Positions 1-39,797 of a stretch of 39,797 bases of DNA are shown piece after piece. The translations under genes were made by a program, and so were the position numbers. The notes below the pieces were generated by a model. It was given only the letters and a program-made list of their open reading frames with translations, ran no database searches and was not told where the DNA came from. How positions within the stretch are numbered: position 1 is the stretch's first letter; every line of letters begins with the position of its first letter. Origin of the DNA: an uncultured Flavobacteriaceae bacterium (GTDB lineage Bacteria; Bacteroidota; Bacteroidia; Flavobacteriales; Flavobacteriaceae); the NCBI GenBank assembly GCA_937937185.1, contig CALDCO010000301.1, positions 1-39,797 on the forward strand, in the 5' to 3' direction.

Positions 1-56
1 AAAAACCTCACAAATTTAAAAGCTTGTGAGATCTTAATATAAAATTATTGATACTA

Positions 57-626
57 TTAAACTGGTGTTGTAATGCTTAAAAATTCTTTATCAATATTAA
101 CTTTAGTTGCATCTGCTAAATGATTATAGAAAACAGCTAAACCAGACATCGCTATTATTTCCATAACTTGAGATTTAGTATAACCTAGTGCCATTAAACG
201 ATTAAAATCATCTTCACTAGAAGCAGAGGCGTTGTATGACAATTTCACTGCAAAATCTATGGCTGCTTTATTTTTTTTATCGTCAGATTCTAAAAGTGTA
301 TTTTCAGTTTGTAATGATTTAATTTGTTCTTGCGTCCCTCCCATCATACTACTAAATGTTGAATGAGCTGTTTCACAATAACTACAACAAGATCTTGAAG
401 ATATAGCAATCATGATCATTTCTTTGAGATTTCTATCTAATTCTCCACCTACTAAAATATGCTCCATGGCAGGAAATATACCTTTAAGTGAATTATGAGC
501 TGTTCCCCATATTTTGAAAAAATTAGGAACAAATGGGGCTCTTAATTTTTCTTTTATGGTTTCAAAAGTCGTATTTAATTCGGGTGTTACAACTGGGTCA
601 TCAATAATTGTACTTATAGTTCTCAT
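57..626 (-). CDS. AhpD-like carboxymuconolactone decarboxylase family protein
   Basis: A 189-residue cytoplasmic protein with no signal peptide. Residues 69-88 carry the AhpD-type active-site pattern: E69, then C81-S-Y-C84 and H88. The 12-residue Glu-to-Cys spacing equals that of AhpD alkylhydroperoxidases, where the CXXC pair is the redox centre. The family (CMD/AhpD fold) covers peroxidase-related enzymes as well as true decarboxylases, and the CXXC...H pattern favours a thiol peroxidase-type role in oxidative defence. A third cysteine (C80) directly precedes the motif. The gene stands alone, with a 222-nt gap to the next minus-strand gene, so no operon partner informs the substrate. The family is confident; the physiological substrate is unknown. 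Confidence 0.85.
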   Translation of the reverse strand: MRTISTIIDDPVVTPELNTTFETIKEKLRAPFVPNFFKIWGTAHNSLKGIFPAMEHILVGGELDRNLKEMIMIAISSRSCCSYCETAHSTFSSMMGGTQEQIKSLQTENTLLESDDKKNKAAIDFAVKLSYNASASSEDDFNRLMALGYTKSQVMEIIAMSGLAVFYNHLADATKVNIDKEFLSITTPV

Positions 627-712
627 CGTTTATCATAATAATTAATACCCTAAGTTACGAATAGCACATTTATTAATCGCATACAAAGTATTAAATTTGT
701 AATTCTTTTGTA

Positions 713-760
713 GAAGTGGTTAAACTTTTTTGATTTGAGTGAAAAAGTTTAAACCACTTC
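713..760. repeat. Imperfect inverted repeat, possible terminator
   Basis: The arms GAAGTGGTTAAACTTTTT (713-730) and GAAAAAGTTTAAACCACTTC (741-760) are reverse complements apart from one inserted base. They would form an approximately 18-bp hairpin with a 10-nt loop. It lies about 90 nt past the stop of the minus-strand gene at 849-1865 and could end that transcript, although no clean T-tract follows on the minus strand. The same GAAGTGGTTTAAAC core recurs at 28818-28831, so it may be part of a dispersed repeat family. Confidence 0.55.
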
Positions 761-848
761 GTATCTAAAAAACAATCTTATACAAAATTAAAACTTCATA
801 TATAATTCATAAAAAGATCGATCTTATTTAATTATGTTAATTTGATAA

Positions 849-1865
849 TTACTTTTTTATTAATCTCATTGTGCTAATTTCTTTATCTCCTTCAAATATT
901 TTAACTAAGTATACCCCGTTTTGCAAATCATTTATGGAATAATCTTCAGAAAAAGTGAAATTTTTAATCTGTTTTCCTTTAATATCAAAAATTTTAACAT
1001 TAGTAATTTTTCTATCGGATGTATTCTCAATTTTAAATACATTCCCTGTTGGATTAGGATAAATTTTAAGGGGCTGATTAATTATTGACTTTTTTCTTTG
1101 CCCAAAAATAACTATTCCTCCAGAACTACATTCATTACATTCTGATTCTGGTTTAGCAGTTAAAGTGTAATTAGATATTGGCTTATCATAACAGTGCATC
1201 ACTTTATTACCGTGAGAAAAACTAGCATCAAAAGACGAAGTGGATCCATCGGAGAAAGTAACTTTAACACAAAAACACTTAGGGCAAGAAATAGGGTAAA
1301 AATTAGGTTTAGTTAACTTTATACAATTGAGACCGTCGCATGATCTAATTTGAGTACTAATAGAAGGACAATTATTAGGTACACAATCTGAACAAGTATG
1401 CTGTAAGGGATTTAGGTAAGTTCCAAAACCAGAATATACGTAATTCAGACCTATAACGCCAGTATTGCAATTGGTAGGATTAAGCCTTTCTATTAATAGC
1501 TCTATAAAAGTACTATTAATAGCGTTAATAGTTAATTTAATATTACTTCCTGGGATATTATATGAAGTACCTGGAGCAGAATTCCAACTATTTCGACTAA
1601 CAAAATGTACTACAGTACCATTCCCATCTAAAAAAGCCCAACTACAAGATGCATTGTTAGGTAATGATTTAATTTGCCCATTTTGAAACCTAGTAAAACG
1701 GGTAACTGTCCCACAATTCGCTTCAGGCAAATAGAAATTATTATTAAGTGGATCTTGTTCAGAATAGGTCGTAAGCCCATTACCTGCAACATATTCACCT
1801 GTATTAAATTGAGCATTCGAAAATAAAGAAAAAAATAAAGCTGACAATACTAAAAAAAATTTCAT
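849..1865 (-). CDS. Secreted Cys-rich protein with T9SS type A sorting domain
   Basis: A 338-residue protein with a Sec signal peptide (residues 1-18, hydrophobic core then SNAQ). About residues 130-245 are rich in cysteines, many in CXXC-like pairs, suggesting disulfides or a metal-bound module. The last approximately 75 residues are a type A T9SS C-terminal domain: IYPNPTGN near residue 268, a DIKGKQ strand, NGVYLVKI and a final RLIKK. Such domains direct export through the type IX system and cell-surface attachment or release. No catalytic domain is recognised in the N-terminal part. It sits alone between a 222-nt gap and a 1.2-kb gene-poor region. Secretion is well supported; function is unknown. 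Confidence 0.85.
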   Translation of the reverse strand: MKFFLVLSALFFSLFSNAQFNTGEYVAGNGLTTYSEQDPLNNNFYLPEANCGTVTRFTRFQNGQIKSLPNNASCSWAFLDGNGTVVHFVSRNSWNSAPGTSYNIPGSNIKLTINAINSTFIELLIERLNPTNCNTGVIGLNYVYSGFGTYLNPLQHTCSDCVPNNCPSISTQIRSCDGLNCIKLTKPNFYPISCPKCFCVKVTFSDGSTSSFDASFSHGNKVMHCYDKPISNYTLTAKPESECNECSSGGIVIFGQRKKSIINQPLKIYPNPTGNVFKIENTSDRKITNVKIFDIKGKQIKNFTFSEDYSINDLQNGVYLVKIFEGDKEISTMRLIKK

Positions 1866-2224
1866 TGTTTTGTTTTTAAAAAGTTAATTAACCTACTCTA
1901 TTAAAAAGGCTTTTCGGTTTCCGCCTTATTTGTCGCGCAACAAATATTTTTTATTAATTAATTTAAGTCATTAATTACTTGGAGTTTATAAACACACTCT
2001 GTAGAGCGAAAACAGAAAAAGGGGTTTCAATACCAAATCAATAATCCAAGCATTAAGCGTATCATTTCAATATATTACTTATTTTACCATTAGTTTTAAT
2101 TTAAAACAAACAAGAAGTAACACAATATTTACTTTTACCTAAGACAATTAATTAATAAATTTCCTTTTATTCATTAGCCAAAAGTAGAATGAAATTTGGG
2201 TACAAAACAAGAAAAGCATGTCTA

Positions 2225-2257
2225 AATTCATGAATTTGGACTCCAAATTCATGAATT
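2225..2257. repeat. 33-nt perfect palindrome
   Basis: Left arm AATTCATGAATTTGGA (2225-2240) and right arm TCCAAATTCATGAATT (2242-2257) are exact reverse complements around one central C at 2241. Each arm also contains the palindrome AATTCATGAATT, so the site could adopt one long hairpin or two short ones. No T-tract follows at once, which argues against an ordinary terminator. Confidence 0.9.
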
Positions 2258-2530
2258 CAGTGTAGTATATTTTTAGAGTAAAACGTTGTGAATACTAGGG
2301 TGACTATATTTTCATCAGTTTAGAGTTAAAAAAACACAGTTTGATTTTAAATCCTCTAAAATTGACTAAAAAAAGCTAAAATCTAACTTTATTTTTTGAT
2401 TTACTCATTTGGAATTCATAAAAAAAGTGAAAGGTTAGGAGATATTTATGTCTCTAAACATAAAATTCACTGGTCTATAATGTTTCAAATATCGACAAGG
2501 ATATAATAGAATTATAAATAATAATAAATC

Positions 2531-2617
2531 TTTCAAAGACTAAAAGAAGTCGTGCCCAAGAGTCCTGTTGGAGAGCTCATCAATTATATTCTATACAAAC
2601 TCAAAACAGTTGTGTAA
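2531..2617 (+). pseudogene. Possible IS66-like transposase fragment
   Basis: This short frame reads LKEVVPKSPVGELINYILYK before a stop at 2615-2617. It resembles the segment of IS66-family transposases where a PKSP.GKA..Y motif precedes the last catalytic helix. No downstream catalytic region, such as the DNN..EN..RP segment, is visible in any frame, and an in-frame stop lies just upstream. If the reading is right, it is a small decayed remnant. The match is short and could be chance. Confidence 0.25.
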
Positions 2618-2966
2618 TGGGGTACATGCCAGTAAACAGCCTATAAAGTTTAAACGCTCTAAAGTTATCATAAAGTATTTTACTATTTCAAAAATGGCAC
2701 AAAGCAGGGTTTTGGAAAGCGTTGTGGATCACAATTACTTTCAAAATATAGATCCATTTTGGATTTGCCCAATGCATTTTGAGTGATTGCTGTTCCCAAT
2801 TAATTAAAGGCAGGAAACAGGTTGGCGATTACATTAGAAAAAACTTGTCAGGTTGGTCTAAAAAATACTAAGATTAAGAATAGCAAATTTAATGCTTGCT
2901 AGAGATTGTATAACCACTAAAGTTTGTAGTTTATTCATGTCTTGTATATCTAAAGTAAACTGCAGT

Positions 2967-3004
2967 ATAAAAAAGCGGGAAATCCTTTAAAGGAAATCCC
3001 GCTT
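2967..3004 (-). terminator. Rho-independent terminator of the beta-helix gene
   Basis: The hairpin arms 2973-2988 and 2989-3004 form an 8-bp GC-containing stem (AAGCGGGA/TCCCGCTT), a two-base mismatch and a further 6-bp stem (TCCTTT/AAAGGA). On the minus strand the hairpin is followed at once by a T-rich run (complement of 2967-2974). It lies 38 nt past the stop of the minus-strand gene ending at 3042. Confidence 0.85.
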
Positions 3005-3041
3005 CTAAAAAATTTTAATAGATACTAATAAACTATTCTAA

Positions 3042-6000
3042 TTAATTAATAATTATTTTTATGACCTCATTAGTATTAGATTTTTTAATATTTAAGAAGT
3101 AGACTCCTGAATTCCAACTATTAGTATTTATAGTTGTTAAAGAACCTGTTGAGTCATTTTCTATATTTGCTTTTGAATAAATTATACGTCCTGTAATATC
3201 TATAATAGCTAAAGATAATTCTGCATCTGTTATGTTAGATATTTTAATATTTAATTGCTCTTTAGCTGGATTAGGGTATACCTGTATTTTATTTTCTTCA
3301 AAAGAGTCAGTACTTAACGTACCATCGCAGGCATCTGGAATTCCATTATTGTTGGTATCTATTGTATCATCTCCATCAGGACAGACATCGTTAATATTAC
3401 AAACACCATCGCCATCATCATCATCAATCTCATCTAAACAATTTAATGGGCAATCTACTTCCCCTTCCGTTTCTGATAGAACAATTCGAGTGGCTACCCA
3501 AGTAGGGTCACCACCTTGATCTGAAAATTCTAATGTAAGACGTCCATCGGTGACAAGAACATTAAAATCACGATTAATAAAGTTTCCAGCTTCAGCGGTG
3601 ACATCAGATAACATCACTTTTCCCTCAGCTTTAACCTGCATACGATCACGACGGAAATTAGCGTCTCCAAACGTAATAAGTACCTTCCATTTTCCATTTT
3701 TAACAACAGCTTCAAATGTATTAGGTTCTTTAGAAAAAACAATATCTCTATTGAGATTATTAACTCCAGGACCAGCACCACGATCTGTGCTTCTCAATAT
3801 ATCAGGATTTAACCAACCGTACTCTAATTCGTTAGTGTTATTAGATACTCTTAAATAATCATTAAATACAGGAGAAGTAGGCGTTCCTAGATCTAGTTCA
3901 TAAGATTCGAGCGGCGAATTAATAACAAAATCAGTACAAGGCACTGTAGACGTCGCAATAAGTCCAGAATTAATATAAGTAAGACCGTTAACCGTCTTAG
4001 GATCGTAAGGCACATTACTCATTTTTCTACCAGCGAAAAAATCTTTTACTGCTTTTCGGTACACTGCCTTTTTTGGAACCGCACAGCGATATTTGTCTTT
4101 ATACAAGCCTATTCTATTAAAAGGGATTTTTGGCATGTAAGATGGTTCTTTACCGTTGTAACTAAAATCTAAGGTAGATACGTCTGTGAATATGTTGGTA
4201 CTTATTTCTCGATTCCCCGATATTTCAGCAGGTACATTTCCTTTATTTAGCTTAAAGCTGTTTTCATTATCATGAAAGAAATTATTTTTATATTCACAAC
4301 CAAATGACAGCGGTTTTTTGCTTCTAAAATAATCGCGCATAAGTTGCCCAAACCTTGGGTATCTTGCAAGCCACCAAGGATGAAATCTATCTACCCAATT
4401 ATTTTCGTTTAACCCATTTTGCCAACCATCTCTACCTGCTACTTTTAATGCTCTACCTATATAATTTTGTTTCTTTCCACTCTCTGGATCGTTGTTTATA
4501 AAATCCATCATTGATTTGTAATTATTAACAAACAACGGGTCTGTATCTACATTTCTCCCCGACCCATTTTTTATAGCATAGGGGCTGCGCATAATAATAT
4601 TTCTCATGACCTTGTGCTGACCACCGTTACCCATTTTAACTGCTTCCGCTCCGCCTCTGTAGAAAACATTTTCAAAAGTGAAATCGCCAGCGTCAAAATC
4701 GTCAAAATGAATACCTCCACGTCCAAAAGCAGTTCCAACCTGAGTCATTAAATGATGAAAAAAGTTATGCCTAAACGTATTATTAAATGTAAACAAAGCA
4801 TTACCGCCATACATTGAACCACCATCGCCTTCTTCAGTTCCTACATTAAAGACTTCATTTTGCTCAATTAAATGCTCTACGCCATAAAAGGTAAAAGGTT
4901 GAATGGTTGAATTGTGAATTAAATTATTTCTAAATGTATTACCTGCGCCTTTTATAGAACCTGCTCTAAATGGCCCTGTTCTATATACTCGTGTAAAATG
5001 GCAATTTTCTAAAACGTTATTTCCGGGAATAACAAAATTCTTTCCGTAGCTCCCGCCATAAAATCTTACTCCTTCAACATCAATAAAATCGCAACTTTTA
5101 ACGGAGCTATTTTTAACATCATTATAAAAATTAAAACTAGCTAGTGGTTTCGCTATATTTTTAAATACAATACCAGCTATATTGATGTTATCGCAAACTT
5201 TTCTAACATTAATGGCGCCATCACCATTTTTACCTTTGCCCAAATTTTGGATGGTAAGCCTTTCTATGGTAATGTCTTTAGTATCAGAAATAAACAGTAA
5301 TTGGGGACCCGCTGCAATCGTAATTCTGGAATCTTTCTCTATAGGAGTGTAGGGATACATGTAAAGTTTTTTTTCAATCTCATCATAAAACCATTCCCCA
5401 GGTTCATCTATCTCATAAAGTATATTTGAAAAAACGACATTTTTTCTTCTATTTACTTCCCTATTTTCAATTCCATATGCTGTTCCATTAACGAGTCTAA
5501 TAAAGTTGCCATCTCTTTTGGTTGTTGCTACAAAATTACTTTCTCTTAGCCAAGCTGCTGAGGTATAACCCGTCATTTGTATTTTCTTGTGTCTTTTAAT
5601 TTCGTTTTCCCATGCGTTAACATTGTATGAATCAAAAGGATCAAATAATTTAAAAACTGGTCCCACTGGGTTTTGATGAGTCCCTTCTTTATTCACTTGC
5701 TCAAAACCTTTTTTAACGGTCTCCTTTCGAAATACACTAAATCCTAAATTAGGGTATCTTGAAACGTGAGTTGCATTATCGTTGAAGGTCACTAAAGCCT
5801 CAGGAGATTCTAGTAATTTTTGAATATCTGAAGCGTTGATTTTAGTAGAATATATTTTTCTTACAACGGCATTTTTTATTCGACCTCCTAAATTGTTCTT
5901 AACAGTAGTAAACCCTTTAGCATCAATAACGGTACCTCCATCAAAAATCACCCTATCATCCTCGTAACCGCTAATAAACAAGCCTTGATCTCGCCCATCT

Positions 6001-6233
6001 AAAAAAATGGTTTCATCAAAGAAATAGCGTCCTTCTTTTATCCAGATTTTTTTAATACCATCTGCTCTGGATTTGTCTACTGCCGCTTTCAACGTGGCTA
6101 GAGGTTCATCACATTCTCCAGAGGCATTGTCGTTACCATAAGGAGCTACAAATATTTCTTGCTGTTGACCGCTTAGGCTGATAGCAAAAAATAAAAATAA
6201 GGTGTAAATTAAATTTTGTGTAATTTTTTTCAT
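3042..6233 (-). CDS. Secreted parallel beta-helix carbohydrate-active enzyme (GH141-like) with T9SS domain
   Basis: A 1063-residue protein with a Sec signal peptide (about residues 1-22). The mature N-terminus (EIFVAPYGNDNASGE, then DEPLATLKAAVDKSR) is typical of right-handed parallel beta-helix enzymes of the GH141 type. Mid-protein motifs such as GDGGSMYGG, RGGIHFDDFDAG and ENVFYRGGAEAV fit helix rungs, with acidic residues as catalytic candidates. About residues 760-930 resemble a jelly-roll carbohydrate-binding or malectin-like module (FGDANFRRDRMQV, then DGRLTLEFSD). Acidic thrombospondin-type-3 calcium repeats (DDDDGDGVCNINDVCPDGDD) follow near 940-975. The last approximately 80 residues are a T9SS type A sorting domain (VYPNPAKEQ). 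It is probably a surface or secreted glycan-degrading enzyme. The substrate is unknown, and it stands alone, far from the GH117/sulfatase genes. Confidence 0.75.
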   Translation of the reverse strand: MKKITQNLIYTLFLFFAISLSGQQQEIFVAPYGNDNASGECDEPLATLKAAVDKSRADGIKKIWIKEGRYFFDETIFLDGRDQGLFISGYEDDRVIFDGGTVIDAKGFTTVKNNLGGRIKNAVVRKIYSTKINASDIQKLLESPEALVTFNDNATHVSRYPNLGFSVFRKETVKKGFEQVNKEGTHQNPVGPVFKLFDPFDSYNVNAWENEIKRHKKIQMTGYTSAAWLRESNFVATTKRDGNFIRLVNGTAYGIENREVNRRKNVVFSNILYEIDEPGEWFYDEIEKKLYMYPYTPIEKDSRITIAAGPQLLFISDTKDITIERLTIQNLGKGKNGDGAINVRKVCDNINIAGIVFKNIAKPLASFNFYNDVKNSSVKSCDFIDVEGVRFYGGSYGKNFVIPGNNVLENCHFTRVYRTGPFRAGSIKGAGNTFRNNLIHNSTIQPFTFYGVEHLIEQNEVFNVGTEEGDGGSMYGGNALFTFNNTFRHNFFHHLMTQVGTAFGRGGIHFDDFDAGDFTFENVFYRGGAEAVKMGNGGQHKVMRNIIMRSPYAIKNGSGRNVDTDPLFVNNYKSMMDFINNDPESGKKQNYIGRALKVAGRDGWQNGLNENNWVDRFHPWWLARYPRFGQLMRDYFRSKKPLSFGCEYKNNFFHDNENSFKLNKGNVPAEISGNREISTNIFTDVSTLDFSYNGKEPSYMPKIPFNRIGLYKDKYRCAVPKKAVYRKAVKDFFAGRKMSNVPYDPKTVNGLTYINSGLIATSTVPCTDFVINSPLESYELDLGTPTSPVFNDYLRVSNNTNELEYGWLNPDILRSTDRGAGPGVNNLNRDIVFSKEPNTFEAVVKNGKWKVLITFGDANFRRDRMQVKAEGKVMLSDVTAEAGNFINRDFNVLVTDGRLTLEFSDQGGDPTWVATRIVLSETEGEVDCPLNCLDEIDDDDGDGVCNINDVCPDGDDTIDTNNNGIPDACDGTLSTDSFEENKIQVYPNPAKEQLNIKISNITDAELSLAIIDITGRIIYSKANIENDSTGSLTTINTNSWNSGVYFLNIKKSNTNEVIKIIIN

Positions 6234-6431
6234 CTCAATTTTTAGGTTAAACTTTAAAAACTATAATCGTTTTTATAAAATATTTAGCATTTGTTTTAAT
6301 AACACAGTTTGGAAAGTAGGTAGATAGGATAAAAATAGTTTAGGCAAATAACAATATCAAAAAAATTAGATTATATCTAATAAATTAAAATAAAAAATGC
6401 AATTATCTAAAATAACTAAGTTAAAATGTCA

Positions 6432-6467
6432 ACTTTTACGATTAAAAGTACTTTTTACTATTAAAAA
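6432..6467. repeat. Two tandem A/T hairpins downstream of purC
   Basis: ACTTTTA-CGAT-TAAAAGT (6432-6449) is followed within two bases by TTTTTA-CTAT-TAAAAA (6452-6467). Both are short perfect stems with 4-nt loops of similar sequence. They lie 45-80 nt beyond the purC stop on the minus strand and could act as a weak terminator or 3' end stabiliser. Low GC makes the stems weak. Confidence 0.4.
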
Positions 6468-6511
6468 CTTTAGGCAACATTTAATCTAAATTTTTATAAG
6501 CTATTGGGGTG

Positions 6512-7462
6512 TTATTTTTTTAAAAAAATTTCCACATTTTTTTGAATGCGATTCTCAATATCAGACACCTCAGCTTTAATAAATTTTTCGCCCATAATGT
6601 TCTCATACAACTCGATGTAACGGTCACTTACGATAGTAATGTAATCATCACTCATTTCTGGAACAGTTTGCCCTTCTAACCCTTGAAAGTTATTAGCAAT
6701 TAACCATTGCCGCACAAATTCTTTAGATAATTGCTTTTGCGGTTCATTTGCGTTTTGACGTTCTTGATAACCTTCGGCATAAAAATAACGCGACGAATCA
6801 GGGGTGTGAATTTCATCGATTAAAACAATTTGACCCGCCTTAGTTTTTCCAAATTCATACTTTGTGTCTACGAGTATCAAACCTCGAGAGGCTGCAATCT
6901 CTGTACCGCGTTGGAATAGTTTTCGGGTATAATCTTCTAAAATAAGGTAATCTTCTTCACTAACAATACCGCGGTCTAAAATAGCCTCTCGAGAAATATC
7001 CTCATCATGAGCTCCCATTTCTGCTTTTGTTGCTGGAGTTATAATGGGCGTAGGAAACCGATCGTTTTCTTTCATTCCCTCTGGCATTTCTACACCACAA
7101 AGTATTCGTTTACCTGCTTTATATTCTCTTGCTGCATGTCCTGAAAGATAACCACGAATAACCATTTCTACTTTAAAAGGCTCGCACAAATGCCCTACAG
7201 CCACGTTAGGATCTGGAGTGGCAATTAACCAATTAGGCACAATATCTTCTGTTTGCGCCATAAATTTAGTAGCAATTTGATTTAATATTTGTCCTTTATA
7301 CGGAATGCCTTTTGGCATCACTACATCGAAAGCGCTTAATCTGTCTGTTGCAACCATTACCAAAACATCATCAGCTAAACGATAAACCGCTCTTACTTTT
7401 CCTTTATAAACGCTCTTTTGCCCAGGAAAATTAAAATTAGTATCTGTAATTGTGTTGTTCAT
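6512..7462 (-). CDS. purC: Phosphoribosylaminoimidazole-succinocarboxamide synthase (SAICAR synthetase)
   Basis: A 316-residue enzyme of de novo purine synthesis that joins CAIR and aspartate with ATP to give SAICAR. Family signatures are clear: KGKVRAVY near residue 20, [11 protein letters not shown] at 38-48, the [16 protein letters not shown] motif at 99-114, and [11 protein letters not shown] later. It is longer than the approximately 237-residue E. coli enzyme and matches the long form common in Bacteroidota. It lies 121 nt downstream of phoH on the same strand and may share its transcript. No leader structure such as a purine riboswitch was recognised upstream. Confidence 0.97.
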
Positions 7463-7583
7463 TCTCTTTTATCTGTCTTGTATTGGTATTTGATTTTAAA
7501 TTAGTTAGCATAGTAAAAATTATTAACTGTCAATCGCCATCCCAATAAAGACTGTTAATTGTAAATTATTCATTGCAAATGGT

Positions 7584-8537
7584 CTACTCGACATTCTCAA
7601 TATTTTTATAAGCTGCAATAATTTTTTTCACTAACTTATGACGAATCACGTCTTTATCATCTAAGAAAACCATTCCTACACCTTCTACATCTTTTAAAAC
7701 CAATAGCGCTTCTTTTAAACCAGAAATCGTACGGCGCGGTAAGTCGATTTGTCCAGGATCTCCTGTTAATAAAAACTTGGCGCTTTTACCCATTCTGGTT
7801 AAAAACATTTTCATTTGGTTATGTGTTGTGTTTTGACCTTCGTCTAAAATCACAAAAGCGTTATCTAAAGTACGGCCACGCATAAAAGCCAATGGTGCAA
7901 TTTGTATGGTGCCATTTTCTATATATTGTGCTAATTTTTCTGGAGCAATCATGTCTCTTAATGCATCGTAAAGTGGCTGCATGTAAGGGTCTAATTTTTC
8001 CTTTAAATCGCCAGGTAAAAATCCTAAATTTTCACCAGCTTCTACCGCAGGACGTGTTAATATAATTCGCTTTACTTCTTTATTTTTTAATGCTTGCACG
8101 GCCAATGCCACTCCAGTATAGGTTTTTCCAGTTCCCGCAGGACCAATAGCAAAAACCATATCATTTTTACGCATTAACTCTACTAAACGACGCTGATTTG
8201 CGGTTTGCGCTTTTATAAGTTTTCCGTTAACGCCATGAACTATGGTTTCGCCACTTTTTTTTGAAGTCGTATAATCATCACTACTCTGGCTTGTTAATAC
8301 ACGTTCAATAACGTTTTCGTCTAATTTATTGTATTTGCCAAAATGCTTAAGTAACATCGTCATCCTTCGGTCAAATTCTTCTAATAGCTCCTCTTCTCCT
8401 AGGGCTTTTATTTTATTTCCACGAGCAACTATTTTAAGTTTCGGAAAATATTTTTTTAATAAGGCGATGTTAGTATTTTGAGCTCCAAAAAATTCTTTTG
8501 GACTTATCTCTTCAAGTTCAATTACAATTTCGTTCAA
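7584..8537 (-). CDS. PhoH family ATPase (YbeZ-like)
   Basis: A 317-residue cytoplasmic P-loop ATPase. An N-terminal approximately 100-residue region with a KH-like character precedes the PhoH domain. Walker A is GPAGTGKT (132-139), Walker B is FVILDEGQN (228-236, D232 and E233), and the sensor-like LTGDPGQIDLP motif follows. PhoH/YbeZ proteins are linked to RNA processing and ribosome maturation, often with YbeY. The gene is divergent from the SAM hydrolase gene at 8671 with a 133-nt shared region. A TAAATTTG sequence on the minus strand (8618-8625) fits the Bacteroidota -7 element TAnnTTTG, but no well-spaced -33 TTG was found. Confidence 0.93.
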   Translation of the reverse strand: MNEIVIELEEISPKEFFGAQNTNIALLKKYFPKLKIVARGNKIKALGEEELLEEFDRRMTMLLKHFGKYNKLDENVIERVLTSQSSDDYTTSKKSGETIVHGVNGKLIKAQTANQRRLVELMRKNDMVFAIGPAGTGKTYTGVALAVQALKNKEVKRIILTRPAVEAGENLGFLPGDLKEKLDPYMQPLYDALRDMIAPEKLAQYIENGTIQIAPLAFMRGRTLDNAFVILDEGQNTTHNQMKMFLTRMGKSAKFLLTGDPGQIDLPRRTISGLKEALLVLKDVEGVGMVFLDDKDVIRHKLVKKIIAAYKNIENVE

Positions 8538-8670
8538 AAGCTAGACGATTAAGTTAAATTTATCAGTTCAATTTTGTTAGTTTTGTCATAGCAATAACTA
8601 ACTCGGGTGATATACAACAAATTTACATAATTTTTGCGTTTACTAACTTATAAATAAATCAAAATAATTT

Positions 8671-9501
8671 ATGCCTATTGTCACATTAACAACAGATTTT
8701 GGTGAAAAAGATCACTTTGTTGGTGCGATAAAAGGCGCTATTTACAATGAGATCCCTGATATTCAAATTGTTGACATTTCGCATAGCATCTCTCCTTTTA
8801 ATATCCCTGAGGCGGCTTACATTATACAAAATGCTTTTAAAAGTTTCCCCGAAGGTTCTATACATATTGTAGGAATTGATTCAGAATTAAATGAAGAAAA
8901 TAAGCACATCGCCTTAAAGTTAGAAGGTCATTATTTTGTATGCGCAAACAATGGTATTATGAGCATGATTTGTGCTGAAATTACGCCCGAACAAATTGTA
9001 GAAATTAATATTCATGATCACATTGAAAGTAGCTTTCCTGTATTAGATGTATTTGTAAAAGTAGCTTGCCATATTGCCCGAGGTGGGGCTTTAGGTGTCG
9101 TTGGAAAAATAATACAGACCATAAAACCAATTAAAAACCTAAGCCCATACTTAAACGACAAAAAAACACAAATAATTGGCAGTATTATTTATATAGATAA
9201 CTACGGGAATGTAATTACCAATATTAAAAAATCATTTTTCGAAAACATACAGAAAGGGCGGTCTTTTGAAATCTCTGCTCGTAATTATAAATTTAAACGT
9301 ATTTTTTCCAAGTATAGCGATATTGTTAATTTTGATGTTCCTGAAGACAAACGTAACGATGAAGGCAGGGGTCTTGTGGTATTTAATTCGTCTCAATATT
9401 TAGAAATTGCTATTTATAAAAGCAATAGCCATTCGGTAGGCAGTGCAAGTACCTTAATGGGCTTAAGAATGAGAGATACGGTGACTGTGAATTTTGATTA
9501 A
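8671..9501 (+). CDS. SAM hydrolase (SAM hydroxide adenosyltransferase, DUF62 family)
   Basis: A 276-residue member of the fluorinase/chlorinase-like family that in most bacteria hydrolyses S-adenosylmethionine to adenosine and methionine. Diagnostic segments are TLTTDFGEKDHFVGAIKG at the N-terminus, VDISHSISPFNI, GIDSE, CANNGI, and the C-terminal-domain strand IYIDNYGNVITNI. The end (SVGSASTLMGLRMRDTV) also fits the family. It is divergent from phoH. Its last codon (Asp) and TAA stop lie inside the first unit of the GATTNNN heptad array at 9496-9558. The family is sure; halogenase activity is unlikely but not excluded. Confidence 0.9.
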   Translation: MPIVTLTTDFGEKDHFVGAIKGAIYNEIPDIQIVDISHSISPFNIPEAAYIIQNAFKSFPEGSIHIVGIDSELNEENKHIALKLEGHYFVCANNGIMSMICAEITPEQIVEINIHDHIESSFPVLDVFVKVACHIARGGALGVVGKIIQTIKPIKNLSPYLNDKKTQIIGSIIYIDNYGNVITNIKKSFFENIQKGRSFEISARNYKFKRIFSKYSDIVNFDVPEDKRNDEGRGLVVFNSSQYLEIAIYKSNSHSVGSASTLMGLRMRDTVTVNFD

Positions 9502-9558
9502 CGATTAACGATTGGTGATTGATGATTGGTGATTGGTGATTGGTGATTGGTGATTTTT
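9496..9558. repeat. Heptad array A: nine GATTNNN units
   Basis: Nine contiguous 7-bp units all begin GATT: GATTAAC twice, GATTGGT, GATTGAT, GATTGGT four times, then GATTTTT. The first unit contains the stop codon of the SAM hydrolase gene. A second nine-unit array lies at 9933-9995, on the other side of the small monooxygenase gene. Confidence 0.9.
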
Positions 9559-9627
9559 TAATCAAAAAAAGAATTTAGTTTTTTGAATCTTGAATTTTAA
9601 ATTTTGAACCTTTAAATTATACATCCC

Positions 9628-9924
9628 TTGTTAGTAAGAATTGTAAAATTGAGTATAGCCGAAGAACATATTAAAACATTTCTGGCTAACTTTGAAAAAC
9701 AAAAAGAAAATATACGAAACTTTAAAGGTTGTCGTTTTCTAGAATTGTATAGAGATAAAACCAATGCGCATCTATTTTTCACCTACAGCTATTGGAATAC
9801 TGAAGCCGATCTAGAAAATTATAGGCATTCTAAATTATTTAAAGGGATTTGGGCTAAAACCAAACCTTTATTTAATGATAAACCACAGGCTTGGAGTGTT
9901 GAGAAATTGGATTCGCTTGAATAG
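9628..9924 (+). CDS. Antibiotic biosynthesis monooxygenase (ABM) domain protein
   Basis: A 98-residue single-domain protein with the ferredoxin-like dimeric alpha/beta-barrel pattern: strand RIVKLSIAEEHIKTFLANFE, then GCRFLELYRDK, FFTYSYWNTEADLENYRHS and a C-terminal strand. This fits the ABM/quinol monooxygenase-like superfamily, whose members are cofactor-free oxygenases, haem-degrading enzymes or stress proteins. The start is a TTG at 9628, chosen because the family usually opens with M-[LI]-[VI]-R-I and no ATG precedes it in frame nearby. The gene is bracketed by two GATT heptad arrays (9496-9558 and 9933-9995), so it may form a small cassette. Substrate unknown. Confidence 0.8.
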   Translation: MLVRIVKLSIAEEHIKTFLANFEKQKENIRNFKGCRFLELYRDKTNAHLFFTYSYWNTEADLENYRHSKLFKGIWAKTKPLFNDKPQAWSVEKLDSLE

Positions 9925-9932
9925 AAATGAAC

Positions 9933-9995
9933 GGATAACGATTAACGATTGGAGATTAACGATTTGAGATTGGAGATTGATGAATAACGATTTTG
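9933..9995. repeat. Heptad array B: nine GATT-type units
   Basis: Units in order: GGATAAC, GATTAAC, GATTGGA, GATTAAC, GATTTGA, GATTGGA, GATTGAT, GAATAAC, GATTTTG. The period is exactly 7 bp and the length (63 nt) equals that of array A, but the units are more diverged. It begins 9 nt after the stop codon of the ABM gene. Confidence 0.85.
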
Positions 9996-10107
9996 GAATA
10001 AAAAAGAAACTCTCGATTATTGAACTTAGCCAAAATGAAAGATTAACGGTTATTGGAATGAAAAACCTCCAAAACTAATCACTAAAAACAAAACGATTTA
10101 CAAATAA

Positions 10108-10827
10108 ATGCTCGCCTTACTTAAAAAAGAATTCAATTCATTTTTTGCCTCGCCAATAGGCTATCTGGTAATTGCTATTTTTCTTTTACTAAATGGCTTG
10201 TTTTTATGGCTTTTTAAAGGTGAGTTTAATATTCTTGATTATGGTTTTAGTGATTTATCGTCCTTCTTTTTAATCTCCCCTTGGATTTTTATTTTCTTAA
10301 TCCCCGCAGTTACCATGCGCAGTTTTAGCGATGAGAAAAAGCAAGGCACGCTAGAACTCTTATTAACCAAACCCATTTCTCATTTCCACATTGTTTTGGG
10401 TAAATATTTAGGTGCTTTATCGTTAATAATAATTGCATTAATACCCACATTATTATATGTGTATACTGTGCATCAGCTAGGAAATCCTATTGGGAATTTA
10501 GATACTGGTAGTACCATTGGTTCTTATTTTGGTTTGTTTTTCTTAGCGGCAACTTACACCGCTATTGGTGTTTTTGGATCTACACTATCTAACAATCAGA
10601 TAGTTGCCTTTATCATTGCCGTATTCTTATGTTTCTTTTTTTATATTGGTTTTGAAGGTATTGCAGGCTTTACCTCAAGCCATTTTATTGAGCAACTGGG
10701 AATGAGTTTCCATTATAAAAGCATTAGTCGAGGGGTGATAGATACCAGAGATATTATTTATTTTTTAAGTGTTACTGTTTTGTTTTTAGTGCTTACCAAA
10801 CTTAATATAAACAGAGAAGCTAGATGA
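10108..10827 (+). CDS. gldF: Gliding-motility ABC transporter permease GldF
   Basis: A 239-residue ABC-2-type permease with about six membrane segments, opening MLALLKKEFNSFFASPIGYL and carrying the family motif MRSFSDEKKQGTLELLLTKPI near residues 70-90. GldF works with GldG and the ATPase GldA in the transporter associated with flavobacterial gliding; the substrate is not established. gldA is not in this window. The stop overlaps the start of the following 161-codon gene by 4 nt (ATGA), which implies translational coupling. In many Flavobacteriaceae gldF, gldG and dnaN are neighbours, as here, but with no gene between gldF and gldG. Confidence 0.93.
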   Translation: MLALLKKEFNSFFASPIGYLVIAIFLLLNGLFLWLFKGEFNILDYGFSDLSSFFLISPWIFIFLIPAVTMRSFSDEKKQGTLELLLTKPISHFHIVLGKYLGALSLIIIALIPTLLYVYTVHQLGNPIGNLDTGSTIGSYFGLFFLAATYTAIGVFGSTLSNNQIVAFIIAVFLCFFFYIGFEGIAGFTSSHFIEQLGMSFHYKSISRGVIDTRDIIYFLSVTVLFLVLTKLNINREAR

Positions 10828-11309
10828 TAATCACCTACAAGTTAGTTATTGCCTTAATTATTAGTTTTGTTTTAGTTTGGTTATTTGTTAAAACCATAGA
10901 CAAACGAAAATGGTTAACGCTATTATTAACTATTGTCTTATCTCCAATTTTATATTTTTATTTGTTTTATCCGTTATTAAATATTTTTAGTAGCTACCAT
11001 CATGAAAAATATTTTGACGCCCAACAATGGATTAAAAAACCTAGCTCAAGGTATGAAATGATTAATGATATGGTGAGCAATAAAATACTAATAGGTAAAA
11101 CTAAAGCAGAAATACAAACCTTACTTGGTAAATACGAATGGCTAAGTTGGGATAAGGCCTTAAACGCTAAATCGAAAGATAAATGGAATTACAATTTGGG
11201 TTTAAAACCAGGTGCCCTTAACAAAAAAATGGAATGTATGGAGCTTAATTTTAATAATGCTCAAGTAACCGCTTTAAGGCGCTATCAAATGGAGGAAGAA
11301 TTTGAATAA
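10824..11309 (+). CDS. Membrane-anchored BamE/SmpA-like protein between gldF and gldG
   Basis: A 161-residue protein with two N-terminal membrane helices (about 5-25 and 31-52) and a soluble C-terminal domain. Residues approximately 90-155 show a pattern like the BamE/SmpA fold: ILIGKTKAEIQTLLGKYEW, a WNYNLG strand, then MELNFNNAQVTALRRY. BamE-like domains bind partner proteins at the envelope; the specific family was not identified. The start overlaps the gldF stop by 4 nt and the stop overlaps the gldG start, so all three are likely made together. The placement suggests a role with the Gld transporter, which is inference. Confidence 0.75.
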   Translation: MIITYKLVIALIISFVLVWLFVKTIDKRKWLTLLLTIVLSPILYFYLFYPLLNIFSSYHHEKYFDAQQWIKKPSSRYEMINDMVSNKILIGKTKAEIQTLLGKYEWLSWDKALNAKSKDKWNYNLGLKPGALNKKMECMELNFNNAQVTALRRYQMEEEFE

Positions 11310-12969
11310 AAACATAAAACATATTGGCTTTTTATTTATCGCACTTATTGCTATAAATTTTATAAGTTCTCGAATGTACAAACGTTTCGATTTAACTTCA
11401 GACAAACGCTATACCCTTAATCAGGCTGCTCTTAATGTCATACAAGACGTCGATTCTCCAATTGCCATAGACGTTTTTTTAGAAGGCGAAGATTTCCCTT
11501 CAGAATTTAGACGTTTGCAAATAGAAACCAGACAATTACTCGAAGAATTTTCAGCTTATAATAACAATATTACTTTTAATTTCTTAAACCCTATTAAGGA
11601 TGAGGCCACAAGAACTCGCAATATTAAGCAATTACAAGCAAGAGGCTTAACCCCAATGCAACTTAGTGTTCAAGACAATGGGAAATTGTCTCAAGACATT
11701 GTTTTTCCATGGGCTTTAGCTAGTTATAACGAACAAACTGTTATTATCCCGTTAATAAAAAATAAGATTGGCGCTTCGCAACAAGAACTGGTCTCTAACT
11801 CTGTACAACATTTAGAATATGCTTTTGCCGATGGTTTTAGTAAGTTAGTTAACCCTAAACGCCGTAAAATAGCTATATTAAAAGGGAATGGGCAATTAGA
11901 AAACAAACATATTGCTAGCTTTATAAAAACCTTAAGACCCTATTATCTTATTGCCCCCTTTACTTTGGATAGTGTGGCAAAACGTTCCCAAGAAACATTA
12001 GAAAAAATTAAAGACTACGATTTAATAATTTCTGCAAAACCAACACAAGCTTTTAGTGAAAAAGAAAAATTAGTACTGGACCAATACACCATGAACGGTG
12101 GTAAAAGCCTTTGGCTAATCGATGCCGTAGCCATGGATAAAGACAGCTTATACAATGAGTCGGGAAGAAACTTCGCAACCACACGAGCTCTTAATTTAAC
12201 CGATTTCTTTTTTAAATATGGTGCGCGTATAAATCCAGTTTTAGTAAGTACCCTTTACTCTGCACCCATAACATTAGCCATGGGAGAAGGTAGTGAGTCT
12301 CAATTTAATCATTTGCGTTGGCCTTATTCTCCTTTAGCAAACAGTAAAAGCAAGCACCCTATCGTTAATAATTTAAATTTAGTAAAGTTCGATTTTGCAA
12401 ACCAAATAGATACCTTAAAAAACAGCATTTCAAAAACGATTTTATTACAGAGTGAATCCCTAAGCAGATTGGAAGGCACCCCTAGAGAAATTAGTTTAGA
12501 AATGGTGACTAAAGAACCCATAAAGGAAAGCTTTAACAAAGGCCCTCAAAATTTAGCAGTTTTGTTAGAGGGCGAATTTACGTCAGTTTACAATAATCGA
12601 ATTAAGCCTTTTAATCTTTTAGAGGAAAAAAATAAAAGCGCTCCCACTAAAATGATTTTAATTGCCGATGGTGATGTTATTAAAAATGAAATGGGTAGAA
12701 AAGGGCCCGAAGAATTGGGTTTTGACCGATGGACTGGAAAAACGTATGGAAACAAAGAGTTTTTGCTTAATGCCGTAAATTATCTTTTAGATGATGATGG
12801 ACTTATAAACATTCGCTCGAAAGAAATTAATATTGCTTTTCTGGATCCAGAAAAAATTGCAAAAACTAAAACAAAATGGCAATTCATTAATATAGCACTT
12901 CCACTCTTATTTTTAGGTGTTTTCGGATTTATATTTAACCTTCTACGTAGAAAAAAATACAAGAAATAA
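11302..12969 (+). CDS. gldG: Gliding-motility ABC transporter component GldG
   Basis: A 555-residue protein with an N-terminal membrane segment (IGFLFIALIAINFI), a large extracytoplasmic domain with the GldG/ABC-type uncharacterised region (RFDLTSDKRYTLNQAALN, then IDVFLEGEDFPSEFRRLQ), and a C-terminal membrane helix (about 530-548) followed by a basic tail. Length matches GldG (about 560). The start is TTG at 11302, preceded by a strong GGAGGA ribosome-binding site at 11291-11296, and overlaps the end of the previous gene. It acts with GldF and GldA in gliding motility. Confidence 0.93.
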   Translation: MNKNIKHIGFLFIALIAINFISSRMYKRFDLTSDKRYTLNQAALNVIQDVDSPIAIDVFLEGEDFPSEFRRLQIETRQLLEEFSAYNNNITFNFLNPIKDEATRTRNIKQLQARGLTPMQLSVQDNGKLSQDIVFPWALASYNEQTVIIPLIKNKIGASQQELVSNSVQHLEYAFADGFSKLVNPKRRKIAILKGNGQLENKHIASFIKTLRPYYLIAPFTLDSVAKRSQETLEKIKDYDLIISAKPTQAFSEKEKLVLDQYTMNGGKSLWLIDAVAMDKDSLYNESGRNFATTRALNLTDFFFKYGARINPVLVSTLYSAPITLAMGEGSESQFNHLRWPYSPLANSKSKHPIVNNLNLVKFDFANQIDTLKNSISKTILLQSESLSRLEGTPREISLEMVTKEPIKESFNKGPQNLAVLLEGEFTSVYNNRIKPFNLLEEKNKSAPTKMILIADGDVIKNEMGRKGPEELGFDRWTGKTYGNKEFLLNAVNYLLDDDGLINIRSKEINIAFLDPEKIAKTKTKWQFINIALPLLFLGVFGFIFNLLRRKKYKK

Positions 12970-13230
12970 CTGTTGCTTTCTTCTTAAAATCTATGCTTTT
13001 CTACGAAAAGACATGTTAATAAGTTTGTTTCTCTTTTAGATGCTTTAGCAATATATTTGTGCTTAAGCCATTGCGGTTTTTTGTTTATAATCGAAGTGTT
13101 TTGCTTTTACACCATAATAACGTTTTAATGTCGTTATTGCGCTTAATTATTATAATTTATGGTTTAGATGTGAAACCTGTTTACTAAAGAAAACTTTTAA
13201 GGCTACATTAATTAATTTGAGATCTACGTA
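12970..13230. other. dnaN leader region with short inverted repeat
   Basis: This 261-nt gap before dnaN probably holds its promoter. An inverted repeat AATAACG (13116-13122) / CGTTATT (13132-13138) with a 9-nt loop lies 93 nt before the dnaN start. No well-spaced TTG/TAnnTTTG pair was found, and no terminator for gldG is obvious. Confidence 0.4.
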
Positions 13231-14349
13231 ATGAAATTTATAATATCAAGCACTTATTTATTAAAACAGTTACAAGTTTTAGGAGGCGTTATAAATAGCG
13301 CAAACACTTTACCTATTTTAGATAATTTCCTATTTGAGTTAGATGGAAATAAATTAACCGTGTCTGCTAGCGATTTAGAAACGACTATGGCTTCGACTTT
13401 AGAAGTCGAAAGTGAAGAAAATGCCAGTATTGCTATTCCGGCGCGTTTGTTACTAGATACTTTAAAAACATTTCCTGAACAACCTTTAACCTTTATTGTT
13501 GAAGATAATAATACCATAGAAATAAGTTCTAATCACGGCAAATACGCCTTAGCTTATGCCGATGGCAAGGAGTTTCCTAAAGCTTTAGAACTAGAGGATC
13601 CAAGCGCAACTACCATTGCTGGAAATGTTTTAGCTAAAGCAATTAATAAAACAATATTTGCTTCTGGTAATGATGATTTAAGACCTGTGATGAGTGGGGT
13701 GTTTTTTCAATTCTCAACAGAGAGCTTAACTTTTGTTGCTACTGATGCTCATAAACTTGTAAAATATACCCGAAAAGATATTAGTGCTTCTCAAGTGGCA
13801 GAGTTTATTATGCCTAAAAAACCATTAACACTTTTAAAAGGCATTTTAGCGGTTAGCGATGAGGACATTACTATAGAGTACAATGACTCAAATGCAAAAT
13901 TCACTTTTGAAAATACGGTGTTAATTTGCCGATTAATTGATGGGAAATATCCAAATTATGAAGCTGTAATTCCTAAAGAAAATCCTAATGTATTAAGTAT
14001 TGATAGGACACAATTTTTAAACTCGGTGAAGCGCGTAAGCATATTCTCAAATAAAACAACGCATCAAATTCGATTAAAAATTGCAGGAGCTGAATTAAAT
14101 ATTTCTGCCGAAGATATAGATTATAGTAATAAAGCAGAAGAACGTTTAACTTGCGATTATCAGGGTGATGATATGCAAATTGGTTTTAACTCTCGATTTT
14201 TAACAGAAATGCTAAATAATCTTGACGCAACAGATGTACAACTTGAAATGAGCATGCCCAACAGAGCGGGAATATTAACCCCTATAGATGGTATTGAAGA
14301 AGGAGAACATGTAACCATGCTGGTTATGCCTGTAATGCTGAATAGTTAA
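13231..14349 (+). CDS. dnaN: DNA polymerase III beta subunit (sliding clamp)
   Basis: A 372-residue clamp with the three repeated clamp domains expected for the family. It opens MKFIISSTYLLKQLQVLGGVI and includes VSASDLETTM, RPVMSGVFFQF, FVATDAHKLVKY and the C-terminal MLVMPVML, which fits the end of the third domain. It forms the ring that holds polymerase III on DNA. It stands apart from dnaA, downstream of gldFG. Its 3' end is convergent with the four-gene minus-strand operon, with only 7 nt between stop codons. Confidence 0.97.
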   Translation: MKFIISSTYLLKQLQVLGGVINSANTLPILDNFLFELDGNKLTVSASDLETTMASTLEVESEENASIAIPARLLLDTLKTFPEQPLTFIVEDNNTIEISSNHGKYALAYADGKEFPKALELEDPSATTIAGNVLAKAINKTIFASGNDDLRPVMSGVFFQFSTESLTFVATDAHKLVKYTRKDISASQVAEFIMPKKPLTLLKGILAVSDEDITIEYNDSNAKFTFENTVLICRLIDGKYPNYEAVIPKENPNVLSIDRTQFLNSVKRVSIFSNKTTHQIRLKIAGAELNISAEDIDYSNKAEERLTCDYQGDDMQIGFNSRFLTEMLNNLDATDVQLEMSMPNRAGILTPIDGIEEGEHVTMLVMPVMLNS

Positions 14350-14356
14350 CTATATT

Positions 14357-16096
14357 CTATTTCACTTCTAAGTATTTCTGAAATGATATGGGATCGCCTT
14401 TTTTAGTAAAACCCTCTATTACTATTTCATACATTCCTACATTATCGGATGCATAAAAGTTAACAGATATCTCGTTTTCTTTATCTATTTTTAAATTGGG
14501 TTCCCAATATAGTTGTTGTCTATAATCTGGAAGTCTTTTAAAACTATTTTCGTCATACTCTGGTTGAATATACTTCTTTTTCCGTTCTGGTTTTAAAAGT
14601 TTTACTTTAGTGCCATAATCTAAATAATTAGTCTTATAATAACCACCAGTAATTGTATTAATTAATAGAACTCCACTGTAAATTAATGTTCCGTATAAAT
14701 ATTGATCTCTTAAAACAGTTATTGTTTTTATATCTCTAGCATTAATATTTATAACATCATTGTGGTTTTCGATATAAGCACCATCTACGAGTATTAAACA
14801 TGGATAATTAGACGCAATATATTCATTGGCATCTCTAACCTTAATTTTAGAATTTCCAAGTTTGTTTTTTTCTATATAGACATTATTTAAAATTTCAATT
14901 GAGGTTTCTTTAAACGACGAAAACCTCTTGTAATCATCCAAATGATATATTTTACTATTTTTAGGATTAAAAATTAAAGCACTTTGTAATGGAATAAGAC
15001 TACTTTTAGTAAGATTATAAATATTATTTATTTGTGTATGTATGCTACGCTCTTTAATAGCAGGTTCCATTTTAGAATTTAAAATAAGTTTATCGAATTT
15101 TAAATCTGAATAATTTATATTTTTAGCATTCTCTATTTTAATTTCATAATTAGTACTGCTATCTCTAGCAACCCTAAAGAAAGCGTACTCATCACTATAA
15201 CTCTTATCTATATTAAATAAAAAATCCCCCTCTTTATTTGTATTTACTATTTTAAATTCATAATACTCTCCTGATATAGAAATAGCGACTTCTTTATTTG
15301 CTATTGGGGAGTTATTGTTCTTATTAATAATTTTTCCGCCTAAAACCGCTCCTCTATATTCTGGTAAAAAAATAGTGTCGCCCAATTTAAAAAAGTATTT
15401 TTTTTCTGTGTCACCTAAATCATGATCTATTGTTTTAATTCTTTTAGTTCTAAGAATATCATTTAACTTTCTAACAGAAACACTTACAGTTGCTTCCAAA
15501 GAATCATTTGAGCCTATAACCATGTTAATTGACTCTCTTTTATTGACTATTCTTTTGTTAATTTTTGCTTTTATTTTATTATTAGTATTAAAACTAGTAT
15601 CTATTGGCTGAGTTTTAATTTCTTCTTCAACATAACTTACTTTAGACTCACTAGGAGTTTTAAAAGGATTAATAATATTAATAGGAGACATAAAAAAAGA
15701 ATCTATACCATCATTTACCATCCAATTAGTATATCCTAAAAGTTTGTATGACCCCGACTGTAAATTAGTTGGGACAAAAAAATCACCTTGACCACAACCT
15801 TCCTTTAAGTTTATTTTATGAGAAAATACCTTAATACCATTGAAATTAACTAGTTCTATATATCCTATTTTACTTAATACACTTCGTGTTTTAGAGTTTT
15901 TATTTAACACATAAAAACTGTAATATAACTGTTCTCCAGGAAATAGTAAAGTGGTATTAACATGAATATAAACACTTTCTTTAGCTACTGTATTTAAATA
16001 ATTTACTTGCTGATTATTCACTATTTTAATTTGCCCAATAGAAAATTGAGCATTAATGATAATTAAAAGTAATGTGATAATAAATTTAGTTTTCAT
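14357..16096 (-). CDS. Exported MG2-like protein with TonB-plug-like C-terminal region
   Basis: A 579-residue protein after choosing the ATG at 16096; an upstream in-frame ATG would add 20 residues that overlap the previous gene and hide the signal peptide (MKTKFIITLLLIIINAQFSIG). Residues approximately 35-150 resemble a macroglobulin MG2 domain (VYIHVNTTLLFPGEQLYYSFYV as a pattern). Later, PCLILVDGAYIENHND and INARDIKTITVLRD followed by a YSGVLLINT strand resemble the plug domain of TonB-dependent receptors, but no barrel follows. It is the last gene of the operon, 2 nt after DUF4249. It probably acts in the periplasm or at the outer membrane with the receptor. Exact function unknown. Confidence 0.65.
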   Translation of the reverse strand: MKTKFIITLLLIIINAQFSIGQIKIVNNQQVNYLNTVAKESVYIHVNTTLLFPGEQLYYSFYVLNKNSKTRSVLSKIGYIELVNFNGIKVFSHKINLKEGCGQGDFFVPTNLQSGSYKLLGYTNWMVNDGIDSFFMSPINIINPFKTPSESKVSYVEEEIKTQPIDTSFNTNNKIKAKINKRIVNKRESINMVIGSNDSLEATVSVSVRKLNDILRTKRIKTIDHDLGDTEKKYFFKLGDTIFLPEYRGAVLGGKIINKNNNSPIANKEVAISISGEYYEFKIVNTNKEGDFLFNIDKSYSDEYAFFRVARDSSTNYEIKIENAKNINYSDLKFDKLILNSKMEPAIKERSIHTQINNIYNLTKSSLIPLQSALIFNPKNSKIYHLDDYKRFSSFKETSIEILNNVYIEKNKLGNSKIKVRDANEYIASNYPCLILVDGAYIENHNDVININARDIKTITVLRDQYLYGTLIYSGVLLINTITGGYYKTNYLDYGTKVKLLKPERKKKYIQPEYDENSFKRLPDYRQQLYWEPNLKIDKENEISVNFYASDNVGMYEIVIEGFTKKGDPISFQKYLEVK

Positions 16097-16098
16097 AC

Positions 16099-17289
16099 TT
16101 ATTCTATCCAAAAATCTGGCTCTATAACGGTTCCTAATACTGTACAATCGCCACAAGCTGGTGTAATTAATGCATATGGGCCTGACCCAATGTTATCATC
16201 TCCATTTTCAGATACATATATACCTATACCTTCAAGTAATGCATCTATTAAAGGAGAGGTACATCCTATCGTTTTTAATTCTGGTGCAAACAAGGTATTG
16301 CAATTAACCGCATAGGGTGGAGCATCGTCATAAAAATCTCTATAATTAAAAAACAATCGTTGAGATACTACAGGAGAAACATCAAAAAAACCAATAACTT
16401 TTTCATCTCTATTCGTTGCCGAAAATACATTCCCATTTATAAATCCTGGTTGTATTTGAGAAAATATACTTCCCGTATTCGAAAAATCTTTTAATGTATT
16501 ATAAAAAACAAAAGCATCACGTGATTGCGTATACTGATTTACCAATATACTATATCTTGTTCCTAAGGTAGGGTTATCTTTTAAAAGAAATCTAGTTTGA
16601 AAATTTGAAACAACATCTTCTGTAAGATTCGCTGTAGAAGTTAATATAATAGATTTAGATGTTTCTGTTCTGTAACAAACCTGTACATTTAATTGGCGCG
16701 CTTGCAATTCTACTAAAAAGGCTTCTGCATCTATAACAGCAAGAAAATTACCGACATATCTAGGCGCTATTAATTTAGTAGTTTCTTCAAAAGTGTACCT
16801 GTAATATCTTGAATTTCCTGTTGGATCTGAACTGCCTATAAAAATACCTATTCCCTCCTCTCCTAGATCATTAACTGTCGTTTTAGCCGATAAATTGGAA
16901 ATCGTAGATGCTCCACTAATAAAACGCGCTGGTTTAGATTCATACTCTCTCCCATTAGAGGTAACAATACTCAATGAATAATCGACATTTTCATTAGCTA
17001 AAAACGCTTCATCTGAGAGATACAACCCGGGTTCAGATTCGGAAAACACATAGCTATTACCTAAACCATCGTTTACTAAAACAGAAGCATTAAGTTCTGG
17101 ATTAAGACCTGCTGTATCTACTGCAAAAGTTCTACTTAATTTTATTTCTTGTTGTTTAAACTCATTCGTAATTGTAGCTTCAATAACCAAGGCACTTTCA
17201 AAAACTTCTTCTTCTATTACAAATGGTTCGATACAAGAATAAAGCATAAAACTTAAAAGTAGACATGTATATAATTTAACTCTTATCAT
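16099..17289 (-). CDS. DUF4249 family lipoprotein
   Basis: A 396-residue predicted lipoprotein: the N-terminal signal ends in a lipobox-like LYSC followed by IEP (C19). The N-terminal half is beta-rich, with ALVIEATITNEFKQQEIKLSR-type strands and NDGLGNSYVFSE. The C-terminal CGDCTVLGT and PDFW match the conserved end of DUF4249 proteins. DUF4249 genes are commonly coupled to TonB-dependent receptors in Bacteroidota, where they may serve as a surface-exposed or periplasmic partner; the ligand is unknown. It lies 3 nt after the receptor gene, so co-translation is likely. Confidence 0.85.
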   Translation of the reverse strand: MIRVKLYTCLLLSFMLYSCIEPFVIEEEVFESALVIEATITNEFKQQEIKLSRTFAVDTAGLNPELNASVLVNDGLGNSYVFSESEPGLYLSDEAFLANENVDYSLSIVTSNGREYESKPARFISGASTISNLSAKTTVNDLGEEGIGIFIGSSDPTGNSRYYRYTFEETTKLIAPRYVGNFLAVIDAEAFLVELQARQLNVQVCYRTETSKSIILTSTANLTEDVVSNFQTRFLLKDNPTLGTRYSILVNQYTQSRDAFVFYNTLKDFSNTGSIFSQIQPGFINGNVFSATNRDEKVIGFFDVSPVVSQRLFFNYRDFYDDAPPYAVNCNTLFAPELKTIGCTSPLIDALLEGIGIYVSENGDDNIGSGPYALITPACGDCTVLGTVIEPDFWIE

Positions 17290-17292
17290 ACT

Positions 17293-20031
17293 TTAAAATT
17301 TAAAATTATAGGTTATTGTTGGTATAGGAACAGAGAATATAGAGCTTTGATAGGCTTTTATTTCTCCATTATCATTTACAAAAAAAACAGAATACGGGTT
17401 GTTTCTACCAAGAACATTATAAATAGATAGATTCCAAAAACTATGCGCCAGTTTTTTTATTTTATGATTCCCTTCAACATTAAAACTAAGATCTAATCTA
17501 TAATAATCTGGTATTCTAAATTTATTCCTATCGCTATAAGTTACAAACTCTATATTATTAAAATTAAATTTACTTACAGGATAAGTCACTGGCCTACCCG
17601 TTTGGTAAACGAAATTTGTAGATAAACTAAACCGTTTTGTAAATTTATAATTAGAGACCAGGCTAATATCATGGGGTTTATCAAAATTTGTAGGGAAAAA
17701 CTCTCCATTATTAATACGCTCTTCATTAAAATCGCTATCTAATTTAATTCTAGATTTCGAATAAGTATATCCAATCCATCCATTTAATCTGCCTATTTTC
17801 TTTTTCAATAATAATTCTATACCATAAGAAAGTCCCTCTCCTTGTAATATTTCTGTTTCTATAGATTCATTAACTAACAACTCTGCACCAACTTTAAAAT
17901 CTAATAAATTTTTTGTGGTCTTATAATAGGCTTCTGTACTAAATTCATATACATTTTCTTCAGAGTTTTTATAAAACCCAATAGCGTATTGATTTGCGTT
18001 TTGGGGTTTAATATTTAAATCTGAAAGCTTCCAGGTATCTGTTGGGGCCGCTGTTGTGTTATTAGAAAGTGTGTGTATATATTGATATGTAGAATTAAAG
18101 CTCGCTTTTAACGAGGCGTTTTCTGTTAATAAATATCTCGCCGAACCTCTAAACTCTGGCCCCACATACGTTTTTACAATTTCATTTTTATCGTAAGATA
18201 TCGTTTCTAATACCGTTGCCTCACTTTTGGGGACATTATTTTGATATACATTTTGATCTATCTCACCAAGAAAAGAAAATGAAGACAATCTAAATCCTGT
18301 ATATAAAGATAGCTTATCAGTTAACTTAAAATCGTTCGAAATAAAAGCTGAAAGCTCCAGACCTCTTTCTCTTGGCACATTAATAGCTTCTATACTTGAA
18401 TCTGAATTTTTAGGTAATAAACTACTAGGTTCTATAGCGTATAATTTTGAAGATAAGCCATAATCAAATTTTAATTTTTCGCTCATAAGATATTTCATAT
18501 TCATCTTTAAATCTGTTTCAGAAATCTTATAAGACAATAAAAAATCATTATTCGAATTTGCATCAAAATCTATTTCAAAATCGTATTGACTGTTAGCTAA
18601 TGTAAGCTCCCCTTTATTTTTATCATTAAACTCATGATTCCATTTTAAGGAGATAAGGCTATTATTATAACCATATAAAGAATCTGATGTAATACTATAG
18701 ATATCGGAACTAAAATATCCTGTAGCAGAAATGTCATTTTTATTATTTATGGTATGGTTATATTTTAAAATGGCATCGTAGAAAGAGGCTTCACTTCGTC
18801 TAAGATTAGGATCATCGAGAGATCTTAAAATCCACTTAGAATAAGTCCCTCTACCTCCTACAATTAAACCCGATTTGCCTTTAATTATTGGAATTTCTAA
18901 ATGAACGTTACTTGTTACTGGCCCAATTGCAGCTTCTCCAATTATTTTTTCATTATTCGCTTTTTTAGTTTCTAAATCGAATACCGAAGATAATCGCCCT
19001 CCGTATTGAGCTGGTATGCTTCCCTTATAAATATTTACACTTTGGGTAGTAAAAGGGTTTATTGCTGAAAAAAGCCCGAAAAAATGAGAAGGGTTATAAA
19101 TAACACCATCGTCGAGTAACACAAGGTTTTGATCTTCTTTCCCGCCTCTTACATTAAATCCTGCAGCCCCTTCTCCTGCTTTAGTAATACCTGGTAATGT
19201 TGTCGCTACTTTAAAAATATCTCTTTCTCCTAAAACTAAAGGGATATTTTTTATTTCTTCGACTTCAATTCTAGATACACCGGTAATCGTTTCTTGCACA
19301 TTTTTAGTTGCATTAGTATTTAAAACAACTTCATCTAAACTTTCATAACTTTCATTCATTTTAAAATTTAAAGTCCCATCATTATAAATAACAACCCTTT
19401 TTTTAATCATCTCGAATCCTAGCGAGCTAATCTCTAAAATATATATTCCTGCGGGAAGTTTAAGTGTATAAAAACCCTCTTTATTAGTCGCTACTCCAAC
19501 ATCTTTATCTTTAACTTTAATAGATGCATTTATAATTGAAACACCGTTTTTATTATTTATAACTCTACCAGTAATTGTTTTTATAGCATTAGAATCGTTT
19601 TTGTTTTTTTTCCCTATTCTAACAGAGCTTATAGTTGAATTTGATACTGGTTTTTCTTGATAAAAAATAGGAGAACTTTCATTTTGCTTACTTGTTTCTT
19701 TGCTGCCTTCTTTTTTAAAAAAATTAGGCGCTAGAGAATCATAAATAACATTATTTTGGATAAGAATAATTTCTTTTTTATTAAGTAAGTAAAAATTTAT
19801 AGGCGTCTCTTCTAAAACCTCAGTTAATAACACCTCTAAGGTTACATTTGAAAACACTCCTGTTATAGTAATATCGTTAAGCCAAACTTCTTTATAATAA
19901 AAATGCACATCGCGTTTTGATTCTATCTCATTTAAAACTTCTAATAAAGGTGCCTTATCGTAAGTAACAGTAAATGATTCTTGAGCTATAAATAGGTTTG
20001 AACTCAATAAAAACAGAACTAAAAATCTCAT
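17293..20031 (-). CDS. TonB-dependent outer-membrane receptor with STN domain
   Basis: A 912-residue receptor. After a signal peptide (1-16), residues approximately 20-95 form an STN (secretin/TonB short N-terminal) domain (FTVTYDKAPLLEVLNEIESK). Residues approximately 150-230 form a carboxypeptidase-regulatory-like domain (ITGRVINNKNG, then NKEGFYTLKLPAG). The plug follows (GFNVRGGKEDQNLVLLDDG, SVNIYKGSIPAQYGGRLSS), then a 22-strand-type barrel to the C-terminal aromatic-ended strand TYNFKF. STN domains often signal to anti-sigma factors, but no FecR or ECF sigma gene is in the operon. It overlaps the previous gene by 4 nt (ATGA). The imported substrate cannot be read from the sequence. Confidence 0.93.
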   Translation of the reverse strand: MRFLVLFLLSSNLFIAQESFTVTYDKAPLLEVLNEIESKRDVHFYYKEVWLNDITITGVFSNVTLEVLLTEVLEETPINFYLLNKKEIILIQNNVIYDSLAPNFFKKEGSKETSKQNESSPIFYQEKPVSNSTISSVRIGKKNKNDSNAIKTITGRVINNKNGVSIINASIKVKDKDVGVATNKEGFYTLKLPAGIYILEISSLGFEMIKKRVVIYNDGTLNFKMNESYESLDEVVLNTNATKNVQETITGVSRIEVEEIKNIPLVLGERDIFKVATTLPGITKAGEGAAGFNVRGGKEDQNLVLLDDGVIYNPSHFFGLFSAINPFTTQSVNIYKGSIPAQYGGRLSSVFDLETKKANNEKIIGEAAIGPVTSNVHLEIPIIKGKSGLIVGGRGTYSKWILRSLDDPNLRRSEASFYDAILKYNHTINNKNDISATGYFSSDIYSITSDSLYGYNNSLISLKWNHEFNDKNKGELTLANSQYDFEIDFDANSNNDFLLSYKISETDLKMNMKYLMSEKLKFDYGLSSKLYAIEPSSLLPKNSDSSIEAINVPRERGLELSAFISNDFKLTDKLSLYTGFRLSSFSFLGEIDQNVYQNNVPKSEATVLETISYDKNEIVKTYVGPEFRGSARYLLTENASLKASFNSTYQYIHTLSNNTTAAPTDTWKLSDLNIKPQNANQYAIGFYKNSEENVYEFSTEAYYKTTKNLLDFKVGAELLVNESIETEILQGEGLSYGIELLLKKKIGRLNGWIGYTYSKSRIKLDSDFNEERINNGEFFPTNFDKPHDISLVSNYKFTKRFSLSTNFVYQTGRPVTYPVSKFNFNNIEFVTYSDRNKFRIPDYYRLDLSFNVEGNHKIKKLAHSFWNLSIYNVLGRNNPYSVFFVNDNGEIKAYQSSIFSVPIPTITYNFKF

Positions 20032-20753
20032 TTTTTAACAGTTTTTAAAGGTTCTATAAATGAATTAAGATGCTTTACAAGTACAACACTATAGGTTTCT
20101 ATATTAGATTTAAAAACAGCTCTGTTTTTTTTATTAAATTCATTAATTTCTGATTTATAATTTTCAAATATGTTCTTAAAATCTTCTTTGTTTTTAACAA
20201 AAAAAACCTCATTACTATATATCATTACATAGGTGTGTTTTTTTGGAAAAAACTCATAATAAGTCGCATTTTTATCAAATTTCTTTTTGCCCTTTTTTTG
20301 ATGCTTTTTATATAATTGTATTTTTTCTAAATCTAATAGTGATTCATAAAAACCTTCTAATCCTTTAGTATTAGAAAATAAGTCACTTATATTAATAAAC
20401 GAATGAGCATTAAGATTGAATTTCTTTATTTTGGATTTTTCTAACTCTATTATGTATGAATTTCCTTTTCTATCGAGTTTGGCATACAATATATCTTCGT
20501 TTAAATCGTATCTCAAATCTATATCATAATATGGCATATTGTTAAAAACAAGAGACCCTTTTTTAAAATCTGAAGTGATAAAGTATTGATGTAATTGATT
20601 AGTTACTCTATATTTTTGTTTAAAAACAATCCCATTATATAAGCCTGTATTTTCGATGCCAACCATGTTATCGAAAAAGTTCATGACCTCTTTTTCTTGA
20701 CTATAGATACAGGATATAAACAAGCTTATAACAATAGTTATATATGCTTTCAT
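20028..20753 (-). CDS. Exported protein of unknown function, first gene of the TBDR operon
   Basis: A 241-residue protein with a signal peptide (MKAYITIVISLFISCIYSQ). The mature part is Lys/Phe/Tyr rich and beta-rich (YDIDLRYDLNEDILYAKLDR), consistent with a soluble periplasmic domain. No known family is recognised. Its stop overlaps the receptor start by 4 nt, making it the probable first gene of the four-gene operon transcribed from the 20754-21234 region. A role in receptor function or regulation is inference from position only. Confidence 0.75.
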   Translation of the reverse strand: MKAYITIVISLFISCIYSQEKEVMNFFDNMVGIENTGLYNGIVFKQKYRVTNQLHQYFITSDFKKGSLVFNNMPYYDIDLRYDLNEDILYAKLDRKGNSYIIELEKSKIKKFNLNAHSFINISDLFSNTKGLEGFYESLLDLEKIQLYKKHQKKGKKKFDKNATYYEFFPKKHTYVMIYSNEVFFVKNKEDFKNIFENYKSEINEFNKKNRAVFKSNIETYSVVLVKHLNSFIEPLKTVKK

Positions 20754-20972
20754 GATTAAATGAATAATAGCGATTAATTTATCTTTAAATATAATACAAA
20801 TTAGCGGGAGTCGAAATAATTCATTGGTAGTCGACTTATTTAAAAAATATTGGTATTCAAACTAAATAAATTATACGTTTTTCATTTTATGTACTCATGG
20901 TACTTCATGTCATACTTTATTATATTCTCACCAGCTTCAACAATACTAAAAAAACATCATTATCAAAATAAT

Positions 20973-21157
20973 TTAACGTGAGTTCGACCTAAGGATTTAG
21001 AATGAAAAAGCCGTCAAATTGAGCGGTTTTTCAAAGTGAAACGAAGAAAAATAGTACCGAAATTAGGCTTTTGATTGAAAATTTATTGGTCTTCGATACA
21101 ATTTTCTATCGAAAATCATTGACTGACGTAAATTTTCTTGTGTTGAATTCACGTTAA
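20973..21157. mobile_element. MITE-like element, 185 bp
   Basis: Terminal inverted repeats TTAACGTGAGTTCGAC (20973-20988) and GTTGAATTCACGTTAA (21142-21157) match at 14 of 16 positions. Inside are two further hairpins: TTCGATA/TATCGAA (21092-21098 and 21107-21113) and a wobble-containing AAAAGCCG/CGGTTTTT stem near 21010-21035. It has no coding capacity. The layout fits a non-autonomous palindromic element of the sort scattered between flavobacterial genes. It fills much of the 481-nt gap between the TBDR operon and the GNAT gene; the rest is plain A+T-rich DNA. Confidence 0.7.
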
Positions 21158-21234
21158 TTTAAATTGTTAATTTTATTAATTAAACTCGTTAAAAAAACAC
21201 CATAAATTAACTCTCATCCTGTAAATAATTAATA

Positions 21235-21744
21235 ATGCAAATACTATTAAGCACTAAACAAGATATCGATACTATTTTTGATTTATACGACAAAGCTGTT
21301 AACTATCAAAAAGAACGTTACCGATTGCATTGGCCAGTATTTGAGCGCTCACTTGTTGAAACAGAAATCGAAGAGCAACGACAATTTAAAATTGTAGTTA
21401 ATAATACTATTGTTTGTGTGTTTGCAATTGCCCATGACGACCCTTTAATATGGGAAGAAAGAAATAAAGATGCTGCTGTTTATATTCATCGAATTGCTAC
21501 AAACCCTAATTACAGAGGCCAGAACTTTGTTACTAAAATTGTAGAATGGGTAAAAAATCATGCAATAAAAAACCGTAAAAACTATATTCGATTAGATACC
21601 ACTGGTGAGAATAAAAAACTTATTGCGCACTATTGTAAAAGCGGATTTTCATATTTAGGAATGATTTATTTAAAAAATACAAATGGGCTGCCTAAACATT
21701 ATCAAAACGGTGAACCGGTATGTTTATTTGAAATTAAACTTTAA
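21235..21744 (+). CDS. GNAT family N-acetyltransferase
   Basis: A 169-residue single-domain GNAT protein. The acetyl-CoA-binding motif A is seen in AVYIHRIATNPNYRGQNFVTKIVEW (R-G-Q near residue 100), followed by KNYIRLDTTGENKKLIAHYCKSGF, the usual beta5/alpha4 segment with N and Y residues. The acceptor substrate cannot be assigned. It is a monocistronic plus-strand gene followed by a strong hairpin terminator at 21811-21838. Confidence 0.88.
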   Translation: MQILLSTKQDIDTIFDLYDKAVNYQKERYRLHWPVFERSLVETEIEEQRQFKIVVNNTIVCVFAIAHDDPLIWEERNKDAAVYIHRIATNPNYRGQNFVTKIVEWVKNHAIKNRKNYIRLDTTGENKKLIAHYCKSGFSYLGMIYLKNTNGLPKHYQNGEPVCLFEIKL

Positions 21745-21810
21745 ACCAAGTAAAAAAAACAGAAAGAGAAATAAGACTTTTAGTTATTATGTAGTCCCAT
21801 TTTAACTAAC

Positions 21811-21838
21811 GAAACGCATGCGGAAAAGCATGCGTTTC
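21811..21838. terminator. Hairpin terminator between convergent genes
   Basis: A perfect 11-bp stem, GAAACGCATGC (21811-21821) and GCATGCGTTTC (21828-21838), closes a 6-nt GGAAAA loop. It lies between the convergent GNAT gene (plus) and DUF4870 gene (minus) and probably serves both directions, although the flanking T-tracts are short. Confidence 0.8.
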
Positions 21839-21864
21839 TCTTTATCTAAATATAAACAAAATCA

Positions 21865-22212
21865 TTAACTAATAAAACTAAAAGATAAAGGATAATTAGT
21901 TGCTTTACCATCACTAACCCTAATTGCATTAATAATTGGAAATGCAATTGCTATTAATCCTAATATAACGAACCCTATAAGTCCTAGTCCAAATAATAGA
22001 ATTAGTGGTATGCATACAAGGGCATAAACGATTAAGCTTAACTGAAAATTAATGATTTGTTTTCCATGATTATCCATTTTACTCACACTCTCTTTTTGAG
22101 TTACCCATATTGCTAATGGCACTAGTAAGCTACCAAAGCCCAAAATTAAAGTGATTAATTGACTCAAATGAGTAATCATTAATAATTGTTTGTCTTCACG
22201 CATCATATTCAT
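21865..22212 (-). CDS. DUF4870 family membrane protein
   Basis: A 115-residue protein with three predicted membrane helices (about 14-34, 53-75 and 76-96) and the family sequence VPLAIWVTQKE...NHGKQIINFQLSLIVYALV, then the C-terminal GKATNYPLSFSF. DUF4870 proteins are small inner-membrane proteins of unknown function. It lies downstream of the YeeE pair on the same strand, with an 82-nt gap. Confidence 0.88.
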   Translation of the reverse strand: MNMMREDKQLLMITHLSQLITLILGFGSLLVPLAIWVTQKESVSKMDNHGKQIINFQLSLIVYALVCIPLILLFGLGLIGFVILGLIAIAFPIINAIRVSDGKATNYPLSFSFIS

Positions 22213-22294
22213 AGATTTATTGATTGATACTTATATGACGCTCAAGAACTTAAAATGTTACAATTTTTTAAAATTATTTTAAATTTAAATAAGA

Positions 22295-22711
22295 TTAGTG
22301 AGGTAATTTATTCTTTAGAAGCCCGTATACTAAAGTTCCTAAAACTGCTCCAGCTATTAACACCAAAATGCTTACAAAACCAGAACTTAACAAAACATAC
22401 ATGGGGCCTGGACAAGCCCCTGCTAATGCCCAACCTAAACCAAAAATGATACCTCCTAGTATATAGCGAGTAAACCCTTTGCTTTTTGGTTCAATACTAA
22501 TCTTTTTTCCGTTTATGTCTTTAATCCCAGAAACTTTTAAAAATTTAATGATTATCATTCCCAACACTACAGCAGAACCAATAATGCCATACATATGAAA
22601 ACTTTTAAATTGAAACATCTCATAGATTCTAAACCATGAAGCCACCTCCGATTTAATAAATATAATCCCAAGCAATACGCCTATTAAAAAAAAATATACT
22701 GTTTGTTTCAT
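22295..22711 (-). CDS. YeeE/YedE-type sulfur transport half-protein (DUF6691)
   Basis: A 138-residue membrane protein with about four helices. The motif GLGWALAGACPGPMYVLLSSG (residues approximately 92-112) holds the conserved cysteine used by YeeE/YedE thiosulfate channels (TsuA-like; PmpA/PmpB pairs) to relay the sulfur compound. It begins 1 nt after the end of the preceding 187-codon gene, and together the two halves make a full-length YeeE-like protein. Likely function: uptake of thiosulfate or a related sulfur species. Confidence 0.87.
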   Translation of the reverse strand: MKQTVYFFLIGVLLGIIFIKSEVASWFRIYEMFQFKSFHMYGIIGSAVVLGMIIIKFLKVSGIKDINGKKISIEPKSKGFTRYILGGIIFGLGWALAGACPGPMYVLLSSGFVSILVLIAGAVLGTLVYGLLKNKLPH

Positions 22712-22712
22712 C

Positions 22713-23276
22713 TTAAAAAATTATAGGAAATATTAAATGAATCATCACTAAGCCTCCAATAAAAAAACCTATCACTGCAATAAGTGATGGCCATTGAATA
22801 TTACTTAAACCAGATATCGCATGTCCAGAAGTACAGCCTCCGGCATATCGCGCTCCAAAACCTACTAAAAATCCAGAAATTAATAGTATGAGAAGCCCTC
22901 TTAGAGAGAACAAATTTTCAATACCAAACAATTCTAAGGGTAAAAAAGAGGTATTGACGCTATTAATACCATATTCTTTTAATTGCATTACAGCGTCTTC
23001 ATGAATTTGAGGAGCGTAAGGTGTTAGAAACTGAAAAGCAATAAAGCCCCCTACAATGATTCCTGCTACTACCCAAAGATTCCATGTATTTGCTTTCCAA
23101 TCGAACTTGAAAAAATTAGATAATTGCCCAGCCCCGCCTATTGCGCAGAATGTTTTTAAATTAGAAGACATTCCAAATTTCTTACCCATAATGAGTAAAA
23201 AATACAAAACACATGCAATTAAAGGTCCTGAAACATACCATGCCCAAGTATTATATATATACTCCATAAGATTCAT
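22713..23276 (-). CDS. YeeE/YedE family sulfur transporter
   Basis: A 187-residue membrane protein with several hydrophobic helices and the signature GFGARYAGGCTSGHAISGLS near residues 139-158, with the conserved cysteine of thiosulfate-type transporters. It is the first gene of the pair with the DUF6691 half-protein. A 16-bp palindrome TGTAACATAAGTTACA (23349-23364) lies 73 nt upstream and may bind a Crp/Fnr-type regulator. The divergent neighbour is a HAD phosphatase. Confidence 0.9.
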   Translation of the reverse strand: MNLMEYIYNTWAWYVSGPLIACVLYFLLIMGKKFGMSSNLKTFCAIGGAGQLSNFFKFDWKANTWNLWVVAGIIVGGFIAFQFLTPYAPQIHEDAVMQLKEYGINSVNTSFLPLELFGIENLFSLRGLLILLISGFLVGFGARYAGGCTSGHAISGLSNIQWPSLIAVIGFFIGGLVMIHLIFPIIF

Positions 23277-23348
23277 TATTTATCCCGTTTATCATTCATT
23301 ATAGATCCAATTTGCTCTGCTAATTTAATCCTATTTCATTTAAAAAAA

Positions 23349-23364
23349 TGTAACATAAGTTACA
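23349..23364. promoter_or_regulatory. Crp/Fnr-like palindromic operator candidate
   Basis: The perfect inverted repeat TGTAAC-ATAA-GTTACA lies 73 nt before the YeeE start on the minus strand. Its half-site spacing (two 6-mers around 4 nt) is like Fnr/Crp-family sites. In Bacteroidota, YeeE pairs are often near Crp/Fnr-family regulators, although none is in this window. If bound at -41.5, transcription would start near 23315. Confidence 0.55.
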
Positions 23365-23463
23365 CAAGCTAGTTCATGGATTAAAGGAAATACATAGTCC
23401 GTAATGATCTCATTTGTTTACAAAAGATTAACATCAATACTCAATATTAAATCACCAGATCTG

Positions 23464-23471
23464 TATATTTG
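23464..23471 (+). promoter_or_regulatory. Possible -7 element of the HAD gene
   Basis: TATATTTG fits the Bacteroidota -7 consensus TAnnTTTG and lies 21 nt before the ATG at 23493. The TTG at 23469-23471 is part of this element, which argues against using it as a start. No TTG at the expected -33 spacing was found. Confidence 0.35.
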
Positions 23472-23492
23472 GACATTAAAAATTATAACTTT

Positions 23493-24152
23493 ATGCTAAA
23501 AGCAATCCTTTTTGATATGGATGGTGTTATTGTTGATACCGAACCTTTGCACCACAAGGCCTATTATATGATGTTTGAAGCTTTTAATATTGAAGTCACG
23601 GCCGAGATGTATGACTCTTTTACGGGGCAGTCTACTATAACTATTTGTAAAAGACTTTGTGCTCATTTTAATTTAGATAATCTTCCTGAAGAATTAGTAA
23701 TAAAAAAGCGTACCCTTTTCACTAATTTATTTCATAATGATTCTAGCTTGAAACTTATTGATGGTGTTTTAGAACTTATAAAAAATTATTACAATAATGG
23801 TCTTACATTAATATTGGCGTCTTCTGCGTCTATGTTTACTATTAATAACGTTTTTACTCGCTTTGAATTGGATCCGTATTTTAAAGCAAAAATTAGTGGC
23901 GCAGATTTAAAAGCATCTAAGCCACATCCGGAAATTTTTGAAAAAGCAGCTATTTTAGCTGGCGCTAAACCTTCTGAGTGTATTGTTATTGAAGACTCTA
24001 CCAACGGAATTAAAGCTGCGAAGTCTGCCAAAATATACTGTGTTGGCTACGACAGTAAAAACTCTAAAAACCAAGATTACAGTAAAGCCGATATGGTGAT
24101 CTCAAACTATAAGGAGGTCACTTATGATATTGTTAAACAATTAGTATCCTAA
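23493..24152 (+). CDS. HAD hydrolase, beta-phosphoglucomutase/phosphatase-like
   Basis: A 219-residue HAD protein with all motifs: I, FDMDGVIVD with nucleophile D8 and acid D10; II, the serine in LASSAS; III, the lysine in KPHPEIFEKA; IV, VIEDSTNGIKAA. A four-helix cap between motifs I and II places it in the beta-phosphoglucomutase-like subfamily, whose members include sugar phosphatases and mutases. The ATG at 23493 is preferred to the in-frame TTG at 23469 because the protein then starts directly at the first strand (MLKAILFD) and the TTG lies in a likely -7 element. Confidence 0.88.
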   Translation: MLKAILFDMDGVIVDTEPLHHKAYYMMFEAFNIEVTAEMYDSFTGQSTITICKRLCAHFNLDNLPEELVIKKRTLFTNLFHNDSSLKLIDGVLELIKNYYNNGLTLILASSASMFTINNVFTRFELDPYFKAKISGADLKASKPHPEIFEKAAILAGAKPSECIVIEDSTNGIKAAKSAKIYCVGYDSKNSKNQDYSKADMVISNYKEVTYDIVKQLVS

Positions 24153-24154
24153 TG

Positions 24155-24376
24155 TTATTCTAAAGCCCTCCCTTTTAAACGTTTGTCTATTTTTTTCTTA
24201 ACCGCAGTGAGCTGCTTCATTAAATCCATTATAGACTTATCGCTTTTTTCTTTATAGATTACAAACAGTGCTAAATTTAAATCCTTTATCTTTCTGGAGG
24301 CAACTATTCTTTCATTAGTGGTCTTAGGGTATGGCGAGTCTAAAATTTCATTCGCTTTTTTAATTAAATCCATCAA
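24155..24376 (-). CDS. Small helical protein of unknown function
   Basis: A 73-residue, Lys-rich, probably all-helical cytoplasmic protein (MMDLIKKANEILDSPYPKTT start; KKKIDKRLKG near the end). No family is recognised. The reading frame is supported by amino-acid composition and tight packing: its stop lies 2 nt past the stop of the convergent HAD gene. A downstream ATG (second codon) is equally possible as the start. Confidence 0.65.
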   Translation of the reverse strand: MMDLIKKANEILDSPYPKTTNERIVASRKIKDLNLALFVIYKEKSDKSIMDLMKQLTAVKKKIDKRLKGRALE

Positions 24377-24487
24377 CTTGATTTTTGATCAAAATTACAA
24401 TAAAATTTCATTTGTTTAACAAATTTAACATTTGATTAAACAAAAATATAGCTTTTAGGTTAAATTATACTGTGTTATCTCTATTAC

Positions 24488-25342
24488 TCAAAAAATATCC
24501 TCTGGATTATCATATTTATATGCATAATCTAATAGTATTTTAGATTTTGAATTATCTATTATTTTAGTTTTTATACTAGTGTTAGATGCTTTAAAATGCG
24601 GCTTTTTTAAATTTAAAACTTCAGCAGCTTTCTCATAAAATAGTTTGCGCATGGGGTGAACGGAAGCACAACCGTTAATAATTTCACCAAAACAATTCTT
24701 ATTAATAATAGCTATAATTAAACCAATGCAATCATCCCGATGTATTAAATTAACAGGTGCATTAGGGTTTTCTATGTTTTGCTTTCCTGCTAAAAATTTA
24801 CCAGGATGTCTTCCTAGCCCAATTAAACCCGAAAATCTTAAAATTGTTAATTGCGTTTCAAAATGATTTCTCAAGAGCTGTTCTGCTTTTAAAATTGCTC
24901 TACCAGAAGCTTTTACAGGTTTTGGGTTACTTATTTCCTTAATTGGGTTATTATTATCGCTTACACCATAAACCGAGGTAGAGCTTACAAAAATCACTTT
25001 TACCGCTTTTGGCGTGCAAGCTATTATTTGTTTTATTTGATTAGGATAAATAGTTTCTATATTAGGAATACGTTTGGGTGGGAAATTAATAATAAGTATT
25101 GAAACGCCTTTCATAAAGGCACTCCAATCACCAAAAATAGCATGAGCTTCAACTTTTATTTCTCGAACTTTAAGAGAGGATTGAGAAAGTAATTGCAATT
25201 TTTTGTTTGAAGTGGTAGAGCCTATTACATTTACTCCATTATTTATCATTTTTCTTGCCAAAGCTTCTCCAAGCCACCCCAAACCCAATATTGCAATGTT
25301 ATTCTTGTTTTTGGGGGTATCATAGTGTACTTTCTTCTTCAT
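24488..25342 (-). CDS. NAD(P)-binding YeeZ-like SDR family protein
   Basis: A 284-residue protein with the Rossmann motif ILGLGWLGEAL (G20-x-G22-xx-G25) and the extended-SDR motif FVSSTSVYG near residue 125. The pattern GWLGEALARKM...VIGSTTSNKK is typical of the YeeZ-type NAD-dependent epimerase/dehydratase group, whose substrate is unknown. The C-terminal part (FEIINGCASVHPMRKLFYEKA-like) also fits. Monocistronic; the gap upstream holds a MITE-like element. Confidence 0.87.
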   Translation of the reverse strand: MKKKVHYDTPKNKNNIAILGLGWLGEALARKMINNGVNVIGSTTSNKKLQLLSQSSLKVREIKVEAHAIFGDWSAFMKGVSILIINFPPKRIPNIETIYPNQIKQIIACTPKAVKVIFVSSTSVYGVSDNNNPIKEISNPKPVKASGRAILKAEQLLRNHFETQLTILRFSGLIGLGRHPGKFLAGKQNIENPNAPVNLIHRDDCIGLIIAIINKNCFGEIINGCASVHPMRKLFYEKAAEVLNLKKPHFKASNTSIKTKIIDNSKSKILLDYAYKYDNPEDIF

Positions 25343-25517
25343 ATAAATTGCAAAATAAAGCTAAAATAAGACAATAGCATGACGAATAAATACGTCATAA
25401 CATTTTAATTTAACTTCATAGCAAACAGAAACAAGTTAGAATTAATAAAGCAATTGTATTTCTGGGTTTTATACCATGGTTTAGTAAAAGGCAAAAAAAA
25501 TCGATGCTAACAATAAA

Positions 25518-25659
25518 GAGGCTGTCTGAAAAGTATTTTTAATCGTCCTTCTGTCCCGTTTCGGGATATTTCAGAATCTTATAATGTGTGACGTGTTAGT
25601 CTTTTGTGAGAACCTGAATCAAGTTCAGGTTGACGAAATGAACCTTTTTAGACAGCTTC
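25518..25659. mobile_element. MITE/REP-like palindromic element, 142 bp
   Basis: The ends GAGGCTGTCTGAAAAG (25518-25533) and CTTTTTAGACAGCTTC (25644-25659) are imperfect inverted repeats (14 of 16). Inside are two hairpins: TCCCG-TTT-CGGGA near 25555-25568 and AACCTGAA-TCAAG-TTCAGGTT (25611-25631). It has no coding capacity. The sequence style matches palindromic intergenic repeats seen in many flavobacterial genomes. It fills most of the 343-nt gap between the YeeZ-like gene and the T9SS gene. Confidence 0.75.
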
Positions 25660-25685
25660 ATATTCAATAAAATCTTATTTATTAA

Positions 25686-26534
25686 TTATTTTTTTATTAA
25701 TTTAATGGTGGTTCTCGCAATCGCTGTTTCTAATTTAACAAAATACACACCACTATCTAAATCACTTACATTAAAAGTTTCTAGATTCGTGTTAAATTGC
25801 ATAACGCGTTGTCCGTTTACATTCATTACTTCAACATTTTCTATCCCGCTCACTCCTTTAATAAACACATTTCCGTTGGTAGGATTTGGATATAAAGATG
25901 CTGCTGCTAATTCTCCATTTTGAGTGCTTAACACAGAAAAATTAACTGGTGTAGTATCAATAACACCTACAATATCACTTGTTATTCCTGCAGTAGCAAC
26001 TGGGTAATTAATATTAAAAAAACTTGAATTTGAAGTACCGGACAGTATTGGGTCTCCATTTTCAACCAAAACAGCTTCTCCAGTAGTTGGATTTCCTGCT
26101 ACTTGAAATACAGCCAAAACAATTGGGGCACCATCTACTGCATCTAAAAATACATTTGTAGTACCAGGAGTTCTTAAAAATTGATATACAAAATCACCAC
26201 TAGAAGCAGAAGGGTCCGATAAATATGTAGCGTCCCATTCTGTTGCAGCTATATCATAATCGCATACATTTGTTGAAGGAGGAGTAAAAGTACAGTCATT
26301 TACAAAGCCTGTATTTGTTGGTAATAAATACCCGCCTCCAGAAATAGATACTACCGCTCCCATATCTGAGGAATTACCAGTTGTTTCATCAAAATCGGGT
26401 GTTCCCATTAAAGCGACTTCATAATTTCCAGTTGTTTCATTAGTTCCTATATAGGATAAGCTATAATCAAAAATTTGTGCCTGTATAGATAATGCTAACA
26501 GAAAGGTTGCGAGTGTTAAGTAGGTTTTTTTCAT
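25686..26534 (-). CDS. Secreted protein with T9SS type A sorting domain
   Basis: A 282-residue protein with a signal peptide (MKKTYLTLATFLLALSIQAQ). The body (residues 21-205) is a Gly/Ser/Thr/Asp-rich beta-sandwich-like domain of unknown family. The C-terminus from about 210 is a type A T9SS domain: ASLYPNPTNGNVFIKG, NVNGQRVMQF, SGVYFVKLE and RTTIKLIKK. It lies 58 nt downstream of the gene for the dockerin-like protein and is probably co-transcribed with it. A cohesin-like role for the body is speculative. Confidence 0.85.
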   Translation of the reverse strand: MKKTYLTLATFLLALSIQAQIFDYSLSYIGTNETTGNYEVALMGTPDFDETTGNSSDMGAVVSISGGGYLLPTNTGFVNDCTFTPPSTNVCDYDIAATEWDATYLSDPSASSGDFVYQFLRTPGTTNVFLDAVDGAPIVLAVFQVAGNPTTGEAVLVENGDPILSGTSNSSFFNINYPVATAGITSDIVGVIDTTPVNFSVLSTQNGELAAASLYPNPTNGNVFIKGVSGIENVEVMNVNGQRVMQFNTNLETFNVSDLDSGVYFVKLETAIARTTIKLIKK

Positions 26535-26592
26535 TGTTTTAAAAAATTTAGATTTGTTTTCGTTTTTATTATATAGTCTTAGGTTTGATTGT

Positions 26593-27612
26593 CTAATTAT
26601 TTTCAGGAAGTTGTTCTTCTACCCTGTATAAGTTTGGAGTAGCTCCTGTGTTTAAAGGATGTGATAATACAATATCTTTAATCACATTCGTATCATTTCC
26701 GGATCCTTGAAAAATTATTGATCCATTTAAATTTACATCTGCATTATTATAATCGTTAAACGTGTATAAATTACTATTGGAGGTATTCCCTGAGTGTGCT
26801 AATACACTATCTTTAATCCCATTAGAATCATTACCCGACCCTAAAAAAATCACATTACTATCGCCATTTACATTACCGCCCCACATTGCTGTAATGCCTG
26901 TGGGCATCCCAAAGGTACTTTGCGCATTGTTTCCCCATGTTATTTGGTTATTGGCATCAGTAAAATCTACTATTGATGAATTTGGAGATAATGCAACTGT
27001 ATTTGCTGTCATTACACCTAAATGGTTTCTATGTTTTACAGCGACATAGTAATTCCCTGAAGGCGCGTCAATTTGCACACAAGATACACCATCAACATCC
27101 ACAACATCACCGTCTCTTTGTAATAATGCCGAACGCGCTCCTATTACTAACTCATTATCATTTTCATCTCGTATTTCTACCCATACCCAATCTACAACAT
27201 CGTCTTGCAATAACCCTACTCCCGAAGTTCCGCCAGTATCGAACACAGATAAATCGCACATTAATGCGTCATTATATGGAGAAATAGTTGGTAGGTATAA
27301 TAGTCGTAAATCATCACGCATTAAATTTTCTTCCCCAGGCGCTGTATTTCTTCTTATGGCAGCACCTTGAAGAAAAACAACTGGGTTAATAACGATTCCT
27401 AACGTTACAAATGTATTATGAAATCCTTGGGAGAGTGAAATCGATCCGTTTGAAACTGTTCCAACAACAGTTTCTCCAACGGTAAAATCTAATATAATAG
27501 TGCTATTTGATAACGTTTCACCTGCAGATCCTACGACTTCACGTTCTAATTCCTGCCCATAGCCAATAACTATAAACAACAACATTATATATGTAGGTAT
27601 TTTATTACTCAT
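26593..27612 (-). CDS. Secreted hemagglutinin-like protein with two dockerin-like repeats
   Basis: A 339-residue protein using the ATG at 27612, which starts directly at the signal peptide (MSNKIPTYIMLLFIVIGYGQ); an in-frame upstream start would add 12 polar residues. The N-terminus has the common flavobacterial surface-protein module (ILDFTVGETVVGTVS, LSQGFHNTF). Two C-terminal repeats, NVNGDSNVIFLGSGNDSNGI and DVNLNGSIIFQGSGNDTNVI, each have Asp/Asn calcium-loop spacing as in dockerins and are followed by KD(S/I)VL. The protein ends EEQLPENN and has no T9SS sorting domain. It may bind the T9SS-anchored product of the next gene. Confidence 0.75.
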   Translation of the reverse strand: MSNKIPTYIMLLFIVIGYGQELEREVVGSAGETLSNSTIILDFTVGETVVGTVSNGSISLSQGFHNTFVTLGIVINPVVFLQGAAIRRNTAPGEENLMRDDLRLLYLPTISPYNDALMCDLSVFDTGGTSGVGLLQDDVVDWVWVEIRDENDNELVIGARSALLQRDGDVVDVDGVSCVQIDAPSGNYYVAVKHRNHLGVMTANTVALSPNSSIVDFTDANNQITWGNNAQSTFGMPTGITAMWGGNVNGDSNVIFLGSGNDSNGIKDSVLAHSGNTSNSNLYTFNDYNNADVNLNGSIIFQGSGNDTNVIKDIVLSHPLNTGATPNLYRVEEQLPENN

Positions 27613-27751
27613 TTTATTTGGGGCGGTTATTTTATCGTTTAAATACAAATAACGTCGACAAATATAACAATTTTATATATAAAACCTACTTTTTTAAATA
27701 TTTTTTTACACAAAAACCTAAAAAAAGAGACCTATTAATCAACTCTAATTA

Positions 27752-28210
27752 TCATTTTAACACTCTTCCATCAAAAAAAAATGGAGCAATCTTATACAAC
27801 TCAATACTTTTTGAATCTTTATGAAACGGATTAATAATATAATTAAATTCTTGCGGTACTATTATACTTGGTACCTTTAAAACCAATGCTTCTTGATCTT
27901 TAATCCATTGATAAGATCTTTCTTTCAATGCTTTTGGAGAAGGTATTGCCCTCCAATTCTCTGGTAAATCTGTAATGTTAATTTCTTCAACTAGGCTATT
28001 TTCAGGAATTATAATGGTTGCAATTGCCATATTTTGTGGAGCATAGGCAACTGGAAAATGCGCTAAACATTCTAACATACTTAAAGAAATAGAACTACTA
28101 GTGTACAGTACGGGTATTCCTCTAAAATTCCATCTTCCGCCTACTATTTTAGCCCCAATACCAGTTAAATCATTAATATACTGTTCTTTGGCTATACGAT
28201 AGACTTTCAT
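27752..28210 (-). CDS. RES-domain toxin
   Basis: A 152-residue RES-family protein: VYRIAKEQY at the start, GGRWNFRG (R26), VLYTSSSISLSMLECLAH (Y36, E47) and the C-terminal INPFHKDSKSIE. The Arg/Glu/Ser residues that name the family are present. RES toxins (for example MbcT) degrade cellular NAD+ and are neutralised by Xre/MbcA-ParS antitoxins. The start ATG overlaps the last base of the antitoxin stop, so the two are translationally coupled with the antitoxin first. Confidence 0.92.
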   Translation of the reverse strand: MKVYRIAKEQYINDLTGIGAKIVGGRWNFRGIPVLYTSSSISLSMLECLAHFPVAYAPQNMAIATIIIPENSLVEEINITDLPENWRAIPSPKALKERSYQWIKDQEALVLKVPSIIVPQEFNYIINPFHKDSKSIELYKIAPFFFDGRVLK

Positions 28211-28662
28211 TATGAAAAAATACCGTATTCAATTTTTATTAATTCTTCATTTAATAATTGGAAACCAAAAGTAGTATCTAATAAATCTTTAGGTTTTTTC
28301 ATTCCTAAAGCCGTATTATAGTGTTCCATCCATTTTTTAAATTGCTCTAATGCGCCAAAAACAGCTTCGCCTTTACAATACAAACGCGCCAACTGTATCA
28401 CGCGCTGGCTCACTTCTGAACTCAATGCCTTTGAAGGTGCATAACGCTGTAATGTTCTTTCAGAAATATGAAGCACCTTAGACAGTTCTTTTAATTCAAA
28501 ATCTATTTTTTTTGCCAAAAATAAAAGATTCTTTTTATTAATTCCATTTCGTGATAGCTCAATAAAATCGTAAACACTATGTAATGGAATATCGATATTT
28601 AAATAACGTAATATTCCTTCATTTTTATCTTCAGAAAACACATGCTGAATGGCTGCACTCAT
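28210..28662 (-). CDS. Xre/MbcA/ParS-type antitoxin (DUF2384)
   Basis: A 150-residue antitoxin using the ATG at 28662. The longer frame would start at a TTG (28695) that lies inside a likely -7 promoter element, so it is rejected. An N-terminal Xre-like helix-turn-helix (ELKELSKVLHISERTLQRY) is followed by the DUF2384 toxin-binding region (VIQLARLYCKGEAVFGALEQFKKWM, then LLDTTFGFQLL). It neutralises the RES toxin and probably represses the operon through the palindrome at 28702-28715. Confidence 0.92.
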   Translation of the reverse strand: MSAAIQHVFSEDKNEGILRYLNIDIPLHSVYDFIELSRNGINKKNLLFLAKKIDFELKELSKVLHISERTLQRYAPSKALSSEVSQRVIQLARLYCKGEAVFGALEQFKKWMEHYNTALGMKKPKDLLDTTFGFQLLNEELIKIEYGIFS

Positions 28663-28684
28663 AATTGTATTATTTTGTATGCGA

Positions 28685-28692
28685 CAAATATA
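28685..28692 (-). promoter_or_regulatory. Possible -7 element of the RES/Xre operon
   Basis: On the minus strand the sequence reads TATATTTG, fitting TAnnTTTG, 23 nt before the antitoxin ATG at 28662. No TTG occurs at the usual -33 spacing, so the promoter call is tentative. Confidence 0.4.
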
Positions 28693-28701
28693 CAAAATAA
28701 A

Positions 28702-28715
28702 AAGACAAATGTCTT
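28702..28715. promoter_or_regulatory. Candidate antitoxin operator
   Basis: The perfect inverted repeat AAGACA-AA-TGTCTT lies just upstream of the -7 element of the RES/Xre operon. A TGTCTT half-site recurs about 65 nt away, in the promoter region of the divergent sulfatase gene. Its position suits autorepression by the Xre-type antitoxin. Confidence 0.5.
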
Positions 28716-28767
28716 ATTGTTAGAATGGAAATATTACAATTGAGAATGGTTCTAATTTGAAATAGCC

Positions 28768-28798
28768 TTGAAAGCTTGTCTTTTTTTTTATAGTTTTG
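28768..28798 (+). promoter_or_regulatory. Bacteroidota-type promoter of the sulfatase gene
   Basis: TTG (28768-28770) and TAGTTTTG (28791-28798) are separated by 20 nt, fitting the Bacteroidota vegetative consensus TTG-N17-23-TAnnTTTG. Transcription would start near 28805, giving a leader of about 68 nt that contains the GAAGTGGTTTAAAC motif (28818-28831). Confidence 0.55.
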
Positions 28799-28872
28799 CT
28801 TTACTTGTAAAATGAATGAAGTGGTTTAAACCTTCTACTTTGGCTTAATATTACCAACAATTAATTCATGAT

Positions 28873-30747
28873 ATGAAATACATTAAAAGGCATTATATAA
28901 TATGGCTTCAAATTATTGCTTTACTTATTCTTTCGCCTTCATGTAGCCCAAAAAAAGGCGAAACCAAAAAACCAAATATCGTTTGGATCACCTCTGAAGA
29001 TAACTCAAAACACTATTTAAAGTTATTTGATTCTAATGGGACACCAACTCCAAATATTAAATCGCTTGCAAATCATGGCATTATTTACAATCGCGCCTTT
29101 TCAAACGCACCAGTTTGCAGTGTTGCCCGTTCTGCTATTATTTCTGGGAGTTATGGTCCAAGAATAGCTTCGCAATACCACAGAAAAATGGAAGCAGTTC
29201 CTATGCCAGATTCCATTAATATGTTTCCAGCTTATTTAAGAAAGGCGGGGTATTATACGACCAACAATAGCAAAGAAGATTATAATATTATAAAAGGTGA
29301 AAATGTTTGGGACGAATCTTCTGGAAATGCTTCGTGGAAAAATAGAGCAAATGGACAACCCTTTTTCCATGTGGCTAATATTTATATTACTCACGAGGCT
29401 GAGCTACATTTTACAGAAGAAGAAATGGCCAAAACCCCGAATAAAACGGGTGAAAATGAGTTCGAAGTACAACCCAATCATCCAAATACTAAACTTTTTA
29501 AATACACTAATGCTTTTTATCGTGATAAGATTCAGGAAATGGACCATCAGGTTGGTAAAGTGATTAAAGCCCTCGAAAGGGATGGCTTATTAGAAAATAC
29601 ATTTATATTTTACTTTGGAGATCACGGTGGTGTACTACCAGGAAGCAAAGGGTACTTATACGAAACAGGGCTACATGTTCCACTCGTTATCCATATCCCA
29701 GAAAATTATAGCCATCTCGTAGATATAGACAAAGGAAGCACCGTTAATGGGTTTGTAAGCTTTATCGATTTTGCTCCAACAGTATTAAAATTAGCTGGAG
29801 TCGAGATTCCAGAAGGCATAGACGGAAGCGCTTTTTTGGGAAAAAACATTAGTACTGAAGAAGTTAATGCCCGAGATGAGACCTTTAGTTATGCCGATAG
29901 ATTTGATGAAAAATACGATCAGGTAAGAGCCCTTCGAAAAGGAAAATATAAATACATTAGAAGTTATCAACCTTTTAATTATGATGGGCTATTGAATAAT
30001 TATCGTTATCGACAACTGGCCTATCAAGAATGGAAAATGATGTATGAAACAGGCAAATTAAACGAAATACAATCTGCTTTTTTTAAAAATCGTGAGCCAG
30101 AAATGCTTTTCGATATTGAAGTTGATCCTTTTGAAACTAATAATCTTATTACAGATCCAAAGTATCATGATGTTGCCATTGATTTACGCGAACGATTAAA
30201 TAAATGGATGAAACAAATGCCAGATTTATCTTTTTTTCCTGAACATTTTTTAATTGAAAATGCTATGAGTAATCCTGTTGCGTTTGGAAGGCGACATAAG
30301 GATCAAATTAACAGGTATATTGATATTTCAAATTTATGCTTGTCTGAATTCGGAAGTGTGAAACAAGAACTAATTACAAGTCTAAAATCTAAAGACACAT
30401 GGGAAAGGTATTGGGGTTTAATTGCATGCAGTAACTTTGGGAATGATGCTAAATCATTAAAATCGATAATAAAAACAATAGCCATGACAGATCCAGAAAA
30501 TATAAATCGTGTTCGGGCTGCAGAATATTTAGGGTTAACAAAAATAGAAGATCCTTCTATTGTAATGACAAAGGCGTTATACCACTCTAAAAAACCTGCT
30601 GAGGCACTGTTAATATTAAATTCAATAGTATTAATGCAATCTAATCTGCATCAATATAAATTTAATCTTGAACTTAAAAATATTTCTCCTCTTGTTGCAA
30701 AAAATCCTGAAGTTAAACTTAGATTAAATGATTTAAAAATTATGTAA
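28873..30747 (+). CDS. S1-type sulfatase lipoprotein
   Basis: A 624-residue sulfatase with a lipoprotein-like signal (ILSPSC, C24). The alkaline-phosphatase-superfamily core starts KPNIVWITSEDNS with metal ligands E42/D43. The catalytic motif is C82-S-V-A-R86, so the position usually Pro or Ala in C-x-(P/A)-x-R is Val; formylglycine conversion of C82 is still expected. FGDHGG supplies further metal ligands. The C-terminal part from about 500 (LKSKDTWERYWGLIACS, then VRAAEYLGLTKIEDPS) is HEAT-repeat-like. It removes sulfate esters, probably from algal galactans given the GH117 gene 208 nt downstream. The subfamily is not assigned with certainty; the WITSEDNS and APVCSVARS motifs recall S1_8. 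Confidence 0.9.
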   Translation: MKYIKRHYIIWLQIIALLILSPSCSPKKGETKKPNIVWITSEDNSKHYLKLFDSNGTPTPNIKSLANHGIIYNRAFSNAPVCSVARSAIISGSYGPRIASQYHRKMEAVPMPDSINMFPAYLRKAGYYTTNNSKEDYNIIKGENVWDESSGNASWKNRANGQPFFHVANIYITHEAELHFTEEEMAKTPNKTGENEFEVQPNHPNTKLFKYTNAFYRDKIQEMDHQVGKVIKALERDGLLENTFIFYFGDHGGVLPGSKGYLYETGLHVPLVIHIPENYSHLVDIDKGSTVNGFVSFIDFAPTVLKLAGVEIPEGIDGSAFLGKNISTEEVNARDETFSYADRFDEKYDQVRALRKGKYKYIRSYQPFNYDGLLNNYRYRQLAYQEWKMMYETGKLNEIQSAFFKNREPEMLFDIEVDPFETNNLITDPKYHDVAIDLRERLNKWMKQMPDLSFFPEHFLIENAMSNPVAFGRRHKDQINRYIDISNLCLSEFGSVKQELITSLKSKDTWERYWGLIACSNFGNDAKSLKSIIKTIAMTDPENINRVRAAEYLGLTKIEDPSIVMTKALYHSKKPAEALLILNSIVLMQSNLHQYKFNLELKNISPLVAKNPEVKLRLNDLKIM

Positions 30748-30955
30748 GCTAAATTTTAAATTTACGGTTAACGAAAAGAAATAAGACCGCTGGGAACTAT
30801 TTAAAATTAAAATAACGTTATAATTGCTAGGAATTCCTTGTTAATAATCACTTAAATGCAATACCGTACGAAGACAAAACCAAAGCACCCAAATAAAACA
30901 GAAAAAATTGATAATTTTACCTTGTAAATTACTGTCACTTTAATACTATTAAATA

Positions 30956-32191
30956 ATGAGAATTTTAGCACTATTACTTTTAATCTCAGCTTCCGCATTT
31001 TCGCAACAAGGTTTTCCTTTTAAACTTCCAAAGGAAAAACCTACAGGGCAATTAAGCCAATCAATAGAAAGAAATTACAGCAATTATTCGGCGCCAAGGC
31101 CAGAAGATAATGAGTTATTTACCAATTTTAAATACACAAAATTAAAAGGTTTAGACTATAATAATTACGATGGCACTATTTCGAGAAGAGACCCTTCTAA
31201 AGTTATTTTTGAAAATGGAAAATACTATGTTTGGTACACCAAGAGACATACGCCAACTGCTCCTGTAGGTCCGGGAAAAGCGACGGCAACTATCCCTTCA
31301 GCCGATTGGGATTTAGCAGAAATTTGGTACGCAACGAGTAAAGATGGCTTTACTTGGAAAGAAGAAGGAGTTGCTATACCTAGACCTGAAAAACCAAAAG
31401 TGGGGTGGCGCTCTGTATCTACTAGCGATATTTTGAAGTGGAAAGATAAGTACTATTTATACTACCAAGGATTTATGCAACCTAGTGGCCAACGAGGAGA
31501 CGATTGCCCGGTTACAGTATCGTATTCGAATTCACCCGATGGTCCATGGACGCCAACACACCGTATTGTTATTCCTAATGGTAATGAGGGCGAATGGGAC
31601 CAGTACTCCATTCACGACCCTTACCCCTTAGTGTATAAAGGAAAAATATATTTATACTATAAATCTGATTTTGACGGTTCCCCAAATTTAGTTCGTATGC
31701 AAGGTTTAGCCATTGCCGATAATCCTTTAGGGCCTTTTAAAAAACACGCTTTAAATCCGGTATTAGCCTCTGGCCACGAAACTACTCTTTTTCCTTTTAA
31801 GGAAGGAATAGCAGCCATAATAACCAGAGATGGCAATGAGCACAATACCATTCAATATGCTAAAGATGGTGTTAATTTTAATTTAGAAGCCATCACTTGG
31901 ATGCTACCTACAGCCGCAGGCCCCTTTATACCAGATGCTTTTGTAGGAGATGGAAACGGGAGAGGAATTACATGGGGACTATCTCACTTTGCTAATTACG
32001 CTCCATGGGAAAATAATCATTCAATACTAACCCGATTTGATTGCGATTTAAGTTTAGACGTAGATGATCCTTACATGAAGAAAACAGGAGTTTACATGCA
32101 TCCAGAAGTCTATTACAATCAAGGTTTAAATTCAGAGCAGCTTAAGCGTATAGAAAAACAAAACAAAGTGACTAGAAAGCGTAAAAACTAA
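30956..32191 (+). CDS. GH117 family glycosidase (probable 3,6-anhydro-L-galactosidase)
   Basis: A 411-residue exported protein (signal MRILALLLLISASAFSQ) with a five-bladed propeller pattern and strong GH117 signatures: YDGTISRRDPSKVI (D79), DWDLAEIWYATS, VGWRSVSTSDILKWK, WDQYSIHDPYP (D221) and SGHETTLFP (H274, E275). These fit the catalytic and metal-site residues described for GH117 enzymes, which release 3,6-anhydro-L-galactose from agar oligosaccharides. Some GH117 clades lack this activity, so the exact linkage is inference. It probably acts in the periplasm on oligosaccharides, together with the upstream sulfatase. Confidence 0.88.
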   Translation: MRILALLLLISASAFSQQGFPFKLPKEKPTGQLSQSIERNYSNYSAPRPEDNELFTNFKYTKLKGLDYNNYDGTISRRDPSKVIFENGKYYVWYTKRHTPTAPVGPGKATATIPSADWDLAEIWYATSKDGFTWKEEGVAIPRPEKPKVGWRSVSTSDILKWKDKYYLYYQGFMQPSGQRGDDCPVTVSYSNSPDGPWTPTHRIVIPNGNEGEWDQYSIHDPYPLVYKGKIYLYYKSDFDGSPNLVRMQGLAIADNPLGPFKKHALNPVLASGHETTLFPFKEGIAAIITRDGNEHNTIQYAKDGVNFNLEAITWMLPTAAGPFIPDAFVGDGNGRGITWGLSHFANYAPWENNHSILTRFDCDLSLDVDDPYMKKTGVYMHPEVYYNQGLNSEQLKRIEKQNKVTRKRKN

Positions 32192-32233
32192 ACACTATAC
32201 CACATTTCATGGGTATTAAGCGACAATAATTAG

Positions 32234-34189
32234 TTATATATTTTTTATAAAACTCTCTAAAGTCTCCCCTTTAGGCACGTTCATTTTTTTTCTAATTAAA
32301 TAGCGGTAGTTATCTACGCTAGCTTTGGAAATATTTAAGTTTTGAGCTATTTCCTTTGAGCCCTGCCCTAGTCGTACTTTAGTAACAATTGTTTTTTCTT
32401 TTTCGGTAAGGTCTAAAAAAAGTTCATTTATTTTTTGTTCAAATTGCGCATTTTTTTGACTGGCTTCAAGATGTAAGGCGACCTTTTCTTCATTTTTTTC
32501 AATATCGTTACTTACTTGTATCATAAGATCTAAAATCATAATTTTAGAGCCATTATTGGCTGGCTTTATAGCTTTTAATTTTGATTTAATATCTTTTAAC
32601 AACTCGTTTTTCTCATTTATTTGTAGCGCAAAATTGGTAACGCTTTTATTTTTAAATTTAACCTCTTTATCTAATTCTTCTTTTTTCACCTCCAATAACT
32701 GCTGTTTGGCTTCAAGAGCTACTTTTTCTGCGTTAACTTGTCTTTTTTGTTTGATGAATACAATAATTATAAACAAGGTGGTGAGTACAACAAAAGCGAT
32801 AATAAAATAACTATTTGCTTTTATTCTTTTTTGTTTTGATGCTGAGAGTTGTAAAGCGATTCTTTCTTTTTCTAATTTAGAACTTGCCTCTCTATATTCG
32901 TATGACACTTTTAAAAGCTCTAATTGAGAATTTTTTGTTTTCGCTTCATTCTTTTCTTTCGCAGCATCGTATTCATCATAATATAATTGGCAATTTTCAT
33001 AGTCACCTTTTTCGTTATAGCAACAATACATGTCTTCGTAGGCTTCTTCTAACAAATTGAGACTATTTTCTGATTTTGCAAAGTTTAAATTTTCAATTAA
33101 ATATTTTAAGGCAATATCGGGCTGCTTAACAGCTTTGTAATACCTCGATTTTAAAACCAATGAGTTAGAATGTATTTCGGCATATTTGGTTGGTTTGTTT
33201 AGAGCTAGTGCCGAGTCGACATATTTTAGAGCAAGTAAATTGTTATCATTCTCTAGATATAAATTAGATAAAGAATTGTAACAAACCAACATGACTACGC
33301 TTATGTCATTATTTTTTGCAATTATCAAGGCTTTTTTAACATAATTAGAAGCTAATTCTTTATCAGTATGCAAATAAATCCCCCCCAATTTAATCAAAGC
33401 GCTAGTTTGCCCATATGCATCATTAAGATTAATCGCAAAATCTAAAGCTTTTTTTGTATAACTCGCTGCCTTGCCTGAATCATTTTTAAAATCATTATAT
33501 ACGTTGCCTAACATTAAATAAGAATCCATTAATAAATAGTCTAGATCACTATCTTTCTTATATAATTTTAGGGCGCTTTCTATACTCGCTATAGTTGCTT
33601 TTTCATCACCAGCATCTCTAAACATAGCTGCTAAGAATAGGTAATTAAACATTAAATCCTTTTGTATTGCTTTCTGGTCTTTAACTTTCTGGTAATACTC
33701 ATTCGCTAGTAACGCACTCTCAAATGCCCTAGAGGTTTTATAAGTATGAGAATAGATCGCAATTAAAGCCACCTTGCTTTTAGCTAGTAGTAGATAATCG
33801 CGCTCCTTATTGTTTTCATTTTTTAAAGTATTATCAATTCGTAAAGCATATTGTTCGGCTTCATTATATTTCTTGTGATCGAAATTAAGATAGGAGAGTT
33901 CTAGAAGGGCATCAATTATATTTAAGGTATCTGCATGACTTTCAGCTAGTTTTAGAATATCTTGATATATCGGGTTCTTATCAGAAAAACTTGCTGTTGT
34001 TTTTAAAGAATCTTTTTTTAACTTTAAATGAGAAAGTGCGCTTTGGTATTTGGCATTCTCACTAATTTTTTCTTCTATATTTTTTCCATCCAAAGTTTTC
34101 TTTATTCCCTCTTGTGCTTTAGATACTGTAATATAAAACACACAAAATGTAAACAATAAAATTCGCTTTACTAAACTATCTGAGTTCAT
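32234..34189 (-). CDS. Membrane-bound TPR-LuxR family transcriptional regulator, copy 1
   Basis: A 651-residue regulator: signal peptide (about 1-25), a periplasmic array of tetratricopeptide-like repeats (about 60-420), one membrane helix (SYFIIAFVVLTTLFIIIVFI, about 460-480), a cytoplasmic coiled coil, and a C-terminal LuxR/GerE helix-turn-helix (LTEKEKTIVTKVRLGQGSKE, then NISKASVDNYRYLIRKKM). This one-component layout senses outside and binds DNA inside. It is a paralogue of the gene at 34791-36761. It is convergent with the GH117 gene and may control the flanking sulfatase, GH117 and PhoD-like genes. A TACTTTTG at 34223-34230 (minus strand) fits a -7 element. Confidence 0.87.
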   Translation of the reverse strand: MNSDSLVKRILLFTFCVFYITVSKAQEGIKKTLDGKNIEEKISENAKYQSALSHLKLKKDSLKTTASFSDKNPIYQDILKLAESHADTLNIIDALLELSYLNFDHKKYNEAEQYALRIDNTLKNENNKERDYLLLAKSKVALIAIYSHTYKTSRAFESALLANEYYQKVKDQKAIQKDLMFNYLFLAAMFRDAGDEKATIASIESALKLYKKDSDLDYLLMDSYLMLGNVYNDFKNDSGKAASYTKKALDFAINLNDAYGQTSALIKLGGIYLHTDKELASNYVKKALIIAKNNDISVVMLVCYNSLSNLYLENDNNLLALKYVDSALALNKPTKYAEIHSNSLVLKSRYYKAVKQPDIALKYLIENLNFAKSENSLNLLEEAYEDMYCCYNEKGDYENCQLYYDEYDAAKEKNEAKTKNSQLELLKVSYEYREASSKLEKERIALQLSASKQKRIKANSYFIIAFVVLTTLFIIIVFIKQKRQVNAEKVALEAKQQLLEVKKEELDKEVKFKNKSVTNFALQINEKNELLKDIKSKLKAIKPANNGSKIMILDLMIQVSNDIEKNEEKVALHLEASQKNAQFEQKINELFLDLTEKEKTIVTKVRLGQGSKEIAQNLNISKASVDNYRYLIRKKMNVPKGETLESFIKNI

Positions 34190-34790
34190 AAATTTTAATT
34201 AGCCTTGTAAGAAAAAGTTTACCAAAAGTATAAATTATAATTGGTTAAAATTAACTTAATACTATTATTATAATAAATTATGCCAATGGATTTAAATTTT
34301 TAAAAATTTACTGTAAAATTGCAATTGGTTTACAATAAAAAACACTTAAAGCTTAGGTAGAAGAGGTTTTATTATAATAAACGTCAAAATTACATTTTAT
34401 AAACATAACATTGCCTATTTTTTATAAACTTTTTTAAAGACCTCCCTCAAAGTTATGTAAAATAATTCAAACTTGAGAGTAATAAAAATTTGAATTTTAA
34501 AGCGTTCCTTACCATGATACATCAGGTTAAGTCATGGATTAGAGCGACCATATGAGTGATTGACAATAACTTAAACAGCTATTTTAATCGTTTTGCTATA
34601 GAATAAACAGACTTAAAAAAAAGAAACCCTATTAATAATTTACGCTAAGAAATGGTTCAAAAAAAGATAAAATATACCAATCTCAATTAATAAGTAATTA
34701 ACTACTAACCGCCATAAATATTAATCTTCTAAAAGTCGGTAAAAGGTTTTATTAAAATAACGCCATGATTGCTTTTTCTAGACCTATTCG
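34190..34790. other. 601-nt gap between the paralogous regulators
   Basis: No gene is visible. The stretch is A+T rich with many stops in all frames. Two short related segments, GGTTTTATTATAATAA (from about 34371) and GGTTTTATTAAAATAA (from about 34746), may be leftovers of the duplication that made the two regulator genes. A probable -7 element of copy 1 lies at 34223-34230. Confidence 0.5.
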
Positions 34791-36761
34791 TTATATATTT
34801 TTAATAAAACTCTCTAAAGCCAATCCTTTGGGCACGTTCATTTTTTTTCTAATTAAATAACGGTAGTTGTCTACACTAGCTTTAGTAATATTTAAGTTTT
34901 GAGCTATTTCCTTTGAGCCCTGCCCCAGTCGCACTTTAGTAACAATTGTTTTTTCTTTTTCGGTAAGGTCTAAAAAAAGTTCGCTTATTTTTTGTTCGAA
35001 TTGCTCATTTTTTTGACTGGCTTCAAGATGTAAGGCGACCTTTTCTTCATTTTTTTCAATATCGTTACTTACTTGTATCATAAGATCTAAAATCATAATT
35101 TTAGAGCCATTATTGGCTGGTTTTATAGCTTTTAATTTTGATTTAATATCTTTTAACAACTCGTTTTTATCATTTATTTGTAGCGCAAAATTGGTAACGC
35201 TTTTATTTTTAAACTTAACCTCCTTATCTAATTCTTCTTTTTTCACTTCTAATAACTGCTGTTTGGCTTCAAGAGCTACTTTTTCTGCATTAACTTGTCT
35301 TTTTTGTTTAATGAATACAATAATTATAAACAAGGTGGTGAGTACAATAAAAGTAACAATAAAATAACTATTTGCTTTTATTCTTTTTTGTTTTGATTCA
35401 GAGAGCTGTATAGCGATTCTTTCTTTTTCTAATTTAGAGCTTGCCTCCCTATATTCGTAAGACACTTTTAAAAGCGCTAATTGAGAATTTTTTGTTTTTG
35501 CTTCATTTTTTTCTTTGATGGTATTATACTTATCATAATATGATTTACAATTTTTAAAATCCCCTTTTTCATTATAAAATCGATACATTTCTTCATAGGC
35601 TTCTTCTAACAAATTGAGACTATTTGTAGATTTTGCATAGTTTAAGTTTTCATTTAAATATTTTAAAGCAATATCGGGTTGCTTAACAGCTTTGTAATAC
35701 TTCGATTTTAAAACCAATGCGTTAGATTGTATTTCGGCATATTTGGTTTGTTTATTTAGAGTTAGCGCAGAGTCTGCATATTTTAGAGCAAGTAAGAAAT
35801 TATTATTCTCTAGATATAAATTCGATAATAAATTGTAGCTAACCAACATACTTATTTTTTCATCATTATTTTTTGCAATTATCAAGGCCTTTTTAAAGTA
35901 ATTAGAAGCTAATTCTTTATCAGTATCCAGATACATTTTCCCCAAATTATTCAAAGCCTTACATTGCCCAAATGCATCATTAGTATTAATCGCAATATCT
36001 AAAGCTTTTTTTGTGTAACTCACAGCCTTGTCTAAATCATTTTTAAAATCATAATATGAAGATCCTAGGGTTAAATAAGAATCTACTACGAAATCCTCTT
36101 GGCCACTATCTTTCTTGTATAATTTTAGAACACTTTCTATACTCGCTATGGTTGCTTTTTCATCACCCGCTTCTTTAAACATACCTGCTAAAAATAGGTG
36201 ATTAAACAATAAATTTTCTTGTATTTCTCTCTGGTTTTTAATTTTCGGGTCTTTAATTTTTTCATAATACTCATTCGCCAGCAACGCACTCTCAAATGCC
36301 TTAGAGGTTTGAGAAGTATTCGTATAGATCGCAGATAAAGTTACCTTGCTATCAAATAGCAGTGGATAATAGGGGGCCTTATTGTTTTCATTTTTTAAAG
36401 TATTATCAATTCGTAAAGCATATTGTTTGGCTTCACTAAACTTGTGGTGATCGAAATTAAGATAGGAGAGTTCCAGAAGGGCATCGATTATATTTAAAGT
36501 ATCTGCATGAATTTCAGCTAGACTTAATATGTCGTGATATATAGGATTAGCCTCTGAAAAACTTGCCGTTGATTTTAAAGAATCTTTTTTTAATTTTAGA
36601 TAAGAAAGTTCTTTTAGGTATTTAGAATTCTCACTAAGTTTTTCTTCTATATTTTTTTCGTCTTTATTTTTCTTTATATTCTCTTGTCCTTTACATACGG
36701 TGTTAAGGAAAAAACACAATACCAATAATACTATTCGCTTCACTAAAGTGTTTAAGTGCAT
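34791..36761 (-). CDS. Membrane-bound TPR-LuxR family transcriptional regulator, copy 2
   Basis: A 656-residue paralogue of the gene at 32234-34189 with the same order: signal peptide, TPR-like repeats, single membrane helix (SYFIVTFIVLTTLFIIIVFI), coiled coil and LuxR-type helix-turn-helix ending ALESFIKNI. By eye the C-terminal approximately 220 residues differ at about ten positions from copy 1, whereas the TPR half differs much more, including a 5-residue insertion near residue 175. The near-identical DNA-binding domains predict overlapping targets; the diverged sensor halves predict different inputs. It is divergent from the PhoD-like gene at 37058. Confidence 0.87.
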   Translation of the reverse strand: MHLNTLVKRIVLLVLCFFLNTVCKGQENIKKNKDEKNIEEKLSENSKYLKELSYLKLKKDSLKSTASFSEANPIYHDILSLAEIHADTLNIIDALLELSYLNFDHHKFSEAKQYALRIDNTLKNENNKAPYYPLLFDSKVTLSAIYTNTSQTSKAFESALLANEYYEKIKDPKIKNQREIQENLLFNHLFLAGMFKEAGDEKATIASIESVLKLYKKDSGQEDFVVDSYLTLGSSYYDFKNDLDKAVSYTKKALDIAINTNDAFGQCKALNNLGKMYLDTDKELASNYFKKALIIAKNNDEKISMLVSYNLLSNLYLENNNFLLALKYADSALTLNKQTKYAEIQSNALVLKSKYYKAVKQPDIALKYLNENLNYAKSTNSLNLLEEAYEEMYRFYNEKGDFKNCKSYYDKYNTIKEKNEAKTKNSQLALLKVSYEYREASSKLEKERIAIQLSESKQKRIKANSYFIVTFIVLTTLFIIIVFIKQKRQVNAEKVALEAKQQLLEVKKEELDKEVKFKNKSVTNFALQINDKNELLKDIKSKLKAIKPANNGSKIMILDLMIQVSNDIEKNEEKVALHLEASQKNEQFEQKISELFLDLTEKEKTIVTKVRLGQGSKEIAQNLNITKASVDNYRYLIRKKMNVPKGLALESFIKNI

Positions 36762-36976
36762 AAATTTTTTAACGTATTTGTACGGAGTTAATACTAAAGA
36801 TATGAATTATAGTTATTAATTTTAATGAAGCAAATTATTTAACATATACTATTTGCTAAAAATTTTAAAACGAATTTAAAAAAAATTAGACCGTTTCTAG
36901 TAACATAACAAAAAAATAATAGCACATTTGTTGTCGTGTCTTAACTGTTATTTTATGCTCGTTTAAAAACTTGATT

Positions 36977-37002
36977 AATTCCCTAAGCTAATGGAGGGAA
37001 TT
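36977..37002 (+). promoter_or_regulatory. Hairpin upstream of the PhoD-like gene
   Basis: AATTCCCT (36977-36984) and AGGGAATT (36995-37002) form a perfect 8-bp stem with a 10-nt loop, followed by TTTTAAAAG. It lies 55 nt before the start codon, in the region divergent from regulator copy 2. It may be an operator for the LuxR-type regulator, a leader attenuator or an mRNA-stabilising stem. The T-tract is short. Confidence 0.4.
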
Positions 37003-37057
37003 TTAAAAGTGCTAAAAAAATTATTTACCGTTAGCCCTTACATGTAAAACAAATGTC

Positions 37058-38686
37058 ATGAAAAAAATAGTGCACTTCTTTTTTATCCTTTTTATTATTG
37101 TTGTATTTAACAACTGTGGTAAAAAAGAAAACAAAGCGGCTTTAATCCCTCCAACTGTAGCGCCTTTTAAAGCAATTGACACCATTTGCACAAATGATTG
37201 GTGGAACAGGAAGTCTAACCCTATAATAGATGTTAATGTAAAACGAGAAAATGTTATTGCATTTGGCATTTACACGGTTCATGACCATACACTTAAATTA
37301 ACAGCGCAGCTTTTTCCATTATACCCTAATGAAACAAGAGAAGTACGCTTAGAAATAAAAAAAAGCAATCAGTGGGTTGAAATTCAAAAAAGAAAAGTAA
37401 ATGATTTAGGTTGGTCTGCTTTATTTCGTGTTGAAAATTGGGAACATTCAAAAGACATCGAATACAAAATTTTACATGGAAACAAGGCCTCTTTTGAGGG
37501 TTTAATTAGAAAAGACCCTAAAGATAAAAATGAAATCACTATGGCTGCACTGTCCTGCAATAGCAACAAAGATCGTGGAGACAGAGCGCGTTATATAAAA
37601 AACATTAATTACCAAAATCCTGATATTTTATTTTTTGCTGGAGATCAATCCTATGACCATTCTGAACATACGGCTGCATGGTTAAAATTTGGAATTCAAT
37701 TTAGGGAGATTTTCAGAAATCGCCCTTGTATTACCATCCCAGATGATCATGACATTGGACAAGGAAATTTATGGGGTGAGTACGGAAAAGTTGCTTCAAC
37801 ACACCATGGCGATGATGGCGGCTATTTTTATCACCCTGAATATGTTAAAATGGTTGAAAGGTGCCAAACTGCCCATTTACCAGACCCCTACGACCCTACA
37901 CCAATTAAACAAGGGATTGGGGTTTATTATACCAATTTAGTAGTGGGTGGGATTGATTTTGCAATACTCGAAGACAGAAAATTTAAATCTGGACCAAACG
38001 GAAAAATACCACTTTTAGGACCCCGACCAGATCATATACGAGATCCTAAATATAACCCAGCAGATATTGATTTAGATGGGCTTGAATTATTAGGACAACG
38101 ACAACTTGATTTCATAAATAATTGGGGGACACAACATCGCAAAACCCACATGAAAGTTGTATTATCGCAAACAGGTTTTTGTGGCGGCGCGCATTTACAC
38201 GGTAGCCTAGAAAATAGACTACATGCCGATATGGACTCAAACGGATGGCCTCAAACTGGAAGAAATAAAGCTTTAAAAGCAATAAAAAAAGCAAATGCCA
38301 TTCATATTGCTGGAGATCAACATATTTCGACGGTTACCCAACAAGGAATTGACAATTATGAAGACGGCCCTTGGGCTTTCATTGTACCTGCCATAGTTAA
38401 TAATTATTACAGTAGATGGTGGTGGCCAGAAAATGAAAAAGCTGGAGAAAATTCTAATGGACTATTGCCGTGGAATGGTAGGTTTTTAGATGGATTTAAT
38501 AATAAAATTACAATGCATGCTTATGTAAATCCTGATAGCCCTTCAAATGGTTCAGGTTATGGCTTTATTAGGTTTAAAAAGAAAGAAAAGGAAGCTGTTT
38601 TTGAATGTTGGCCAAGAATTTCTGATGTTTCTAGCCCTGAAGCTCGTCAATTTAAAGGGTTTCCTATTACGGTAAAATACGATTAG
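37058..38686 (+). CDS. PhoD-like metallophosphoesterase lipoprotein
   Basis: A 542-residue lipoprotein (signal ending VFNNC, C20) with an N-terminal Ig-like beta domain (about 50-165) and a PhoD-type metallophosphatase core. Motifs are ILFFAGDQSYDH, TIPDDHDIGQGNLWGE and, near the C-terminus, HIAGDQHISTV, which supply the usual Asp/Asn/His metal ligands. PhoD enzymes cleave phosphomono- or diesters using Fe/Ca. PhoD-like genes also occur in algal-polysaccharide loci, where their substrate is unclear. Its position beside the TPR-LuxR regulator, sulfatase and GH117 supports such a role, which is inference. Confidence 0.85.
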   Translation: MKKIVHFFFILFIIVVFNNCGKKENKAALIPPTVAPFKAIDTICTNDWWNRKSNPIIDVNVKRENVIAFGIYTVHDHTLKLTAQLFPLYPNETREVRLEIKKSNQWVEIQKRKVNDLGWSALFRVENWEHSKDIEYKILHGNKASFEGLIRKDPKDKNEITMAALSCNSNKDRGDRARYIKNINYQNPDILFFAGDQSYDHSEHTAAWLKFGIQFREIFRNRPCITIPDDHDIGQGNLWGEYGKVASTHHGDDGGYFYHPEYVKMVERCQTAHLPDPYDPTPIKQGIGVYYTNLVVGGIDFAILEDRKFKSGPNGKIPLLGPRPDHIRDPKYNPADIDLDGLELLGQRQLDFINNWGTQHRKTHMKVVLSQTGFCGGAHLHGSLENRLHADMDSNGWPQTGRNKALKAIKKANAIHIAGDQHISTVTQQGIDNYEDGPWAFIVPAIVNNYYSRWWWPENEKAGENSNGLLPWNGRFLDGFNNKITMHAYVNPDSPSNGSGYGFIRFKKKEKEAVFECWPRISDVSSPEARQFKGFPITVKYD

Positions 38687-38803
38687 AAAATAAAACTTTA
38701 TGTTATTTCAGATTTTAGAGTACCGTTTTCTTTTGTTAAATTCAAATGATATCAAATTTTAATTCTATTTACACTCTGTATTATTCAGTTGACTATCTTC
38801 AAA

Positions 38804-39797
38804 TTATTCTGAACCAATAAACAAAGGACCACTAATAGGTTTAAAACCACTACCTTCTAAAATGATTACATAATAATAGGTGCCATTTGGTAATTGATCA
38901 GCGTCACCAACTGAGGAGTCATTTGTAGCTGCTGCCCAATCGTTTTGATAATCATCATTTTGATAAACTATGGTGCCGTAACGGTTAAATATTTTTATAT
39001 TAATAGCGAATTCACAATCCTTAACCGACCTAACTTCAAAAAACTGATTGTACGGATCGCCGTTAGGTGTTATGGCCTTAGACATCTTAAAATCGTCTAA
39101 ACCACATGATTTAACTACACATTCATTATTAATAGTAACCGTTACTACCGAGTTTTCAATACAAAATCCTTTGTTAATGGTATATGAAAATACATAATCT
39201 CCTAAATCGTCTTCTTGGTCTAATTCTGAAGGATCAAACACACCACTAATAACTTCAGTAGTATTATTAACAGAAGATACAATGACCCATTCTCCAGAAG
39301 TATCTGTGTCGCTAGGTAAAAACTCGAATAAATCTATTGGCCCATCATAATAACATTTATCAATAGATACTGTATTAGGTAATGCTTCAATATTGAAATT
39401 AATGATTTGAGTGTAAACTTCAGTGTTATTGCAAATATCTGTTACGGTCCATGTTCTTATAATTTGATAGTCTGAGCCATCACCTAGATCACCATTAACT
39501 TCCTCAAATTCTATCATCACTTCTTCATCGGTACAGTCATCTTGAAATTCCAACTCAGGAATTTCAGGAACTTCTGTACAAACTACAGAAATGTTAGGTT
39601 CTATAGTTGTTATTAATTCTGGTCCTGTAGTATCTTCAAGAACAAGAATCCCTGCGACAGTAGATTCATTACCACAATCGTCTGCTACAGTATAGTTTAC
39701 TGTAAGTGTGCCACCAGCACCACAAGCGCCAGAGGTATCTAAGTTACCAAAGTCATAATCGGAAGTCACAGTAAATTCTGCAGCAGCGTTACAATCA
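38804..39797 (-). CDS. Partial T9SS type B (gliding-motility C-terminal domain) surface protein
   Basis: The 3' end of a large secreted protein; the frame stays open to the window edge (it reads CNAAAEFTVTSDYDF before the first in-frame GTG), so the N-terminus is missing. The visible 330 residues have HYR/Ig-like repeats rich in Asp and Thr (NYTVADDCGNES, LEDTTGPEL, then TWTVTDICNN) and end in a T9SS type B domain: SKAITPNGDPYNQFFEV, IKIFNRYGTIVYQ and NGTYYYVIILEG. Such proteins are large adhesin-like surface proteins. It is convergent with the PhoD-like gene (117-nt gap). Confidence 0.88.
   Translation of the reverse strand, partial: DCNAAAEFTVTSDYDFGNLDTSGACGAGGTLTVNYTVADDCGNESTVAGILVLEDTTGPELITTIEPNISVVCTEVPEIPELEFQDDCTDEEVMIEFEEVNGDLGDGSDYQIIRTWTVTDICNNTEVYTQIINFNIEALPNTVSIDKCYYDGPIDLFEFLPSDTDTSGEWVIVSSVNNTTEVISGVFDPSELDQEDDLGDYVFSYTINKGFCIENSVVTVTINNECVVKSCGLDDFKMSKAITPNGDPYNQFFEVRSVKDCEFAINIKIFNRYGTIVYQNDDYQNDWAAATNDSSVGDADQLPNGTYYYVIILEGSGFKPISGPLFIGSE

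Follow-up and report, generated by a model that had tools for sequence, protein, structure and literature searches.

Heptanucleotide arrays at two junctions of a Flavobacteriaceae gene block: probable simple-sequence repeats made in place

The window analysed here, the whole stretch of 39,797 nucleotides on contig CALDCO010000301.1 of an uncultured Flavobacteriaceae bacterium, contains a small ABM-domain gene flanked by two arrays of heptads that mostly begin with GATT. The question raised by this locus is what such arrays are, an earlier note on the same DNA having offered a phase-variable spacer, a curved or protein-binding track and the edges of an inserted cassette. We assign a probability of roughly 0.75 to the reading that both are heptanucleotide simple-sequence repeats (SSRs) that arose where they stand, at non-coding junctions of an old gene block, through tandem duplication of 7 nt and slippage, and mutated thereafter, with seeding on the stop codon at tight junctions and mostly no dedicated function.

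The gene block and its arrays

The features of the locus are, in order:

8671..9501, forward strand: SAM hydroxide adenosyltransferase gene (SAM-HAT), whose stop codon is the putative seed of array A
9496..9558, forward strand: array A, nine GATTNNN heptads, beginning on the last codon and stop of SAM-HAT
9583..9612, forward strand: third heptad stretch, degenerate, of TTGAATC type, about 4 units, 78% matches
9628..9924, forward strand: ABM-domain gene, 98 codons, TTG start, an old resident of the site
9919..10002, forward strand: array B at its full in-register extent of 12 heptads, the first being GAATAGA (on the ABM stop) and the last GAATAAA
10108..10827, forward strand: gldF-like ABC-2 permease gene, downstream of array B
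10824-11309, forward strand: 161-aa ORF
11302-12969, forward strand: gldG-like gene
at 13231: dnaN-like gene, after the gldG-like gene

SAM-HAT, ABM, the gldF-like gene, the 161-aa ORF and the gldG-like gene form a same-strand block, followed by the dnaN-like gene; the names gldF, gldG and dnaN are those we take to apply to these genes. The 98-codon gene between the arrays is indeed an ABM gene (Pfam ABM, E 2.9e-14). A second gldF-like permease is found in the window's own genome (G000:C270:2712-3398, 47% identity), and second copies also occur in G003, G010 and G043. The window contains, at 36639-36693, a two-copy 27-bp tandem repeat (TRF score 73) unrelated to the heptads.

Array A reads GATTAAC GATTAAC GATTGGT GATTGAT, four further GATTGGT and a final GATTTTT, so that GATT opens all nine units. 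Its first unit is the last SAM-HAT codon GAT, the stop TAA and a C, which upholds the overlap with the SAM hydrolase stop described earlier. Array B, as first drawn at 9933-9995, also consists of nine heptads, seven of them opening with GATT; the description of two nine-unit, mostly GATT-headed arrays was thus correct. The equal length of 63 nt holds for the two segments so drawn, but for B it is set by the choice of cut, as this array extends in register both ways. The distance to the next start codon is 69 nt for array A (ABM) and about 105 nt for array B (the gldF-like gene). Both lie outside genes except at gene ends, and both carry stops in all three forward frames (nine in A, four in B). 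Between array A and ABM, the letters at 9583-9612 are TTGAATC TTGAATT TTAAATT TTGAACC, probably the decayed remains of an older array.

The arrays are real and well beyond chance. When the whole window was scanned at lags of 4-30, segments above threshold appeared at lags 7, 14, 21 and 28 alone, all of them in A or B, and no other place in the window exceeded the threshold at any of these lags. The lag-7 score is 34.5 in gap A (between SAM-HAT and ABM) and 13.0 in gap B (between ABM and the gldF-like gene), against shuffle maxima of 11 and 12, respectively; none of 1000 dinucleotide-preserving shuffles scored as high in either gap. Other GATTNNN arrays, which the earlier note had proposed to look for, are present in the same genome: the pattern of three GATTNNN units followed by GATT gives 35 overlapping matches, which cluster into 11 places including A and B. 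Four GATTNNN clusters lie within 2 kb of one contig (G000:C284:5276-7265); a pair of these, separated by about 80 nt, has its units in the same order.

Period, unit turnover and copy number in relatives

The locus was compared with 80 named loci fetched via ABM, the best 80 of 191 relatives, which with the window make 81 loci. Within these, 25 of 41 arrays of period 1-60 have period 7, whereas a block-shuffled control of the 81 loci gave five arrays, one of them of period 7. A tally of 2.06 Mb from 18 family genomes, from which 13 stretches chosen for or containing GATT matches were excluded, agrees: period 7 accounts for 16 of 49 non-coding arrays, 9 of the 16 coming from a single genome (G023) and many genomes giving none, and the next commonest period, 14, accounts for four. 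Among coding arrays of the same sample, period 7 accounts for one in 39. One stretch with two GATT matches (L129) stayed in the tally and contributed no counted array; the short contigs L154, L156, L158 and L173 were outside it.

Pattern counts in 60 family genomes point the same way. Five GATTNNN units in a row occur in 17 of the 60, compared with 3 for a period-8 form, whose three matches are all plain GATT tetranucleotide runs, and 2 for a period-6 form. For the backward patterns the figures are 24 of 60 (TTAGNNN, five units), 5 (period 8) and 1 (period 6). GATT as a special word was rejected, since the reversed pattern is found in 24 genomes versus 17. Intergenic DNA outside arrays, in 14 groups, has no consistent 7-periodicity (lag-7 z of -0.6 to 2.7), lag 7 ranking top in only two groups, the window and G023. 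Period 7 is specific, and arrays A and B belong to a class of period-7 simple-sequence repeats that is common in Flavobacteriaceae; the arrays and their period are direct observations.

At the two gaps themselves, the 81 loci contain 29 lag-7 stretches with a score of at least 9. Such stretches are found in gap A of 6 of 81 loci and in gap B of 18 of 80, the locus L032 running into a contig end and so having no gap B. The units at these gaps are unrelated to one another: GATTGGT, AGTAGAC, AGTTAGG, AGTGAGC, AACTTTT and GAATAGA, and likewise ACTGAAY, AGTGATG, AAGTGAA, AACACCT and GAGGTTT. Even among three congeners (G000, and G001 and G002, which are apparently L032 and L031), the unit lying over the SAM-HAT stop is a different one in each. 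Just after ABM, L107 has an octamer array (GTTGTTGA) where relatives carry heptamers.

Copy number varies as well. Just before gldF, Winogradskyella and relatives form a ladder of ACTGAAY units, with one in L100, three in L062, six in L073 and nine plus one variant in L061, and the flanks are recognisable in all four. Counted in register from the ABM stop, array B has about 12 units in the window, and its counterparts have about 6 in L036 and about 4 in L031; the degenerate L036 array escapes the lag-7 detector, is described from the sequences and stands outside the 29 stretches. The suggestion that the arrays are slippage-prone, to be checked by counting units in related genomes, is supported, as copy number and the unit itself differ between relatives at one site.

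Turnover of units and the copy ladder, too, are observed directly. A copy ladder between recognisable flanks is what slippage in place would leave, and the pattern looks like the birth, growth and decay of arrays where they stand. We infer slippage as the agent from differences between species rather than within one. In outline, a 7-nt tandem duplication would arise in place at a non-coding junction of the old block, replication slippage would then enlarge the array, and point mutation would break it up, array B being more decayed than A. Slippage in 7-nt steps would fit the description, in one source, of loops longer than 1-3 bp as evading methyl-directed repair (PMC4060949). Another source gives Bacteroidota a high short-repeat density (PMC12699852).

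Upstream stop codons as candidate seeds

Array A, with its first unit GAT-TAA-C, would have been seeded on the end of SAM-HAT. A second array in the same genome (L134, contig C147) also starts GAT-TAA-C, and its gene ends Asp-stop. In two relatives, the ABM end reads GATTAAC (L031) or GAATAAC (L036), and GATT heptads follow in both. In L032, the array provides a new end for SAM-HAT, LGVRS and then a stop. If ABM ends of this kind acted as seeds, A and B would come to have the same GATT unit, and stop seeding could thus explain the GATT common to both.

Start positions and unit composition were examined for such a relationship. Among 27 arrays whose start lies from -7 to +30 relative to the upstream stop, a set that leaves out L075 (-5) and L079 (0) at the ABM stop as well as L083 (-4), which is below threshold, seven start at -6/-5, none at -4 to -1 and three at 0. 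The binomial probability of the -6/-5 peak is 0.0004, for positions picked after seeing the data and with five arrays that start upstream of -7 set aside (two of them, L051 and L055, weak); taken over all positions from -7 to -1, the excess falls short of significance (P 0.22). The six bases that close the upstream gene agree with the unit at 55 of 108 positions, compared with 39.0 ± 3.6 for random gene ends, and none of 5000 draws was as high; in this test of 18 arrays the unit was taken only from DNA past the stop, related arrays were kept and starts upstream of -7 were left out. Some of the counted arrays are related to one another.

The strand of the stops was also considered. At this locus, stops in all forward frames are found in 25 of the 29 stretches, several of them related, versus 6 of 29 on the reverse strand. 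In the wider sample there is no such bias, each strand giving 5 of 14 same-strand arrays, and the idea of sense-strand stops as a genome-wide rule gave way to that of seeding at tight junctions.

The reason for such seeding may lie in what the junction tolerates. At a tight junction, a 7-nt duplication would spare the upstream protein only if it spanned the stop or lay beyond it, so that arrays would tend to be seeded on the last codon, the stop and one or two further bases. A unit that carries a stop would close all three frames within 21 nt, since 7 is 1 modulo 3, and later expansion would then be harmless to the upstream protein. The proposal that arrays at tight junctions grow from the upstream stop codon, which is new here and which we infer for such junctions as a rule, is moderately supported; as a general rule beyond them, stop seeding is unproven. 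A duplication over the last codon and stop would be one of the few that an operon junction tolerates, and it would close the three frames. On this basis we suggest, tentatively and at somewhat less than even odds, that the stop codons of tightly packed genes may be the birthplaces of self-terminating heptamer arrays, continually born, expanded and replaced, which would widen operon gaps and occasionally add a tail to the upstream protein, such as LGVRS in the SAM-HAT of L032.

Alternative readings and known repeats

The likeness of A, B and the C147 array could also have arisen by copying between places of one genome, through gene conversion or template switching onto GATTAAC gene ends, so that A, B and the other GATT arrays would be mutual copies. 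Array A and the C147 array both run GATTAAC, GATTAAC and then GATTGKT units, and arrays of C267, C284 and C303 contain GATTAAC units as well. However, independent seeding on Asp-stop ends yields an identical first unit, and the ACTGAAY unit is present at only two places each in the L076 and L071 genomes. Copying between gene ends is a live alternative for this likeness, one we consider unlikely.

On a regulatory reading, a protein bound to the arrays as RNA or DNA would adjust how ABM and the gldF-like gene are translated or transcribed, in line with MacGregor's proposal of S1-, Csp- or Csr-like binders for the TAACTGA repeats. This would agree with three arrays of this genome that end 3, 3 and 7 nt from a start codon and with the ACTGAAY arrays just before gldF. 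Such a binder would have to cope with wholly different units at one site in congeners. Arrays are also missing from this site in most loci, and the RNA fold is ordinary, no better than shuffles (z of 0.10 and -1.34), with no Rfam family at gathering score. Regulatory binding sites are, in our judgement, improbable here. DNA curvature was rejected, as the 10.5-bp AA/TT signal is as high or higher in 85% (for A) and 91% (for B) of the window's 63-mers.

As phase-variable spacers, the arrays would switch ABM or gldF expression through unit number. Copy number does differ between species at one site, but most relatives keep the genes without arrays, the switch would have to survive wholesale replacement of its unit between congeners, and ABM and gldF are not known as surface antigens of the sort typical of phase variation. 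We regard this reading as very unlikely; no sign of regulation or phase variation was found in these analyses.

Whether ABM itself is an insertion can be judged from gene order. A SAM-HAT homologue lies upstream of ABM in all 80 named loci and a gldF-like gene downstream in 79, the exception being at a contig end; between SAM-HAT and ABM the median distance is 9 nt, and in 57 of the 81 loci it is at most 16 nt. Because these loci had been fetched via ABM, 60 family genomes, the window's own included, were searched separately: SAM-HAT was found in 60, ABM in 46 and the gldF-like gene in 54. In all 46 ABM-bearing genomes the best ABM match adjoins SAM-HAT by coordinates, 2 to 172 nt from the SAM-HAT match (at most 30 nt in 31 of the 46). 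Of the other 14 genomes, in which no ABM match was found, eight have SAM-HAT directly beside the gldF-like gene, one has its gldF-like match far off, and five have no such match. The adjacency of ABM, and that of the flanking genes where it is missing, argue that ABM is an old resident, gained or lost by itself.

The idea that A and B mark the limits of an inserted ABM cassette, suggested by their flanking position and common unit, is scarcely credible and was rejected, given this conserved gene order, the ABM gene in place without arrays in most loci, and the different heptamers that the same gaps hold in relatives. Nor are ABM and both arrays gained or lost together, the test proposed in the earlier note, since ABM is kept where the arrays are missing, an outcome that the note itself named as refuting.

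One ABM match (G005:C35:77766-78052) falls into two overlapping pieces with internal stop codons, and this gene looks broken. The ABM/gldF-like gap measures 695 to 1451 nt in L031, L033, L035, L039, L040 and L046; these six wide gaps open with an apparent extra reading frame, several of which resemble short-chain dehydrogenases by eye. This gap seems prone to gene insertion.

The STRR of Calothrix and other cyanobacteria, which PMC4692102 also mentions, are degenerate tandem heptanucleotides outside genes, and resemble A and B in these respects. According to later papers, many bacterial genomes have heptamers as their most frequent longer-unit repeats, for which slippage is the proposed cause (Mrazek 2007, as cited in PMC4679880 and PMC4692102). 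Arrays A and B share with these prokaryotic heptanucleotide SSRs (Mrazek et al. 2007) 7-nt units that lie mostly outside genes, as far as those citing accounts describe them; their period 7 is beyond chance, they are outside genes and their unit number differs between relatives. The difference from that class, as so described, is that unrelated units here replace one another at one orthologous gap, in register with the upstream stop.

A close parallel may be drawn with the TAACTGA direct repeats, which the available part of MacGregor 2015 (PMC4679880) describes as intergenic and as occurring in Beggiatoaceae, Cyanobacteria and some Bacteroidetes. There, forward units have stops in all three frames, 13 sets overlap the upstream stop codon, Gramella and A. 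sublithincola carry other heptamers in the same gaps, relatives have shorter gaps without repeats, and horizontal spread and translational regulation are proposed (PMC4679880). A and B, compared with that partial account, are likewise intergenic heptamers with forward stops in three frames, overlap with an upstream stop and other heptamers in the same gaps. They differ in their GATTNNN unit, which in relatives gives way to other units at the same place, whereas TAACTGA is one fixed unit, and neither A nor B ends within a few nucleotides of the downstream start. The GGGNATC and GGGGAYT repeats of Xanthomonas and Nostoc are, in the accessible text of PMC4692102, heterogeneous intergenic heptamers whose length varies among close relatives; they are described there as G-rich quadruplex formers, and the GATTNNN arrays have no such G runs. 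Literature searches confined to open-access papers turned up none that deals with unrelated heptamers replacing one another at a single gene end, or with stop-codon seeding.

The 81 loci show, at one orthologous pair of gaps, that unrelated repeats of the same odd period arose repeatedly. Two questions thereby become testable: why slippage in bacteria should prefer 7 nt, and whether arrays are seeded by stop codons. For annotation, it advises that such arrays be taken, by default, neither as regulatory motifs nor as the edges of mobile elements. Arrays A and B are most likely a common and mostly ordinary feature of Flavobacteriaceae, most likely with no dedicated function beyond that of a spacer of variable length.
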